Assembly: GCA_018648265.1 (NCBI GenBank)
Contig: JABGRN010000001.1
Span: forward strand, 1-64,000
Direction: 5' to 3'
DNA: 64,000 nt
Source: Prolixibacteraceae bacterium
Lineage (GTDB): Bacteria > Bacteroidota > Bacteroidia > Bacteroidales > Prolixibacteraceae
Below, in pieces: positions 1 to 64,000 of the stretch (positions are counted from its first letter, which is position 1; every line of letters starts with the position of its first letter). The position numbers and the translations under genes were made by a program. The notes beneath the pieces were generated by a model that saw only the letters and a list, made by a program, of their open reading frames with translations, was not told the origin of the DNA and ran no database searches.

Positions 1-143
1 CGGCATTGTCATATTTGTAAAAAGAAAATCTATCTTATATTAGAATAGAGCCAATAATTTTTATCTCACATTTTGAGATGTTTTGATATAACAGATAATT
101 GCCGGTTCGAATTTGCATGAAACTACTTTATTGCAACGTAACT

Positions 144-494
144 CTACTGTGAAAGTGTAACGCTTACTTTTTTTATTTCGCCTCCCATTGGTGGATTAAT
201 TTTTGAAATTTTCACTTTAGCTTTTTCGATAGTTGAAAAATTGGCGTATAAAGCATCTAAAATTCGTTTTGCCACATTTTCAAGTAAATGAGATTTTTGA
301 TCCATCTCTTTTTTTACGATTTCATAAACAGCCTGATAATTCAGGGCATCATTTAAATCATCCGAAATCGCCGCCTTTTTGCAATTGGTTTCAAGCGAAA
401 CATTAACCAAAAATTCACTTCCCACAATCCGTTCAGCTTTAAAATGCCCGTGGTAGGCGTAAAATTTCATCCCTTTAATTTCAATTAATCCCAT
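144..494 (-). CDS. folB: Dihydroneopterin aldolase
   Basis: This enzyme converts 7,8-dihydroneopterin to 6-hydroxymethyl-dihydropterin and glycolaldehyde in cytosolic folate synthesis. The 116-residue protein starts MGLIEIKGMKFYAYHGHF, a typical FolB N-terminus. Family catalytic residues are visible as E21 (in FKAERIVG), Y53 (in LNYQAVYE) and K98 (in KISKINPP). The reading frame is open upstream to 668, but those 58 codons overlap the divergent glnS start and add an unrelated hydrophobic stretch, so the ATG at 494 is preferred. It is divergent from glnS with about 120 bp between the starts. Family length (115-125 aa) fits. Confidence 0.93.
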   Translation of the reverse strand: MGLIEIKGMKFYAYHGHFKAERIVGSEFLVNVSLETNCKKAAISDDLNDALNYQAVYEIVKKEMDQKSHLLENVAKRILDALYANFSTIEKAKVKISKINPPMGGEIKKVSVTLSQ

Positions 495-575
495 CTCTTT
501 TTTTTGCGAAATTAAAAATAAGTAAGCAATGGCAATAATTAAGAAAGGGATTAATCGTTCATACAAATCATTTTT

Positions 576-598
576 TACTTTTGTGGTGAATAAATTTG
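576..598 (+). promoter_or_regulatory. Candidate glnS promoter (-7 boxes)
   Basis: Two matches to the Bacteroidota -7 consensus TAnnTTTG occur here: TACTTTTG at 576-583 and TAAATTTG at 591-598, 18-33 bp before the glnS ATG. Neither has a clear TTG at the -33 distance, so only the -7 element is supported. Confidence 0.4.
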
Positions 599-615
599 GG
601 CTTAAATTTAATAAG

Positions 616-2316
616 ATGGCAAATAATAATGGTGGAAGTAAAGAGATGCAATTGAAATCCAATTTCATTCATTTACAAATTGACGAGGATCTAAAATTGG
701 GTAAAAACAATAATCGCGTGCATACCCGTTTTCCCCCTGAACCGAATGGTTATTTACACATCGGGCATGCAAAATCGATATGCCTGAATTTTGGAATTGC
801 CAATAAATTTGGTGGCAAATGCAATCTTCGTTTCGACGACACCAATCCTTCGAAAGAAGAAACAGAATATGTAGAGTCGATTATGGAAGATATTCACTGG
901 CTTGGTTTCGATTGGGAGGATCGGCTGTTTTATGCTTCCGATTATTTTGAAAAACTGCATGAGTTTGCTATTCAATTAATAAGAAATGGGAAAGCGTATG
1001 TTGACGATCAGGACGCTGAAACTATTAGCAGCCAGAAAGGTACGCCAACGCGCTCAGGTATTGAAAGCCCTTTTAGAAACCGTTCGGCAGAAGAAAACCT
1101 CGATTTGTTTAATCGGATGACTGCCGGGGAATTCGACGAAGGATCATACGTTTTACGGGCAAAAATAGATATGTCGTCGCCAAATATGCACATGCGCGAC
1201 CCTATTATTTATCGAATTATGAAAGCCCACCATCATCGGACCGGAAACAAGTGGGTTGTTTACCCGATGTACGATTTTGCACATGGGCAAAGCGATTTTT
1301 GGGAAGGGATTACACATTCAATTTGTACTCTCGAATTTGAGGTTCATCGCCCGCTATACGACTGGTTTGTTGACCAGTTGCAGGAAACAGAATACCGGCC
1401 ACGACAGATTGAGTTTGCCCGTTTAAACCTTACATATACAGTAATGAGCAAACGGAAGTTACTGGAATTGGTAAAAGACGGGCATGTAAAAGGCTGGGAT
1501 GATCCGCGGATGCCAACTGTTTCGGGTTTAAGAAGGAGAGGTTTTACACCGGAATCGATTAGGAATTTTGCTGATCGGATCGGAGTAACAAAAGTCGATG
1601 GAATGATTGATGTGTCATTATTGGAATACAGTGTACGGGAACATTTAAATAAAACTGCACAGCGGGTAATGGGCGTTTTAAATCCGCTAAAAGTGGTAAT
1701 TACAAATTATCCTGAAGATAAAACAGAAGAACTGGATGCTATAAACAATCCTGAAGATTTGGAAATGGGTACAAGGAAAGTTCCGTTTTCCAGAGAAATT
1801 TATATCGAACGCGATGACTTTATGGAAGATCCCCCGCGTAAATTCTTTCGATTAGGTCCCGGGCGCGAAGTACGTTTGCGTTACGCTTATTTTGTTACCT
1901 GTACCGATGTTATTAAAAATAATGAAGGTGAAATTACTGAATTGCATTGTACGCATGATCCCGCTTCAAAAGGTGGAAATTCGCCTGATGGAAGAAAAGT
2001 AAAAGCAACTTTGCATTGGGTTTCGGCCAAACATGCGATTAAATCGGAGGTACGATTATACGATAGATTGTTTAATGATGAAAATCCGGATGGTCACAAG
2101 GATGTTGATTTTAAGGAATTTATGAATCCGGAATCGTTGAAAATATTACCGGATTGTTACCTTGAACCATTTATAAAAAATGCAAAGCCACTCGATCATT
2201 TTCAATTCGAAAGATTAGGGTATTTTAATCTCGACTCCGATTCTGCAAAAGAAAAACCGGTTTTTAATCGAACTGTCCCGCTACGCGATTCGTGGGCAAA
2301 AGCACAAAAAAAATAA
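616..2316 (+). CDS. glnS: Glutamine--tRNA ligase
   Basis: Class Ia aminoacyl-tRNA synthetase that charges tRNA-Gln in the cytosol. The 566-residue product has the HIGH-type signature [12 protein letters not shown] at residues 40-51 and the KMSKS-type loop VMSKR at 276-280, followed by the C-terminal beta-barrel anticodon-binding domain. YDFAHGQSD and [12 protein letters not shown] are characteristic of GlnRS rather than GluRS. The frame is open upstream to 529, but the ATG at 616 follows two -7 promoter boxes and agrees with the family length (about 555 aa). An ATG at 646 is an alternative start. A dedicated GlnRS means Gln-tRNA need not come from the amidotransferase route. Confidence 0.96.
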
Positions 2317-2687
2317 TTCAAAAAGGCTATTTAGTTGTTTTTATATACGAAACACAAATCGTAAAACTCAATTACAAATAAAATATAAGCTCAAAAAATC
2401 AAACTTTCAAACAAATCCATTCTCAAAATTTTGGAATTTTAGAATTATATTAATTGGGATTTATTTGAAATTTGATAATTGTATTTTGGGCTTTCTGTCG
2501 CTATCTCTTTATGCTCAATAAAATTAGATGAACTCTCAGAACGGCGATTACAGATTTCTTTGGACTTTGGTTCATTTTTTTGAAAGAAATTATCTTTTAC
2601 CGATTCATTCCCTATGTTAACCGAATGTTAAGTGGCTCGTTTATGATGGTATTTTACTTTTGGTATCGTATAATTAAAATACATTTT
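2317..2687. other. Intergenic region glnS to DUF5668 operon
   Basis: About 370 bp of AT-rich sequence with no convincing gene. A reading frame opens at TTG 2580 and runs into the next gene, but a consensus -7 box at 2655-2662 lies inside it, so it is treated as 5' flank. No hairpin followed by a T-run was found after glnS. Confidence 0.6.
2655..2662 (+). promoter_or_regulatory. -7 promoter box of the LiaF/LytTR operon
   Basis: TACTTTTG matches the Bacteroidota -7 consensus TAnnTTTG exactly and lies 25 bp before the ATG at 2688. The -33 element is weak. The box supports the ATG at 2688 over the upstream TTG at 2580. Confidence 0.45.
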
Positions 2688-3062
2688 ATGGATAACGAAA
2701 CACATAAAGACAATTCAAGAATCATTTTCGCTTTTGTGTTAATTGGAATCGGGGTTCTCTGGATTCTTCGAAAATTGGGATTTTATATTGATCTTCCAAA
2801 TATTCACTGGGAAAATATCTTTTATCCATTTCGTCAAATATTTCATGGTTGGGGGCATTTTATTTTCTCATGGCAAATGGTACTTATAATTGTAGGCTTA
2901 ATTTTAATGGCCGGCAAGCGTTCTGCCGGAATCGTTTTAATTGTAGTTGGTGGCGTTTTTATTCTACCAAAAATATTTTTATTGCAAGGAATAACCATAT
3001 CGTTTTTATTGCCTGTAGTATTAATTGGTTTGGGTGTTGCAATGGTTGCCCGAAAAGTTTAA
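2688..3062 (+). CDS. DUF5668 / LiaI-LiaF-like membrane protein
   Basis: A 124-residue integral membrane protein. After a short charged N-terminus (MDNETHKDNSR) come hydrophobic segments with the repeated pattern I-G-x-G-hydrophobic-W: FAFVLIGIGVLWILRK, WQMVLIIVGLILMAGKR, IVLIVVGGVFILPK and VVLIGLGVAMVARK. This resembles the LiaI/LiaF transmembrane domain (DUF5668). It lacks the C-terminal beta domain that the next gene carries, so it looks like a membrane-only paralogue. It heads a same-strand run with a LiaF-like protein, a LytS kinase and a LytTR regulator, which suggests an envelope-stress sensing role (inference). Confidence 0.72.
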   Translation: MDNETHKDNSRIIFAFVLIGIGVLWILRKLGFYIDLPNIHWENIFYPFRQIFHGWGHFIFSWQMVLIIVGLILMAGKRSAGIVLIVVGGVFILPKIFLLQGITISFLLPVVLIGLGVAMVARKV

Positions 3063-3162
3063 TAAAAAATTGGCTTTAACAAAAGAATATACAGTTTTAT
3101 AAAAGATTTAAAGAAATCGCATTTTATTTAGAATAACTTTGAAATCGTAAAAATTTTAAAAA

Positions 3163-3870
3163 ATGGAAAAGCATAATTCATCTGAAAAAAGAATATATTT
3201 TGGAATATTCCTAATTGCAATTGGTGCTTTTTGGATATTGGAAAGGCTGGATCTAATTCCCGATATATGGGATGATATCCTCATTTCATGGCAAATGCTC
3301 CTGATTGGAATTGGTATTTTTTCTATAATAGGGGGGAATAAAACATCGGGAACTATTCTCATAGTAATTGGGGGATTTTTCCTTGTCCCCGAAATTGTAA
3401 CAATACCCTACGAATTGCGAAGAATGGGATGGCCACTTTTAATTATAGGAATAGGAGTTGTATTGTTGTTTACACATCGAAAAAAAAATGCACCTCCACT
3501 TCTGGAACCCGGGCAACACGGCATGGATTATTTCGATGATTTTGTGGTTTTTGGCGGCAGGGAAATTTTCGTGAACTCGCAAAATTTTTATGGGGGCAAA
3601 ATTACAACTTTGTTTGGCGGTGCCGAATACGATTTACGTGTCACCGGGCTTTCGCAAAATGGAGGTGTTATCGATTGCGTAAGTATTTTCGGTGGTTGTG
3701 GATTTAAAGTTCCACCCGAATGGACTGTCAAAAATGAAGTAGCAACCATTTTTGGTGCTTTTACCGATAAACGTGGTTCTTCGGTGCATAATTTTACAAC
3801 CGATCCAACAAAAACATTAGTGATAAAAGGATTTAGTGCATTTGGTGGTGTTGAAGTGAAATTTAACTAA
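3163..3870 (+). CDS. LiaF-like membrane protein, DUF5668 plus C-terminal beta domain
   Basis: A 235-residue protein. Residues about 8-105 hold four membrane segments of the same I-G-x-G type as the preceding gene. Residues about 120-235 form a soluble domain with recurring FGG turns (VVFGGREIF, TLFGGAEYDL, SIFGGCGFKV, TIFGAF, SAFGGVEVKF), as in the LiaF C-terminal domain (formerly DUF2154). In Firmicutes LiaF inhibits the LiaRS system. Here it is followed 2 bp later by a LytS kinase, so a modulatory role on that kinase is a reasonable inference. A -7 box TAACTTTG at 3134-3141 could give it a private promoter. Confidence 0.82.
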   Translation: MEKHNSSEKRIYFGIFLIAIGAFWILERLDLIPDIWDDILISWQMLLIGIGIFSIIGGNKTSGTILIVIGGFFLVPEIVTIPYELRRMGWPLLIIGIGVVLLFTHRKKNAPPLLEPGQHGMDYFDDFVVFGGREIFVNSQNFYGGKITTLFGGAEYDLRVTGLSQNGGVIDCVSIFGGCGFKVPPEWTVKNEVATIFGAFTDKRGSSVHNFTTDPTKTLVIKGFSAFGGVEVKFN

Positions 3871-3872
3871 AA

Positions 3873-4919
3873 ATGGACTTTAAACACCCTTTTATCTCAA
3901 ATCCAAAACTGGCCATTTTTTATGCCCTTTTTTGGTTAATTGCAGCTTTGGCAAATGTTTTAATTTTAACATTTTCAAACGGAATTGATTTTGTCATTGC
4001 ATCGGTAGAAGTGTTTTCATTTATTATAATTTATGCAATTATCGGAACTGCAATTTGGTTTGTTATTAAGTTTAGTACCCTCGAAAACAACAGCATTTAT
4101 CGAATAGTTTTAGCCCATGTAATTGCAGCCACAATTATCGTTTTTATTTGGATGTATTCAGGGGTAGTTTTTATTAAACTACTTCATCCAAATGCAGGGA
4201 TGTGGTTACAAAAAGGTGTTATAAACCGCATTTTTGGAGGGTACATGCTTTATATAATTTATGTAGTTTTCTTCTACGCGGTAAATTATTACAAAGGATT
4301 TAAAGAAAAACTTCAAAACGAAAGCCAATTAAAAGCTTTGGTAAAAGAGGCAGAATTGCATGCTTTGAAATCGCAGATAAACCCACACTTTCTTTTTAAC
4401 AGTTTAAACAGCATTTCGTCGCTGACCATGACCGATCCAAAACGTGCACAGGAAATGGTAATAGATCTTTCTCAATTGATGCGGTACTCATTAAAACACG
4501 ATCAAAATGAGAAAGTAACATTTCAACATGAACTTGAAAATAATAAATTGTATTTACATATCGAAAAAGTCAGGTTTGGAAGAAAACTGAATCCTGTTTT
4601 TGAAATTGACAAAAAATGTTTGCAGGCTAAAATTCCTAACATGATTTTACAACCTTTGTATGAAAATGCAATAAAATATGGGGTTTACGAAGCAACCGAT
4701 CCGGTTGAAATTGAAACTCGTTGCAAATGTAGCGACGAAGTTTTGGAAGTAATAATTACAAATAATTACGATTCAAATGTTATAAGCAAAAAAGGGGAGG
4801 GGATAGGTTTAAGAAATATCCGCGAACGGCTTCAGATTATTTTTGGCAGCCCACATTTTTTGAAAATTGATGACAATAAAAAAGAATTTAAGGTAACTTT
4901 AACGATACCTCAAAAATAA
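3873..4919 (+). CDS. LytS-type sensor histidine kinase
   Basis: A 348-residue membrane kinase of the His_kinase (PF06580) class. There are four hydrophobic segments in residues about 15-145, then a short coiled linker. The phosphoacceptor motif QINPHFLFNSLNS has its histidine at residue 172. A HATPase domain follows, with an N-box (LYENAIKYG) and a glycine box (GEGIGLRNIRERL). It starts 2 bp after the LiaF-like gene and ends 6 bp before its regulator, so the three genes are very probably co-transcribed. No extracellular sensor domain is visible, so the signal may come through the two upstream membrane proteins (inference). Confidence 0.9.
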   Translation: MDFKHPFISNPKLAIFYALFWLIAALANVLILTFSNGIDFVIASVEVFSFIIIYAIIGTAIWFVIKFSTLENNSIYRIVLAHVIAATIIVFIWMYSGVVFIKLLHPNAGMWLQKGVINRIFGGYMLYIIYVVFFYAVNYYKGFKEKLQNESQLKALVKEAELHALKSQINPHFLFNSLNSISSLTMTDPKRAQEMVIDLSQLMRYSLKHDQNEKVTFQHELENNKLYLHIEKVRFGRKLNPVFEIDKKCLQAKIPNMILQPLYENAIKYGVYEATDPVEIETRCKCSDEVLEVIITNNYDSNVISKKGEGIGLRNIRERLQIIFGSPHFLKIDDNKKEFKVTLTIPQK

Positions 4920-4925
4920 AATAGC

Positions 4926-5675
4926 ATGTCGGAAAAATTAACTACAATTATTGTTGAAGACGAAGAATTAGCACGCAATTTACTAAAATCGTTTTTAGGC
5001 GAAATTGAAAACGTGGAAATTATTGCTGAATGCGAGAATGGTTTCGAAGGGGTAAAAACAATAAATGAATTAAAACCCGATTTGGTGTTCCTGGATATTC
5101 AGATGCCTAAAATTACTGGTTTCGAAATGCTCGAATTATTAGAACACAAACCACAAATAATATTTGCAACAGCATACGATCAGTTCGCATTAAAAGCCTT
5201 TGAATTTAATGCTGCCGACTATTTGTTAAAACCGTATTCAAAATCTCGTCTTTTAGAGGCAGTAGAAAAAGTGGCCGAAAGAATTAAAAAGGAGGGTACA
5301 ACTTCCGAAGTGATAGAAAAGATAAGCAATTTCCCGCGCGAAGATTTTCTTGACAGGATTGTGGTTAAAGACCGTCATAAAATTCACATCGTTCCGGTCG
5401 ATCAGGTGAAATACATTGAATCGATGGACGATTATGTGATGATTTATGATGCAAAAGGCCATTACCTGAAACAAAAAACAATGAAGTATTTTGAAGCAGC
5501 CCTTAATCCCAAAAATTTTATTCGGATTCATAGATCATACATCGTTAAAGTTGACGAAATCAACGAAATACAGCAATACGAAAAAGAATCGTACATCGTA
5601 ATTCTGCACGATAAAACAAAACTGAAAGTCAGCAAAACAGGATATAGAAATTTAAAGTCGGTTTTAAATTTCTAA
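4926..5675 (+). CDS. LytTR-family response regulator
   Basis: A 249-residue two-domain regulator. The receiver domain (about 1-120) has the acidic pocket EDEE, phosphoacceptor D57 in VFLDIQMPK, a T/A switch residue in FATAYD and the conserved Lys in LLKPYS. The LytTR DNA-binding domain spans about 145-249, with FIRIHRSYIVKVDEI and SKTGYRNLKSVL. It is the partner of the LytS kinase 6 bp upstream. Its targets may include its own operon, since two-component pairs of this type are often autoregulated (general knowledge, not shown here). Confidence 0.92.
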   Translation: MSEKLTTIIVEDEELARNLLKSFLGEIENVEIIAECENGFEGVKTINELKPDLVFLDIQMPKITGFEMLELLEHKPQIIFATAYDQFALKAFEFNAADYLLKPYSKSRLLEAVEKVAERIKKEGTTSEVIEKISNFPREDFLDRIVVKDRHKIHIVPVDQVKYIESMDDYVMIYDAKGHYLKQKTMKYFEAALNPKNFIRIHRSYIVKVDEINEIQQYEKESYIVILHDKTKLKVSKTGYRNLKSVLNF

Positions 5676-5702
5676 AAACTAAAAACTTTAAAATTTGCTT
5701 TT

Positions 5703-5722
5703 ATTCCCGTTAAAGCGGGAAT
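5703..5722. other. Hairpin after the LytTR gene
   Basis: ATTCCCGTTAAAGCGGGAAT is a perfect 7-bp stem with a 6-base loop, 28 bp past the regulator stop. No T-run follows on either strand, so it is a weak terminator or mRNA 3' stabiliser at best. Confidence 0.35.
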
Positions 5723-5913
5723 CTGTTACAATGGCTTCCAAACGTTTCATAAGATATGCAAATAAATTTTCATTACCACAAACTGTAAACTTCAAGTGAT
5801 TACTGATCACTTTTTTAATTCTGTGACATTTGTCCTGTTTGAACAGAGATTTCCTTTGTACTTTTTCCGATTATTTTTTAACCAACTAAAAAGTCAACTA
5901 AAGAAAAATAAGA

Positions 5914-8900
5914 ATGAAAAAAATTACCCTGTTAATGGTTGCTGTTTTTTTATCTGTTTCGGTAACCATGGCAAAAAAGAAAGAGGAAGAAAAAAAATCC
6001 AAAGGTGATACTATTATCACCAGTAGTTTAGTTAGCGCTCTGAAATTCAGAAGTATCGGGCCGGCCTGGGCCAGCGGTCGGATTTCCGATTTTGCTATGA
6101 ACCCGGAAAATCCAAAAGAATATTATGTGGCTGTTTCAAGTGGAAACGTTTTTAAAACAACAAACAACGGAACAACCTGGAAACCAATTTTCGAAAAGTA
6201 CGGTTCTTATGCAATTGGCGATGTTGAACTGGATCCGAACAACCCGAATGTGGTTTGGGTAGGAACGGGTGAAAATAATCACCAGCGAGCTCTTGGTTAC
6301 GGCGATGGAATTTATAAATCTGTCGATGGTGGAAAGTCGTTTAAAAACATGGGTTTGAAAGAAAGCCGGCAGATTGGTGGAATTGTAATCGACCCACGAA
6401 ATTCGGATGTGGTTTATGTGGCATGCGAAGGTTCGGCTTGGGGACCGGGCGAAGAACGAGGATTATATAAAACTCTTGATGGCGGTAAAAACTGGACAAA
6501 GGTTTTGGAAATCAGCGAAAATACAGGAGTGAATAATGTAAAAATGGATCCGTGCAACCCTGATATTTTGTATGCAACATCTGAACAACGTAGGCGAACT
6601 TCATTTACAAAAATTGGAGGAGGACCGGAATCTTCTGTTTATAAATCGACCGATGCCGGAGCTAACTGGCGCAAAATTACTAAAGGATTGCCGGGTGTTC
6701 ATCTTGGTGGAATGGGAATCGATGTTTCGCCGGTTGATCCAAATGTGGTATATCTTATTATTGAAGCTGCCGACAATCAGGGTGGTTTTTACCGCTCGAC
6801 TGATAAAGGTGAAAGTTGGTCTAAAATGAGTACCCACCGTTCCAGTGGCCAGTATTACAACGAAATTTTTTGCGACCCAAAAGATGTTGATAAAATTTAT
6901 TCTGTTGAAACCAGATCTGCTGTTACAAAAGACGGTGGTAAAACATGGAATACAATTAGTAACAGCGGGCGCCATGTTGACGACCATGCACTTTGGATTG
7001 ATCCTTCTGATACTGATCATTATATTATTGGTGGTGATGGTGGGATTTACGAAACCTGGGATGCTGGGTTAACTTTTGATTTCAAAGAAAATTTGCCAAT
7101 TACCCAATTTTATCGCGTTCATGCTGATAATGCTTTGCCATTTTATAATGTTTATGGAGGTACGCAGGATAATAATTCAATGGGCGGGCCATCACAAACA
7201 ACTAGTCGCAGTGGTGTAATTAACGATGAATGGTTTGTAACAAATGGAGGAGATGGATTTTGGGCAGCAACCGATCCCGATGATCCAAATATCGCGTATG
7301 CAGAATCGCAATATGGAAATATGACTCGTTACGATAAAAAAAGTGGTGAGCGCATGAGTATCAAACCGCGCGAACGAAAAGGTGAATTAACTTATAAATG
7401 GAATTGGAATACCCCAATGTTTGTAAGTCCGCATAAAGGAACTCGTTTATATGTTGCTGCCAACAAAGTTTTCCGTAGCGATGACCGAGGTGATACATGG
7501 GAAGTTATAAGTGATGATTTGACAGCTCAGGTTGACAGGAATAGTTTTCCGGTAATGGGAAAATTCTGGCCGGCTGGGGCAGTGGCAAAAGATGTTTCAA
7601 CCTCGCAATGGGGAACGATTGTTTCGCTGGATGAATCGAAAATTGTAGAAGGATTGCTTTACGCGGGAACTGACGACGGTGTAATTTCAATAACTGAAGA
7701 TGGCGGTGGAAACTGGACTCAAGTCAAGTCGTTTTCAGGTGTTCCTGAATATACTTACGTAAGCGATTTATGTGCCGACCGTTTTGATGAGAATGTGGTT
7801 TATGCAACTTTTGATAATTTAAAACGAGACGATTTTAAACCTTACGTTTATAAAAGTACCGACAAAGGAAAAACATGGGTTTCAATCAGTGGAAACCTTC
7901 CGGAAAATGGTACAGTTCATACATTAGCTCAGGATTTTATTCGTCCGGAACTTCTTTTTGCAGGAACAGAATTCGGAGTTTTCTTTACAATCGATAACGG
8001 TTCAAATTGGGTTCAGCTAAAATCTGGAATACCAACAATTGCAATAAGGGATATTGCGATTCAGGAACGCGAAAGCGATTTGGTACTTGCAACTTTTGGC
8101 CGTGGTTTTTATATTCTCGACAATTACAATCCTTTGAGAGAATTATCGCATGAACTGGCTGATAAAGATGCCCATATTTTCGACATTAAAGATGCATTAA
8201 TGTATGTTCAAACCAGTGGGAAAAGCAACCAGGGAAATACCTATTTTACTTCTCCAAACCCTGCGTTTGGTGCAACTTTTACCTATTATTTGAAAGATGT
8301 TCCGAAAACCAAAAAGCAAATCAGGATTGCTGAAGAGAAAAAATTATTTAAAGCTGGCAGTCCAATTCCTCAACCAACATGGAGGGAATTACAACTTGAA
8401 GGAAAAGAGGAAAAATCGCATTTAATTTTTACAATTTACGATGCCGACGATAATGTAATTCGTCAATTAACAACATCACCGTCAAAAGGAATGAAACAAA
8501 TAAACTGGGATATGCGTTATGCCATGCCAACTACCGCAAGTGTTAGTGGAAGTTTTACTCCTGTTGCAGGTAGTAGTTGGGGAGGCCGTCGTGGTGGTGG
8601 CGGTGGTATTTTGGTTATGCCGGGTGTTTATAAAGTGGGTTTAAAATTATGGCACGAAGGAGAGTTAAGCGAATTGGCGGAACCTGTTGGATTTACTTGT
8701 AAAAAGCTGGACAACACAACATTGCCTGCAGACGATTATAACGAAAATGTAGAATTTGCAAAGAAAATAAGTAAACTGGCCATTGCTGTTACCGGGACCG
8801 GCAGAATGATTGGCGAGGTAACTTCAAAAGTAGAGCATATTAAACAAGCTATTTTTACAACTCCTGGTGCTAGCCAGGAACTGATGGATAAAGCAAGGGC

Positions 8901-9213
8901 TTTGGGTGTGGAGTTAGAAAAACTTAACTTTAAAATGAATGGTCTTCCTGCGAAAGCAAGTGGGGAAGAAGTACCTCCGCAAGATGTTTCTTTGAATTCA
9001 AGGTTAAGAAATATTTCTTACACTCACATGGGCTCAACCAGCGGAATTACTTCAACTGAAAAACAAGGTTACGAAATTCTGAAAGAGGAATTTCCACCGG
9101 TTTTGGATGCTTTAAAACGTATTGTTGAAAACGATATTCCTGCACTTGAAACCGAGCTTAATAAAATTGGTGCTCCATGGACACCGGGTAGAATTCCGGT
9201 TTGGAAAGAATAA
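5914..9213 (+). CDS. Secreted VPS10/BNR-repeat beta-propeller protein
   Basis: A 1099-residue exported protein with a Sec signal peptide (MKKITLLMVAVFLSVSVTMA). At least eight BNR/Asp-box repeats of the form S-x-D-x-G-x-x-W are visible, such as KTTNNGTTWKP, KSVDGGKSFKN, KTLDGGKNWTK, RSTDKGESWSK, RSDDRGDTWEV and KSTDKGKTWVS, as in sortilin/VPS10 and sialidase-like propellers. They occupy roughly residues 40-720. The C-terminal 350 residues include a Gly/Arg-rich stretch near residue 890 and helical sequence. Such proteins are often annotated as glycosyl hydrolase, but no catalytic set is recognisable here, so a binding or unknown extracytoplasmic role is safer. Confidence 0.85.
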   Translation: MKKITLLMVAVFLSVSVTMAKKKEEEKKSKGDTIITSSLVSALKFRSIGPAWASGRISDFAMNPENPKEYYVAVSSGNVFKTTNNGTTWKPIFEKYGSYAIGDVELDPNNPNVVWVGTGENNHQRALGYGDGIYKSVDGGKSFKNMGLKESRQIGGIVIDPRNSDVVYVACEGSAWGPGEERGLYKTLDGGKNWTKVLEISENTGVNNVKMDPCNPDILYATSEQRRRTSFTKIGGGPESSVYKSTDAGANWRKITKGLPGVHLGGMGIDVSPVDPNVVYLIIEAADNQGGFYRSTDKGESWSKMSTHRSSGQYYNEIFCDPKDVDKIYSVETRSAVTKDGGKTWNTISNSGRHVDDHALWIDPSDTDHYIIGGDGGIYETWDAGLTFDFKENLPITQFYRVHADNALPFYNVYGGTQDNNSMGGPSQTTSRSGVINDEWFVTNGGDGFWAATDPDDPNIAYAESQYGNMTRYDKKSGERMSIKPRERKGELTYKWNWNTPMFVSPHKGTRLYVAANKVFRSDDRGDTWEVISDDLTAQVDRNSFPVMGKFWPAGAVAKDVSTSQWGTIVSLDESKIVEGLLYAGTDDGVISITEDGGGNWTQVKSFSGVPEYTYVSDLCADRFDENVVYATFDNLKRDDFKPYVYKSTDKGKTWVSISGNLPENGTVHTLAQDFIRPELLFAGTEFGVFFTIDNGSNWVQLKSGIPTIAIRDIAIQERESDLVLATFGRGFYILDNYNPLRELSHELADKDAHIFDIKDALMYVQTSGKSNQGNTYFTSPNPAFGATFTYYLKDVPKTKKQIRIAEEKKLFKAGSPIPQPTWRELQLEGKEEKSHLIFTIYDADDNVIRQLTTSPSKGMKQINWDMRYAMPTTASVSGSFTPVAGSSWGGRRGGGGGILVMPGVYKVGLKLWHEGELSELAEPVGFTCKKLDNTTLPADDYNENVEFAKKISKLAIAVTGTGRMIGEVTSKVEHIKQAIFTTPGASQELMDKARALGVELEKLNFKMNGLPAKASGEEVPPQDVSLNSRLRNISYTHMGSTSGITSTEKQGYEILKEEFPPVLDALKRIVENDIPALETELNKIGAPWTPGRIPVWKE

Positions 9214-9276
9214 AATAGTTCAAAGTTTCGGGTTCAATGTTCAAAGTTTGAAGAATTGCAAGATGATTAAATTAAA

Positions 9277-9326
9277 AAGATACCATCCGTGTTTGAAAGA
9301 ACACAAACGGATGGTATCTTTTTTTT
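9277..9326 (+). terminator. Rho-independent terminator after the VPS10 gene
   Basis: GATACCATCCGT and ACGGATGGTATC pair in a 12-bp stem, with further A-T pairing at the base, followed by eight T residues. The same hairpin recurs at 9553-9602 and, slightly altered, at 9829-9884 because it is part of the tandem unit. Confidence 0.85.
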
Positions 9327-9349
9327 GCGTGATCCGGGCTTTTCTTTTT

Positions 9350-9404
9350 GGGTGATTCGGTTTCCGAACCGCAATTAAATTTGGCGGATCGGAATCCGCC
9401 ACAT
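9350..9404. repeat. REP-like double palindrome, copy 1
   Basis: Starts GGGTG, then CGGTTTCCGAACCG and GGCGGATCGGAATCCGCC, two hairpins separated by an AT-rich linker. The same composite is at 9626-9680 (identical), 9897-9954 and 12955-13011. In the last two, GGGTG at the start pairs with CACCC at the end, so both hairpins are enclosed by an outer stem. Confidence 0.7.
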
Positions 9405-9552
9405 TCGAAATTAGCGACTAATTCTAATGAAAACTAAATATTATAGTAAAACAATTAAAAAATGTAGTTGCATTTTTTTTGTAGTTTGAAATAGTTCAAA
9501 GTTTCGGGTTCAATGTTCAAAGTTTGAAGAATTGCAAGATGATTAAATTAAA

Positions 9553-9602
9553 AAGATACCATCCGTGTTTGAAAGAACACAAACGGATGGTATCTTTTTT
9601 TT
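9553..9602 (+). terminator. Second copy of the terminator hairpin
   Basis: Same sequence as the hairpin at 9277, displaced by the 276-bp repeat period. A third, slightly diverged copy with a seven-T run is at 9829-9884. Three terminators in series would insulate blaI from the upstream gene. Confidence 0.8.
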
Positions 9603-9625
9603 GCGTGATCCGGGCTTTTCTTTTT

Positions 9626-9680
9626 GGGTGATTCGGTTTCCGAACCGCAATTAAATTTGGCGGATCGGAATCCGCCACAT
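9626..9680. repeat. REP-like double palindrome, copy 2
   Basis: Identical to copy 1 because it lies in the second tandem unit, 276 bp downstream. Confidence 0.7.
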
Positions 9681-9896
9681 TCGAAATTAGCGACTAATTC
9701 TAATGAAAACTAAATATTATAGTAAAACAATTAAAAAATGTAGTTGCATTTTTTTTGTAGTTTGAAATAGTTCAAAGTTTCGGGTTCAATGTTCAAAGTT
9801 TGAAGAATTGAAAGTTGAGTAAGTTTAATAGATGCCATCCGTGTTTGAAAGAATACAAACGGATGGTATCTTTTTTTAAGGCTTTTCCTTTTTTTT

Positions 9897-9954
9897 GGGT
9901 GTGGCGATTTCCAAATCGCCTTTTGCAGAATGCGGTTTGGAAACCGCATCACCC
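9897..9954. repeat. REP-like double palindrome, copy 3
   Basis: GGCGATTTCCAAATCGCC and TGCGGTTTGGAAACCGCA lie inside an outer GGGTG/CACCC pair. The stems differ in sequence from copies 1-2 but keep the two-hairpin layout. Confidence 0.7.
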
Positions 9955-9980
9955 ACGAATAACAACTATTTTTGATAACA

Positions 9981-10045
9981 ACTAAAATATTTAGTGAAAT
10001 AACTATAAAAAACAGTTGCATAACTAAAAAATATAGTTACATTTG
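9981..10045 (+). promoter_or_regulatory. blaI promoter with operator-like dyads
   Basis: A full Bacteroidota promoter is visible: GTTG at 10015-10018, 19 bases, then TACATTTG at 10038-10045. The dyad AACTA-N7-TAGTT (10022-10038) sits in the spacer, exactly where a BlaI/MecI dimer would block polymerase. Two further dyads lie upstream: AACT-N9-AGTT at 10001-10017 and ACTAAA-N3-TTTAGT at 9981-9995. In units 1 and 2 of the tandem tract an ACTA-N7-TAGT dyad is kept at 9433-9447 and 9709-9723, but the -7 box is degenerate. Binding by the adjacent BlaI homologue is inference. Confidence 0.65.
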
Positions 10046-10145
10046 TTTTGTAGTTTGAAATAGTTAAAAGTTTCGGCTTCAATTTTCGAAGTAAGTTTTA
10101 CTGAACTATCTCAATACTAAATACTCAAAATCTAATTTTTGCAAA

Positions 10146-10511
10146 ATGAAAAAGCTAACACAAAAAAAAGAGGAGATAATGAATTTCTTTTGGGAAAAAG
10201 GCCCAATGTTCGTGAAAGAACTTAAAGAATTTTACACCGACCAAAAATTGCATTACAACACGCTTTCAACAATGGTTCGCACACTTGAGGAAAAAGGTTT
10301 TGTCGACCACGAACAGTTTGGAAATACGCACCGTTATTTTGCTGCAATTACAAAAGAAGAATACCGAAAAGGCAAATTGGGAAATGTGGTAAAAAATTAT
10401 TTTAACAACTCGTACAAAAATGTAGTATCGCTTTTGGTGGAAGAACAAAACCTTTCTTTGGAAGATTTGAAAAAGCTGATTGACGAAATTGAAAATCAAA
10501 AATCTAAGTAA
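10146..10511 (+). CDS. BlaI/MecI/CopY-family transcriptional repressor
   Basis: A 121-residue winged-helix repressor. The N-terminal half (MKKLTQKKEEIMNFFWEKGPMFVKELKEF, then LHYNTLSTMVRTLEEKGFVDHE) is the BlaI-type DNA-binding domain. The C-terminal half (residues about 75-121) is the dimerisation and cleavage region. Its stop overlaps the ATG of the M56 peptidase gene by one base (TAATG), which implies translational coupling. By analogy with BlaI-BlaR1, it should dimerise on dyads in its own promoter until inactivated through the membrane partner. No beta-lactamase gene is in the window, so the regulated function is unknown. Confidence 0.92.
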   Translation: MKKLTQKKEEIMNFFWEKGPMFVKELKEFYTDQKLHYNTLSTMVRTLEEKGFVDHEQFGNTHRYFAAITKEEYRKGKLGNVVKNYFNNSYKNVVSLLVEEQNLSLEDLKKLIDEIENQKSK

Positions 10512-12889
10512 TGAACCCGTTTTTTGTTTACCTCATAAAATCATCAATAAGTTTGGCACTTTTATATGTGCTTTTCCGCATATTTATGAAAAACGATAAA
10601 ACGCATATTTTGAATCGTTTTTTGTTACTCGGAATTCTTTTTGTGTCGTCAATTATTCCCCTTTTAGATATTCAGTTTTTTTACGAAGAGATTCCCCTGA
10701 AACAAGTTGAAGTTTTTAGAGAATTTGTTTCAGCACCAATAATCTCTGGTGAAATTGCATCAACTACTTTACCCGATGTTCAATCAGCAAAAGGACTTGA
10801 TTTTAATCCTATTTTGTTGTTCTATTTAACAATTATTTCAATACTCTTTGTTCGATTAACTGCCTCAGTTTTTCGGGTTCTTCAAATAATCAACCGGGCA
10901 GAAAAACGAAAACTTCAAAATATTGTTTTAGCGGTTGTAAAAGACCTGATTCAACCTTTCACATTTATAAACAGAGTTGTTCTTTCAGAAAAAGATTTTA
11001 TCGAAAACAAAAATATAGTGGTGGCTCACGAACATGCGCACATTAAACAATTGCATGCGATTGATTTATTGGTTTGCGAGCTTTTTACTTTGCTGCATTT
11101 TTTCAACCCGTTTATGTGGTTGTTACGCCGCGATTTAAAACTTATCCACGAGTACCAGGCCGACCAGGCCGTTCTTAATAAAGGCATCGATGCAAAAAAA
11201 TACCAACTGTTGGTTTTACAAAAGTCCGTTGGCGAAAGACGTTTCGCTTTGGCAAATCATTTCAGACAAAAACCAATTTTAAAACGAATCAAAATGATGC
11301 AAAAGAAAAATGGGAAACAATGGAAAAGGGTGAAATTAATTTTGTTCATCCCAATAATTTTATTGCTTTTACAAGCATTTGCACGACCAGAATTAATTAT
11401 AAATACTGATGAATTTATTCCGGAAACAATTCAAGAGGATCAAACGGTAAAGTGGCTAGAAAAATGGAACTTTGAGAGTATTGGAAATGGATTTTTTCAA
11501 CCGGAACTGAAAGAAATAGATGCTCCTCGAAAACCAAACAATGTTTTGGTGATATTAATGAACCGAAACGATGAATTTTTGATTGAAGATCAGCGTAAAC
11601 AGAAAGAAGATGTAAAACAGATTGTAAAAAACTATTTGTTGGGAATAAATCCAGATGGGAAAAAAGGAGCAGATTATGTTGAAAAAGAAATTCCTTTTAT
11701 TGGAAAAATGAAAGTCTCAAAAGGAATAATTATGTATCAACACGATCTGGCATCTTCTGAAGAAATGATAAAATCTACTTTAAGAAGTATTGGCGAAGCC
11801 TGTTTAGGAGTTAGAAAGGAAAAAGCTCAGATTCTTTTTGGAAAGGATTATTTCGATTTAGATGATAAAAGACAAGAGGCGGTTGATATGGCAGTTCCGG
11901 TTTGGTTTTCTTATAAGAATCCAAAACCATCTCCCTCAGTATGGTTACCATTTGATGGTAAGCCATCGTCTGAACCTAAACCAATAAATATTTTTGTGAA
12001 AAATAATGGAGAGGTGGTTGTAGAAAATCAGCATTACAAATCGTTGGATGTTTTTTATGAAAACATAAAGATATGGAATGAAGAATTGTCAAAATTTAAC
12101 GAAGGACGCAGAAGCAAAGCTTTTTATCGAGCAAATTTAACGTTTGAAGATTTACAAAAGGATGAATACGAAAAGATAAACTTAGCTCTTTACAGGAATA
12201 ATATTCATGTGGGTAATATAAAAGGTTTAAGCTCAAAACGTAATCTCGTTTCTTTGGAGAACGATAAATTGAAAGCCAAAGTTGACCAAATTAGCAGTGA
12301 AACAGAAAATACCAATCAAGGCAATATTGGTGGAAATGCAGATAATGTTCAGCTACTTCAAAAGTCTTCATCATCGCAAAAAGAATCAAAATGCATAAAG
12401 GTTCATTTGAATAAAAACAAATTAAATTTTAAGGGTAAATTTTGTAGAGTTGAAGATTTAAAAGTTGAGGTAGATTCTCATATTAAAGAAAATCCTGACG
12501 TAAAGGTAGTTGAGCTGATTTTACACCAACCCGATGAGCTTTCAAAAGAAATTGTTGAAAAAGTAAAGAAAGAGCTAAAAAAAGTTGAGGATGTGGAAAT
12601 AAAAGAAATGACTGTTATTGTAATGGATATTAAGAAGAAAAAACCACCACCACCACCACCACCAATATTCTTGTTAAAACTTTACAGCAATAAAATTACC
12701 CTTTGGAATGAGGAAATAGCAATGTCAGATGTTTCAAAAAAAGCATCGGAATTTATTAAGAAAACAGAAAAGAATGCAATTGTTAGAGTTGATAAGGAAA
12801 AAGACGTTTCGGATGAAAGAATTAATGCAATAAAAGAAGAATTGCGGAAAGCTGGAGCATTAAATGTCAATTTAAGAACAATGAAATAG
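10511..12889 (+). CDS. BlaR1/MecR1-like M56 membrane metallopeptidase with ExbD-like modules
   Basis: A 792-residue antirepressor-type protein. Membrane segments occur at about residues 5-25, 35-55, 95-120 and 275-295. The zinc site HEHAH is at 173-177, with the downstream acidic ligand in EYQAD at 214-218, as in M56 peptidases. There is no penicillin-binding sensor domain. Instead, residues about 340-792 contain what look like four alpha/beta modules similar to the ExbD/TolR periplasmic domain (starting near VLVILMNRND, INIFVKNNGE, CIKVHLNKNK and FLLKLYSNKI). A run of seven prolines (712-718) separates the last two. Coupled to the repressor gene upstream. Confidence 0.85.
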   Translation: MNPFFVYLIKSSISLALLYVLFRIFMKNDKTHILNRFLLLGILFVSSIIPLLDIQFFYEEIPLKQVEVFREFVSAPIISGEIASTTLPDVQSAKGLDFNPILLFYLTIISILFVRLTASVFRVLQIINRAEKRKLQNIVLAVVKDLIQPFTFINRVVLSEKDFIENKNIVVAHEHAHIKQLHAIDLLVCELFTLLHFFNPFMWLLRRDLKLIHEYQADQAVLNKGIDAKKYQLLVLQKSVGERRFALANHFRQKPILKRIKMMQKKNGKQWKRVKLILFIPIILLLLQAFARPELIINTDEFIPETIQEDQTVKWLEKWNFESIGNGFFQPELKEIDAPRKPNNVLVILMNRNDEFLIEDQRKQKEDVKQIVKNYLLGINPDGKKGADYVEKEIPFIGKMKVSKGIIMYQHDLASSEEMIKSTLRSIGEACLGVRKEKAQILFGKDYFDLDDKRQEAVDMAVPVWFSYKNPKPSPSVWLPFDGKPSSEPKPINIFVKNNGEVVVENQHYKSLDVFYENIKIWNEELSKFNEGRRSKAFYRANLTFEDLQKDEYEKINLALYRNNIHVGNIKGLSSKRNLVSLENDKLKAKVDQISSETENTNQGNIGGNADNVQLLQKSSSSQKESKCIKVHLNKNKLNFKGKFCRVEDLKVEVDSHIKENPDVKVVELILHQPDELSKEIVEKVKKELKKVEDVEIKEMTVIVMDIKKKKPPPPPPPIFLLKLYSNKITLWNEEIAMSDVSKKASEFIKKTEKNAIVRVDKEKDVSDERINAIKEELRKAGALNVNLRTMK

Positions 12890-12927
12890 GTTTCGCAGAA
12901 ATGCAAAATTATCATAGGTTTGATTTT

Positions 12928-12954
12928 AAGCCCGGAGAGCCGGGCTTTTCTTTT
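12928..12954 (+). terminator. Terminator after blaR1-like gene
   Basis: AAGCCCGG AGAG CCGGGCTT forms an 8-bp GC-rich stem with a 4-base loop, followed by TTCTTTT. It lies 38 bp after the stop codon. Confidence 0.8.
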
Positions 12955-13011
12955 GGGTGTGGCGATTTCCAAATCGCCATTAAATTTGGCGGATTGGAAT
13001 CCGCCACACCC
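12955..13011. repeat. REP-like double palindrome, copy 4
   Basis: GGCGATTTCCAAATCGCC and GGCGGATTGGAATCCGCC are enclosed by an outer pair GGGTGTGGCG / CGCCACACCC. Together with the preceding CCGGGCTTTTC block it matches the composite in the tandem tract before blaI, so related copies flank the blaI-blaR1 pair. It ends 3 bp before the stop codon of the minus-strand receptor gene. Confidence 0.75.
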
Positions 13012-13013
13012 GG

Positions 13014-15587
13014 TTAAAACTTCCAGGTCAATTTTGCCCCAAACATTCTGGGTGCGCCCGGTACAAAAGTAGGAATTCCAAACAAACTACCTGTGTTTCC
13101 TCCGCTGGTTAAATACTGCTCGTCGAGCAAATTAGTTCCGTAAACAGATAAAATTACGTTGGGTTCTGCCAATTCCAAACCACCATTTATATTTAGCAAA
13201 CCATAAGCATCTTGTTCAATTCCTTCGGTGTTTGCATCTTCAAAATATATATGAGTTTTGTATGAATACGATGGCGAAACAAACAGTTGGATATTGGGAG
13301 TAATGTTTGCTCGAGTGTTAAATCCAAAAGTAAAACTGTGCTCCGGCGACAAACGGAAACTATTTCCAGCGTATTCCTGTTCTGCCCCGTCAACACCTGT
13401 TGAATCGAAAGTTGCGTGTAACCAGGCGTAATTTCCAAAAACATCAAGTTGTTCGATTATGGCATATTTTACACTCGTTTCTAAACCATAGGATGTTGCT
13501 TTTCCACCGTCTTTTACAATGTAATTAAATTCTCCGGAAGCAGGGTCTGCTATCCACGCGCTGGTTTGAAAGTCGCTGTATAATTGGTAAAATCCAACTG
13601 CATCGATAAATACTTTTGATAAAAAGGAAGCTTTAAATCCGGCATCGAAATTATTCAAAATCTCAGCATCCAAAATCTCTTCCTGTCCGGCAGAAGTAAA
13701 CTGTAGTACGTTTGGTCGTCTTCCTCTCGAATAGTTGGCAAAAACATTGGCTTCATCGTTTAACTTGTATTTTAATCCGGCCCGCCCGGTAAACGAAAGT
13801 GTGTTTTTATTTATCTCTTGTTTTGCACTTGGTTTGAAAAATAGATTTGGGTAGTTTCCTGTTAACATTCCCAAAGTAGATGGAGTACTTCCATTAATTT
13901 CGACTTCGTTGGTTAATTTATACATATCGTAAACACCACGAATTCCACCCGAAATAAATAATTTACTTGTTAGCTGATAAGTTCCGTCAACAAAAATTTC
14001 TGTTGCCTGGTTGCTTGCTACGCTGTAACTTTCTTCCTGATGATCGCTTGGAAGCGGCATTCCTGCCAGTGGGCCAAGTTGTGGCATGTCTGGTAATGCC
14101 GGAACTGGGATGGGTTGTCCATCGGGCATTACTAAATATGTTGGGTCGAAAAACAGGTGAAATGTATTTTGTTCGTTGAAAGAAAAATTGTAGTTCTGGT
14201 CGGCATTTTCCCTCCAGTAACTTGCTCCGGCAGAACCATTAAATCTACTATTTCGTGAAAAATTATACCTTATTTCCTGATAGAATTGTTCGGCTGCGGC
14301 ATATTCTGCCATGTCGAGCGCAGCCGCTGCAGTTCCATCACCATCCCAACGCGACGATGCATTGCTGTTTTTATAAGAACTTATTGTTGACCAATATGTA
14401 TGTTCATTTACGAAATATTTGTAATTCAAAGTAGCATCAAAAAAGTCTTTACCCGTGCCTAAATTTTCTCCTTGTTCCAAAGATGCAGTTCCGCTAAAAA
14501 CATCTGTTACACCATTTGTGTTTGGAAACATTCTACTCATAAATGCAATTCCCGGAGTATCGTCTTTTTGGTAGTTTAATACCAGATCGAATTTGTGGTT
14601 GAAGACCGGTAAAAAGCGAGCTGAAAACCGTCCGGCCGTTGTATTCTTTCCATTCAGTGTTCCACCAAATGTATTTTCAACATAACCATCGCGACTATTG
14701 TAAATACCAGCAGCGCGTACAAAAAGTTTGTCTTTAATTAAAGGAATATTTACGGCAGCACGAAATTCTTTTTGAGCAAAACTACCCATTCCGGCAGTAA
14801 CATATCCTTCGGTTTTATTACCAGGTTTTTTGCTGATAAAATGAACCGCTCCGGCTTGTGCACCTCTCCCGAAAAGCGTATTCTGCGGGCCTTTTAAAAA
14901 TTCAACCTGTTCCATGTCGAAAAGCTCAACCGATGCTGAACTTGCCCGGTTTATTGGTACGTTATTCATGTAAACCGAAATCCTTGGTTGTGCGCTCGGG
15001 CTAACTTCGTCGCTGGTTAAACCACGCATTACAAAACTTGGGCGGTTGGCTCCCTGCTCACGAATGTATAGTCCGGGGACAAATTCGCTGAGTTGACCCA
15101 ATTCAGTAATATTCGATTGCTCGATTGTTGATGCACCAATGGCGGTAATTGCTGCAGGAACATCCAATATTTGTTGTTCCCGCATTTGTGAAGTTACGGT
15201 AACCGGCTCTAAATGTACATTGTCATTGTTGAGCATAATGTTGAAATGATTTTGCCCGGATTGTAGAATAAAATCACTGGTTTTTGTTTTGAACCCGATA
15301 TAAGAAACTTCAATTCTGAGCTTCCCTTCAGGAAGGTTTTCAATTAAAAATTCACCATCGGTATTGGTATGAACACCCTTTTTTGTGCCCTGAATAATTA
15401 CACTCGCACCTGCAAGTGGATTTTTATCTGAATCCCATACCTGACCGCGGAAAAATACTTCAGGCAGATTTTGGTTTACCTGTTCTGTTTGTCGGTATTT
15501 TCGTTTTACTTTATCCCTTTTTTTGGGTTGACCAGCAACTGAAGAAATTGCAAAAAGAACGAGTATTATTGATAATGTGTATCTCAT
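13014..15587 (-). CDS. TonB-dependent outer-membrane receptor
   Basis: An 857-residue outer-membrane transporter. It has a signal peptide (MRYTLSIILVLFAISSVAG), a carboxypeptidase-regulatory-like domain at about 45-130 (FFRGQVWDSDKNPLAGASVIIQ), a plug domain at about 135-255 (DVPAAITAIGAS through FLKGPQNTLFGRGAQAGAVHF) and a beta-barrel ending in the aromatic residue F (KLTWKF). The plug resembles FecA/siderophore-type receptors rather than SusC, and no SusD partner is adjacent. The substrate cannot be assigned. The gene converges with blaR1, and a terminator and REP element lie between them. Confidence 0.92.
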   Translation of the reverse strand: MRYTLSIILVLFAISSVAGQPKKRDKVKRKYRQTEQVNQNLPEVFFRGQVWDSDKNPLAGASVIIQGTKKGVHTNTDGEFLIENLPEGKLRIEVSYIGFKTKTSDFILQSGQNHFNIMLNNDNVHLEPVTVTSQMREQQILDVPAAITAIGASTIEQSNITELGQLSEFVPGLYIREQGANRPSFVMRGLTSDEVSPSAQPRISVYMNNVPINRASSASVELFDMEQVEFLKGPQNTLFGRGAQAGAVHFISKKPGNKTEGYVTAGMGSFAQKEFRAAVNIPLIKDKLFVRAAGIYNSRDGYVENTFGGTLNGKNTTAGRFSARFLPVFNHKFDLVLNYQKDDTPGIAFMSRMFPNTNGVTDVFSGTASLEQGENLGTGKDFFDATLNYKYFVNEHTYWSTISSYKNSNASSRWDGDGTAAAALDMAEYAAAEQFYQEIRYNFSRNSRFNGSAGASYWRENADQNYNFSFNEQNTFHLFFDPTYLVMPDGQPIPVPALPDMPQLGPLAGMPLPSDHQEESYSVASNQATEIFVDGTYQLTSKLFISGGIRGVYDMYKLTNEVEINGSTPSTLGMLTGNYPNLFFKPSAKQEINKNTLSFTGRAGLKYKLNDEANVFANYSRGRRPNVLQFTSAGQEEILDAEILNNFDAGFKASFLSKVFIDAVGFYQLYSDFQTSAWIADPASGEFNYIVKDGGKATSYGLETSVKYAIIEQLDVFGNYAWLHATFDSTGVDGAEQEYAGNSFRLSPEHSFTFGFNTRANITPNIQLFVSPSYSYKTHIYFEDANTEGIEQDAYGLLNINGGLELAEPNVILSVYGTNLLDEQYLTSGGNTGSLFGIPTFVPGAPRMFGAKLTWKF

Positions 15588-15753
15588 ATTATTAATTTCA
15601 AAAATTGAATTTGCGAAATAACGAAAATGATTGAGAATTTAGTGTGTGTTGGGTCGCAAAATCTTTGTTATAAGTAATTATTAAAATTAAAATAACACAA
15701 ATTACTCTTTTATGTGAAATACGTGCATTCTTATAGAAAAGAAACTTGCTAAA

Positions 15754-16065
15754 TTATTTAGACTCGCTTCTTTTTTTCCAGATACTTGGATTTCGAGATG
15801 TATGAAAAATGGCTAAAATTTGAATAGTCGCTTTATTTTTAATCAATTTGTAATGAATAAGAAACGGAAATCCTGACACTGGAGAGCATCTGATGTTCTT
15901 ATATTTTATAGAAAATGCATTAGGTGATTTTGAGAGAAATTCAATTTGATTTTTGATAGAAATTTTAAAATGATTGCCGAGCTCATTTTTTTGTTGATTA
16001 TACCAACGCGAAGCAAGCTGAATATCTTCTATTGCCTTTGAGGAGATTTTGATTTTGAAATGCAT
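15754..16065 (-). CDS. ParE/RelE-family toxin
   Basis: A 103-residue basic protein of the RelE/ParE fold. It starts MHFKIKISSKAIEDIQLASRWYNQQ, typical of plasmid-stabilisation toxins, and ends with a strand-rich core (FPFLIHYKLIKNKATIQILAIFHTSRNP) in which the terminal H-T-S-R-N-P pattern is family-like. The start ATG follows the antitoxin stop with no gap (TAA then ATG), the usual arrangement for a type II pair. Whether the target is gyrase (ParE) or ribosome-bound mRNA (RelE) cannot be told from the sequence. Confidence 0.8.
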   Translation of the reverse strand: MHFKIKISSKAIEDIQLASRWYNQQKNELGNHFKISIKNQIEFLSKSPNAFSIKYKNIRCSPVSGFPFLIHYKLIKNKATIQILAIFHTSRNPSIWKKRSESK

Positions 16066-16266
16066 TTAAATATCTTCCTTTACATCGTCCCAGGCTAGTA
16101 GATTTTTTGGATTTTTTGTGATATCATCTAAGCGTTCCATTACAATATCCTGTTGTTCCATAGGGACTTTATATTCACTTGAAACTTTTACGAATTCTAG
16201 GTTCTCGATTAACTCCATAAAAAAATCGAGCTTGTTTTCAATAATATCTAAAGTTATTCTTGTCAT
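16066..16266 (-). CDS. Antitoxin of the ParE-type pair
   Basis: A 66-residue acidic protein immediately upstream of the toxin. The ATG at 16266 (MTRITLDIIENK) is preferred over an in-frame TTG at 16287. Its N-terminal strand followed by amphipathic helices fits a short antitoxin that wraps the toxin, but I do not recognise a specific DNA-binding fold. Its function is assigned mainly from the coupled toxin gene. Confidence 0.7.
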   Translation of the reverse strand: MTRITLDIIENKLDFFMELIENLEFVKVSSEYKVPMEQQDIVMERLDDITKNPKNLLAWDDVKEDI

Positions 16267-16332
16267 TTTTAAAATATTGATATTCAAAATTACGAAAATC
16301 TAAGCAAAAAAATATTGAATAAATAAAAAGTC

Positions 16333-16809
16333 CTATTCTATTATAGAAAATACCGGTATTTTTAACCAGATTGAAAACTCATCCAAATTGTTTTGAGCCT
16401 CTTCTAACACCTTACATCTTTTAATGGGCAGCTCTGGTTTATTTGCTTTGTTAACCAGATATATTTGAAAATATTTGTTTGTAGTTGAAGTTTGACGATT
16501 GGAACGACTAAAAGTGGTTTGTGTTTTTTTCATGTGAACAAGCGTAACTCCCTTAAATTTGTTCAGCGAAATCCATTTTCCTCGTTTTATCAATCCGAAA
16601 ATTTTATAGTAGGTTTTAATCTGTTGTTTATCAGTGTTAATTTCAACACCCGAAAATGTAAAGAGAAGGAAACATGCCACCAATAAAAAAGGAATTCCTA
16701 ACATCCAGTCACCATTAATTATAAATGCTGATCCGAGAAAAAAGAAAGTTATTCCAAGGAATATTGACGGACCTGTTAAAATCCGCTCTATTTTATTATC
16801 GATTATCAA
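16333..16809 (-). CDS. Hypothetical two-helix membrane protein
   Basis: A 158-residue protein not recognised as a named family. Two adjacent membrane segments (residues about 14-31 and 36-53) are followed by a roughly 100-residue soluble domain with beta character (VEINTDKQQIKTYYKIFGLIKRGKWISL), reminiscent of PH-like membrane-anchored domains. The only good start is a TTG at 16809; the next in-frame Met is at residue 36, inside the second membrane segment. It sits just upstream of the toxin-antitoxin pair on the same strand but has no visible link to it. Confidence 0.65.
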   Translation of the reverse strand: MIIDNKIERILTGPSIFLGITFFFLGSAFIINGDWMLGIPFLLVACFLLFTFSGVEINTDKQQIKTYYKIFGLIKRGKWISLNKFKGVTLVHMKKTQTTFSRSNRQTSTTNKYFQIYLVNKANKPELPIKRCKVLEEAQNNLDEFSIWLKIPVFSIIE

Positions 16810-16868
16810 ATTATACTTTTTGTAAAGATAATAGTTGTTTGGTATTGCGATGCCATTCTTTTACGGTT

Positions 16869-17501
16869 TTACAATTTTAAATTCCGCTTTTGAATGTAGT
16901 TGTGCCATAAAATATAGGTTGCTGCAGTTTGATAAGGCGAGAACTTTTTCATGTATTCAACAATATCTTCTTTTGAACTTTCGGGCGAAACAAGTTTCAG
17001 TTCGTACACCGATTTTATCGTTGCCAGATCTCCCGGCGGGAAAATATCGGAAAAATGGAGGTTCATTAATAAATATATATCAACAGTCCAATTTCCAATT
17101 CCTTTTAATTGAATTAACCTTGAACGTATTTCCAAATCGGTTTGAGAATTTAGTTTTTCAAGGTCGAGCCTGTTTTTTACAATTTCAAGCGCTAAAACCC
17201 GTGTGTAAATTATTTTTTGACGACTAAAATAGCAGGCCTTTAAATCGTCGTCGGTAAGTTTTAAAAGGTTTTCGGGTGTTAGTTTAGCAATTTTTTCAAC
17301 TAATTTATTGTAAGCCGCTTTTGCCGATGCCAAAGAAACCTGTTGTTCAAGAATAGTTAAAATCAGATTGGCAAAGTTGGGTTCGCGATGCCAAAACGGC
17401 GGGTAACCAAATTGTTCGATTACCTGTTTTAGTTTTGGTTCAATTGATTTGCAGTAATCGCAAAGTTCCCGAAAATGATTCGCATCTTTAATTTTATTCA
17501 T
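16869..17501 (-). CDS. DNA-3-methyladenine glycosylase II-like (HhH-GPD)
   Basis: A 210-residue base-excision repair glycosylase that should remove alkylated purines from DNA. The helix-hairpin-helix is LKGIGNWTVDIYLLMN at residues 132-147, followed by the GPD loop with the expected catalytic Asp at about D158 (IFPPGDLAT). It is shorter than E. coli AlkA (282 aa) because it lacks the N-terminal TBP-like domain, as many bacterial homologues do. Assignment within the AlkA/MAG group is likely but the substrate is not certain. Confidence 0.86.
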   Translation of the reverse strand: MNKIKDANHFRELCDYCKSIEPKLKQVIEQFGYPPFWHREPNFANLILTILEQQVSLASAKAAYNKLVEKIAKLTPENLLKLTDDDLKACYFSRQKIIYTRVLALEIVKNRLDLEKLNSQTDLEIRSRLIQLKGIGNWTVDIYLLMNLHFSDIFPPGDLATIKSVYELKLVSPESSKEDIVEYMKKFSPYQTAATYILWHNYIQKRNLKL

Positions 17502-17511
17502 TGTGGTAAAA

Positions 17512-17540
17512 TTAAAAGAGGGACGCCTTGCGCCCCTCTT
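17512..17540 (-). terminator. Terminator after the PHP phosphoesterase gene
   Basis: Read on the minus strand, AAGAGGGGCGC AAG GCGTCCCTCTT forms a GC-rich stem followed by TTTTAATTTT. It lies between the PHP gene and the downstream glycosylase gene and partly separates their expression. Confidence 0.7.
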
Positions 17541-17657
17541 AGGAAGGCAATACCGAATTAAATAAATTAAAAATTGATTGATTGATTTTTCTGCCTTCCT
17601 GTTGACAAAAACGCCAAATGTAATTTTTTATTATTCCTTGAAAAGTGAATCTTTTAA

Positions 17658-18749
17658 TTATTCGCTCAGGTTTAATGAAATTTTAAGATTTTTAGTTCCT
17701 TTTACAAACAGGTTATTTACTTCAAAGTTGCGATTATTTTCTTTTAAGGTAATCATAGTTTCTCCATTGGCAGGAATATTAAATTTTTGTCCTGCGTCTG
17801 AAATAAGATGAAAAGGGACATCGGAGTTATTATTAGCAATATAGACTTTTCCCCGGCGGGTTTCATTGTAAAAACGGATATCTACGGCGGTCTCAAAAAT
17901 GGCTTTCAAATATTCTTCTTTCCCAGCCAGGTTGTTTCCAAACCAGGCTACTGTCCGGTTGTCGAACAAAGCTTCACGTATCGATTCTTCCGTACGTTTT
18001 TTTGCCAAAACCAGGGTCATTGGGCGGTGGTATTTTTGCAGATTATACATTCCCGCAGTAATTCCATGGATATCAGAAGCCGCAGTTATTGCCAAATCTT
18101 TTTCGACACACCAATCCAAAGCAATGGGGTACCACTCTTTTTCATTAAATACTTCTATGCCGTTTAGCCAGCCTTTTTCGTAAAGTTCAGTATGAATATC
18201 CCACCATTTACAAGTGTCGGGCTGTTGTGATTTCCATCCCGGATGGTTCCAGATAATATATGCACCTTGTTCCGATGCTGCTTTAAAGGCTTCCATGTAA
18301 TCGGGTGTATCTAACGGATTTGTATCTTTTAAAAACAATGCGTTAAAATGCCCGGGGGGCATATCGCGGGTAATTTCGCCAGCATGAATTAATATTATAT
18401 TTTTTTGAATTGCGCGTGGCAAAGCAATTTCGTACGATGAATTATGGTCTCCTTCAATTTGATCTTTCGAAGGATTTCCTTCAATATGATCGGTAATAGC
18501 AATTGCATCCAAACCTTCCTGCCACGCTTCATCTATCCTGACAGTTGGCCAAACCACTCCATCGGAAAAAACAGTGTGTGTATGGAAATCGCATTTTAAT
18601 GTCTGGTAACCCAAAATGTTGGGTATGTTTATGGTTTTTCGTACAGATTCGTTAAGTAACTCTGGCATTTGAATGTTGTTAACATTCTGTGCAAATATTG
18701 AAACGGAGAGCAAAATCCCGATAAAAAGTAAGCAGGTTTTATTTTTCAT
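17658..18749 (-). CDS. Secreted PHP-domain phosphoesterase
   Basis: A 363-residue exported protein (signal peptide MKNKTCLLFIGILLSVSIFAQ) of the PHP metal-dependent phosphoesterase superfamily. Metal-ligand motifs are visible: DFHTHTVFSDG (about residues 54-64), ITDHIEGNP (about 85), IHAGEIT, WNHPG and the late ASDIHG. A C-terminal strand-rich domain of about 90 residues follows. The family resembles the bacterial Sb-PDE phosphodiesterases. The substrate is unknown. It lies between a heme-type TonB receptor and a DNA glycosylase on the same strand. Confidence 0.82.
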   Translation of the reverse strand: MKNKTCLLFIGILLSVSIFAQNVNNIQMPELLNESVRKTINIPNILGYQTLKCDFHTHTVFSDGVVWPTVRIDEAWQEGLDAIAITDHIEGNPSKDQIEGDHNSSYEIALPRAIQKNIILIHAGEITRDMPPGHFNALFLKDTNPLDTPDYMEAFKAASEQGAYIIWNHPGWKSQQPDTCKWWDIHTELYEKGWLNGIEVFNEKEWYPIALDWCVEKDLAITAASDIHGITAGMYNLQKYHRPMTLVLAKKRTEESIREALFDNRTVAWFGNNLAGKEEYLKAIFETAVDIRFYNETRRGKVYIANNNSDVPFHLISDAGQKFNIPANGETMITLKENNRNFEVNNLFVKGTKNLKISLNLSE

Positions 18750-18779
18750 AATAATGTTAGAATAGGTTTATTGGCAATT

Positions 18780-18802
18780 AAAGTTGTTATTATTACAACT
18801 TT
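18780..18802. promoter_or_regulatory. Perfect dyad between receptor and PHP gene
   Basis: AAAGTTGT and ACAACTTT form a perfect 8-bp inverted repeat around a 7-bp spacer, 31 bp upstream of the PHP start and just past the receptor stop (both minus strand). It could be an operator or a weak terminator; there is no adequate T-run. Confidence 0.35.
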
Positions 18803-18817
18803 GAAGATAATATATTT

Positions 18818-21214
18818 TTAGAACCGGGCAATCAATGAAAAGATAAAATTAATTCCGGGTGAAATAATTCCTGAAGAATAAGTCCGGTAACGATGGTCGA
18901 GGATATTTTCGATGCCACTGCTAAATGTCAATTGCCTGTTTATTTGGTACGACGATTTTAAGTTTAATGTCCACCAGGAAGGTGAAAAAGGTTTCCCCAT
19001 TTCGTCGATGGCATATAGGTAAGGTTTGTCTTGTTCGGATGGTGCCAATTGTTCAAAATCAAATTTACCGCTGTAATTTACATAAAGATCGATAAACAGT
19101 TTTTGGTTTTCAAAAATCAGGTGCGAGCTTCCAAATGTTGGGGGAACGTGCCTGATCGGAAAATTGTCAGAATCCTTTCCCCTGGTTAAAGTGAGGTCGT
19201 TCCGGGTCCGAATTTTGTTAGTAAACAGGTATTCGAAAGTAACACTTCCACCGTATATTGAAGCTGATTCCGCATTAACAAGTGCTTCTACTTTACTAAG
19301 AATGCCGTCGTAAATAATTGAGTCATTCCCGTTCAATGAAAATTCCCTCCGTACCATTGCATCTTTCAAGCGCGTGTAAAAACCGGTAATTTCAATGCGG
19401 GCTTTGTGCGAATAACTTTTTATAATCCCAATTTCAAAATTACGTGCATATTCCGGTTTTAAATCGGGATTAGGTATTACCACATTTCCCGGTTCCGAAT
19501 CGAATACTTTGGCAACATCGTCGATATTTGGCGATCGGAACCCGGTTGACACATTAGTATTTATTTGCCAGTCTTGTGTTGGATGCCAAACCAAGCCCAG
19601 GTTTCCATTAATTGCCGAATTTTTCAGACTAAAACCTGAAAAAGGGAAGGTGTAAAATGTTGGGTCAAAATCACCGTTTAAATAAGTATGAGTGAATCGG
19701 GAACCTACATGTAATATAAGTTTCTCTTTCAGGTTAAATTTGTACGACAGGTATCCGGCAAAACTTCCGTAGTTTGAATTATCGGGGTAACGAGATGCAA
19801 GTTCTTCGGTTTCATTATTAATTAAGTTTTCCGAAATTCCGAATGAGTTTATTTTGTTTATGTATCCTTCAACGCCATAAAACAGCTCGTTGTTTTTGTC
19901 GAAGCTTTTTCCAAAATCTAAGTTTAACGAGAATATAGACAAATCTTCCTGCCGGTGCCCTAAAATTGATCTATTCAGGTCTCTGTCGTGACGGCTTTCG
20001 GTGTAAAGCTGATAACCAGTCAGAACATTTACTTTATCGAAAAAAATGCAATCTTTTTGGTGCTGTAACTGACCTGAAAAAAGTGTCCACTTTTGTGGTC
20101 CGTAATACCAGTCGCCGTACCTGAGTGCATCATCGCGGTAAACTATTAGCCGGTCGTAACGAGGAATATCAGAAGTTTGCGAATGGTGTGCACTCAAAAT
20201 CATCTCAAAATTTTCTGATGGCCGATACCTGAATTTAGAGAGTAAATTGAATTGGTTGTAAGCGGTAAATTTTTGGATATTGGGATTATCGTTTTGAATA
20301 ATTTTATCGGTTCCGTTGAAACTTTCGACCTCGACAAATTCAGGACGTAGATATTCGTCAGGTCCATTTGATCCCATACGCAGATTATCAAAATCGGTAA
20401 AAGTTGCACTGATTAATGCTGCCCATATTTTTGAACCAAAATTGAAACTCCCATGAACCATTTTTTCAAAATTAGCGCTTGAATAACGTGTAGAAATTCG
20501 TTGTGAAGTGTCAAATTCTTTTGTAGTTGAAAGTCTTGGTTTTAAGGTATTAAAACTCATTACCCCGCCAATAGCATCGCTTCCGTAGATTACCGAACCA
20601 GGACCAAAAATAATCTCTGTGCTTTCAATGGTATTGGCATCCAGCGAAATTACGTTTTGCAGGTTTCCGCTTCGGTAAATGGCGTTGTTCATTCGAATTC
20701 CGTCAACTACTAATAATACACGGTTTGCCGAAAAACCACGGATCATTGGGCTGCCACCGCCCATTTGGCTTTTCTGGATAAAAACGCCCCCTTTTGTTCC
20801 CAGCAAATCGGCAGTGGTTTGTGGACTGTAATGCAGCACATCTTCGGCACGAATGGATGTAATTTTATGTGCTATCTCGGTTTTCGATTGTTCCCAGCGA
20901 TTTACTGAAACTACTATTTCATCAAGACGAACGGGATCTTCAATCAATAAAATGTATTTTCCCTGTCTGATAATTTTTTCCTTAGTTGAACTGAATTTCA
21001 GAAACGAAGAATGTTGAAATAGGATGTTATCCAAATTATCAAATAAATCAAGATTTACTTTGCCGGTTTCATCGGTTTGAGTTGTGAATTTCTTTGAGAT
21101 GACAAGAACACCGTCAACGGGTTTTCCGGTTTTTGCATTGATAACTTCGATAGATTGCCCCTGGGAGTTTGAAAAGATTATTGCCAGAAGGACCAAAAAT
21201 ATTAGTTGTCTCAC
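18818..21214 (-). CDS. TonB-dependent receptor, heme/hemoglobin receptor-like
   Basis: A 798-residue outer-membrane receptor. I chose the GTG at 21214, which gives a clean signal peptide (RQLIFLVLLAIIFSNSQGQ) and is preceded by a full promoter. The longer frame from TTG 21262 would start inside that promoter. After a short N-terminal regulatory-like domain, the plug contains GGSPMIRGFSANRVLLVVDG, IRMNNAIYRSGNLQN and IIFGPGSVIYGSDAIGGVM, a pattern typical of HmuR-type heme/hemoglobin receptors. The barrel ends in the aromatic F (FSLIARF). Iron or heme uptake is inferred from similarity only; no heme-processing genes are adjacent. Confidence 0.87.
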   Translation of the reverse strand: MRQLIFLVLLAIIFSNSQGQSIEVINAKTGKPVDGVLVISKKFTTQTDETGKVNLDLFDNLDNILFQHSSFLKFSSTKEKIIRQGKYILLIEDPVRLDEIVVSVNRWEQSKTEIAHKITSIRAEDVLHYSPQTTADLLGTKGGVFIQKSQMGGGSPMIRGFSANRVLLVVDGIRMNNAIYRSGNLQNVISLDANTIESTEIIFGPGSVIYGSDAIGGVMSFNTLKPRLSTTKEFDTSQRISTRYSSANFEKMVHGSFNFGSKIWAALISATFTDFDNLRMGSNGPDEYLRPEFVEVESFNGTDKIIQNDNPNIQKFTAYNQFNLLSKFRYRPSENFEMILSAHHSQTSDIPRYDRLIVYRDDALRYGDWYYGPQKWTLFSGQLQHQKDCIFFDKVNVLTGYQLYTESRHDRDLNRSILGHRQEDLSIFSLNLDFGKSFDKNNELFYGVEGYINKINSFGISENLINNETEELASRYPDNSNYGSFAGYLSYKFNLKEKLILHVGSRFTHTYLNGDFDPTFYTFPFSGFSLKNSAINGNLGLVWHPTQDWQINTNVSTGFRSPNIDDVAKVFDSEPGNVVIPNPDLKPEYARNFEIGIIKSYSHKARIEITGFYTRLKDAMVRREFSLNGNDSIIYDGILSKVEALVNAESASIYGGSVTFEYLFTNKIRTRNDLTLTRGKDSDNFPIRHVPPTFGSSHLIFENQKLFIDLYVNYSGKFDFEQLAPSEQDKPYLYAIDEMGKPFSPSWWTLNLKSSYQINRQLTFSSGIENILDHRYRTYSSGIISPGINFIFSLIARF

Positions 21215-21230
21215 CCGTGATTTTTTTTTG

Positions 21231-21263
21231 CAAATGTAATTTATTCCCGCGCTTAGTAGCAAA
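21231..21263 (-). promoter_or_regulatory. Promoter of the heme-receptor-like gene
   Basis: On the minus strand, TTTG (21263-21260), 21 bases, then TACATTTG (21238-21231): an exact -7 and a good -33. Transcription would start about 10 bp before the GTG at 21214. Confidence 0.6.
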
Positions 21264-21386
21264 AATTATGCCTTTGACAAAAAAAATGTTGTCAGGTTTA
21301 ATTGTGTTGGGTTAATTTTAATGGGGATAAAAAAAAGTATCCGACCTGAAGAATCAAACCGGATACTGAAATATAAATAATTGGTC

Positions 21387-21520
21387 AGTTATACCAATTG
21401 TACTTTGAAATGCCGCATGGCAATTTCGAAGTTTATAATGGTTAATGCCGATACTACAACAAAGGAGTATGCTGAGTAAAACGAAAGTATGCGACATTTG
21501 ATTGTTAAATCTGTATTATA
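21387..21520. mobile_element. MITE-like hairpin element, copy A
   Basis: About 134 bp starting AGTTATACCAATTG, ending in a degenerate complement of the same sequence. Inside are a 12-bp stem with one bulge (21404-21432 region, CTTTGAAAT...ATTTCGAAG) and a second hairpin (ATACTAC...GGAGTAT, one mismatch). It is about 97 percent identical to copy B at 24234-24367, which lies in the opposite orientation. It abuts the 3' end of gdhA (stop at 21524). It has no coding capacity. Mobility is inferred from the terminal inverted repeats and multiple copies. Confidence 0.65.
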
Positions 21521-21523
21521 TAA

Positions 21524-22876
21524 TTACACAAGACCCTGTGCCATCATCGAATTGGCAACTTTTACAAATCCGGCGATATTTGCACCTTTTACATAATTGA
21601 TGCTTCCATCGGCTTCTTTGCCATATTTCTCGCACATTTCATGAATGTTTCGCATTATTGAATGTAATTTAGAATCAACTTCTTCGCGGCTCCAAGCAAG
21701 GCGCATACTGTTTTGGGTCATTTCTAAACCGGAGACTGCAACTCCACCGGCATTCGCCGCTTTGCCCGGTGCATAACCTATATTTGCATTAAGATATTCA
21801 ACAGCTTCAGCAGTGCAACCCATATTAGACGCTTCTACCAGCATTTTGCAGCCATTTTTAACCAATTGTTTTGCGTCTTCAATATTGAGCTCATTTTCAG
21901 TTGCACAAGGTATAGCCAAATCAACGGCAAGTTCCCAAGGTCGCTTTTTTGGAATGAACTGAGTATCAAATTCTTCAGCAAAAGGTTCAACAATATCATT
22001 ATTTGTTGCACGAAGTTCAAGTAAATAATCTACTTTTTCACCACTAATACCATTCTTATCATAAATATATCCATCAGGCCCTGAAATGGTTACGACCTTT
22101 CCGCCTAATTCATTTATTTTAGTAATTGCTCCCCATGCAACATTTCCGAATCCTGAGACGGAAATAATTTGTCCAGTAATATTTTCCCCAATTCGGTTTA
22201 ACATGTGTTGTGCAAAATAAACCGCGCCAAAACCTGTTGCTTCAGGTCTAAGTAAACTACCTCCCCAAGCAACTCCCTTTCCGGTCAAAACACCTGTAAA
22301 TTCATTCTTCAGACGTTTATATTGACCATACAAAAAACCGATTTCGCGTCCACCAACCCCAATATCTCCTGCTGGAACATCTGTATTTGGTCCAATATGT
22401 CGATGCAATTCAGTCATAAAACTTTGGCAAAAGCGCATTATTTCATTGTTCGATTTATTTTTTGGATCGAAGTCTGAACCGCCTTTTCCCCCACCCATTG
22501 GCAAGGAAGTCAAGCTATTTTTTAAAACTTGTTCGAAAGCTAAAAATTTGAGAATACTTTGATTTACTGTCGGGTGAAAACGAAGCCCGCCTTTGTAAGG
22601 ACCAATGGCGCTATTCATTTCAACACGGTAACCCCGGTTAATGTGAATGTTGCCCCGATCGTCAGCCCATGGAACACGGAACTGAATTATTCGCTCAGCT
22701 TCGACCATTCGCTCCAAAATTCGGGAATATAAATAGCGCGGGTTAGCCAACAGGAAATCTGCCAGTGTTTCAACAACTTCTTTTACTGCCTGATGAAATT
22801 CTAGTTGCCCCGGATCTTTGGATACTACATAACTCATAAAGTCCTCAACAAAAGTTTTTGAATTTTTAGTATTCAT
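21524..22876 (-). CDS. gdhA: Glutamate dehydrogenase, NADP-type
   Basis: A 450-residue hexameric-type glutamate dehydrogenase that interconverts 2-oxoglutarate plus ammonia and glutamate. The signatures are visible: GPYKGGLRFHPTV (substrate loop), LPMGGGKGGSDFDPK (catalytic Lys region), PAGDIGVGGREIGFLYGQYKR, and a Rossmann segment VSGFGNVAWGA. The length is close to the 445-450 aa NADP-dependent class. It stands alone, followed within 4 bp by the MITE-like copy A. Two AGTGACTCTTTT direct repeats lie far upstream (23050 and 23142). Confidence 0.95.
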   Translation of the reverse strand: MNTKNSKTFVEDFMSYVVSKDPGQLEFHQAVKEVVETLADFLLANPRYLYSRILERMVEAERIIQFRVPWADDRGNIHINRGYRVEMNSAIGPYKGGLRFHPTVNQSILKFLAFEQVLKNSLTSLPMGGGKGGSDFDPKNKSNNEIMRFCQSFMTELHRHIGPNTDVPAGDIGVGGREIGFLYGQYKRLKNEFTGVLTGKGVAWGGSLLRPEATGFGAVYFAQHMLNRIGENITGQIISVSGFGNVAWGAITKINELGGKVVTISGPDGYIYDKNGISGEKVDYLLELRATNNDIVEPFAEEFDTQFIPKKRPWELAVDLAIPCATENELNIEDAKQLVKNGCKMLVEASNMGCTAEAVEYLNANIGYAPGKAANAGGVAVSGLEMTQNSMRLAWSREEVDSKLHSIMRNIHEMCEKYGKEADGSINYVKGANIAGFVKVANSMMAQGLV

Positions 22877-23479
22877 ACTTATTTCGATTATTTATTTGAG
22901 TTTAAGATACAAAAAGAATTGCAAGTTAATCAACCTGTTGTTAAGCATTTTAAAATAAGGTAGTTTTCTAAACTAAAACCAATTCGTTCCTTTCAATTTC
23001 AATTCAAAAGTTATAAAATGATTTTAATTGAAAAGTATAAAACATCATGAGTGACTCTTTTATGGGAATAATTTGATGAATGCATATTTTCAAATTTTAG
23101 CGATAAAATTATCACTTTCTTAATTATGTTTAGAAATAATAAGTGACTCTTTTTAGGAGAAGATACAATCAAAAAAAAATACTCATTTTAGTAAATCTAA
23201 AAACAAGGTTGTTGTAACAATATGAGTATCTAAAACTAAATATTAAATACTCGAAATGGTCATTGTGTCCAACCAGTCAGGATTTAACGTTGTCTAAAAA
23301 ATTTCTGGTTTCAAAGGTAGGGCATAATTTATTCGATTTTTTTTAATAGCGGTTTGTATAGCGTTCACTAAATTTTTTAATCCTAAAAGAAAATACTGAC
23401 AATTTTAAGGAAAACAGGTTGTTAACTGATTGGGATAATAAATTGAAAAACCAAAGCAACTTTTTTCCATATTTACAGT
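22877..23479. other. Divergent spacer between gdhA and plsC-like gene
   Basis: About 600 bp, AT-rich, with no convincing gene. The exact 12-mer AGTGACTCTTTT occurs twice, at 23050-23061 and 23142-23153, and could be a regulatory site for either divergent gene. No hairpin with a T-run was found. Confidence 0.5.
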
Positions 23480-24235
23480 ATGAAAACCTTACGGATTATT
23501 TTCCTATTCCCACTGGCTTTGGCGAGACTAATTTTTATAGTTTTTATATCGGGGTACGTAGTTTTTGTAGGCTGGTTCTGGTTGAAAATTTTTGGTTTCA
23601 GCCAGCGTTTGCAACATTGGGTAATGCGAACATGGGGAAAAAGTATTGTAATTTTTTTAGGAATCCGCGTAACAAAAAATGAATTGCCACAAAGCCATAA
23701 TTATATTTTAATGCCCAACCACCGAAGTTATATCGATATTTTTATTGTTGCCGGACTAACGCCATCGGCAATGGTTGGGAAAGCTGAACTCAAAAAATGG
23801 CCATTTGTGAAATTAGGTGCTTTAATTACAAATTCAATTTTGGTAAAGCGGTCGGAAATAAAAAGCCTTGTAGAAACCATGAATAAAATAAAGGCATCAG
23901 TGAACCAAAATATTCCGGTAACACTTTTCCCTGAAGGTACAACACATAAAGGTCCGCTTACCGGACAATTTAAAAAAGGGAGTTTTAAAATTGCTGCCGA
24001 CACAAACATCCCAATCATTCCAATGGCAATTCATTATAAAAATGAAAACGACGCATGGATTGATGACGATACTTTTCTGGGTCATATTTTTAGGCAAATG
24101 GGGAAGCCGGTAACAAAGGTTTTTTTGCGTTACGGGGAACCAATTGCAAACAATGATCATCAAAACCTTCAAAAAAATACGCGTAAACAAATTGATTTAA
24201 TGCTCCTGGAATTAATCGATGAAGCTGCTATGTAG
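23480..24235 (+). CDS. plsC: 1-acyl-sn-glycerol-3-phosphate acyltransferase
   Basis: A 251-residue membrane-associated acyltransferase that should form phosphatidic acid from lysophosphatidic acid. An N-terminal membrane anchor (residues about 8-38) is followed by the catalytic HX4D motif HRSYID at 81-86 and the glycerol-phosphate-binding motif LFPEGTTHKG at 149-158. The length fits the PlsC family. The last bases of its stop codon TAG (24233-24235) are the first two bases of the terminal repeat of the MITE-like copy B, so the element has fused to the gene end. The symbol is given on family grounds; a lyso-ornithine-lipid acyltransferase is a possible alternative. Confidence 0.85.
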   Translation: MKTLRIIFLFPLALARLIFIVFISGYVVFVGWFWLKIFGFSQRLQHWVMRTWGKSIVIFLGIRVTKNELPQSHNYILMPNHRSYIDIFIVAGLTPSAMVGKAELKKWPFVKLGALITNSILVKRSEIKSLVETMNKIKASVNQNIPVTLFPEGTTHKGPLTGQFKKGSFKIAADTNIPIIPMAIHYKNENDAWIDDDTFLGHIFRQMGKPVTKVFLRYGEPIANNDHQNLQKNTRKQIDLMLLELIDEAAM

Positions 24236-24367
24236 TTATACCGATTTAACAACCAAATGTCGCATACTTTCGTTTTACTCAGCATACTACTTTGTTGTAG
24301 TATCGGCATTAACCATTATAAACTTCGAAATTGCCATGCGGCATTTCAAAGTACAATTGGTATTATT
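24234..24367. mobile_element. MITE-like hairpin element, copy B
   Basis: Inverted relative to copy A. Starts AGTTATACCGATTT and ends CAATTGGTATTATT, so the ends are inverted repeats of about 13 bp. Internal hairpins: ATACTAC with GTAGTAT around a 6-base loop (perfect), and the 12-bp bulged stem shared with copy A. It occupies the whole gap between two convergent genes: the plsC-like stop overlaps its left end, and the permease stop (24363-24365) lies inside its right end. It may act as a bidirectional terminator. Confidence 0.65.
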
Positions 24368-25712
24368 TCCTTTTATTTTTGAACCAGTAAAAAACCGGTA
24401 TTCCCGAAAGTGCAGTTAAAATTGCAATAGATGACTCCCAGGGGCGTTCGAAAAACGCTAGTACCAACATTGTTATTCCTGCTAAAATAAAAACCAGATG
24501 AATTATTGGGTAACCTGGAAGTTTCAAAGCACTTTTTCCTGTTAAACGTAATTTAAATACACCTAAAACAGCAAGGATTGGAAATATCCCCAACGAGAAA
24601 CCCATATAAACCAAAATTTGTTCAAAGGTTCCTGACATCACCAAAATTATTGCAATTGCACTTTGAAGGATTATTGCGTTTGTTGGAACTTTGTATTTTT
24701 TATGGATTTTTGCAGCAAACTGAAAAAAATATCCGTCTTTTGCCATCGAATAATAAACCCGCGGCCCTAAGATTATAAAAGCACTTAACGACGAAAACAA
24801 GGCAAACGATATCAACAACGAGATAATGGTTTCAGCAACTCCACCAAACGATTTTCCGGCAGCAAGCCCACCAATTTCAGGCTCTCCGACCATTTCGGCA
24901 GGTGGGATGGCATAAACAAAAAACAAATTCAAAAGTAAATACAATACAATTACTACCCCCGTAGAAATTAACAAAGACCATGGAATTACTTTCCTTGGAT
25001 TTTTAATTTCGGAACCAATATATGTGGCAGAATTCCAACCGCTGTAAGCAAACATGATAAACATTAATGATAATCCCATTGATTTCCACCCACTAAAATT
25101 AAACTGAAAGGCCTGTGTTTGTTCGAGATTTTGGAAACTACCATTTCCTACTAAAAACCCTGCAGCGATTAAACCAACTACCAGTATTAATTTTAAAATG
25201 GTTAATCCATTTTGGACCTTTGTCCCAAAAATAACCCCTCGCGAGTGAATTATGGTAAAAATCAAAATGATTAAAATAGCAAGGGTTTTATTGAAGATTT
25301 CGGGTTGAATAATTCCATCCAGGAACAACAACGATTGTATTTGAGGGAAAGCCCAGGTAAAATATTTACTGAAACCAATTGCCGAAGCTGCAATGGGCGC
25401 AGAAAACCCAACAATCAACGATAACCATCCGCTTAAAAAGCCAAGCAAAGGATGAAATAACTTTGAAATAAATATGTACTCTCCACCGGCTTCTGGAAAG
25501 GTAGCCCCAAGTTCACCAAAAGCAAGTGCCCCGCAAAAAGCAATTATCCCACCTACAAACCAGAGGGTCAGCATTATTAAAGGATTTCCCAAAAAAACCA
25601 TTAAATAACCAGTGGTTGTAAAAATACCAGCCCCGATAATGTTGGCAATAACAATATTGGTAACAGGGAAAAGCCCCAATTTCCTCTCTAGTTTTTTAAT
25701 AGAGGATTTCAA
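24363..25712 (-). CDS. APC-family amino acid permease
   Basis: A 449-residue inner-membrane transporter of the APC superfamily with about 12 hydrophobic segments. The N-terminus VTNIVIANIIGAGIFTTTGY carries the G-A/S-G-I-F helix-1 signature, and FGELGATFPEAGGEYIFI is the classical helix-2/3 motif. The C-terminus (WFKNKRK) is charged. It belongs to the LAT/YfnA-like subgroup by appearance, but the substrate is not predictable. Its stop codon is supplied by the end of MITE-like copy B. The O-methyltransferase gene follows upstream with 8 bp spacing on the same strand. Confidence 0.9.
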   Translation of the reverse strand: MKSSIKKLERKLGLFPVTNIVIANIIGAGIFTTTGYLMVFLGNPLIMLTLWFVGGIIAFCGALAFGELGATFPEAGGEYIFISKLFHPLLGFLSGWLSLIVGFSAPIAASAIGFSKYFTWAFPQIQSLLFLDGIIQPEIFNKTLAILIILIFTIIHSRGVIFGTKVQNGLTILKLILVVGLIAAGFLVGNGSFQNLEQTQAFQFNFSGWKSMGLSLMFIMFAYSGWNSATYIGSEIKNPRKVIPWSLLISTGVVIVLYLLLNLFFVYAIPPAEMVGEPEIGGLAAGKSFGGVAETIISLLISFALFSSLSAFIILGPRVYYSMAKDGYFFQFAAKIHKKYKVPTNAIILQSAIAIILVMSGTFEQILVYMGFSLGIFPILAVLGVFKLRLTGKSALKLPGYPIIHLVFILAGITMLVLAFFERPWESSIAILTALSGIPVFYWFKNKRK

Positions 25713-25720
25713 TTGTATTA

Positions 25721-26362
25721 TTAATTGGAGATTTTATAACTGATTGAAATACCCGATCGACTGTTTCTGTCGATTGAAGTTTTGTAATTTTTAAGGCTTT
25801 CGATATAATCTAAGAATTCAGAAATCCCCCTTGTTCGCATGGCTGTATTGTGGGCGGTAAAACAAGAACCAGGTTCCAATTTTGGATCCATTGCAATAAA
25901 ATAATTTTTGTACCAGTATTTGTCGGCATCGCTAAAAACAAAGTCGTATTTTCCGGGCAATTCGGGGACGAGTTGGTGAGCATCGGCTAACCTTGCATCG
26001 ATAAATTCTGAAACACCGGCTTTTTTGAAATTAGCCTTAGCTTCCAAATATCGCTGTTTATCTATTTCAATTGTAATTAGTTTTCCTCCTGTTTTACTCA
26101 GGGCCCAGGCCATCCAAACTGCTGAGTGTCCTGTTGATGTACCTATTTCAACCGCTTTTTCATAATTATTTTTTATAATAATATCGTAAAGTATTTTACC
26201 ATCGGAAAGTGGGACATTCATGTCTCTCCAATTGTTTGCATTTTCATCTAAAAAAGTCTTTACTTTTTTGTCGAGTTCGGTTTCAATTTCTGGATATTGT
26301 GCCTTAACATTAACAAATAATAAAATAAACGAAATGAGGATGATTGTAGATCTTGCTTTCAT
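25721..26362 (-). CDS. O-methyltransferase with signal peptide
   Basis: A 213-residue SAM-dependent O-methyltransferase of the catechol/caffeoyl-CoA type (Methyltransf_3/24). The SAM loop VEIGTSTGHSAVW is at about 71-83, followed by the acidic ribose-binding end of strand 2 (LITIEIDKQRY) and the metal-type site SDADKYWY at about 144-151. Unusually, it begins with a hydrophobic leader and apparent signal cleavage site (STIILISFILLFVNVKAQ), which predicts export although SAM is cytosolic. It is 8 bp upstream of the amino-acid permease and probably in one operon with it. Confidence 0.83.
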   Translation of the reverse strand: MKARSTIILISFILLFVNVKAQYPEIETELDKKVKTFLDENANNWRDMNVPLSDGKILYDIIIKNNYEKAVEIGTSTGHSAVWMAWALSKTGGKLITIEIDKQRYLEAKANFKKAGVSEFIDARLADAHQLVPELPGKYDFVFSDADKYWYKNYFIAMDPKLEPGSCFTAHNTAMRTRGISEFLDYIESLKNYKTSIDRNSRSGISISYKISN

Positions 26363-26404
26363 AAATTAACATTTTAGTGTCTCTTTAAAGATAAAACAAA
26401 AAAC

Positions 26405-27595
26405 TTAAAATGCCTTAAATTTTTTTATCCAACCGTCGCTTCTTGTAATATTCAGCTCAACAGGGCCGGGTCCAATAACAACAAAACCGCCATCGGCAGT
26501 ATTAATTATATCGGCTGCCTGATCGCCGTTAAATTTGAAAGGTAAAAGCAATTCGTTAAGAATTGTTCCATTTTCATCGGAAAGTAAAAGCCATGGTCCG
26601 ATTTTACCCAAAAATGAGGTTTCTTTTTTTCCTGCCATAAGTATATTGCCATTTGGCCTGACTACAACTGCATTTCCGCCTTCGGAACCCTCGCTGTCAA
26701 TATTTTTTGTCCAAAGTATTTCGCCTTGAGGCGACATTTTTGCAAGAAAGAGATCAAAATCAAAAACCGGATCTTCCGAATTAATATCGTTCATGCAGGT
26801 TCCATGCCAGCCAATTACAACTAAATTGCTGTCGGGTGAGCAGCAAACACATTCGGGCCAAATATTTATTCCCGGAGAACTAATCTGTTTGTCCCAAATT
26901 TTTTCGCCATTTTTATCGAATCTGAACACCCACAAATCAGAGTCGGGAATTCCCTTTTCAGAAATCTGCCCTGCCATAACAAAACCTCCATCCGGCAGCT
27001 TTTTTAAAGATTCTGAGCAGGCCATTTTGGTCTCTCCAAATGTTTTTTCCCAAATTAAATCTCCATCGGTATTAAAGTTTGCGAACCAGATATTTCCATG
27101 GTTATCTTCCGGGCCCTTGGTTCCGGAAATTATGAAGCTACTATTATCCATAACAATAATATCTTCAACACAATTGTAATTTTGATCTCCAATATCCTTT
27201 TGCCAGATTTCATTTCCCTGGCTGTCTGTTTTTAAAATATATGCCTGAAATTTATTTTCCGCATTCCAGGTTTTTCCAGATAATAAATAACCACCCTCGG
27301 GAAACTGTGCTAACTTAAGCGGGAAATCATGGTTTGGAGTTCCATAAGTTTTACTCCAAAGTGTATTGCCGTCCTCGTCAAACCGAACTAACCAAAAATC
27401 CTGGTCTTTTCTATCTTCGGTTTGTGTTGATCCCAATACAGTGAAACCATCGTTAAAATCTTCAATAACATCGGCAAACATGTCCATTTTCGAATTTCCC
27501 ATTTGTTTTTCCCATTCAATTTCCCACATCTGTCCATACCCAAATAAATATGATGAAATAAACACAAGAGCAAAAACCATTATTTTTAAATTCAT
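26405..27595 (-). CDS. Secreted repeat protein, delta-60/beta-propeller-like
   Basis: A 396-residue exported protein (signal peptide in MNLKIMVFALVFISSYLFGYG). The ATG at 27595 is used; the frame extends only to a TTG at 27619. It contains about six repeats of roughly 55 residues with the pattern D-x-D-x-W-hydrophobic-x-F-D-x-x-G-x-x-x-W-x-K, each followed by GGFV-type turns (DQDFWLVRFDEDGNTLW, DSDLWVFRFDKNGEKIW). Such repeats suggest a beta-propeller. The function is unknown. It lies 42 bp upstream of the O-methyltransferase on the same strand. Confidence 0.72.
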   Translation of the reverse strand: MNLKIMVFALVFISSYLFGYGQMWEIEWEKQMGNSKMDMFADVIEDFNDGFTVLGSTQTEDRKDQDFWLVRFDEDGNTLWSKTYGTPNHDFPLKLAQFPEGGYLLSGKTWNAENKFQAYILKTDSQGNEIWQKDIGDQNYNCVEDIIVMDNSSFIISGTKGPEDNHGNIWFANFNTDGDLIWEKTFGETKMACSESLKKLPDGGFVMAGQISEKGIPDSDLWVFRFDKNGEKIWDKQISSPGINIWPECVCCSPDSNLVVIGWHGTCMNDINSEDPVFDFDLFLAKMSPQGEILWTKNIDSEGSEGGNAVVVRPNGNILMAGKKETSFLGKIGPWLLLSDENGTILNELLLPFKFNGDQAADIINTADGGFVVIGPGPVELNITRSDGWIKKFKAF

Positions 27596-27914
27596 TTTAA
27601 TTGATTTTTTGTTAAACAACTTTTAAGCAATACGTAATCAGATATTTAATGGTTAGCATTTAGTTTATTTTCTTTCAGTTTTTTTAGACGATTCATAACA
27701 ACAATCGAAATATGTATTATTTTTTACAAAAATACGGGTAAGGAAACAGCATTAAAACGGTAATAAAACATCAAAATAATGAGCCAGCGACTTCAAAAAA
27801 AATGTTAAAATGAAAATAAATATATAAATGTTCAGGTATTTTATAATTTTTTATTTATTTTTGAAACGCATTTGGGATTCATCCAATATTGTGTGTTTGG
27901 GGGTTAACATTTAG

Positions 27915-27938
27915 GAAGGAGGCTATTGAGCCTCCTTC
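27915..27938. terminator. Terminator-like hairpin in the lepA upstream region
   Basis: GAAGGAGGC TATTGA GCCTCCTTC is a perfect 9-bp stem with a 6-base loop, standing out from AT-rich surroundings. On the plus strand TTCC and then GTTT follow; there is no strong T-run, so the function is uncertain. It may end an unannotated short transcript. Confidence 0.4.
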
Positions 27939-28128
27939 TTCCGTTTACGAAGGTTGATAAATTGCCCTATAAATTTAACAATTACAATCTTGCGAGAAAA
28001 AATGAGAATCTTATTGGGTATTTTCTTTTATTTAATACACCTATTTTTCGTTAGACGAATCTCTTTGGTCTATCCTATGCAAATTAGTATTCCAACATCT
28101 TAAATATCAAAAAATAGATATCTTTGCG

Positions 28129-28136
28129 GAAATTTA
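28129..28136 (+). promoter_or_regulatory. -7 promoter box of lepA
   Basis: TATCTTTG matches TAnnTTTG exactly, 44 bp before the lepA ATG. No clear -33 TTG is present. Confidence 0.4.
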
Positions 28137-28180
28137 GTTTGAATCCCAAAATTAAATTGAACTTTAATAATAATTTTTAG

Positions 28181-29968
28181 ATGAACAATATTCGCAACTT
28201 TTGTATAATAGCCCATATTGATCACGGGAAAAGCACACTTGCCGATCGTCTTTTAGAGTTTACAAAAACTATTGGTGAAAGGGAAATGCAAAATCAGGTC
28301 CTTGATAATATGGAACTTGAGAAGGAACGTGGTATTACAATAAAAAGCCATGCCATTCAGATGGACTATTTGCATAAAGACATTGATTATAAATTAAATT
28401 TAATCGATACTCCCGGCCATGTCGATTTTTCGTACGAAGTTTCACGGTCGATCGCTGCCTGCGAAGGAGCGCTGTTAATAATTGATGCTACGCAAGGAAT
28501 TCAGGCACAAACAATTTCCAATTTATATCTGGCTATTGAAAATGATTTAGAAATTATTCCAATTCTCAATAAAATGGATTTAGATAATGCCATGCCGGAA
28601 GTTGTTGAAGAGCAAATAATCGATTTGATCGGGTGTGATCACGAAGATATCATCCATGCAAGTGGAAAAACAGGAATGGGTGTTGAAACTATTTTAGAAA
28701 ATATTATTGAAAAAGTTCCGGAACCGAAAGGAGATCCTGAAGCACCATTACAAGCATTGATTTTCGATTCTGTTTTTAATTCATTCAGGGGGATTATTGC
28801 CTATTTTAAAATAATAAATGGACAAATAAGAAAAAAAGATCTTGTAAAATTTATGGCAACCGGAAAAGAATACCATGCTGATGAAGTTGGTGTTTTAAAG
28901 CTAAGTTTACAAGCCCGTGACGTTCTTGTCCCTGGCGATGTTGGTTATATTATATCGGGTATTAAAACGGCAAAAGAGGTAAAAGTTGGAGATACAATTA
29001 CACATGTAAAAAACCCTTGCACAAATAGGATTGATGGTTTTGAAGAAGTAAAACCTATGGTTTTTGCAGGTATTTACCCTATTGATGCTGATGATTATGA
29101 AGATCTCAGGAATGCAATGGATAAATTACAGCTGAACGATGCTTCGTTAACGTTTGAACCCGAATCATCAGCAGCACTGGGATTTGGATTCCGCTGTGGT
29201 TTTTTGGGATTATTACACATGGAAATTATTCAGGAAAGGCTGGAACGGGAATTTGATATGAATGTAATTACTACGGTTCCAAACGTATCGTACTTAGTTC
29301 ATTTAACCGATGGTTCTACGCAAACCGTTTACAACCCATCGGGAATGCCTGTTTCAACAACTATAACCGAAATTGACGAACCTTACATTAGGGCAAATAT
29401 TATTACTGCATCAGAATTTATTGGCCCGGTAATGAATTTATGTCTCGACAAAAGAGGGACTTTAATTAGTCAGAATTATTTAACTGCCGAACGTGCCGAC
29501 CTTGTTTTTAACCTTCCTTTAGGTGAAATTGTTTTCGATTTTTACGATAAGTTAAAAAGCATTTCAAAAGGTTACGCATCGTTCGATTATCACATGAGTG
29601 GATACAAACCAGCAAAATTGGTGAGGTTAGATATTCTTTTAAATGGTGAAATGGTTGATGCACTTTCAACCTTAATTCATTTTGATAATGCTTACACTTT
29701 TGGACGAAGGATGTGCGAAAAATTGAAAGAGCTAATTCCAAGGCAACAATTCGATATTGCAATTCAGGCTGCAATTGGCGCAAAAATTATTGCCCGTGAA
29801 ACAGTTAAGGCAGTTCGCAAAGATGTTACTGCAAAATGTTACGGTGGCGATATTACCCGAAAAAGGAAACTGCTCGAAAAACAGAAAAAGGGTAAAAAAC
29901 GCATGAAACAGGTGGGTAATGTTGAAGTTCCACAAAAAGCATTTTTAGCCGTTCTGAAACTGGATTAA
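28181..29968 (+). CDS. lepA: Elongation factor 4 (LepA)
   Basis: A 595-residue translational GTPase that back-translocates stalled ribosomes. GTPase motifs are complete: P-loop [14 protein letters not shown] (residues 9-22), switch I with [17 protein letters not shown] (G3) and NKMD (G4). The LepA-specific C-terminal domain is present ([23 protein letters not shown] and the Lys/Arg-rich tail [19 protein letters not shown]). The length matches the family (about 595-600 aa). Confidence 0.97.
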
Positions 29969-30209
29969 GAAAAACTGTACAAATCAAAAATAATAGTAAC
30001 CCGAAAATTTATAGTGTTTCATAACAGGTTTGTTGCAGAATCTACTTGTATCTGTTTTTTTTGGATCAATATTCTAAAATAAATTTACAACGACGGGTTT
30101 TTTTGACATTTTGGGCTAGCTCTTTTTGTTAGTGGTAATCCAGCCTTTTGCTATTTACTTTTGGCAAACTTCTATAAATTGCTTTTTGAATTTAGAAATC
30201 AAAAAATTA

Positions 30210-30899
30210 TCAAACTAAAAGCTTGTAGCCTTTTCCATGGACATTTATAATTTCTACTGTTTCTTCTTCTTTTAAATGTTTCCGAAGTTTAGTGATATAT
30301 ACATCCATGCTCCTGGCATTAAAGTAGTTATCGTCAATCCAAATTGACTTTAATGCGTAATTCCGCTCTAAAACTTTATTGGCATTCTGGCAAAGAAGTT
30401 TTAATAAATCTGATTCTTTTGTGGTTAACTTTACCGATTTTTCACCTTCCGATAAGGTTTGTTTTCTGGTATCGAACGAAAATTTCCCCAAAGTAAAAAC
30501 CTGTTCTCCCGCTAACTGGTTTTCCTGTGCTGTCCGGCGTAAAATTGCTTCAATCCTGAAAATCAACTCTTCCATACTAAAAGGTTTGGTAATGTAATCG
30601 TCTGCTCCCAATTTAAACCCTTCAATAACATCTTCTTTTAGGTTTTTGGCTGTTAGAAAAATTACCGGAATCTCGGCATTTACAATCCGAATATCCTTGG
30701 CGAGAGTAAACCCATCTTTTTTTGGCATCATAATATCAAGGATGCAAATATCATAATGTTCTCTCATAAAACCTTTGTAAGCAGCTTCGCCATCGGGGTA
30801 CAGATCGGCATCGTATCCTTTTGCAACGAGATATTCTTTTAACAGGAGCCCCAGGTTTTCATCGTCTTCTGCCAGCAATAATTTTGTTTTTTGTTCCAT
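30210..30899 (-). CDS. rprY: OmpR-type response regulator, RprY-like
   Basis: A 229-residue regulator. The receiver domain has acidic pocket EDDE, phosphoacceptor D55 (ICILDIMMPKKDGF), T in FLTAK and K in ITKPFS. A winged-helix Trans_reg_C domain (about 130-229) contains TTKESDLLKLLCQNANKVLERNYAL and the recognition segment RSMDVYITKLRKHL. It resembles RprY of Bacteroides fragilis. It starts 2 bp after the kinase gene, so the pair is co-transcribed and translationally close. The symbol is assigned by resemblance. Confidence 0.88.
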   Translation of the reverse strand: MEQKTKLLLAEDDENLGLLLKEYLVAKGYDADLYPDGEAAYKGFMREHYDICILDIMMPKKDGFTLAKDIRIVNAEIPVIFLTAKNLKEDVIEGFKLGADDYITKPFSMEELIFRIEAILRRTAQENQLAGEQVFTLGKFSFDTRKQTLSEGEKSVKLTTKESDLLKLLCQNANKVLERNYALKSIWIDDNYFNARSMDVYITKLRKHLKEEETVEIINVHGKGYKLLV

Positions 30900-30901
30900 G
30901 G

Positions 30902-32470
30902 TTAATTATTTATTTGTGGGAATAAGATACTAAACTTTGTGCCTTTATTAACTACACTTTCAACTTTAATTTTTCCGCTGTGCGAATCTACAATTTTCTT
31001 AACATAACTAAGCCCCAATCCAAATCCTTTTACATTATGGACATTGCCGGTTGGTACCCGGTAAAAACGGTCGAAAATTTGTATTTGATGTTCTTTTGGG
31101 ATTCCAATCCCTTTGTCTTGCACCGAAATTACCAATTGCCCTTTTTTATTTTCGGTTGCAACTTTAATCTCAGGGAATTCTTTGCTGTATTTCATTGCAT
31201 TGTCGAGCAAGTTAAAAATTACATTGGTAATGTGTACTTCGTCGCCTTTTAGAATTGGATCTTCGGCAATTATTTCAGTTTGTAATGTTCCATTTTTGCT
31301 TTTAACACGAAGTTCGAAATTGCTAGCAACATTGTTTATCATTGTATTTACATCAAATTCCCTAAATTTAAATTTCAACCTCCCTTCGTTAAAAATAGCC
31401 ATTTGCAATACCTTTTCTACCTGAAAACTCAAGCGTTTACTTTCCTGGTTAATAACTTTCGAAATGTGCTGAATAGTACTTGGTGTGTTTGTAACACTTC
31501 CATCTTCCAGCATCTGGCTTGCCAGCGAGATAGTTGAAATGGGTGTTTTTAGTTCGTGGGTCATATTATTTATAAAGTCGTTTTTGATCATCGATAATTT
31601 TTTTTGCCTGAAAATAATCATGATTGTATAAACAAAAATCCCTATCAATAATGCCGTTAAAATTATTGTTGGTATAATCATTAAACCGGTGGCTTTTAAC
31701 AGGTACACCGAACGTTTTTGAAAATACACATTTAAATAATTGGCTTTTGGCCCGTTGTAATCGTAAAGGAAAAGGGGCTGGTAATACTCTTTCTTTCGTC
31801 CGGGAACATAATCTTTGTTGCCAAAAATAATTTGATCTTTCCCCGAGCTTGAATTTTTTATTGCGTATTTATAGTCTAAATCGTAGCCGGTTGCAGAAAT
31901 GGCACTGGTCAAAATCTGATCGAGAAAGGTAGAATCAATTCGTTCCTGGATTGGTCTATCTTCAAGAAATATTTTATAATTGCCCCAGTTCAGGTTGTTT
32001 AGCCACCGTTCCATTTTCTGCTCTTGTTCGAGGTTATTCTCAAATAATAAATCGAGGCCTGCTGAAGCGTCACCGCTACTATTTGAATTTTCAATCTGCC
32101 CGTTATTGCTTGAATCTTTTAATTCTATTTGGAACCTTTCCTGAAAACTGCCAAAAATGTTACTTTCGGTGAGACTGAATTGAATACTTACCGATCCCTG
32201 GTTTGAACTATTCCTGGGAAAAACATTAAAATTTCCTGATGGTGAATTTACCCCGGGAAGTTGTCCCCTTTGGGCACAAATCCTGGCTTCGCGCCTTTCG
32301 TATGCTTCAAGTTGCTCTGCCACTCTTGCCAATGCATTCCTAACCAACTGATTATATTGATCTTCACGAATATCCGAAGCCGTTTTAATCGAATTGGTTT
32401 GAACCAAAATCAAACCCGAAAGCACCAACGCCATTAAAAATATTAATGTTAATAACATTTTTCTGCTCAT
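30902..32470 (-). CDS. rprX: Sensor histidine kinase, RprX-like
   Basis: A 522-residue kinase: N-terminal membrane segment (about 6-26), a 235-residue periplasmic sensor domain rich in Ser/Asn (GNFNVFPRNSSNQGS), a second membrane segment (about 263-286), then HisKA with phosphoacceptor H305 in MTHELKTPIS and HATPase_c with N-box (LLDNAMKYS), G1 (DKGIGIPKEH) and G2 (GFGLGLSYVKKIV). It is upstream of rprY with 2 bp between them. The domain order matches RprX. The periplasmic ligand is unknown. Confidence 0.88.
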   Translation of the reverse strand: MSRKMLLTLIFLMALVLSGLILVQTNSIKTASDIREDQYNQLVRNALARVAEQLEAYERREARICAQRGQLPGVNSPSGNFNVFPRNSSNQGSVSIQFSLTESNIFGSFQERFQIELKDSSNNGQIENSNSSGDASAGLDLLFENNLEQEQKMERWLNNLNWGNYKIFLEDRPIQERIDSTFLDQILTSAISATGYDLDYKYAIKNSSSGKDQIIFGNKDYVPGRKKEYYQPLFLYDYNGPKANYLNVYFQKRSVYLLKATGLMIIPTIILTALLIGIFVYTIMIIFRQKKLSMIKNDFINNMTHELKTPISTISLASQMLEDGSVTNTPSTIQHISKVINQESKRLSFQVEKVLQMAIFNEGRLKFKFREFDVNTMINNVASNFELRVKSKNGTLQTEIIAEDPILKGDEVHITNVIFNLLDNAMKYSKEFPEIKVATENKKGQLVISVQDKGIGIPKEHQIQIFDRFYRVPTGNVHNVKGFGLGLSYVKKIVDSHSGKIKVESVVNKGTKFSILFPQINN

Positions 32471-32640
32471 GCGGCAAAGATAATTTTATTGAAATGCTGA
32501 GTATGCCCTCCTTAACATTATTTAACTTCGCTAATAGATTTGTATAAATTATTAACCTGTTGAATTCTACAATTCGGCTATATAAAAGATTATTTATGAA
32601 TAATATTCCTGTAGATTTTCAATTTTAGCATTAAAAAGAT

Positions 32641-33216
32641 TCATTTGGTATTTTTTAAAAGCAACTTTTCAATAACAATTGGAAAATGTTTGTACTCCAG
32701 TTGATGGACTTTTTTAGCAACATCTTCAGCTGAATCGGATGTTAAAACCGGGCATTTTGTTTGAAAAATCAATTCTCCTTCATCGTATTTATTGTTTACC
32801 CAATGAATTGAAATACCCGATTCTGTTTCTCCATTTTCAACAACTGAGTTATGGACCCTCATCCCAAACATCCCTTTTCCTCCGTATTTCGGCAATAATG
32901 CTGGATGAATATTGATGGTCTTAAAATTTTTTGTCAAATTTGAAGGGACCAACCATAAAAAACCAGCCAAAACAATTAAATCAATTTTACGATTATTTAA
33001 TACATGAACAATTTCATCGCTTTCATAAAATCTCCCACGATCAAAAACAAAGGTTTCAACCTGTAGGGTTTGAGCCCTTTTCAAAGCAAATGAATTTGGG
33101 TTGTTAGACCACAATGAATCTACTTTAACAGATTCATACTTAGAAAAATACTCGATAATATTTTGGGCATTTGTCCCCGAGCCTGATGCAAATATGGCGA
33201 TTCTCTTTACTTTCAT
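32641..33216 (-). CDS. purN: Phosphoribosylglycinamide formyltransferase
   Basis: A 191-residue GAR transformylase, which uses 10-formyl-THF in the third step of purine synthesis. Visible motifs are the phosphate-binding loop ASGSGTNAQNI, the catalytic Asn/His region INIHPALLPKYGGKGMFG and the Asp loop HWVNNKYDEGELI. The length fits PurN (about 190-210 aa). It is divergent from acpP with 186 bp between starts. Confidence 0.95.
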   Translation of the reverse strand: MKVKRIAIFASGSGTNAQNIIEYFSKYESVKVDSLWSNNPNSFALKRAQTLQVETFVFDRGRFYESDEIVHVLNNRKIDLIVLAGFLWLVPSNLTKNFKTINIHPALLPKYGGKGMFGMRVHNSVVENGETESGISIHWVNNKYDEGELIFQTKCPVLTSDSAEDVAKKVHQLEYKHFPIVIEKLLLKNTK

Positions 33217-33320
33217 TTTATAACACTGTTAATTGATGGAACATTTGACTAATTTGTTCAAATTTAGAAGCTTACATTTCTTTTCTTTCACCCTGTTTAT
33301 ATCTTTTTTTCAGTTTTTTC

Positions 33321-33352
33321 TTTGATATATAAACGGTAAATTTATTACTTTG
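33321..33352 (+). promoter_or_regulatory. Candidate acpP promoter
   Basis: TTTG at 33321-33324, 20 bases, then TTACTTTG (33345-33352), one mismatch to TAnnTTTG. It lies 50 bp before acpP. Confidence 0.45.
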
Positions 33353-33402
33353 CAGCGAATTATTAAAAAAACAAAATTAGTATTAATCAAAATTTTAGAA
33401 TT

Positions 33403-33639
33403 ATGTCTGACGTTGCAGCAAAAGTAAAAGCAATTATTGTTGATAAATTAGGTGTTGATGAAAGTGAAGTAACTAACGAAGCTTCTTTCACAAACGATTT
33501 AGGTGCCGATTCATTAGATACTGTTGAGTTGATAATGGAATTCGAAAAAGAATTTGACCTTGCAATTCCTGATGATCAAGCTGAAAAGATTTCAACTGTT
33601 GGTGAAGCAATTGAACATATCGTAGAGGCCGTTAAGTAA
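33403..33639 (+). CDS. acpP: Acyl carrier protein
   Basis: A 78-residue acidic carrier protein of type II fatty-acid synthesis. The phosphopantetheine attachment site is S37 in [10 protein letters not shown]. It is followed 21 bp later by fabF, the common acpP-fabF-rnc order. Length and composition are standard. Confidence 0.97.
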
Positions 33640-33660
33640 TTAAACCCAGTATTTTCATTT

Positions 33661-34902
33661 ATGGAATTAAGACGGGTAGTTATAACCGGGATAGGAACCT
33701 TGAACCCTTTAGGCAATTCTGTTGAAGAATTCTGGGAGAATTTGAAAAACGGAGTTAGCGGTGCTAGGCCAATTACAAGATTCGATGCTTCGAGGCATAA
33801 AACTCAATTTGCCTGCGAAGTAAAAAATTTTGACGCCACCGATTACATGGAGCGTAAAGAGGCCCGTAAATACGATTTGTACACACAATTCGCATTTGCC
33901 AGTACCGACCAGGCTGTTAAAGATAGCGGGCTTGATCTGGAAAAGGTCGATCACGATCGGGTAGGCGTAATTTGGGGGGCTGGGATTGGAGGGCTCCAGA
34001 CCTTTTTTGAAGAGGTGAAAAATTTTAACGTTGAAAGGCCTAGGTTTTCGCCGTTTTTTATCCCTAAAATGATTGCAAATATTGCGGGGGGGTTGCTTTC
34101 CATAAAATATGGTTTTAGAGGACCAAATTACACAACCGTAAGTGCATGTGCATCAGCATCGCACGCCATGATCGATGCTTTTAACATGATTCGTCTGGGC
34201 AAAGCAGAAATGATGATTACAGGTGGTTCGGAAGCTGGGATTAACGAACCAGGAATGGCAGGATTTAACTCAATGAGAGCTATTTCAACCCGTAACGACG
34301 ATCCTAAAACTGCGTCGCGCCCATTCGATAAAGATCGCGATGGTTTTGTGATGGGTGAGGGTTCAACTGCTTTTGTTTTGGAAGAATATGAAGGTGCCAT
34401 TAAAAGAGGAGCCAAAATTTATGCTGAAATTGGAGGTGGAGGAATGTCTGCCGATGCATATCACATGACTGCCCCGGATCCGGAAGGACGAGGTGCAAAC
34501 CTGGTTATGAAATGGGCCTTGGAAGATGCAGGTTTAAAACCCGAAGACGTTGATTACATTAATGTTCATGGAACAGCAACACCATTAGGTGATATTGCAG
34601 AACCCAAAGCAATTATCAAAACTTTTGGTGAGCATGCATACAATTTAAGTATTAGTTCAACGAAGTCGATGACTGGCCACTTGTTAGGCGCAGCAGGCGC
34701 AGTTGAAGGGCTTGCATGTATTCTCGCTATTCAGAATGGCATAATCCCGCCTACCATTAACCATTTTACAGATGATCCTGAAATTGACAACAATCTGGAT
34801 TTCACATTCAATGTTGCCAAAAAGAAGGAAGTTAATGTTGCAATAAGCAATACATTTGGTTTTGGTGGCCACAATGCAACAGTGGTATTTAAAAAACTGT
34901 AG
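33661..34902 (+). CDS. fabF: 3-oxoacyl-ACP synthase II
   Basis: A 413-residue elongating condensing enzyme of fatty-acid synthesis. The Cys-His-His triad is visible: C163 (VSACASASH), H303 (NVHGTATPLGD) and H340 (MTGHLLGAAG). The C-terminal NTFGFGGHNATVVF is characteristic of FabF. It is in an operon with acpP upstream and rnc 6 bp downstream. Confidence 0.97.
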   Translation: MELRRVVITGIGTLNPLGNSVEEFWENLKNGVSGARPITRFDASRHKTQFACEVKNFDATDYMERKEARKYDLYTQFAFASTDQAVKDSGLDLEKVDHDRVGVIWGAGIGGLQTFFEEVKNFNVERPRFSPFFIPKMIANIAGGLLSIKYGFRGPNYTTVSACASASHAMIDAFNMIRLGKAEMMITGGSEAGINEPGMAGFNSMRAISTRNDDPKTASRPFDKDRDGFVMGEGSTAFVLEEYEGAIKRGAKIYAEIGGGGMSADAYHMTAPDPEGRGANLVMKWALEDAGLKPEDVDYINVHGTATPLGDIAEPKAIIKTFGEHAYNLSISSTKSMTGHLLGAAGAVEGLACILAIQNGIIPPTINHFTDDPEIDNNLDFTFNVAKKKEVNVAISNTFGFGGHNATVVFKKL

Positions 34903-34908
34903 GAAACT

Positions 34909-35640
34909 GTGATAAAAAAAATAGTTCAAAGAATAAAACTCTTTTCGTCATCTCGGAAAGGGTTTTATTTGTTTTTAAAAAATATTATTGGGTTTTATCC
35001 TGAAAACCTTAAATTATATGATCTTGCATTTATTCATAAATCGGCCTCAACCATCGATTCACAAGGTAATTTTATTAACAACGAACGACTTGAATTCCTG
35101 GGAGATGCAATCCTTGGTGCCATAATCGCCGAATTTCTTTATAATCGATTTCCCCAGGAAGATGAAGGTTTTCTTACAAAAACGCGTTCGAAATTAGTTA
35201 ACCGTACGTTTCTCACCAAACTCACTTTCGAAATGGGGTTAAATGTTTTTATTGATTCGAACACAACTAAAAATATTGATAAAAGCCATATTTACGGCGA
35301 TGCACTCGAAGCTCTAATTGGAGCCATTTATCTCGATACTGACTACAAAACAGCTAAATTCTTTGTCACAAAAAAAATTCTTTCGCAATTTGTTGACTTA
35401 AATGAGATTGAACAAAATGACTCTAATTTTAAAAGCCAGTTGATTGAATGGAGCCAAAAAAACAAAAAGGAGATTATTTTTGAAACCATTGAAGAGCCGA
35501 TGGATAAATCGAGGCAACCAAAATTCGTGGCTATCGTTGAATTAGACAACAAAGAAATTGGCAAGGGTATAGGAAGTTCAAAAAAGGAGGCACAACAAAA
35601 TGCAGCCCGGCAAACACTGAAAAAACTTGAACATTTATAA
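34909..35640 (+). CDS. rnc: Ribonuclease III
   Basis: A 243-residue double-strand RNA endonuclease. The start is a GTG at 34909, 6 bp after fabF. The signature NNERLEFLGDAILG (about 62-75) and the second acidic cluster GDALEALIGAIYLD (about 128-141) provide the Mg ligands. A dsRNA-binding domain occupies about 170-243 (KFVAIVELDNKEIGKGIGSSKKEAQQNAA). It has an N-terminal extension of about 25 basic residues relative to E. coli Rnc, as in other Bacteroidota. Confidence 0.95.
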   Translation: MIKKIVQRIKLFSSSRKGFYLFLKNIIGFYPENLKLYDLAFIHKSASTIDSQGNFINNERLEFLGDAILGAIIAEFLYNRFPQEDEGFLTKTRSKLVNRTFLTKLTFEMGLNVFIDSNTTKNIDKSHIYGDALEALIGAIYLDTDYKTAKFFVTKKILSQFVDLNEIEQNDSNFKSQLIEWSQKNKKEIIFETIEEPMDKSRQPKFVAIVELDNKEIGKGIGSSKKEAQQNAARQTLKKLEHL

Positions 35641-35759
35641 AATCTGTTGCCCTGACTTACTTCAATTTCAGATATCTGTGAAGTAATTATTTTAAAAACA
35701 AACTCAAAAACAAATATTAATCCGTCTCTTATTATATTTGCCCTCAATTTTAATATCGC

Positions 35760-36452
35760 ATGAACGAATATCTGATTTACACTTTAGGATTTCTGTCCCA
35801 GATTCTTTTCTTTATAAGAACCATAGCACAGTGGTTTAAATCGGAACAGGAAGGAGAAGTTATTTCACCAATTATATATTGGCAACTCAGTCTGGGTGGT
35901 TCAATCCTGATGTTAACTTATGGAATCATGAGGAATGATTTTGCTATTGTACTCGGTCAATTTATTGTTTACGGAATTTACATTCGGAATCTTCAGTTAA
36001 AAAATGCCTGGAAAATAATGCACTGGCTGTCAAAAAGCCTGGCCATAATTATTCCATTATTTTATGTCGGATGGCTTATTTTTGCTGATTCACATAATTT
36101 TAGCACTATCATTAAAAACAAGGATATTTCATTATTCTTGTTAATTTGGGGATCCACCGGGCAAATAATTTTCACCTTCCGGTTTGTTTACCAGTGGATT
36201 TATTCTGAAAATAGAAAAGATTCTGTTCTGCCTTTAGGTTTTTGGGTAATAAGTACAATTGGTTCGTTAATGATTTTTTCTTACGCCATTTACCGGATCG
36301 ACCCCGTTTTATTTGCCGCTCACAGTCTAGGCCTTTTTATTTATATCCGGAATATTTTATTGCATTTCGGGAAAGGAAGCCTGTTTTCAAGACTCAATAA
36401 AATTCCTTTTCTGAATAAAATCTTCAATAAAGTTTCGGATAAAATAAAATAG
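35760..36452 (+). CDS. LAB_N (lipid-A-disaccharide synthase N-terminal-like) membrane protein
   Basis: A 230-residue membrane protein with two tandem copies of the LAB_N domain (about 5-75 and 125-200). Each contains a Q-W-x-x-S-E pattern (FFIRTIAQWFKSEQEG; FTFRFVYQWIYSENRK), followed by P-x-x-[FY]-W and a GS-hydrophobic run. The domain is found fused to LpxB in some bacteria; free-standing forms are of unclear function. A -7 box TATATTTG lies at 35733-35740. An imperfect inverted repeat (ATAGGTC/GACCTAT, 36449-36481) covers its stop and may terminate convergent transcripts. Confidence 0.83.
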   Translation: MNEYLIYTLGFLSQILFFIRTIAQWFKSEQEGEVISPIIYWQLSLGGSILMLTYGIMRNDFAIVLGQFIVYGIYIRNLQLKNAWKIMHWLSKSLAIIIPLFYVGWLIFADSHNFSTIIKNKDISLFLLIWGSTGQIIFTFRFVYQWIYSENRKDSVLPLGFWVISTIGSLMIFSYAIYRIDPVLFAAHSLGLFIYIRNILLHFGKGSLFSRLNKIPFLNKIFNKVSDKIK

Positions 36453-36505
36453 GTCAGCACTTTATTCCAAAACCGACCTATCCTATTTATTGTTTCATTG
36501 ATTAA

Positions 36506-36910
36506 TTATTCCGGTAAGCGTGGCTTTATTATTTCTTTTAATACGAAATACGAAATCATCGAAAAAATAAAAACTACAAATCCCCATATTGGTGCATAAA
36601 AACTTACAATTGCCCCACCCATTACTATTTGAGGGGAAATATCTGCAGCAGCACGAATAACTTCCAGTGCCTGTACTATTCCTACAATTTGAGATAATAA
36701 ACCGACGGCCAGGGAAACCGATCCGGCCATTAAAATTAAATCGAGGAATTTGAGATTATTGACTTTTTTTGTAAAAATCTCAACTACTTTCCAAACCGTT
36801 ATTGCCAACATAAGAAGTCCTAACAATGTAATAATATGCATGAAAGGTCCTCCAATTTTGTAAGCTTCAAGCATATACCCAAAACCTGTTTCTGCTTTGT
36901 CTAATTCCAT
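36506..36910 (-). CDS. Small TolQ/MotA/ExbB-like membrane protein
   Basis: A 134-residue protein with three membrane segments (about 20-43, 58-82 and 103-127). The segment VSLAVGLLSQIVGIVQALEVIRAAADISPQIVMGGA resembles the core helix pair of the MotA/TolQ/ExbB proton-channel family, where the loop before the last helix is typically G-Ala rich. It is much shorter than classical ExbB (about 230 aa), and no ExbD or TonB gene is adjacent. It is divergent from a LytS/LytTR pair, which may regulate it (inference). Confidence 0.65.
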   Translation of the reverse strand: MELDKAETGFGYMLEAYKIGGPFMHIITLLGLLMLAITVWKVVEIFTKKVNNLKFLDLILMAGSVSLAVGLLSQIVGIVQALEVIRAAADISPQIVMGGAIVSFYAPIWGFVVFIFSMISYFVLKEIIKPRLPE

Positions 36911-37126
36911 AACTTTTATTTTTAAAATTTATGTCGGCAATTTAATTTAGTTGAATTGCATCAATGGAATTTTATCGTTGAACAACACCATTTTCAAACT
37001 TAACTGCATTTTGGGAGTAAAACAACTTGACTGAAATCAATTTGGTTATTCGACATTAAAATTGTGCATTTTATCGATAGGTTTTTTAAATCAACTATTT
37101 CTATTTTATTTTTCTACTTTTAAGTT

Positions 37127-38212
37127 ATGACAGACAAACTTCAAAATATAATCTCCCTACTCCATAAATCAAAAACCATACGAATTATCTGTCACCTGGT
37201 TTTTTGGGTAATCGTGGCATTCTTTTATTTTTTCCTGTTTAGTTGGAATAGTGAATTTCGTGAAGTCTCAGTTATTTTTTCAATTGGCCTTTTACCGGTT
37301 GCAATTCTTGTCACCTATTTTTTTAACTATACTTTGGTCCCTAAATATCTTTGGAGAAAACGTTACGGAAGATTCTTCCTTTTTAGTTTTTATACATTAT
37401 TGGTTTCAACGTGGTTTTCATTTCTGATTGTATTTTTTGCCTTGCTTTTTATTTTAAACAAAGAGGCGTCGCTCGACCCATCAGTTTTATATCCAGAGTT
37501 GCAGGTAATTTCGCTCAACTTTATTGTATTCCTTTCAATTGCCATAAAACAAGTAAAACGGGCCTTTTTTATTCAACAAGAAAAAAATAAATTAGAAAAA
37601 ATAAAACTTACCACCGAATTGAAACTTAAAGAGGCTGAATTAAAGCTTCTGAAAGCACAAATCCATCCCCACTTTTTATTCAACACTTTAAATAATTTAT
37701 ACGGATTAACACTCGAAAAATCGGACGATGCACCCAATTTGGTACTGCAACTTTCTGAAATCCTGGATTATATTTTGTACCGCTGCGACGAACAAAGTGT
37801 TTTGCTTTCAGAAGAAATAAATAACCTGAAAAATTATATTGAAATCGAAAAAATAAGGTATTCAAATAAATTAAAATTGGAAGTTGATTTTTCGGAAGAA
37901 ACAAATGGATTTAAAATTGCCCCGCTCATTATTCTCCCTTTTGTTGAAAACGCATTTAAACATGGTGTGAGCAATTTTCCCGGAGTTGCCTTTGTGAAAA
38001 TTAAGTTGATACTTGCCGGGAAAAGCATGGTTTTTAATGTTGAAAATACTAAAAACCCAAATCTGAAAAATAATGTAAAATACGTCAAAGGGATCGGGTT
38101 AAAAAATGTAAAAAAGAGGTTAGATTTTATTTATCCTGAAAAATACATTTTAAGTATTGATGAAAAGGACAAAACATTTTCAGTAAATTTAACCATCGAA
38201 TTGGGAAATTAG
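37127..38212 (+). CDS. LytS-type sensor histidine kinase
   Basis: A 361-residue membrane kinase of the His_kinase class. There are four membrane segments in residues about 20-145, a Lys/Glu-rich coiled linker (about 148-175), the phosphoacceptor motif QIHPHFLFNTLNN with H182, and a HATPase domain with N-box FVENAFKHG and G box KGIGLKNVKKRL. It resembles the kinase at 3873-4919 in layout but differs in sequence. It is followed by its LytTR regulator after 3 bp. The signal is unknown. Confidence 0.9.
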   Translation: MTDKLQNIISLLHKSKTIRIICHLVFWVIVAFFYFFLFSWNSEFREVSVIFSIGLLPVAILVTYFFNYTLVPKYLWRKRYGRFFLFSFYTLLVSTWFSFLIVFFALLFILNKEASLDPSVLYPELQVISLNFIVFLSIAIKQVKRAFFIQQEKNKLEKIKLTTELKLKEAELKLLKAQIHPHFLFNTLNNLYGLTLEKSDDAPNLVLQLSEILDYILYRCDEQSVLLSEEINNLKNYIEIEKIRYSNKLKLEVDFSEETNGFKIAPLIILPFVENAFKHGVSNFPGVAFVKIKLILAGKSMVFNVENTKNPNLKNNVKYVKGIGLKNVKKRLDFIYPEKYILSIDEKDKTFSVNLTIELGN

Positions 38213-38215
38213 CAA

Positions 38216-38926
38216 ATGTACAATTGCATTATTATCGACGACGAACCCATTGCAATTAGGGTGATAAAAAATCACCTTTCTGCATTTGCCGATTTCGTAA
38301 TTGTTGCCGAATGTGGAAATGCGCTTGAGGCAATGCCAATTCTTTTAAAAGAAAATGTTGATCTGATTTTTTGCGATATTCAAATGCCCCAAATTACAGG
38401 TGTTGATTTTGTACGTTCACTTGCACATCCTCCAAAAGTAATATTTACAACTGCCTACCGCGATTATGCAGTCGATGCTTTTGAACTTCAGGTGGTTGAC
38501 TATTTGCTGAAACCTATTTCTTTTGAGCGTTTTACAAAAGCAATAAATAATTTTCTTGAACAGGATTTGGTTAAAACCGTTGAAAAAACTATTTCTGAAA
38601 AAGATTTAAATCAACGCGATTTTATTTTTCTGAAAGCCGATAAAAAACACCATAAAATAAATTTGTCCGATATCCTTTATTTCGAAAGTTTAGGCGATTA
38701 CGTAATTGCTTTTACTTCCGGTAAAAAAATTGTTACTAAAGAACGTATCCGTAATCTGGCTGAAAATTTACCCAAGAAACATTTTTTGCAAATTCACAGA
38801 AGCTACATTGTTTCCGTACCAAAAATAGAATCTGTAGGTCCGGGTTTTGTTGAAATAAACAACAAAAAGTTACCCGTAGGCAGAAATTACAAACCTAAAC
38901 TAGCCCGACTCCTTCAAAACAAATAA
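38216..38926 (+). CDS. LytTR-family response regulator
   Basis: A 236-residue regulator. The receiver domain has acidic residues DDE, phosphoacceptor D54 (IFCDIQMPQITGVDF), T in FTTAYRD and K in LLKPIS. The LytTR domain (about 135-236) includes FLQIHRSYIVSVPKIE and LPVGRNYKPKLARLL. It is separated from the kinase by 3 bp and probably co-transcribed. The secreted hydrolase at 38972 begins 45 bp later on the same strand, so read-through into the carbohydrate cluster is possible. Confidence 0.92.
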   Translation: MYNCIIIDDEPIAIRVIKNHLSAFADFVIVAECGNALEAMPILLKENVDLIFCDIQMPQITGVDFVRSLAHPPKVIFTTAYRDYAVDAFELQVVDYLLKPISFERFTKAINNFLEQDLVKTVEKTISEKDLNQRDFIFLKADKKHHKINLSDILYFESLGDYVIAFTSGKKIVTKERIRNLAENLPKKHFLQIHRSYIVSVPKIESVGPGFVEINNKKLPVGRNYKPKLARLLQNK

Positions 38927-38971
38927 ATTTTTAATAATTGAAAATCACGATTGATCACAAAAAAGTGTAAA

Positions 38972-40822
38972 ATGTTTATACATAAAAAAGTGATACTTGT
39001 AGTTATGTTCATGGTTGCAGTTTGGCAGCCGGGTATCAGTGCACAAAATACTTCAAAAAACAATCGGGGAATTACCATATTTTACCGATATCAATTTAAT
39101 AACTCATGGGGAGATTTATTGGATAATCCACATATTTCTGCAGGTCGTAAACAAGCTTATTGGAAAGAAGTTAATCCGGCTGAAGGAGAATTTGACTGGC
39201 AGGTTTATGATGAAGCAATTCAAAAAGCGCAAAGTGTTGGTAAAAAGGCAGTGTTGGCATTGTCAATTTCGGGTTATGGCGGCTGGAACAATCCTAATGC
39301 AGCCGACGGTGTGCCAGTTTGGGTGTACGAAAATGGGGAAGGATTAGGTGTTGATTATCTTGAATGGAATGGTCCTCCATATACAAAATATCCAATTTTT
39401 TGGAGTGAAAATATTAAAACTCATTTTCAAACTTTAATAGAAAAGTTTGGCGCACGTTATAATAATCATCCTTGTGTTGAATATGTAATTATTGGACTTT
39501 ATCCGGAGATGAATTTGGGGAAAGATGCAAACAATTTGCAACAAGATTGGCTCAACGCCGGATACACCGATAGTTTATATGAAAATACGGTGAAATGGTA
39601 CATTGATTTATATACCAAAAACTTTCCTGACACACAGTTTAGTTTGGCTTGTTTAAGTTCTAAACCCATCGGAACAATGAGTACAAGCAGGTTTGAAGAA
39701 CTTAGAAATACTATTTCCGCATATTTAAATTCGATTCCAAACGGAGGTATTGAAAACAACGCAATGCGCGATCTGTCAAGTTGGGGATTTATTCAGCAAT
39801 GGTTTCGCGAGTATTATCAAACAACATACATAACATACGAAGCTGTAGATAAATCGGACGTAGCTGGAGGTCGTGGTGGTAATTTCAGATTTATGCTGGA
39901 AAATGGTTTAACGGCACATGCCGACTATTTTCAACTTTATTATGAAGATATATTGATAGCTACTCCCGGAACCCCAGATTATGATCCGGAATACGAAAAT
40001 GCACTCACCTTTGCTGCTAAACAAATAGGATTAGAACCCGAAGATTCGCTGCGTAATAATGTTTGGATTCGGTTTAATGCATTAAACAGTTTAACCGGTT
40101 CTGGTAAATTTTTCTTTCAGGGTTTGTATTGCGACGAGAATGCGCCTTTCGATTCGGGTGCATGGCCAGAAGGAAAAATCCGGCCTTCAAACGGCGAATA
40201 TTTACCTGTTGATTCAATTGGATTTCCAGCCCACGAATGCATAAAAACAAATCAAGCGAGTGGCGATAATTTTATTTATCTGGATATAGATGATGGATTT
40301 ATCTTCGGTGGGAATAATTTTATAGAAATAAAAATTGAATATTTCGATAAAGGAACTGATAAGTTTTTGATAGATTATGATGGAATTAATAATCCTTATT
40401 CTCAATCCGATTTTATCACTAAAACGAATTTAAACACCTGGAAAACCGCTGTCATAAAAATTAGTAATTCAGTGTTGGCAAACAATCAAATTTTTGAAAA
40501 TGATATTCGAATTAATTCAAATGCCGACGGAGACGAATATATTAGTTTTGTGCAAGTTACCAAAAGCAAAGATCCTTTGACAACGAATGCACTTTTCCCT
40601 TCATTAAAACCTAAAATATACCCAAATTCTACGAACAGGAAAATTACTGTTGAGATGGAAAATATTAATAATATTAAAGTTTATAATATTTTAGGTGAAG
40701 AAATATTAACTGTTGCTAATTCTAATGTTGTGGACTTAATTAATCAGCCCGAAGGCGTATATTTTTTAAGAATTAGCTGTGGTTATGGAGAGAAAACAGC
40801 AAAAGTAGTTTTGATAGAATAG
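38972..40822 (+). CDS. Secreted GH42-like/TIM-barrel glycosidase with T9SS tail
   Basis: A 616-residue exported protein. The ATG at 38972 is used; the frame extends only to a TTG at 38951. Signal peptide is about residues 1-26 (VVMFMVAVWQPGISAQ). Residues about 30-370 look like a (beta/alpha)8 glycosidase of the GH42/GH-A type (YWKEVNPAEGEFDWQVYDEAI; candidate acid/base E179 in GLYPEMNLG). A beta-domain of about 130 residues follows. The last roughly 75 residues are a type IX secretion sorting domain (KIYPNSTNRKITVEM through GVYFLRISCGYGEKTAKVVLIE). The substrate is unknown. Confidence 0.8.
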   Translation: MFIHKKVILVVMFMVAVWQPGISAQNTSKNNRGITIFYRYQFNNSWGDLLDNPHISAGRKQAYWKEVNPAEGEFDWQVYDEAIQKAQSVGKKAVLALSISGYGGWNNPNAADGVPVWVYENGEGLGVDYLEWNGPPYTKYPIFWSENIKTHFQTLIEKFGARYNNHPCVEYVIIGLYPEMNLGKDANNLQQDWLNAGYTDSLYENTVKWYIDLYTKNFPDTQFSLACLSSKPIGTMSTSRFEELRNTISAYLNSIPNGGIENNAMRDLSSWGFIQQWFREYYQTTYITYEAVDKSDVAGGRGGNFRFMLENGLTAHADYFQLYYEDILIATPGTPDYDPEYENALTFAAKQIGLEPEDSLRNNVWIRFNALNSLTGSGKFFFQGLYCDENAPFDSGAWPEGKIRPSNGEYLPVDSIGFPAHECIKTNQASGDNFIYLDIDDGFIFGGNNFIEIKIEYFDKGTDKFLIDYDGINNPYSQSDFITKTNLNTWKTAVIKISNSVLANNQIFENDIRINSNADGDEYISFVQVTKSKDPLTTNALFPSLKPKIYPNSTNRKITVEMENINNIKVYNILGEEILTVANSNVVDLINQPEGVYFLRISCGYGEKTAKVVLIE

Positions 40823-40951
40823 TCCCTTGAATTAATATTCAAATATAGAAATATTGCTTGAAATCTAATTTATCTTATAATGTTTTCCAGATGGATAAAT
40901 AAATTGGAATAAGAATTTTATCTTTAAGAATATTTACAAAATGATATAATA

Positions 40952-41776
40952 ATGAAAAAAGTAATTCTCGTCACCGCTTTTGCAATATTTCTAATTGCAA
41001 TGAATCTTGGAAATAGTGTTGTACAAGCTTCCCATCCAAATTTTGATTCACAAGTTGAAAAGAAAGACAAAACCATTCAGTTGTTTAACGGGCAAAATCT
41101 CGATGGCTGGTACATTTTTCTCAAAGACCGCGGTCGCGATAACGACCCTAAAAATGTTTTTACGGTGAACGATGGAATCATCAGAATTTCTGGAGAAGAG
41201 TGGGGTTGCATTACAACAAATGACGAATTTGAAAATTACCATCTGATAACCGAATTTAAATGGGGCGAAATTGCTTTTGAACCTCGATTGGAAAAGACCC
41301 GTGATAGTGGAATTCTCCTACATTCTCAGGGTAAAGATGGAAGTAAAAATGGCATTTGGATTCATTCCATCGAGTGTCAGGTAATTGAAGGTGGAACCGG
41401 CGATTTTATAGTTGTTGGCGATGGAAGCGATAAATTTCAGATTACGAGTACTGTGGCACCAGAAAAACAGGGGAATTCATTTGTTTTTCAGCCGGATGGG
41501 AACAATGAAACAATTAATGCCGGACGTATAAACTGGTTTGCACGCGATCCGGAATGGAAAGATGTGTTTGGTTTCAGGGGAAAAAATGATGTTGAGAAAC
41601 CTGTTGGAGAGTGGAATAAGCTGGAGTGTATTGCAGAAGATGGAACAATCACTATATTACTGAACGGTATTGTAGTAAACAAAGCAACAAATGTAAAACC
41701 GAAAAACGGACGAATTCAAATTCAGTCGGAAAGTGCTGAAATATTTTTCAGGAAGGTAGAATTAACTCCTTTATAA
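40952..41776 (+). CDS. DUF1080 family (3-keto-disaccharide hydrolase-like) secreted protein
   Basis: A 274-residue exported protein (signal peptide MKKVILVTAFAIFLIAMNLGNS) of the DUF1080 concanavalin-like fold. Family patterns are LFNGQNLDGWYIFLKD (about 38-53), FTVNDGIIRISGEEWG and YHLITEFKWGE, with RDSGILLHS in the middle and NKLECIAEDGTITILLNGIVVN near the end. Characterised relatives hydrolyse 3-keto-glucosides. It lies 129 bp after the GH42-like gene and 52 bp before a GH140-like gene on the same strand, suggesting joint carbohydrate use. Confidence 0.83.
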   Translation: MKKVILVTAFAIFLIAMNLGNSVVQASHPNFDSQVEKKDKTIQLFNGQNLDGWYIFLKDRGRDNDPKNVFTVNDGIIRISGEEWGCITTNDEFENYHLITEFKWGEIAFEPRLEKTRDSGILLHSQGKDGSKNGIWIHSIECQVIEGGTGDFIVVGDGSDKFQITSTVAPEKQGNSFVFQPDGNNETINAGRINWFARDPEWKDVFGFRGKNDVEKPVGEWNKLECIAEDGTITILLNGIVVNKATNVKPKNGRIQIQSESAEIFFRKVELTPL

Positions 41777-41828
41777 AAAACAGGTTTTAATAACTTTTAA
41801 AGTCAATTTAATAAGTAAATTATTTGTG

Positions 41829-43514
41829 ATGAAGAATATAATAATTGCATTTGTTTCAGTTTTTATTTTTTCAAATTTGTTTGCCCAAACGCAAATTTGG
41901 GAAAAACATGAGATTATATTTGAAAGTTCAAAAACTTACGACAATCCAATTTACGAGGTGAAAGATTTCAAAATATTTTTTACCGCTCCGTCGGGTCGTA
42001 CAAAAACTGTCCGTGGTTTTTGGGATGGCGGAACCGATTGGAAAGTTCGTTTTCTTCCTGACGAAACCGGGGAGTGGAATTGGGAAACAGAGTGTTCAGA
42101 CAAAGAAAATTCGGGACTTAATAATCAATCCGGGAAATTTGAATGTGTGCCAAATGAAACAAAAGAAAACATTTTTCAGAAAGGTGTAATTCAACACGAA
42201 CCCGGGAAATATTATCTTTCATATTCTGATGGTACACCCTTCTTTTGGCTGGCTTGCACTGCCTGGAACGGTGCATTAAAATCGACCGACGAAGATTGGG
42301 AACATTACCTGAATCAAAGAAAAGAGAATAATTACAATGTAATTCAGTTAGTAACTACCGAATGGCGCGGCTGCGATAAAAATCCGGAAGGATTAACTGC
42401 AATTGATGGTGCAGGTTACATTCGTATTCACCCTGAATTTTTTAAAAGAATTGACCATAAAATAGATGAGGTCAATGCAAAGGGTTTGGTTGTTTCGCCC
42501 GTAGTTTTATGGGCACTTCCAAAAGGGGAAGGACGGCATTTAAGCCCGGGATATACTTTGCCACTCGAAGAAGCTGTTTTGCTGGCCAAATACATTGTTG
42601 CACGTTATCAGGGGAATCAGGTGGTTTGGACACTGGGTGGCGATGGACGATATTTTGATGAACAGGAAGTAAAATGGAAAGAAATTGGCCGCCGGGTTTT
42701 TAATGATATTGACCATGCCCCGGTTACTTTGCACCCGCACGGCAGTTCGTGGGTGGGCGATATTTACGACCAGGAAGATTGGTATAATTTAATGGGTTAC
42801 CAGTCGTCGCATAATAATGGCGAGCGGGTAGTAAACTGGATTAACAAAGGTCCGATGTCGCAGATGTGGAGTAAATTGAAACCCATGCCATACATTAATA
42901 TGGAGCCTAATTATGAGGAAATTGGATTTCGGATCACTGCAAAAGATGTTCGGAACGCAAGTTACTGGAGTATTTTTGCAACTCCGCTTGCAGGTGTAAC
43001 TTATGGTGCAAACGGGGTTTGGCCGTGGCTTGCCGAAGGAGAAAAAATATTGAATCATAACGATAAAGGAGGAGTAACCGGCTGGCGAAAAAGTATTGAA
43101 TTTCCAGGAAGTATTCAAATGGGTTATTTGGGTGAATTTATTCAAAAATTTGACTGGTGGAATTTATATCCTGCAAATGAAATATTAGCTAATCAACCTG
43201 GCGAAGAGAAGTACAATCATTGGATTTCTGTAGTAAAAAGTTCGGATGATAAAACAATAATTGCCTACATTCCTGAAAATTGTGATGTAAAACTATTCAA
43301 TCCAAAAGGAATGAAATATTCAGCTCAGTGGTTTAATCCGGTAACAAATGAATATTCAGAAGCTGAAATCGAACAGAGAATATTAACAAAACACGAAAAA
43401 ATTGATTTTTCTAAAGGAGAAAGAATGATGGTTACCGTTGCAGAGGATTCAAAAACAATTGAATTTGGTCATAATTTTGAAAATGATATGTTAATTGTTT
43501 TGAAAAAGAAATAA
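41829..43514 (+). CDS. DUF5060/DUF4038 glycoside hydrolase (GH140-like)
   Basis: A 561-residue exported enzyme. The ATG at 41829 is used; an in-frame GTG directly precedes it. Signal peptide MKNIIIAFVSVFIFSNLFAQ. The N-terminal DUF5060 beta-domain is about 22-110 (FKIFFTAPSGRTKTVRGFWDGG), the DUF4038 (apiosidase-like) TIM barrel about 120-440 (YSDGTPFFWLACTAWNGAL, VVWTLGGDGRYF, NMEPNYEEIGF), and a C-terminal beta-domain about 470-560. Characterised GH140 members cleave apiose linkages in rhamnogalacturonan II; that substrate is not proven here. Confidence 0.82.
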   Translation: MKNIIIAFVSVFIFSNLFAQTQIWEKHEIIFESSKTYDNPIYEVKDFKIFFTAPSGRTKTVRGFWDGGTDWKVRFLPDETGEWNWETECSDKENSGLNNQSGKFECVPNETKENIFQKGVIQHEPGKYYLSYSDGTPFFWLACTAWNGALKSTDEDWEHYLNQRKENNYNVIQLVTTEWRGCDKNPEGLTAIDGAGYIRIHPEFFKRIDHKIDEVNAKGLVVSPVVLWALPKGEGRHLSPGYTLPLEEAVLLAKYIVARYQGNQVVWTLGGDGRYFDEQEVKWKEIGRRVFNDIDHAPVTLHPHGSSWVGDIYDQEDWYNLMGYQSSHNNGERVVNWINKGPMSQMWSKLKPMPYINMEPNYEEIGFRITAKDVRNASYWSIFATPLAGVTYGANGVWPWLAEGEKILNHNDKGGVTGWRKSIEFPGSIQMGYLGEFIQKFDWWNLYPANEILANQPGEEKYNHWISVVKSSDDKTIIAYIPENCDVKLFNPKGMKYSAQWFNPVTNEYSEAEIEQRILTKHEKIDFSKGERMMVTVAEDSKTIEFGHNFENDMLIVLKKK

Positions 43515-43573
43515 AGTGGAACTTGTTTCTTCTAAATGATAAATATTGTAATTTATAACCTAAACTAGAAAAA

Positions 43574-44962
43574 ATGAAAAAGTTACTGTTTCTGACAATC
43601 GTTTTAGTTTCAATAATTTTAGTTGGCTGTCAAAATCCCGAAAAGAACAGAATTCAACCTTGGTCAGAAAATCCCTGGTTCTGGCAATTTAAAGGAGAAC
43701 CAATAATGTTGCTCGGTGCCAGTAGCGACGACAACCTGTTTCAATGGCCAACAGAAATGCTGGTTCCTCATCTTGATTCAATGAAAGAAGTCGGGGCAAA
43801 TTATGTTCGAAATACTATGAGTGACAGGCAAGACAAAAGTTTTGAACTTTATCCATTTCTTCAACTCGAAAATGGAAAATTTGATCTCGATGAGTGGAAC
43901 GAGGCTTATTGGAAACGTTTCGATTTCTTTTTATCGGAAACCGAAAAGCGGGATATTCTTGTACAAATTGAAGTGTGGGACAGATTCGATTATTCCAGAA
44001 ATAATTGGGAACCTCATCCTTATAATCCAGGTAATAATGTAAATTACACGAATGAAGAATCCGGATTAGAAGCTGAATATCCGCTGCATCCGGGGCAAAA
44101 TAAACAACCATTTTTCTTTACCACACCGAAACAAAGAAACAACGAACTTTTGCTAAACTATCAGAAAAAGGCTGTTGAAAAGATGCTTTCTTATTCATTA
44201 AAATACGACCATGTTTTGTACTGCATGGATAATGAAACTGCTGCTGAAGAAGAATGGGCGATTTTTTGGTCTGAATTAATTTTAAATAAAACAGCGGAAG
44301 CCGGAAAGAAAGTTTGTGTAACAGAAATGTGGGATAACTGGGATTTAAAAACCGAACATCATAAACGTACATTCGACCACCCGGAACGTTATGTTTTTTG
44401 CGATGTGTCGCAAAATAACCAGAAAAAGGGGCAGGAACACTGGGATAATTTTCAGTGGGTGCGCGAATATATTTCTACTCAGCCCCGGCCGTTAAACACA
44501 GTAAAAACTTACGGCGACGACAGAGGAAGGCACGGAAATACAAAAGATGGCATTGAACGTTGGTGGCGCCATGTTTTGGGCGGGGCTGCAACTGCACGTT
44601 TTCACCGCCCTGATTCAGGTTTGGGACTTTCCGAGTTGTCGATGAATTGTGTAAAAGTTGCACGTGAAGTTGAAAAAACAGCAAAGTTCTGGGAACTCCA
44701 ACCCGGAAATATTTTGCTTTCAGAAAGGGAAGAAAACGAAGCTTATTTGACATCAAAACCGGGTGAAACCTATGTTTTGTTTTTTACTGATGGTGGTGAA
44801 GTTGGATTGGATTTAACTGAATTTGACATGGAGTTCAGTTTAAAATGGTTTGAGATCAGAACCGGAGAAATTACTTCTGAAAGCAAAATTGAAGGTGGAA
44901 AAATTGTAAACTTAAAAGCACCGGGAACTTTAGAATGGGTGGCAGTTTTATCTTCAAAATAA
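43574..44962 (+). CDS. Putative glycoside-hydrolase-like lipoprotein
   Basis: A 462-residue lipoprotein. The signal ends in the lipobox LVGC, with lipidated Cys at about residue 19. The body resembles a (beta/alpha)8 barrel related to the DUF4038/cellulase-like group (GEPIMLLGASSDDNLFQWP, VLVQIEVWDRFDYSRNNW, VLYCMDNETAAEEEW, VCVTEMWDNWD). The last roughly 80 residues are a beta-domain. E in DNETAA and E in VTEMWD are candidate catalytic acids (inference). No EC activity can be assigned. It is the fourth gene in a same-strand carbohydrate cluster. Confidence 0.7.
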   Translation: MKKLLFLTIVLVSIILVGCQNPEKNRIQPWSENPWFWQFKGEPIMLLGASSDDNLFQWPTEMLVPHLDSMKEVGANYVRNTMSDRQDKSFELYPFLQLENGKFDLDEWNEAYWKRFDFFLSETEKRDILVQIEVWDRFDYSRNNWEPHPYNPGNNVNYTNEESGLEAEYPLHPGQNKQPFFFTTPKQRNNELLLNYQKKAVEKMLSYSLKYDHVLYCMDNETAAEEEWAIFWSELILNKTAEAGKKVCVTEMWDNWDLKTEHHKRTFDHPERYVFCDVSQNNQKKGQEHWDNFQWVREYISTQPRPLNTVKTYGDDRGRHGNTKDGIERWWRHVLGGAATARFHRPDSGLGLSELSMNCVKVAREVEKTAKFWELQPGNILLSEREENEAYLTSKPGETYVLFFTDGGEVGLDLTEFDMEFSLKWFEIRTGEITSESKIEGGKIVNLKAPGTLEWVAVLSSK

Positions 44963-45313
44963 AAGAAAACATTAGTCCGGCAGTTGTTTCCAATTTATTT
45001 TAGAGATGCCATTAAACACTTTATTTGATTAAAACCAAGAATAGTGTTAAGCAAATAATGGATAATTTGAAATTTGGGGAACTTAACTACATTTCAAAGT
45101 TGAGTATTTTGTTTTTATTTTGAATGTGATGCAATTTTATTTTATTCCGAAGTTTTTCAAATAAAACATTAAATAAAATTCATTTTATAGGATCTGCTAT
45201 TTTAAATGACAAACGGTTAATGGTTGATTTGTTAAAATTATTAAGTAACAGTATCGTTTCAATAAGCGGTATATTTCTTTTCGTGTTAAGACATAATGAG
45301 CAATCTTTAAGTC
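44963..45313. other. Spacer between carbohydrate cluster and rpsO promoter
   Basis: About 350 bp of AT-rich sequence without a supported gene or a clear terminator for the preceding operon. Confidence 0.5.
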
Positions 45314-45344
45314 TTTGCAGATTAAAAACTTTTGCTTACTTTTG
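45314..45344 (+). promoter_or_regulatory. rpsO promoter
   Basis: TTTG (45314-45317), exactly 19 bases, then TACTTTTG (45337-45344), a perfect match to the Bacteroidota primary-sigma consensus. It predicts a transcript starting near 45350 with a leader of about 75 nt. Confidence 0.8.
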
Positions 45345-45356
45345 CGCCCAATTAAT

Positions 45357-45395
45357 TTTAAGCCGTTGTTATTTAACGCAATGCTGCGGCTTAAA
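45357..45395 (+). promoter_or_regulatory. Structured rpsO leader (candidate S15 autoregulatory element)
   Basis: TTTAAGCCG (45357-45365) pairs perfectly with CGGCTTAAA (45387-45395), a 9-bp stem enclosing 21 nt that can form a smaller CGTT/AACG hairpin. It begins within about 10 nt of the predicted transcript start and ends 30 nt before rpsO. S15 represses its own mRNA in other bacteria through leader structures, so a similar role is plausible. Confidence 0.5.
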
Positions 45396-45425
45396 CATTG
45401 TATAACTAAAAACAGTTCTTTTAAA

Positions 45426-45695
45426 ATGTATTTAACAACTGAAAAAAAACAGGAGCTTTTTACCAAACACGGTAAAAGCGAAAAAGACACCGGAAGTACC
45501 GAAGGTCAAATTGCACTTTTTACATTCAGGATTAACCACTTGACAGAACACCTGAAGAATAACAAAAAAGATCACAGTACGCGCCGGGCCTTGATTATAT
45601 TAGTTGGTAAGCGGCGAAGTTTTCTCGATTACCTGAAAAGAAAAGATATTGAACGTTATCGTGCGATAATTAAAGAATTGAACTTACGTAAGTAA
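45426..45695 (+). CDS. rpsO: 30S ribosomal protein S15
   Basis: An 89-residue primary 16S rRNA-binding protein (MYLTTEKKQELFTKHGKS, then DTGSTEGQIALFTFRINHLTEHLK and HSTRRALIILVGKRRSFLDYLKRKD). The frame extends upstream to 45315, but the promoter and leader hairpin occupy that stretch, so the ATG at 45426 is the true start. A terminator follows, then pnp, the conserved rpsO-pnp order. Confidence 0.97.
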   Translation: MYLTTEKKQELFTKHGKSEKDTGSTEGQIALFTFRINHLTEHLKNNKKDHSTRRALIILVGKRRSFLDYLKRKDIERYRAIIKELNLRK

Positions 45696-45702
45696 AATAG
45701 TT

Positions 45703-45735
45703 GAAAGGCAATGCATTGTATTGCCTTTCTTTTTT
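45703..45735 (+). terminator. Terminator after rpsO
   Basis: GAAAGGCAAT and ATTGCCTTTC form a 10-bp stem with a 7-base loop, followed by TTTTTT. It sits between rpsO and pnp and could limit read-through. Confidence 0.85.
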
Positions 45736-45801
45736 GTAAATTACAAATCCTCACCACCCATTGTAATTATTTAAAATTTATTTTGATTTATTTAAAACAT
45801 T

Positions 45802-48099
45802 ATGGTAAACGCTACAATTAAAACAATTGATCTTGCCGATGGCAGGACTATTACCATTGAAACCGGCAAATTGGCTAAACAAGCCGATGGATCGGTTGTA
45901 GTACGAATGGGTGAAACCATGTTACTGGCAACAGTAGTTTCGGCAACCGAAGCTAGAGAAGATGTTGATTTTATGCCTTTGTCGGTTGATTATCGCGAAA
46001 AATTTTCAGCGGCTGGTCGTTTTCCCGGTGGATTTCTAAAAAGGGAAGCCCGCCCATCTGATGAAGAGATTCTTATTGCCAGGCTTGTTGACCGGGCTTT
46101 GCGCCCCTTGTTTCCAGAAGATTTCCATGCTGAAACGGCGATGATGATTTCCTTGATTTCAGCCAATAAAGAAGAAATGCCCGATGCACTGGCCGGGCTG
46201 GCAGCTTCTGCTGCAATTGCTGTTTCAGATGTTCCATTTGAAACTTATATCTCCGAAGTGAGGGTAGGTAGAGTTAACGGTGAATTTGTAATTAACCCAA
46301 CCCGTTTGCAATTGGAAGAGGCCGACATGGAAATTATGGTTGGTGCTTCGTACGACAACATTATGATGGTTGAAGGCGAAATGGAAGAAGTTTCGGAAGA
46401 AGTTATGCTGGAAGCTATTAAAATTGCTCACGAAGAAATTAAAAAGCACTGTAAAGTTCAAGAGGAACTGGCAATCGAACTTGGAGTTGTAAAACGTGAA
46501 TATAGCCACGAAGAAAACGATGAAGAACTTCGCGAAAAAGTAAAATCGGAACTCTATCAGAAATGTTACGATGTTACCGAAAAACAGATAACCAATAAAC
46601 TTGAACGTATTGAGTCATTTAAAACTGTACGTGACGAATTTATCGAAGCTTACAAAGAAGCCAATGCACAAAACGAAGCTATCGATTTAGCCGTGCACGA
46701 AAAGTTGATTAAAAAATATTATCACGATGTAGAAAAAGATGCCATGCGCCGTATGATTTTGGATAAAGGAATCAGACTCGACGGGAGGGCAACTGACGAA
46801 ATCAGGCCAATTTGGGGAGAAACAGATTATCTGCCCGGATCTCATGGTTCGGCTATTTTTACCAGGGGCGAAACACAATCGTTAACTTCTGTAACATTGG
46901 GATCGAAAATGGATATCAAAAAAATTGACAATGTAACATTTCAGGGAACGGAAAAATTCCTGCTGCATTACAATTTTCCACCTTTCTGTGTTGGCGATGC
47001 CAGGACTCCCAGGGGAACAAGCCGTCGCGAAATCGGACATGGCAACCTTGCCCACCGTGCATTGAAAAAAATGATACCCGACGATCTTCCTTACGTTATT
47101 AGAATTGTTTCTGACATCCTTGAATCAAATGGTTCCTCGTCGATGGCTACTGTTTGTGCCGGAACAATGGGTTTAATGGATACCGGTGTAAAAATGAAAA
47201 AACCGGTCTCAGGGATCGCAATGGGCTTGATTACCGATAAAGATTCTGATAAATACGCTGTTCTGTCGGATATTTTAGGTGATGAAGATCACCTGGGTGA
47301 CATGGATTTTAAAGTTACAGGAACAGCTGATGGGATTACTGCTACCCAAATGGACATTAAAGTTGACGGGCTTCCATACGAAGTTTTAGCACAGGCACTT
47401 CAACAAGCCAAAGAGGGACGTTTACATATTCTGGGAAAAATACTGGAAGTAATTCCCGAACCACGCGCTGATTTTAAACCTAATGTGCCTCGTATTGAAA
47501 CCATTCACATTCCTAAAGATATGATTGGAGCAATTATTGGTCCGGGAGGGAAAATAATTCAAGCCATTCAGGCAGAAACCGAAACAATAATTGTTATCGA
47601 GGAAAATGACGAAGTTGGGATTGTTGAAATTTCAGGTGCCGGCCTCGAACCTATTGAAGCAGCAAAAGATAGGATCAAAGCAATTACAGCTATACCTGAA
47701 GTGAATACGATTTATACCGGAAAGGTTAAATCTGTAGTTTCATTTGGGGCATTTATTGAAATTATGCCAGGAAAAGAAGGTCTTTTGCATGTCTCTGAAA
47801 TGGATTGGGCCCGTGTAGAATCTGCTGAAGATTTTACAAAAGAAGGCGACCAAATGGAGGTTAAACTTATTGGGGTTGACGAAAAAACAGGCAAATTGAA
47901 ACTTTCGCGTAAAGTATTGTTGCCAAAACCTGAAGGTTATGTTGAACGCCCTCCAAGAAGTTCCCGGCCACCAAGACGGGACGACCGGAGAGATAATTTC
48001 AGGAGAGACGATCGTAGGGACAGTAATCGCAGAGATGACCGTAGGGACAATAACCGTAGGGACGATAATTTCCGACGTCCACGTCGCGATAACGATTAA
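45802..48099 (+). CDS. pnp: Polyribonucleotide nucleotidyltransferase
   Basis: A 765-residue phosphorolytic 3'-5' exoribonuclease and degradosome-type enzyme. It has RNase PH domain 1 (about 10-145), a helical domain, RNase PH domain 2 (about 325-540), a KH domain ([20 protein letters not shown], about 573-592) and an S1 domain ([22 protein letters not shown], about 637-700). The C-terminal tail (about 720-765) consists of repeated RDDRRDN-type motifs, an Arg/Asp-rich low-complexity extension longer than in E. coli Pnp (711 aa) and seen in other Bacteroidota. Confidence 0.97.
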
Positions 48100-48148
48100 T
48101 TATAGAAATTAAAAGATAAGAGAACTTTAGTTCACGAAATATAAAAGA

Positions 48149-48176
48149 AGCCGTTCAATCCTGAACGGCTTTTTTT
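48149..48176 (+). terminator. Terminator after pnp
   Basis: AGCCGTTCA ATCC TGAACGGCT forms a perfect 9-bp stem with a 4-base loop, followed by TTTTTTT. Confidence 0.92.
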
Positions 48177-48231
48177 GCTCCCAAAAAAAATTCAAACAGT
48201 CTCAAAGATTTACACCATTAATTGTCGGGTT

Positions 48232-50103
48232 TTATTCTTTCTCCCATACCTTTAGTATTACTTCTCCTTTTCCTGGTTTTTCAAAAGGTCCTGCAGTTGG
48301 ATTTTTTTTATTTCTTATATTCCCAAGATAATCTTTGTCGATTGTAAACGGTGAACCATCAGGATTTTCAAAAGGCAGATTCGGAATTTGAGCTTTCCCC
48401 AAAAGAGCAGAGGTAATAGTTTTATTTTTCATTTTGAAAATGCTTTTATCAAAAGTCATTGAAAGATAAATTTCATCTTCTTTTTCTTGTATTTGAATAT
48501 TTGGATTGTAGTCCAGTTCAAAAAGATTTGTTTCATTAATAAACTTTGTTGAGCCATTCAAATAAATATTTCCATCAACGTACATCGGAAGTTCTGCATT
48601 TTCATAAATTCCCAATCCCGATTTACTTCTCTGATTTTCTTCAACTCCACCAACAAAAATATTATTGAAATAGCGGTTGTCGCCACATTTAGTAGTTTTT
48701 AAACCGCCCACTTTTGTTGAATGGGGCAATTGAAAAGGAGTCTCTCTGCTTTGTGGACGCAATTCAATATTTCCGGCAATAATGTTATGTACAAATGCTC
48801 CACCTTCCGACCAGTCGCGGATTGATAATTCTGAAAGTAAAATGTTATTTTCAATCAGAAACGGACCATGATTAACTTCAACAAAAATATCATCGGTTGT
48901 ATTGTTGTAAAGCAAATTTCCGGTAACTCGGGTTCCTTGTGCCATCCAATCTAACCAAAGTCCGCGGCCGCAATTTTCCAGACGATTATTTTTGATTATC
49001 ATATCGATTGATGCGTGAATTTTAATACCGCCCATTTCGGCACCTGTAAACTGGCGCTTTGTCCAGATGTTGTAAATATTATTGTTTTCGATTGTACTGA
49101 AAACACCACCCATACTTCCGCAAATTCCGGTTTGTTCGCAATCGGAAATGGTGTTGTTTCGAATAATATGTGAACCAATATTAGCTTTGCTCCAGCCTCT
49201 AACAAGTGCCCGGTTTATGGTTTCCACATAACCTTCTGCTGAATCTTCAGAAGTGTTATCAAATTCGTCGCCATGTTTTCCAAGCGTAATTCCAGAGCAT
49301 TTTGAGTTGCGAATTATATTGTTTTCAATAATCCAGCCTTTGCTCCAGTTTGTTCCAATCAAACCTATTTGTTCGGCAGTTGGAGGTGCCCACTGAGTGG
49401 CTGCCTGACTTAAATGAAATCCGCGAATTGTGATGTAATTTATATTAGTTTGTTCAGGATAAAAACAGCTATTGCGCACATTAATTTCAACTAACTCTTT
49501 GTTCGGATTTATTTCATGAAAATTGGCATAAATATATGTGTTTATGTCATCGCTCTCACAAAACCAGGTGTATGTTGAGCCTTTCGGATCCCAATTATTT
49601 TTTGCCGATTCCGGTTTCAGAACTTTTTCCAAAAGAGCCATTTCCCAAAACGATTTTCCATTTAAATAGACTTCTCCGGTGTGATGAATTCTTCCCAGAT
49701 TGTTAAACCAATCGCCGTTTATTAAATCTTTATACGGATTGTAATCTCCAAATAACAAATTTGGAACTGTGGCTTTCCAAACTGTTCCTGAAAATTTCAC
49801 CCAATTATTAATTATTTCCGAACCTTTAATTTCTACTTTTTCACCCTCGGCAGCCTTGTAAACGATTCTTTTTAAATCAGATTTACCACCACGGGGAGGA
49901 GTTATTCGTTCGCGATAAACTCCTTCATGAATAATTATCACATCACCGGGATAAGCAGCATTTGCCGCCTTTTGGATTTTTAAAAACGGTGATTCTGCAG
50001 TTCCGGGATTTTTATCGTTTCCGGTTTTTGCCACATGATATTCTTTTGCTGAAACTGAAAAAGTAAGAATTACAGCGATTAAAATAATCTGAAGTTGTTT
50101 CAT
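48232..50103 (-). CDS. GH120-like beta-xylosidase (right-handed beta-helix)
   Basis: A 623-residue exported protein (signal peptide MKQLQIILIAVILTFSVSA). It starts with the DUF1565-type motif YHVAKTGNDKNPGTAESPF and PGDVIIIHEGVYRE, then parallel beta-helix repeats (IIENNIIRNSKCSGI, IENNNIYNIW, IIKNNRLENC). The sequence resembles, as I remember it, the GH120 beta-xylosidase XylC of Thermoanaerobacterium, including the proposed nucleophile region GLWLDWMAQGTRV (D385) and acid/base region IFVEVNHGPF (E409). It is next to a sugar MFS porter on the same strand. A different helical-fold glycosidase or lyase cannot be fully excluded. Confidence 0.75.
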   Translation of the reverse strand: MKQLQIILIAVILTFSVSAKEYHVAKTGNDKNPGTAESPFLKIQKAANAAYPGDVIIIHEGVYRERITPPRGGKSDLKRIVYKAAEGEKVEIKGSEIINNWVKFSGTVWKATVPNLLFGDYNPYKDLINGDWFNNLGRIHHTGEVYLNGKSFWEMALLEKVLKPESAKNNWDPKGSTYTWFCESDDINTYIYANFHEINPNKELVEINVRNSCFYPEQTNINYITIRGFHLSQAATQWAPPTAEQIGLIGTNWSKGWIIENNIIRNSKCSGITLGKHGDEFDNTSEDSAEGYVETINRALVRGWSKANIGSHIIRNNTISDCEQTGICGSMGGVFSTIENNNIYNIWTKRQFTGAEMGGIKIHASIDMIIKNNRLENCGRGLWLDWMAQGTRVTGNLLYNNTTDDIFVEVNHGPFLIENNILLSELSIRDWSEGGAFVHNIIAGNIELRPQSRETPFQLPHSTKVGGLKTTKCGDNRYFNNIFVGGVEENQRSKSGLGIYENAELPMYVDGNIYLNGSTKFINETNLFELDYNPNIQIQEKEDEIYLSMTFDKSIFKMKNKTITSALLGKAQIPNLPFENPDGSPFTIDKDYLGNIRNKKNPTAGPFEKPGKGEVILKVWEKE

Positions 50104-50224
50104 TTTATTTAGTTTAATTGAATATGATTTTCTTTTTAGTTATTTCCTTTTAAATAGGTTTGTATTTGCGGTGCATGGTACATCAGCACTTTAATCGGCT
50201 GGCGTGGATGCACCTAATTTTCAT

Positions 50225-50340
50225 TTTTGTGTTGACCCCCCGGATAAATCCGGAGGTTATTTATATCACATAAATTCAAAACCAATTTAAGCCGTTCTTA
50301 CTCCTTCCACCTTTGGGGGAAGCTTGGGATGGGGGCTTTT
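50225..50340. repeat. Spacer with hairpin and GC-rich phrase
   Basis: A hairpin CCGGAT AA ATCCGG, extended by outer C/G pairs with one mismatch, lies near 50239-50255. A CCCCCATCCCAAGCTTCCCCC phrase is split across 50305-50336 on the minus strand. Both are GC-rich against an AT-rich background and may be dispersed repeats or the terminator of the MFS gene. Only the hairpin is directly supported. Confidence 0.35.
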
Positions 50341-51678
50341 CTATTCTTTCACCAACATTTTTTCTAATTTCTCCAGCGATATTCCTTTTGTTTCGGGAAG
50401 CAATTTGTAAATAACAACAAATCCGATTACGCAAATTACACCATAAATCCAGAATGTAACAGACGCGCTAAAAATATCCACCAGAATTGGAAAAGTAAGC
50501 GTTAAAATATAACAAGCAACCCAAAGCGAAAAAGTGGCAACTGACATGGCAGCCCCGCGAATTTTATTTGGAAATATTTCAGACAAAACTACCCAAACGG
50601 TTGGCCCTAAACCAAAGGCAAAAAAGGCTGGAGTTATAATTATAAAAGTAAGTAACATCCAGTCGTCGGTTCTTTCAATCTGAAAAAGATAACCAATTAC
50701 CAGATAACAAGCTGTCATTCCGGCTGCACCAATTAACATTAATTTTTTTCGTCCTATTTTATCAATAACACGCATGGCAAGGATTGTGAATAAAATATTC
50801 ATTAGCCCGATTAAGGTAGTTTGGAAAAGTGCGGCATCAACGCCCAAATTTGCCTTGGCAAAAATATCGGGTGCATAAAAGAAAATTACATTTATACCCG
50901 ACCATTGTTGAAATACAGCGAGGAAAACTCCAAGAAAAATAATGAGTGAATATTTCTTTTTGAATACTTCCCGTAAAGTGCCACGTTTTTCAGAACCAGA
51001 AAGTGATTCTTTAATTTCGCTCAGTTCAAAATCGGCAAAATTGGTCCCCGCTACTCGTTTTAAAACCTGATGCGCTTTTGTTTCATCGTTTTTGGCAACC
51101 AACCAGCGCGGACTTTCAGGAACAATAAACAGTGCAAAGAAAAATATTAATGAAGGAACAGCTTCGGCAGCAAACATCCATCGCCAGGCATTTTCGCCAA
51201 TTGCGAGTAAAAAATAATTGGAGAAATAGGCCATCGAAATTCCAATCACAATTGTTAGCTGGTTTAGCGAAACCATTCTTCCGCGAAGATGAGCAGGAGA
51301 AACTTCTGCAATATACATCGGTGCTAAAACAGACGCACCGCCAACTGCAATTCCGCCTAATATACGGTAAGTTATAAAAGTGGGAATTGAATTTGCCAGG
51401 CCACTTCCGATGGCAGAAATGCCAAATAAAACACTAACAGCGAGCAGCACTTTTTTTCGCCCAAAATAGTCGCCTAAACGACCACTGTAACTTGCACCCA
51501 AAATACAGCCAATTAATGCGCTGCTAACTACCCATCCTTTCATTGCTTCGTTCAATTCAAAAAAATCCTGAAGAAAAGGGATGGTTCCGGAAATTACAGA
51601 AATGTCGAATCCGAAAAGTAGTCCGCCAAGTGCAGTTACAAGCGAAATAGTTAGTAGATACCTGAAGTTAACCTTCAT
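50341..51678 (-). CDS. Sugar:proton symporter, MFS sugar-porter family (XylE-like)
   Basis: A 445-residue inner-membrane transporter with 12 membrane segments. Sugar-porter signatures are present: GGLLFGFDISVISG in helix 1, GRLGDYFGRKK in loop 2-3, R-G-R-M after PAHLRG, PESPRWLV at the end of helix 6, RVIDKIGRKKLML in loop 8-9 and PETKGISLEKLE at the C-terminus. XylE-type pentose or hexose uptake is likely. It lies 237 bp upstream of the GH120-like gene on the same strand, consistent with uptake of sugars released by it (inference). Confidence 0.9.
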   Translation of the reverse strand: MKVNFRYLLTISLVTALGGLLFGFDISVISGTIPFLQDFFELNEAMKGWVVSSALIGCILGASYSGRLGDYFGRKKVLLAVSVLFGISAIGSGLANSIPTFITYRILGGIAVGGASVLAPMYIAEVSPAHLRGRMVSLNQLTIVIGISMAYFSNYFLLAIGENAWRWMFAAEAVPSLIFFFALFIVPESPRWLVAKNDETKAHQVLKRVAGTNFADFELSEIKESLSGSEKRGTLREVFKKKYSLIIFLGVFLAVFQQWSGINVIFFYAPDIFAKANLGVDAALFQTTLIGLMNILFTILAMRVIDKIGRKKLMLIGAAGMTACYLVIGYLFQIERTDDWMLLTFIIITPAFFAFGLGPTVWVVLSEIFPNKIRGAAMSVATFSLWVACYILTLTFPILVDIFSASVTFWIYGVICVIGFVVIYKLLPETKGISLEKLEKMLVKE

Positions 51679-51765
51679 TGTTTACGGTTTAGTAGATTGA
51701 TTCCCGAAAATACTAAAACAGTGTGGTAATTTTGATGAATTCATTAAAAAAGAATTATTCAAAAT

Positions 51766-51897
51766 AGTAGCACCGATTATGTAATAAAATGTCGCATACT
51801 TTCGCTATGCTCAGTTTGCTTCTTTATTACTATATCGGCATTTAACATTGTAAGGTTTATAATTTTCTGAAGCATTATAAACCACAATTGTATAACT
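51766..51897. mobile_element. MITE-like hairpin element, copy C (diverged)
   Basis: About 132 bp in the same orientation as copy B. It shares the terminal sequence (AGTTATACAATTG at the right end on the minus strand), the block AATGCCGATA and the 17-mer GAAAGTATGCGACATTT with copies A and B. The first hairpin has a different sequence but equal geometry (GGTTTATAAT...ATTATAAACC, 10-bp perfect stem). It ends 26 bp upstream of the alpha-galactosidase ATG. Confidence 0.6.
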
Positions 51898-51923
51898 TTG
51901 TTTGAAACTAAATTTTTGAAACT

Positions 51924-54092
51924 ATGAACCGAATTTTATCTCTTCTTGTCATTTTTCATTTTAGTGTTTCTGTTTTTTCTCAAAATAATTGGAATGGAGA
52001 ACAACTTGTAATTCAAAACGAGAAAGTAGCAAGAATTATAGTTTTAGAGGATGGGGAATTTACAACTCAAAGTTACCGCTTGCATAATTATCCTTATAAT
52101 TTTGTTTCTACATTAAATGAAGAACCGCTTGCATTTAATCAGCAGGGAGTTGGAAATATTCAGGAGTTTCGAAGATGGAAAGGACCAGATCCGGAAGAGT
52201 TTTCGTTTTTGTTAAATGATGAAAAAATAACAGGTAAAACTGGTTGGGAGGTTTTAGATGTGGGTGAAATTATTGCCGGTGAAACTACAACACATCAAAT
52301 TGTTTTAAATGGAATTTCTGAAATTAACGAGGGATTGGAAATTACTATTTCGTATGTTGTTTATCCGAATCTTCCAATTATCCGGAAAAAGATTGACTTC
52401 AAAAATACAGGTTCGGCAGATTTCAAAATAGAGTCGCTGGATGTTGAAAGTTTAAATACTCCGTGGGGAAATACGCACAATATTATCTTTCAAAATTATG
52501 GCAGGTACAAAAATATCGGGCCGTTTTTAGGAAATTGGAATGATCCGCTGATCCTCGCATACGACCCCGTTTTTAATCACGGAATTGTTGTTGGAAACGA
52601 AGCGCCCGGTGTTTTAAAGCGAGCGTCGGTTTGCCTCGACGGACGAACTTTGGATGCCGGATTAACACATTCCGATCAGGATTACGCTTTCCGAAAATGG
52701 TTAAAACCAGGCGAAACATGGGAAAGTACCTGGGTTTTTACAGGCTTGTATTCCAATAAAAACCCTCGCGAAATTGTGGATAGAGAAGTGAGTGAATTTG
52801 TTCGAAAATATATGGGAATCCGGTTGGCACAAATTCCCGAAAAGCCAACTTTTGTATATAACACATGGAAACCTTTCCGACGAAATGTAAATGAGAAACT
52901 GATAATGGAACTGGCTGATGCCGCCGCCGCATGCGGTGTTGAAGAATTTATTATTGACGATGGCTGGCAGGTAGGATTTGGCGACTGGGAAATTGACTAT
53001 GAAAAATTTCCTAACGGTTTAAAACCGGTTTTCGATTATATAAAATCGAAAGGAATGAAACCCGGTTTGTGGTTGAGTATGGGAGCCGCTTCATCCGACA
53101 GCAAGGTTTTTAAGGAGCATCCAGAATGGTTTGCAAAATACAGGGATGGAAATTATGTAAATCTCCACAGTACTGGAAAAGACAGAAATTCGGCTTGTTT
53201 TACAACAGATTGGAAAGACTACATAAAAAATAAAATTTTGAATTTGGTAAAAGAACATGGCTTGGAATATGTAAAACTCGATTTTGCAATTGTTGCAAGT
53301 GCATATCGTTTTGATCCGGATGTTTCGGGTTGTTTTGCGGAAAATCATTCGCACAAAGATCGCGAAGAATCGTATCTGGAAATTTACCGGAGTGCATGGA
53401 AAATGTACGATGAATTACATGCCGAAGCTCCAAATCTTTTTATTGATTGCACTTTTGAAACTATGGGCGAATTACAAATGATAGATTTTGATATGTGCAA
53501 ACATGCCGAAGGAAACTGGCTTTCGAATTTTGAAGGGGAAGCTCCGTTTGGAAGTGCACGGGTGCGGCAAATGAGCTGGTGGCGCTCGCCGGTTGTTCCT
53601 GCTACGGCTTTGGTAATTGGAAATCAATCGTTGGACGATGAGGATGCACTTTATTCATTTAAATCGTTGTGTGGTTCATTGCCAATTATGTTGGGCGATC
53701 CCAGAAAAATGAGCCCGGAAAAACAGCAACAATTTAGCGAATTAGCGGGCTGGCTGCGAGCTATGGAAAATAAACATGGAATAATGCTTTACAGACAAGA
53801 TTTGCCTGGATTTGATGAACCTGCCCACGGAAGTTGGGACGGATTTCAGCGCATAAATACCGACACAAAATCGGGTGGAATTGTTGGAGTATTTAAACAG
53901 TTTTCGAAAGTAGATGAACAGTGGGTGACTGTAAATTATTTAGATCCTGGAAAAAACTATGTGGTAGTTCATTCTTCGACCGGGAGAATAGTTTTGAAAA
54001 CAACCGGAGAAGAACTTCAAAACAAAGGATTTAAAGTTGTTTTTGAGGAGGAGTTCCAGGGGGAGTTATACGAAGTGACAGAAATTGAGTAG
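51924..54092 (+). CDS. Alpha-galactosidase, GH36-like
   Basis: A 722-residue exported enzyme (signal peptide MNRILSLLVIFHFSVSVFS). The N-terminal beta-supersandwich is about 25-300. The TIM barrel about 310-620 contains EFIIDDGWQVGFGDWEID (near residue 340), the nucleophile region EYVKLDFA with D453, and a C-terminal anti-parallel beta-domain. The usual GH36 acid/base region is less canonical here (FIDCTFETMGELQ), so other activities such as alpha-N-acetylgalactosaminidase are possible. It is divergent from the XylE-like gene, across MITE copy C. Confidence 0.82.
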   Translation: MNRILSLLVIFHFSVSVFSQNNWNGEQLVIQNEKVARIIVLEDGEFTTQSYRLHNYPYNFVSTLNEEPLAFNQQGVGNIQEFRRWKGPDPEEFSFLLNDEKITGKTGWEVLDVGEIIAGETTTHQIVLNGISEINEGLEITISYVVYPNLPIIRKKIDFKNTGSADFKIESLDVESLNTPWGNTHNIIFQNYGRYKNIGPFLGNWNDPLILAYDPVFNHGIVVGNEAPGVLKRASVCLDGRTLDAGLTHSDQDYAFRKWLKPGETWESTWVFTGLYSNKNPREIVDREVSEFVRKYMGIRLAQIPEKPTFVYNTWKPFRRNVNEKLIMELADAAAACGVEEFIIDDGWQVGFGDWEIDYEKFPNGLKPVFDYIKSKGMKPGLWLSMGAASSDSKVFKEHPEWFAKYRDGNYVNLHSTGKDRNSACFTTDWKDYIKNKILNLVKEHGLEYVKLDFAIVASAYRFDPDVSGCFAENHSHKDREESYLEIYRSAWKMYDELHAEAPNLFIDCTFETMGELQMIDFDMCKHAEGNWLSNFEGEAPFGSARVRQMSWWRSPVVPATALVIGNQSLDDEDALYSFKSLCGSLPIMLGDPRKMSPEKQQQFSELAGWLRAMENKHGIMLYRQDLPGFDEPAHGSWDGFQRINTDTKSGGIVGVFKQFSKVDEQWVTVNYLDPGKNYVVVHSSTGRIVLKTTGEELQNKGFKVVFEEEFQGELYEVTEIE

Positions 54093-54354
54093 TTAAAGAA
54101 AAACAATAATCTGCATTCAGCATTTCCAAAATTTCTGCGTGAATTGACAATTAATTGTATTGAATTTTGCTCTTTTATAATAACGTTATAAGAAGAACAA
54201 AGCAAAGAGTGAAATGTATTTATTTTTCATTTAATTCAGATTTTTTAGTCTTATGTTGAAATTTCGACTATAGGCTTAAAATGTTCGGCACAATTTTTGT
54301 TTTGTCTTTATTTTTTATTTAAAGCCAAAAGAGAACAAGTAAATTTTAGAAACA

Positions 54355-54507
54355 ATGAGTCAGAGGGTTAAAAGGAGTGGAGCAATTATCAGGGGAAACG
54401 GACCGGTATGGAATATAAAAGTCGGAGTTGGTACTCCGGTTTCGAAGAAGGTCCGGACGATAAATGGACAAACAAAGATTTGGAAGATTAAGGTAATTCT
54501 TAACTAA
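54355..54507 (+). CDS. Small basic ORF, or structured RNA, of unknown function
   Basis: An ATG-started frame of 50 codons, strongly basic, beginning MSQRVKRSGAIIRGNG. I do not recognise it. The RNA can also fold: CGGAGT (54423-54428) pairs with ACTCCG (54433-54438), nested inside CGGACC (54399-54404) with GGTCCG (54450-54455). A strong terminator begins 4 bp after the stop. It therefore looks like a transcribed unit of its own, either a microprotein mRNA or a noncoding RNA. Coding status is uncertain. Confidence 0.4.
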   Translation: MSQRVKRSGAIIRGNGPVWNIKVGVGTPVSKKVRTINGQTKIWKIKVILN

Positions 54508-54510
54508 TTA

Positions 54511-54543
54511 AAAAAGCATCAGTCAAGCGACTGGTGCTTTTTT
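54511..54543. terminator. Bidirectional terminator between small ORF and carB
   Basis: AAAAAGCAtCAGTC AAGC GACTGgTGCTTTTTT forms a long stem with T-runs in both directions, suited to end both the plus-strand small transcript and the minus-strand carAB message. Confidence 0.88.
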
Positions 54544-54553
54544 AATAAATCAC

Positions 54554-57500
54554 TTATTTATATTCATCCCAACTTTTAATGGAAATATCCTCTAAATTAT
54601 ATTTGCAAATTCCATAAATAAAGGCACTGGCAACCCTGGCATTTGTAATTAACGGAATATTATAATCTATAGAATTTCTACGAATTTGATATCCATTTTT
54701 AAGTTCCCGGGTAGTGAGGTTTTTGGGTATATTTATTACTAAATCAATTTTCTTTTCTTTAATAAAATCAATAGTATTAGGAGTTTTTTCTAATTCGTCG
54801 GGCCAATGAAGAAGTGTGTTTTTAACTCCATTTTCTCTAAAAAACCGATGAGTTCCATCAGTGGCAAAAATATTGTAGCCACGCTCCTGAAGCATTCTTG
54901 CCGAAGTTAGTAACTCAATTTTTCCGCGCGATGGACCAGATGAAATAAGAACATTTTTAACCGGAATTTTATAACCCACCGAAAGCATTGCTTTTAAAAT
55001 TGCTTCGTAATAGTTTTCTCCAATACAACCTACTTCTCCGGTAGAAGACATATCAACACCTAAAACCGGGTCGGCATTTAGTAATCGTGCAAACGAAAAT
55101 TGAGGTGCTTTTACTCCAACATAATCCAATTCAAAAAACGATTTGTCCGGTTTTTCAACATTAATTCCGAGCATCACTTTTGTTGCAATTTCAATAAGAT
55201 TCAGTTTCATTACTTTCGAAACAAAAGGAAAACTGCGTGAAGCCCGAAGATTACATTCTATAACTTTAATATCGTTGTCTTTGGCCAAAAACTGCATGTT
55301 AAACGGGCCGGTAATTTGCAATCCTTTTGCTATTTCACGAGCAATTTTTTTAACCCTTCGAATGGTTTCAACATATAATTTTTGGGGTGGAAAAACAATG
55401 GTTGCATCTCCCGAGTGAACACCTGCAAATTCCACATGTTCAGAAATTGCATAAGCAATCATTTCACCATTATTTGCAACCGCGTCAACTTCTATTTCTT
55501 TGGCCTGTTCAATAAATTCTGTTACTACAACCGGGTGTTCTTTCGAAACATTGGTAGCTAATTCCAGAAAATGTTCCAATTGATCGGAATTTGAAACCAC
55601 ATTCATTGCAGCACCAGATAAAACATAAGACGGACGAATCAGCAAAGGATAACCAACAATATCTACAAACTTATGAATCTCTTCGATGGTTGAAAGTCTT
55701 GCCCAACGCGGCTGGTCAACTTTTAAATAATCTAAAAGAGAAGAGAATTTTTCGCGGTCTTCTGCCCTATCAATATCTACCGGCGAAGTACCAAGTATGG
55801 GAACATTTTGACCGTGTAGTTTCATTGCTAAATTATTAGGAATTTGACCTCCCATAGAAACTACAACTCCATGCGGATTTTCCAAATCGACAATATCCAA
55901 AACTCGCTCGAAAGTCAGCTCATCGAAATATAGACGGTCGCAAGTATCGTAATCCGTACTAACAGTTTCCGGGTTATAGTTAATCATTATCGAACGATAA
56001 TTCTCTGATTTAATGGCATTAACCGCATTTACGCTACACCAGTCGAATTCAACTGAACTACCGATTCGGTACGCTCCGGAACCAAGAACAATCACCGATC
56101 GGTCATCGTTGAAAAAATCAATGTCGTGTTCGCTTCCACTGTAAGTCATGTATAAATAATTCGTCTGTGCAGGATATTCTCCAGCCAAAGTGTCAATTTG
56201 TTTTACAAAAGGAAGAACTCCGTTTACCTTCCGATATTCACGAACTTTTAACGAATCGAAGTTTATTTCAGTATTGCTGCTATTCAAAACAAGCCGTGCA
56301 ATTTGAAAATCGGAGAACCCGGCTTTTTTCGAAAGGTTGAGTAAGTTAATGGGAAGATTATTTAATTCATTTACTTTTTCAAGTTCAGTTTTTAAAATGA
56401 TAATGTTTTTCAGTTTATGAAGAAACCAACGGTCAATTTTTGTTTTTTCATAAATTTCGTCAACTGTGTAGTTTTTGTTGAAAGCTTCGGCAATGGCAAA
56501 AATTCTTCTGTCTGTTGGATTTCCTAATTCCGCTTCAATTTCCTGAATGTTGATTTCTTCTTTATTTGCAACAAAACCGTGCATTCCCAAGCCAACCATT
56601 CGAATTCCTTTTTGAATGGCTTCTTCGAAACTACGACCGATGGCCATAATTTCGCCAACACTTTTCATCGAACTTCCAAGGTTTTTTGAAACGCCAACAA
56701 ATTTACTTAAATCCCAACGTGGAATTTTTACCACACAATAGTCGAGTGCAGGTTCAAAAGCAGCTGTTGTAACTTTGGTTACGGAGTTTTTCAGTTCATG
56801 TAAACCATAACCGAGACCCAGTTTTGCGGCAACAAAAGCCAGCGGATAACCAGTTGCTTTCGATGCCAGCGCCGACGAGCGCGATAAACGTGCATTTACT
56901 TCAATTACCCGGTAATCTTCGGAATGTGGATCGAGTGCAAATTGAACATTGCATTCACCAATTACTCCCACCCGACGAATAATTTTTATAGAAATTGCCC
57001 TTAAATTATGGTATTCTGTATTAGAAAGAGTTTGTGATGGTGCAACAACAATACTTTCTCCGGTATGAATTCCCAGAGGATCGAAATTCTCCATATTACA
57101 AACTGTAATACAATTGTCGTATTTGTCGCGTACTACTTCATATTCAACTTCTTTCCATCCTTTAATCGACTCTTCAACTAATATTTGAGGCGAATAAGTA
57201 AATGCTTTTGAAGCAAGAACTTCAAGCTCATTTTGGTTCTCGCAAAATCCGCTTCCAAGTCCTCCCAAAGTATATGCCGCCCTGATAATTATTGGGAAAC
57301 CAATTTTCTTTGCTGCTTCACGAGCTTGTTCCATATTCTCCGCAGCAATACTTTTAGGAGTATAAACATCAATTTCATGCAACATTTTTGAAAAAATGTC
57401 CCTGTCTTCGGTATTAATAATCGATTGCACCGGGGTTCCAACAACTTCAATATTGTATTTTTCAAGCACACCCGATTCGTATAAAGCAACGCCGCAATTT

Positions 57501-57784
57501 AGTGCCGTTTGTCCGCCAAAGGCCAGCAAAATTCCGTCCGGATTCTCTTTCTTAATAACCTCTTCAACAAAATATGGAGTTATCGGAAGAAAATAAATTT
57601 TGTCGGCAATATCTTCAGATGTTTGGATAGTAGCAATATTCGGATTAATAAGAACCGTTTCAACACCTTCTTCTTTAAGTGCTTTTAGTGCCTGCGACCC
57701 TGAATAGTCAAACTCACCGGCTTCGCCAATTTTTAATGCCCCCGAACCGAGAACAATTGCTTTTTTTATGTTGGTTTCTATCAT
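54554..57784 (-). CDS. carB: Carbamoyl-phosphate synthase large subunit
   Basis: A 1076-residue synthetase subunit that makes carbamoyl phosphate for arginine and pyrimidines from bicarbonate, ATP and ammonia delivered by CarA. It has two homologous ATP-grasp halves (N-terminal about 1-400, with GSGALKIGEAGEFDYSGSQA; C-terminal about 550-935, with GSGAYRIGSSVEFDWC), a linking oligomerisation domain about 400-545, and a C-terminal MGS-like allosteric domain about 935-1076. Full length. It starts 43 bp after carA on the same strand. Confidence 0.97.
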   Translation of the reverse strand: MIETNIKKAIVLGSGALKIGEAGEFDYSGSQALKALKEEGVETVLINPNIATIQTSEDIADKIYFLPITPYFVEEVIKKENPDGILLAFGGQTALNCGVALYESGVLEKYNIEVVGTPVQSIINTEDRDIFSKMLHEIDVYTPKSIAAENMEQAREAAKKIGFPIIIRAAYTLGGLGSGFCENQNELEVLASKAFTYSPQILVEESIKGWKEVEYEVVRDKYDNCITVCNMENFDPLGIHTGESIVVAPSQTLSNTEYHNLRAISIKIIRRVGVIGECNVQFALDPHSEDYRVIEVNARLSRSSALASKATGYPLAFVAAKLGLGYGLHELKNSVTKVTTAAFEPALDYCVVKIPRWDLSKFVGVSKNLGSSMKSVGEIMAIGRSFEEAIQKGIRMVGLGMHGFVANKEEINIQEIEAELGNPTDRRIFAIAEAFNKNYTVDEIYEKTKIDRWFLHKLKNIIILKTELEKVNELNNLPINLLNLSKKAGFSDFQIARLVLNSSNTEINFDSLKVREYRKVNGVLPFVKQIDTLAGEYPAQTNYLYMTYSGSEHDIDFFNDDRSVIVLGSGAYRIGSSVEFDWCSVNAVNAIKSENYRSIMINYNPETVSTDYDTCDRLYFDELTFERVLDIVDLENPHGVVVSMGGQIPNNLAMKLHGQNVPILGTSPVDIDRAEDREKFSSLLDYLKVDQPRWARLSTIEEIHKFVDIVGYPLLIRPSYVLSGAAMNVVSNSDQLEHFLELATNVSKEHPVVVTEFIEQAKEIEVDAVANNGEMIAYAISEHVEFAGVHSGDATIVFPPQKLYVETIRRVKKIAREIAKGLQITGPFNMQFLAKDNDIKVIECNLRASRSFPFVSKVMKLNLIEIATKVMLGINVEKPDKSFFELDYVGVKAPQFSFARLLNADPVLGVDMSSTGEVGCIGENYYEAILKAMLSVGYKIPVKNVLISSGPSRGKIELLTSARMLQERGYNIFATDGTHRFFRENGVKNTLLHWPDELEKTPNTIDFIKEKKIDLVINIPKNLTTRELKNGYQIRRNSIDYNIPLITNARVASAFIYGICKYNLEDISIKSWDEYK

Positions 57785-57827
57785 GACAAATTTGAATTTC
57801 GATTAACGAATGATGATTTTAGATTGG

Positions 57828-58907
57828 CTATTTTTTTGATTTTTCAATACTGCTTATAAAATCATCGAATAAAAACTCGGTATCGGTTGGCCCGCTCGAT
57901 GCTTCGGGATGAAACTGTGTAGAGAAAAAAGGTAAAGTTTTATGCTTGATTCCTTCATTTGTTTCATCATTTACATTGGTGAAAAGCGGTTCCCAATTTT
58001 CAGGTAAAGTTTCTGTTTCAACTGCAAAACCATGATTCTGCGAAGTAATGTAACACTTGTTTGTTCCGTGTAATAAAACTGGCTGGTTGTGGCTCCGATG
58101 ACCGTATTTTAATTTATACGTTTCAGCTCCGGCAGCGCGTGCCAATAATTGATTCCCCAGACAAATACCCATTATGGGAATTTCTTCGTCAATTACTTTT
58201 TTTACATTTTCAACAGTTTCTGCACACATTACGGGGTCGCCCGGGCCGTTAGAAACAAAAACCCCATCGTATTTTTCGTTGCTAAAGTCGTAGTTCCACG
58301 GAACACGAATTACAGTTGAGTTTCTTTCGAGCAAACAACGAATGATGTTATTTTTTACACCGCAGTCAATCAAAACTACTTTGTGCTCACCATCGCCATA
58401 AACTTCCTTTTTTTCGCAGCTTGCAACAGCAACAAGATTCTCTTTATTCGGGTCGTAAAATTCAATTTCTTTTTCAAACTCAATTTTACCGAGCATCGAA
58501 CCTTTCTCACGTAAAATTTTTGTTAAGGCTCGGGTATCAATGTCAAAAAGGCCTGGAACGTTGTATTCTTTTAACCAGTCGGCCAAACTTTTTTCTGCAT
58601 TCCAATGACTAAATTCAAACGAATAATCTGAAACAATTAAACCCGAAATGTGTAATTTATTCGACTCATAATGTTTGTGAATTCCATTCTCTTTTTGGTT
58701 AAACGGAACTCCGTAATTCCCAATCATTGGATACGTTGAAACTAAAATTTGACCTGTGTACGACGGGTCGGTTAAACTTTCCGGATAACCTGTCATTGCT
58801 GTATAAAATACAACTTCACCGGCAACGGCGGTTTCGCTTCCAAACGATTTCCCTGTAAAAACTGTGCCGTCTTCGAGTGTGAGTTTTGCTTTTTTTACTT
58901 CCAACAT
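57828..58907 (-). CDS. carA: Carbamoyl-phosphate synthase small subunit
   Basis: A 359-residue glutaminase subunit. The N-terminal CPSase_sm_chain domain (about 5-135) contains YTAMTGYPESLTDPSYTGQI. The class I glutamine amidotransferase domain has nucleophile C249 in MGICLGNQLLARAAG and the His-Glu pair in TQFHPEASSGPTD. It is first in the carAB operon, and its leader carries an attenuator-like terminator and a small Arg-containing ORF. It is divergent from argR. Confidence 0.97.
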   Translation of the reverse strand: MLEVKKAKLTLEDGTVFTGKSFGSETAVAGEVVFYTAMTGYPESLTDPSYTGQILVSTYPMIGNYGVPFNQKENGIHKHYESNKLHISGLIVSDYSFEFSHWNAEKSLADWLKEYNVPGLFDIDTRALTKILREKGSMLGKIEFEKEIEFYDPNKENLVAVASCEKKEVYGDGEHKVVLIDCGVKNNIIRCLLERNSTVIRVPWNYDFSNEKYDGVFVSNGPGDPVMCAETVENVKKVIDEEIPIMGICLGNQLLARAAGAETYKLKYGHRSHNQPVLLHGTNKCYITSQNHGFAVETETLPENWEPLFTNVNDETNEGIKHKTLPFFSTQFHPEASSGPTDTEFLFDDFISSIEKSKK

Positions 58908-58924
58908 TATTCAAGTGTTATATT

Positions 58925-58962
58925 AAAAAAATGCGCTTGCACTAAAAATAGTACAAACGCAT
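58925..58962 (-). terminator. carA leader terminator (candidate attenuator)
   Basis: On the minus strand ATGCGTTTGTACTA pairs over its full length with TAGTGCAAGCGCAT (two G-U pairs, 14 bp) around a UUUU loop, then six U residues. It ends 18 nt before the carA ATG. No other minus-strand gene lies upstream, so it can only end the carA transcript itself. A competing pair (58974-58986 with 58949-58957, 9 bp with a 3-nt bulge) would sequester its first arm. Confidence 0.75.
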
Positions 58963-58967
58963 CGTTT

Positions 58968-59033
58968 TCAGTCTTTTGTATTACTAAATTTTATCTTTCT
59001 TCTCATTAACTTAAAATGGCGATCTTCATTCAT
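58968..59033 (-). CDS. carA leader peptide (Arg-containing)
   Basis: A 21-codon ATG frame between the divergent region and the leader terminator. Arg codons are at position 5 (CGC) and at 11-12 (AGA AGA); Lys codons are also frequent. The TGA stop is 5 nt before the terminator stem. Codons 16-20 form the upstream arm of a possible antiterminator. A ribosome stalled at the paired Arg codons would leave that arm free, and one at the stop would cover it. Translation is not proven. The nearest -7 box (TATTTTTG, 59050-59043) would give only a few nt of 5' leader. Confidence 0.6.
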   Translation of the reverse strand: MNEDRHFKLMRRKIKFSNTKD

Positions 59034-59072
59034 TTCAGATTACAAAAATAGAAATAATTCTTAAACTTTTAG

Positions 59073-59102
59073 ATTGTTTTTCAAATAAAATGTATAAATT
59101 TG
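59073..59102 (+). promoter_or_regulatory. argR promoter
   Basis: ATTG (59073-59076), 18 bases, then TAAATTTG (59095-59102), an exact -7 match. Transcription would start at about 59109, inside or just before the ARG-box palindrome. Confidence 0.55.
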
Positions 59103-59110
59103 CAAAAGAA

Positions 59111-59126
59111 ATGAATATTTATTCAT
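59111..59126. promoter_or_regulatory. ARG-box operator
   Basis: ATGAATATTTATTCAT is a palindrome fitting the ARG-box consensus (TGAAT-N4-ATTCA). It lies directly in front of the argR ATG at 59128, so ArgR bound here would block its own start region, and perhaps carA from the other side. Confidence 0.7.
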
Positions 59127-59127
59127 A

Positions 59128-59607
59128 ATGAAAGACAAGGTAAAAAGGCAATTAGAAATACGAAAAATTATTTTCAAAGGTAATGTTCAAAGTCAGGATG
59201 AGCTGCTTGCTGTTCTAAAACAAAAAGGTTTTGATTTAACACAGGCAACTTTGTCGAGAGATTTGAAGATTTTACAGGTTGCAAAAGTACCTCACCCGGC
59301 AAAAGGTTATGTTTATGTTATTCCTGAAAACGGACAACGGGAAAGTTTAAAAGAACAAACAAGAGTAAATTATTTGGCTGACGGGTTCAGGGACTTGCAA
59401 TTCTCCGGTAATCTTGCTGTTTTGAGAACTTTACCTGGTTATGCCAGTAGTATTGCGGTTGTAATCGACAAAGCAAATCCATGGGAAATTTTAGGAACAA
59501 TTGCCGGCGATGATACAATTCTGATTATTCAGAGAGAAGGAATTTCGAAAACAGATTTAACAAGTGCTTTAATAAAAGTGATGCCGAATTTAAAAAGTAA
59601 ATTATAG
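59128..59607 (+). CDS. argR: Arginine repressor
   Basis: A 159-residue hexameric repressor and activator of arginine metabolism. The N-terminal winged helix (about 5-72) contains [28 protein letters not shown]; the C-terminal Arg-binding domain (about 85-155) contains [33 protein letters not shown]. It is preceded by a perfect ARG box, implying autoregulation. It heads a same-strand arginine gene run. Confidence 0.95.
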
Positions 59608-59615
59608 GTTTTTGG

Positions 59616-60293
59616 ATGAAAAAGGAGTTGAGAAATATTAAGATAGAGGTTGCGGGAGCAGAGCACATTAAGTACGTAAATGATATTAATGATGCCATTG
59701 AAACAGCCTCGAAACAGAGGGGGACTGGTATTGCAAGGCGAACCAATGAATATCTGTCGGGAAAAATAAACGACGGTAAAGCAATTATAGCTTTTGAAGA
59801 TGACGTTTTTGCCGGTTTTTGTTACATCGAAACTTGGGGTGATAAAGGATTTGCAGCAAATTCAGGATTAATTGTTACCGACGAATATCGCGGAATAGGA
59901 CTTGGAAAAGCAATTAAAAAAATGGCATTTCAATTGTCTCGCGAAAAATATCCAAACTCAAAAATATTTGGATTAACAACCGGGTTGGCAGTAATGAAAA
60001 TTAATCATGAATTGGGTTATCGCCCTGTAACTTTTTCGGAGTTAACCGATGACGATATGTTTTGGGAAGGTTGCAAAGGTTGTGTGAATTATGATATTCT
60101 GGAAAGAACCGAACGTTCAAAATGTTTATGCACAGGGATGTTGTATAATCCGGAATGGGAAAAACCCACTTTTACAAACGGGAACGGAATTAGAAAAAGA
60201 AGTCTTTTGGAGATCATCCAAAAAATAACTCCGGGAAGCGGGAAAAAGAAATTATTAAAAATAAAAAAGAAACAGCAAAAAGGTGGCGACTAG
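59616..60293 (+). CDS. GNAT-family N-acetyltransferase of the arginine cluster
   Basis: A 225-residue acetyltransferase 8 bp downstream of argR. The GNAT acetyl-CoA loop is VTDEYRGIGLGKAIKKMAF (about 90-108). In Bacteroidota such a protein commonly lies beside argG/argC and probably makes N-acyl-glutamate for arginine synthesis (inference from context). There is a Cys-rich segment (GCKGCVNYD, SKCLCTGML) and a very basic C-terminus. Its stop codon lies in the 5' arm of a terminator-like stem before argG. Confidence 0.83.
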   Translation: MKKELRNIKIEVAGAEHIKYVNDINDAIETASKQRGTGIARRTNEYLSGKINDGKAIIAFEDDVFAGFCYIETWGDKGFAANSGLIVTDEYRGIGLGKAIKKMAFQLSREKYPNSKIFGLTTGLAVMKINHELGYRPVTFSELTDDDMFWEGCKGCVNYDILERTERSKCLCTGMLYNPEWEKPTFTNGNGIRKRSLLEIIQKITPGSGKKKLLKIKKKQQKGGD

Positions 60294-60372
60294 GTTTTTT
60301 GGAGGTGAATTAGCAACCGGCAACTACGAAATAGTTTTGAAATTGGATTTGAAATTAGTCGTCACTTTTTTT
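60283..60372 (+). terminator. Terminator-like long-range stem between GNAT gene and argG
   Basis: GTGGCGACTA (60283-60292, includes the GNAT stop) pairs over 10 bp with TAGTCGTCAC (60356-60365), one G-U, followed by seven T residues. Extra A-T pairing extends the base. The 63-nt loop has its own small hairpin (AACTA/TAGTT). It ends 14 nt before argG, so it could regulate argG read-through. Confidence 0.5.
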
Positions 60373-60385
60373 AAGATATTATTTT

Positions 60386-61579
60386 ATGAACAAGAAATTA
60401 GTTTTAGCATTTAGTGGAGGTTTAGACACCTCGTTTTGCGTTAAATATTTAAAAGAAGAAAAAGGTTTTGATGTTTACACGGCAATCGCAAATACTGGTG
60501 GTTTTTCAGAAGATGAATTAAAAGCCATCGAAGAAAGAGCTTATAAATTGGGCGCAAAGAATCACGTAACTTTAGATGTTACAAACGAATACTACGAAAA
60601 AAGTATCCGTTACATGGTTTACGGAAATATTCTTAGGAACAATACATACCCGATTTCGGTAAGTTCTGAACGTGTTTTTCAGGCCATTGCAACCATTGAA
60701 TATGCAAAGGAAATTGAAGCCGGCTATATCGCACACGGAAGTACTGGTGCAGGAAACGACCAGATTCGTTTCGACCTGACTTTCCAGGTTCTCGCACCTG
60801 AAATTGAAATTATTACCCCAACCCGCGATTTATTATTAAGTCGCCAGGAAGAAATCGATTATCTGAAAAAATACGACTTTGGTGCAGATTTTTCAAAAAT
60901 GGAATATTCCATAAATCAGGGTTTGTGGGGAACCAGTGTTGGCGGGAAAGAAACCTTAACTTCTAATAAAGGATTGCCAAATGAAGCATATCCAAGTAAG
61001 TTGGAAGCAGAGGATGAAAAAGTTATTGAACTTGGTTTTGAAAAAGGTGAATTAATTGCTATCGATGGAGATTTTTTTGAAAGCGGGCCAGAAATAATTC
61101 AAAAGTTAAATAAAATAGCATCGAAATATGCAATCGGTCGCGATATTCATGTTGGCGACACAATTATTGGAATAAAAGGAAGGGTTGGTTTTGAGGCCGC
61201 TGCTCCGTTAATTACAATAAAAGCGCATCAACTTCTAGAAAAACATACGCTTACAAAATGGCAAATGTACTGGAAAGATCAACTGGCCAACTGGTATGGA
61301 ATGTTTTTACACGAAGCGTTGTACCAGGAACCGGTGATGCGGAACATTGAAACTTTTCTAGAAGACACTCAGGAAAATGTTACGGGCAAAGTTTTTGTAA
61401 AACTGAAACCATATCATTTCGAATTGCAGGGAATTGAATCTGAACACGATTTAATGAATTCTGATTTTGCTGAATACGGCGAAACGGTAAAAGCTTGGAC
61501 GGCAGACGACGTAAAAGGATTTACCAAAATTTTATCGAATTCGTTGAAAATATATCACTCGGTAAATAAAAGTATATAG
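60386..61579 (+). CDS. argG: Argininosuccinate synthase
   Basis: A 397-residue ligase joining citrulline and aspartate. The PP-loop LAFSGGLDTSFCVKYL is at 6-21. The GST-G segment AHGSTGAGNDQIRFDL and the SINQGLWGTSVGG segment line the citrulline and aspartate sites. Length and motifs are standard. It is preceded by a terminator-like stem 14 bp upstream. Confidence 0.95.
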   Translation: MNKKLVLAFSGGLDTSFCVKYLKEEKGFDVYTAIANTGGFSEDELKAIEERAYKLGAKNHVTLDVTNEYYEKSIRYMVYGNILRNNTYPISVSSERVFQAIATIEYAKEIEAGYIAHGSTGAGNDQIRFDLTFQVLAPEIEIITPTRDLLLSRQEEIDYLKKYDFGADFSKMEYSINQGLWGTSVGGKETLTSNKGLPNEAYPSKLEAEDEKVIELGFEKGELIAIDGDFFESGPEIIQKLNKIASKYAIGRDIHVGDTIIGIKGRVGFEAAAPLITIKAHQLLEKHTLTKWQMYWKDQLANWYGMFLHEALYQEPVMRNIETFLEDTQENVTGKVFVKLKPYHFELQGIESEHDLMNSDFAEYGETVKAWTADDVKGFTKILSNSLKIYHSVNKSI

Positions 61580-61680
61580 GAATTTCGAATGATGAATATT
61601 GATTAACGAATAATGATTTTGAAAAAAGAATATAGATTGAAAAATAACAAACTGTGATTTTGTAAATATAATAGCTGGTT

Positions 61681-62046
61681 ATGAATAAATATGATTTGGA
61701 GGAAAGGTTGATTTGGTTTTCGGTCAGGATAATTGAATTGTCTGATTTTCTGCATAAAACAATTGCTGGAAGTCACTTAAACAAACAACTTGTTCGTTCG
61801 GCTACTTCACCGGCATTTAATTATGGTGAAGCCCAAAGTGCCGAATCTCCAAGAGATTTTATTCACAAAATGGGTGTTTGCCTGAAAGAACTATGTGAGA
61901 CTTTCATTAATATTAAGATTATCAAATATGCCAAATTATCAGGGAATGAAAAATTATTGGATATGTGCTATGCTGAAAACAACGAGTTAATTTCAATTTT
62001 CGTAAAAAGCATTGAAACGGCAAAAAGAAACAATAGTAAAATATGA
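61681..62046 (+). CDS. Four-helix-bundle protein (S23/IVS family)
   Basis: A 121-residue helical protein of the 23S-rRNA intervening-sequence / four-helix-bundle family (PF05635-like): LEERLIWFSVRIIELSDFL, NKQLVRSATSPAFNYGEAQSAE, then KMGVCLKELCETFINIKII. Members are encoded at scattered genomic places and resemble the Avd protein of diversity-generating retroelements; their function is unsettled. It interrupts an arginine operon between argG and argC and is flanked by short repeated phrases, suggesting an insertion. Confidence 0.82.
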   Translation: MNKYDLEERLIWFSVRIIELSDFLHKTIAGSHLNKQLVRSATSPAFNYGEAQSAESPRDFIHKMGVCLKELCETFINIKIIKYAKLSGNEKLLDMCYAENNELISIFVKSIETAKRNNSKI

Positions 62047-62067
62047 AATTTAAGCTTTTATTCAAAA

Positions 62068-62105
62068 ATCTGCAATCGAAAATCGTTAATCTGCAATCGT
62101 TAATC
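62068..62105. repeat. Short phrase repeat upstream of argC
   Basis: AATCTGCAATCG occurs at 62068-62079 and 62088-62099; TCGTTAATC at 62083-62091 and 62097-62105. The complement GATTAACGA is also at 57801-57809 (carA-carB spacer) and 61601-61609 (argG to four-helix-bundle spacer). It looks like dispersed intergenic filler or a binding motif of the arginine genes. Confidence 0.5.
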
Positions 62106-62107
62106 AA

Positions 62108-63076
62108 ATGATAAGGATAGGAATAATAGGAGGTGCGGGATACACAGCGGGTGAATTGTTACGGATTTTATTAAATCATCCGAATGCGGAAATTGAATTT
62201 GTACAAAGTTCGAGCAACGCCGGGAATTTGATTTCTGATATTCATATTGATTTATTGGGAGAAACCAATTTAAGTTTTACCGCCAAAATGCCTTTCGATG
62301 AGGTTGATGTGATTTTTCTTTGCATGGGACACGGCAAATCGAAAGAGTTTATTGAAAATAATGAACTTCCTGAATCATTAAAAATTATTGATTTGAGTCA
62401 CGATTTCAGATTGAAAAGGGAGGACAATAATTTTGTTTACGGATTGCCTGAATTAAACAGGGTAGAAATAAAGTCGGCCAACAAAATTGCGAATCCGGGG
62501 TGTTTTGCCACCGGAATTCAACTGGCACTTTTACCACTGGCAGCAAATAAATTGTTAGTAGATGAAGTTCATGTTCAGGCGATTACAGGTTCAACAGGCG
62601 CCGGACAAAATCCAACAGAAACATCGCATTTTAGCTGGCGAAACAATAATCTTTCGGCATATAAAGTTTTTCAGCACCAACACGAAGGTGAGATTTTGCA
62701 AAGTTTAAAACAGTTGCAGCCTGGTTTTTCCGATGATTTCAATTTTGTGCCAATCCGTGGAAATCACACACGTGGAATTTTTGTTTCGTGTTACACAAAA
62801 TTTGATGGTTCAATTGAGGAAGCAAAAGAATTATACAATTCATTTTATGCTGATCATCCTTTTGTTTTTGTAACAAACAAAAATCCAGGATTGAAACAAG
62901 TGGTTAACACAAATAAAGGCGTTGTGTATCTGGAAAAACATGGCAACAAATTGGTGATTATTAGTATCACGGATAACTTAGTAAAAGGTGCTTCGGGTCA
63001 GGCAGTTCAAAATATGAACCTGATGTTTGGCCTCGATGAAAAAGCGGGATTAAATTTGAAACCAGTAGCTTTTTAA
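62108..63076 (+). CDS. argC: N-acetyl-gamma-glutamyl-phosphate reductase
   Basis: A 322-residue NADPH-dependent reductase of arginine synthesis. The Rossmann start IGIIGGAGYTAGELLRIL is at 4-21 and the catalytic Cys is C132 in IANPGCFATG. HGNKLVIISITDNLVKGASGQAVQN is the conserved C-terminal motif. It matches the short (type I/II) ArgC group in length. argD follows 103 bp later. Confidence 0.95.
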   Translation: MIRIGIIGGAGYTAGELLRILLNHPNAEIEFVQSSSNAGNLISDIHIDLLGETNLSFTAKMPFDEVDVIFLCMGHGKSKEFIENNELPESLKIIDLSHDFRLKREDNNFVYGLPELNRVEIKSANKIANPGCFATGIQLALLPLAANKLLVDEVHVQAITGSTGAGQNPTETSHFSWRNNNLSAYKVFQHQHEGEILQSLKQLQPGFSDDFNFVPIRGNHTRGIFVSCYTKFDGSIEEAKELYNSFYADHPFVFVTNKNPGLKQVVNTNKGVVYLEKHGNKLVIISITDNLVKGASGQAVQNMNLMFGLDEKAGLNLKPVAF

Positions 63077-63140
63077 AACAAAATTAATTTGAATTAGCAA
63101 TCATAAATAGTGGAATAACAGAATTTCGGTTAGCAGATTG

Positions 63141-63174
63141 ACTTCTAGCTTCCGACTTCCAACTTCCGACTTTC
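63141..63174. repeat. CTTCCGACTTCC phrase repeat
   Basis: Imperfect tandem CTTCCGACTTCCAACTTCCGAC just before the argD ATG. It is low-complexity and of the kind scattered through Bacteroidota spacers; no function is evident. Confidence 0.4.
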
Positions 63175-63179
63175 TTAGC

Positions 63180-64000
63180 ATGAAACTTTTTGATGTATAT
63201 CCACTTTTTAATATTACTCCGGTAAAAGCAGAAGGCTGCTATGTTTGGGATTCAGAGGAAAATAAATACCTAGATTTGTACGGGGGGCACGCGGTGATTT
63301 CAATCGGTCACAGTCATCCCAATTATGTGGAAAAGATTTCTACCCAATTATCGCAAATCGGGTTTTATTCCAATTCAATTCAAAATCCGTTGCAACAAGA
63401 ATTGGCTGAGAAATTAGGCGAAGTTTCCGGGTGCTCAGACTACCAGCTTTTTTTGTGTAATTCGGGTGCCGAGGCTAACGAAAATGCAATAAAACTGGCA
63501 TCGTTTGTAACAGGTAAAAAGAAATTTATTAGTTATAAAAAAGGATTTCATGGGAGAACTTCTGCAGCAGTTGCGTTAACCGACAACCCCAAAATTATTG
63601 CTCCGGTTAACGAAACCGAAAATGCAATTATTCTTCCTTTTAACGATATCGAAGCAACTGAAAATATTCTAAAAAAAGGTGATGTTGCAGCAATAATTGT
63701 CGAAGGGATTCAGGGAATTGGCGGGATAAATATTCCTGAAAAATATTTTTTAACAGATTTAAAAAAGCTAACAGAGAAATATAAAACACTTTTAATTCTC
63801 GATGAAATTCAATCGGGTTACGGACGAAGCGGACGATTTTTTGCCTTTCAATATTCCAATGTTCAGCCCGATTTAATTACGGTTGCAAAGGGAATGGGCA
63901 ACGGTTTCCCGATTGGTGGAGTTTTAATTCAACCTGAAATTGAGCCGTGGTTTGGAATGCTGGGAACCACTTTTGGCGGAAACCATTTGGCTTGCGCTGC
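63180..64000 (+). CDS. argD: Acetylornithine/succinylornithine aminotransferase, N-terminal part
   Basis: A partial class III PLP aminotransferase that continues past the window end (about 273 codons seen). It starts MKLFDVYPLFNITPVKAEG. Conserved parts include LDLYGGHAVISIGHSHP, LFLCNSGAEANENAIKLA, the Schiff-base region lead-in ILDEIQSGYGRSGRFFAF and VAKGMGNGFPIGG (catalytic Lys). It is the fourth-step enzyme of arginine synthesis and follows argC, consistent with an argC-argD order. Confidence 0.93.
   Translation, partial: MKLFDVYPLFNITPVKAEGCYVWDSEENKYLDLYGGHAVISIGHSHPNYVEKISTQLSQIGFYSNSIQNPLQQELAEKLGEVSGCSDYQLFLCNSGAEANENAIKLASFVTGKKKFISYKKGFHGRTSAAVALTDNPKIIAPVNETENAIILPFNDIEATENILKKGDVAAIIVEGIQGIGGINIPEKYFLTDLKKLTEKYKTLLILDEIQSGYGRSGRFFAFQYSNVQPDLITVAKGMGNGFPIGGVLIQPEIEPWFGMLGTTFGGNHLACA

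Follow-up and report, generated by a model that had tools for sequence, protein, structure and literature searches.

The window, a 64,000-nucleotide stretch from the start of a Prolixibacteraceae contig to which all positions below refer, carries on its minus strand the genes for the two subunits of carbamoyl-phosphate synthase: carA, the small subunit (57828–58907, ATG at 58907; TIGR01368 above cut-off), and carB, the large subunit (54554–57784; TIGR01369 above cut-off). The closest named relatives of this carA, at 84–89% identity, come from Draconibacterium, Maribellus, Tangfeifania and MAGs, some of them labelled Prolixibacteraceae. Divergent from carA lies an argR-like gene (59128–59607, plus strand), whose best match, TIGR01529 argR, scores 129.3 bits, just under the cut-off of 130.45. 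It belongs to a plus-strand arginine cluster together with a GNAT acetyltransferase gene, an argG-like gene, argC and an argD-like gene; the argR and argG matches fall under their curated cut-offs, and argD is cut by the window end. Within this cluster, between the argG-like gene and argC, sits a gene of the TIGR02436 four-helix-bundle family (61681–62046, plus strand).

The space between carA and the argR-like gene holds an ARG-box-like palindrome, TGAATATTTATTCA (59112–59125), and a second, weaker one (59091–59104), 21 bp away centre to centre, both called against what we take to be the ARG-box consensus. The pair (59091–59125) overlaps the putative argR promoter, whose element, TAAATTTG, lies at 59095–59102 on the plus strand. 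Matches with at most one mismatch number 4 in the window against 3.3 expected, which is not above chance, so the weight of these sites rests on their position and their recurrence in relatives; as placed, they would fit autoregulation of argR and possible control of carA by ArgR.

Read along the minus strand, the carA leader consists of a promoter element, a small open reading frame (ORF) and an intrinsic terminator, followed by carA itself. The promoter −7 element, TATTTTTG (59043–59050, minus strand), is of the TAnnTTTG type, which we take to be the Bacteroidota −7 consensus; with transcription starts placed throughout at TAnnTTTG plus 6 nt, transcription would begin near 59036. The terminator hairpin, GATGCGTTTGTACTA-TTTT-TAGTGCAAGCGCATT (58930–58963, minus strand; −20.6 kcal/mol), has a stem of 15 pairs including G·U and a loop of 4, runs into a U-run whose remainder occupies 58925–58929 on the same strand, and ends 22 nt before carA. 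The original prediction had described a perfect 14-bp stem with a UUUU loop and a U-run; hairpin and U-run are indeed there, but the stem is perfect only if G·U pairs are allowed. The carA leader folds with z = −2.93, only 1 of 200 shuffles being at least as stable. A known Rfam element was considered as an identity for the leader and dropped, the window containing no Rfam match at gathering score.

Full carA matches were found in 127 of 140 genomes of the family; we examined 115 of the 127 (23 genera), and all 115 loci have a leader terminator. The strict motif ATGCG…CGCATTTTT accounts for 106 of them; in the remaining 9 the leader hairpin departs from that motif but is still followed by a U-run. 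This conservation is stronger evidence for the terminator than the comparison with shuffled folds. Alignments and ORF counts begin with 85 of 105 unique loci, after removal of those that were terminator-less, those with over 60 nt separating terminator and carA ATG (including L060) and six non-family or other-phylum loci excluded by hand; 83 of the 85 have a TAnnTTTG element no more than 130 nt ahead of the stem. From these leaders we drew 54 representatives less than 75% identical over 60 nt (L004, with too little sequence, was dropped), and a further 20 later loci (genera g19, g24, g28, g29 and others) served for terminator presence and the start-codon test only. The loop and upper stem of the terminator vary freely. 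Across 65 distinct terminators the 5′ arm AUGCGUUU (58955–58962, minus strand) is constrained in sequence: its position 6 is T in 61 of 65, opposite A in 34 and G in 27, and its position 7 is T in all 65, opposite A in 48 and G in 17. The pattern ATGCGTTT N8-34 CGCATTTTT occurs once in the window's genome; a regulon of like hairpins in this genome is thereby ruled out.

Upstream of the stem, the original prediction had read a 21-codon frame, MNEDRHFKLMRRKIKFSNTKD* (59033–58968, minus strand), with an AGA AGA pair and a CGC codon and with a TGA stop (58970–58968) about 5 nt before the stem, and all of these are present in the sequence. That the leader encodes a genuine, selected ORF is also upheld, but with a different beginning: the upstream ATG at 59033 is not a conserved start, and the conserved one is the in-frame ATG at 59006, so that the likely peptide is the 12-codon MRRKIKFSNTKD (58968–59006, minus strand), with AGA AGA as codons 2–3. 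Frames that begin in relatives at ATGs near the putative transcription start often end early or run in a different frame. With leaders aligned at the terminator, an ATG falls 42–47 nt before the stem in 29 of 54 representatives (30 triplets), whereas the richest 6-nt window of 1000 shuffled sets holds 11.3 triplets on average and never more than 18. With GTG counted as well as ATG and the interval taken as 36–48 nt before the stem, 43 of 54 leaders have such a triplet, where 300 shuffles average 15.4 and reach 27 at most. The frame of the conserved ATG stays open to 17 nt before the stem in all 31 leaders concerned, where 15.9 would be expected, and the other two frames of the same leaders are open in 25 of 62 cases. 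Among the 20 later loci, 16 have an ATG or GTG in the 36–48-nt interval; of the 10 diverged loci in this set 7 do, a number that 9 of 500 shuffles equalled or exceeded (shuffled mean 3.3). The conservation of both start position and open frame indicates that the short ORF is under selection and presumably translated. Comparison of sequences across relatives thus confirms the carA leader terminator as real and family-wide, and the short ORF that goes with it as real and under selection.

The peptide itself looks free. Leader ORFs at carA are mostly 9–20 codons long, their products vary across relatives from MRRKIKFSNTKD to MAEKVYLKISIKNN, and pN/pS is 1.54 over 28 non-independent close pairs, with no apparent sign of selection on amino acids. 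A start codon 36–48 nt before the stem is absent from 11 of the 54 representatives, 7 of which belong to genera g18 and g22, and from 4 of the later 20 loci; the GTGs of g19 and g25 sit almost at the putative transcription start, and some of them may therefore be there by chance. By eye, g18 and g22 have only AUA at the position of their relatives' ATG. In g18 leaders (for example L096, L099 and L107), again by eye, this AUA precedes a frame resembling MAEKVYLKI, such as GKRVCLKITT; use of AUA as a start codon in the carA leaders of g18 is possible. A 5′ hairpin upstream of the ORF, promising by eye in the window's genus, was dropped by RNAalifold.

The same lineage offers a second leader for comparison. 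We sampled 30 of the 32 pyrB matches over cut-off in the window's genus (L136–L165) and examined 27 loci from across the family (L221–L247). A leader terminator is present at 29 of the 30 genus loci (L163 read by eye, its start having been misplaced by the script), consisting of a conserved CCAACA...TGTTGG, with U-rich tracts in the leader: the 50 nt before the stem are 39% U (29 loci). The genus pyrB leader ORF starts near the putative transcription start, crosses the terminator in 25 of 30 loci, and 4 others have it stopping 5–6 nt short of the terminator. The copy in the genome to which the window belongs (L147) encodes a peptide starting MMKHQISLYF, and its stop codon and the start of pyrB overlap. 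E. coli pyrL, taken from the NC_000913 sequence, is built on the same plan. Of the 27 pyrB loci examined in the family, 22 have a leader terminator. The five without one (L224 and L229, both of g19; L235 and L236, both of g25; and L237 of g26) show that the two attenuators do not always occur together, since the carA loci of g19, g25 and g26 have a leader terminator despite its absence at pyrB. At pyrE we found no leader terminator in 30 loci, a set in which the script misassigned several start codons; the few hairpins seen there are weak and lie upstream of the promoter element. That the lineage has pyrBI-like pyrB leaders makes a pyrimidine signal at the carA leader plausible, without amounting to proof, and we regard such a signal as likely.

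A leader terminator together with a selected, presumably translated ORF implies attenuation, and in this the original prediction stands; the carA leader is most likely a translation-coupled attenuator of carAB. On balance we favour, as probable though by no means secure, a version in which it responds to pyrimidine supply and arginine is left to ArgR. RNA polymerase would initiate near 59036, and a ribosome would begin the 12-codon ORF about 44 nt before the strong terminator. A ribosome following closely would occupy the last codons or the stop, about 5 nt from the stem, covering the 5′ arm; the hairpin would then be blocked and transcription would continue into carAB. Should polymerase outrun the ribosome, the terminator would form and carAB would be off. 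Low UTP, by slowing polymerase, would supply the pyrimidine signal, as at E. coli pyrBI and pyrE and the Pseudomonas aeruginosa carA leader, and neither the peptide sequence nor its Arg codons would matter to the switch; arginine control of carAB would act through ArgR. Both this polarity, with translation turning carAB on, and the pyrimidine signal are what we infer from the leader's architecture, and the polarity is that of pyrBI as PMC5021804 describes it. The original prediction had it the other way, with a ribosome at the stop turning expression off; this is not supported, because a ribosome stopped about 5 nt from the stem is expected to cover the terminator itself. According to the reporter experiments described in PMC4824070, a stop 5 bp before terminator tR2 lowered termination in E. 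coli from ~90% to <10%, from which it follows that a ribosome finishing the carA leader should switch carAB on.

The original prediction had instead proposed arginine attenuation of the his/trp kind, in which an antiterminator becomes free to form when the ribosome stalls on AGA AGA. The AGA AGA pair is there, and carA does serve arginine synthesis, but the comparison with relatives makes this reading distinctly improbable. In the 43 of the 54 representatives that have an ATG or GTG 36–48 nt before the stem, Arg codons before the stem are at chance level (44 of 511 codons, where dinucleotide shuffles give 45.4, sd 5.6), 3 ORFs have two Arg codons side by side (shuffled 3.1), and 11 ORFs have no Arg codon before the stem at all, so the window's AGA AGA is not a conserved sensor; when the conserved start is used, moreover, the pair falls at codons 2–3. 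Loss of the Arg codons or the ORF from relatives that keep the terminator had been named as what would count against the idea, and it has come about for the Arg codons; the ORF, by contrast, is still there in most relatives. The proposed antiterminator, formed by codons 16–20 and the first arm of the terminator, can be drawn with 8 pairs and a 3-nt bulge, but at +0.3 kcal/mol; the best fold of that stretch reaches −2.8 kcal/mol, against −20.6 for the terminator. Nor does it hold up as a conserved element: in 83 leaders, pairing with the terminator's first arm is not enriched and, at a mean z of +0.41, falls slightly short of the shuffled level, although the 9 loci of g25 and g33, whose leaders are short, lean modestly towards stronger pairing (z −0.2 to −1.8); RNAalifold of 26 aligned leaders returned the terminator alone. 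The position of the stop points the same way. All 43 leader ORFs stop at −16 to +97 nt as counted from the stem, none more than 16 nt upstream (about 5 nt in the window), whereas amino-acid attenuators, as PMC4824070 presents them, separate the leader gene from the terminator by over 20 bp, a clearance seen in none of the 43. What the carA leader shows is what pyrBI- and pyrE-type attenuators show: a leader ORF that ends beside or inside the terminator, and neither control codons (Arg being those checked) nor an antiterminator.

The coupling could also be as we propose while its signal is not pyrimidines but growth rate, the overall capacity for translation or, the leader being A-rich, the supply of ATP. 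In the last 40 nt ahead of the carA stem, U makes up 21% and A 51% (84 loci). No pyrBI-like U-rich tract precedes the stem, so a UTP-sensitive pause is not obvious, although some U occurs in the terminator's 5′ arm (37% of its first 14 nt). Against such an input stand the U-rich, pyrBI-like form of pyrB in the same genomes and the studied analogue, P. aeruginosa carA, which answers to pyrimidines (as reported in PMC4997734), and we hold it to be unlikely, if well worth keeping in view. Direct recognition of the 5′ arm AUGCGUUU, by a protein, a trans RNA or a programmed polymerase pause that lets the ribosome catch up, would account for the one-sidedness of its constraint, T being kept while the partner is A or G, and for a hairpin pattern unique in the genome. 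The arm might be a pause signal or binding site; yet the terminator stem at pyrB also changes slowly, which means that a slow rate by itself is no proof of a partner and the constraint is a lead only, and the loop and upper stem are free to vary, which together leave recognition a rather poor prospect. That the hairpin terminates something else, or regulates nothing, is hardly credible. Chance does readily produce weak terminator-like sites (4 in a local scan, 3.3 expected), but in 83 of 85 leaders the carA terminator has the promoter element on one side and carA on the other, and it recurs at every one of the 115 loci; as the original prediction had rightly stated, no other gene needs it, since none of at least 80 codons ends upstream on the same strand and argR is divergent, and we set aside its assignment to another gene. 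A PyrR-controlled attenuator was likewise set aside: the window's genome has no match to PyrR (NF003545) over cut-off, the best scoring 34 bits against 140, a threshold that only 4 of 14 control genomes pass.

Returning to a translation-coupled carAB attenuator that probably reads pyrimidine supply, we can also offer, tentatively and with more doubt than belief, a fuller version in which the family uses two translation-coupled attenuators of different construction, one at carAB, where carbamoyl phosphate is made, and one at pyrB, which uses it on the pyrimidine side. The carA form would be a minimal one, with a start ~42–47 nt from the terminator, a 5′ arm AUGCGUUU acting as a programmed nucleotide-sensitive polymerase pause, a free peptide and possibly an AUA start in one genus.

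The nearest counterpart by description is the carAB leader of P. aeruginosa (and the P. syringae P32 RNA), where a single promoter is followed by a stem-loop or terminator before carA and a leader peptide; as PMC4997734 recounts from earlier work, the stem-loop is needed for pyrimidine control and dispensable for arginine control, which is separate. That organism belongs to a different phylum, the likeness is drawn from published description, and in Prolixibacteraceae carA the start-to-stem spacing is conserved. At E. coli pyrBI, as proposed for carA, the ribosome translating the leader ORF keeps a terminator that overlaps or adjoins it from acting, and there are no control codons, but pyrL has 44 codons, runs through the terminator and has a U-rich tract, whereas the carA ORF is short, A-rich and often stops before the stem. 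In the E. coli pyrE attenuator the upstream ORF ends a few nucleotides before the terminator and its translation there allows read-through; the window's carA leader ORF also ends a few nucleotides before its terminator, although the E. coli ORF is a full gene, rph. As at carA, the biosynthetic operons governed by his-, trp- and ilv-type attenuators are preceded by a short leader ORF with an intrinsic terminator, but the carA leader has no regulatory codon run or antiterminator, and its stop is too near the terminator.

In fungi, the arginine attenuator peptide of CPA1/arg-2 is encoded by an upstream ORF before the gene for the small subunit of carbamoyl-phosphate synthase and acts in translation, by nascent-peptide stalling that depends on conserved residues, of which the carA leader peptide gives no sign. 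The carA (SRC-12-1) motif of Polynucleobacter (Betaproteobacteria; 30 representatives) likewise places a structured leader immediately before carA, and its description in PMC8632094 is of an extended imperfect hairpin and possible riboswitch, not of a leader ORF with a terminator. E. coli carAB, in the account of PMC6245113, is controlled by ArgR and by UTP-dependent reiterative initiation, attenuation not being involved at its arginine-controlled promoter. Transcriptomics of Flavobacterium psychrophilum has given clues for leader-peptide attenuation before amino-acid operons (as noted in PMC9723704), so the mere presence of leader peptides is nothing new for Bacteroidota; among the matches listed by our search of open-licence literature, we found no such leader at carA or pyrB in this phylum.

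Within one Bacteroidota family, then, a leader ORF and terminator precede carAB, and mostly a pyrBI-like leader precedes pyrB. Bacteroidota mostly initiate translation without Shine–Dalgarno pairing. If our reading is correct, translation-coupled, nucleotide-sensing attenuation extends to this phylum, and tight coupling of ribosome and polymerase becomes testable there.

Beyond the family, none of 43 carA loci from other families in the same order has the ATGCG...CGCAT terminator; one match to the bare letters (L209) was rejected, having neither hairpin nor U-run. A different terminator lies downstream of a promoter-like box at 4 of these 43 loci (L203, L216, L255 and L259). In L216, L255 and L259 we noticed by eye a short ORF ending at the stem of the carA leader terminator, encoding MMKKKKIYNILYKKEQIC, MITTKKIYKVL and MGWKTSYSAQIVKSR, respectively.
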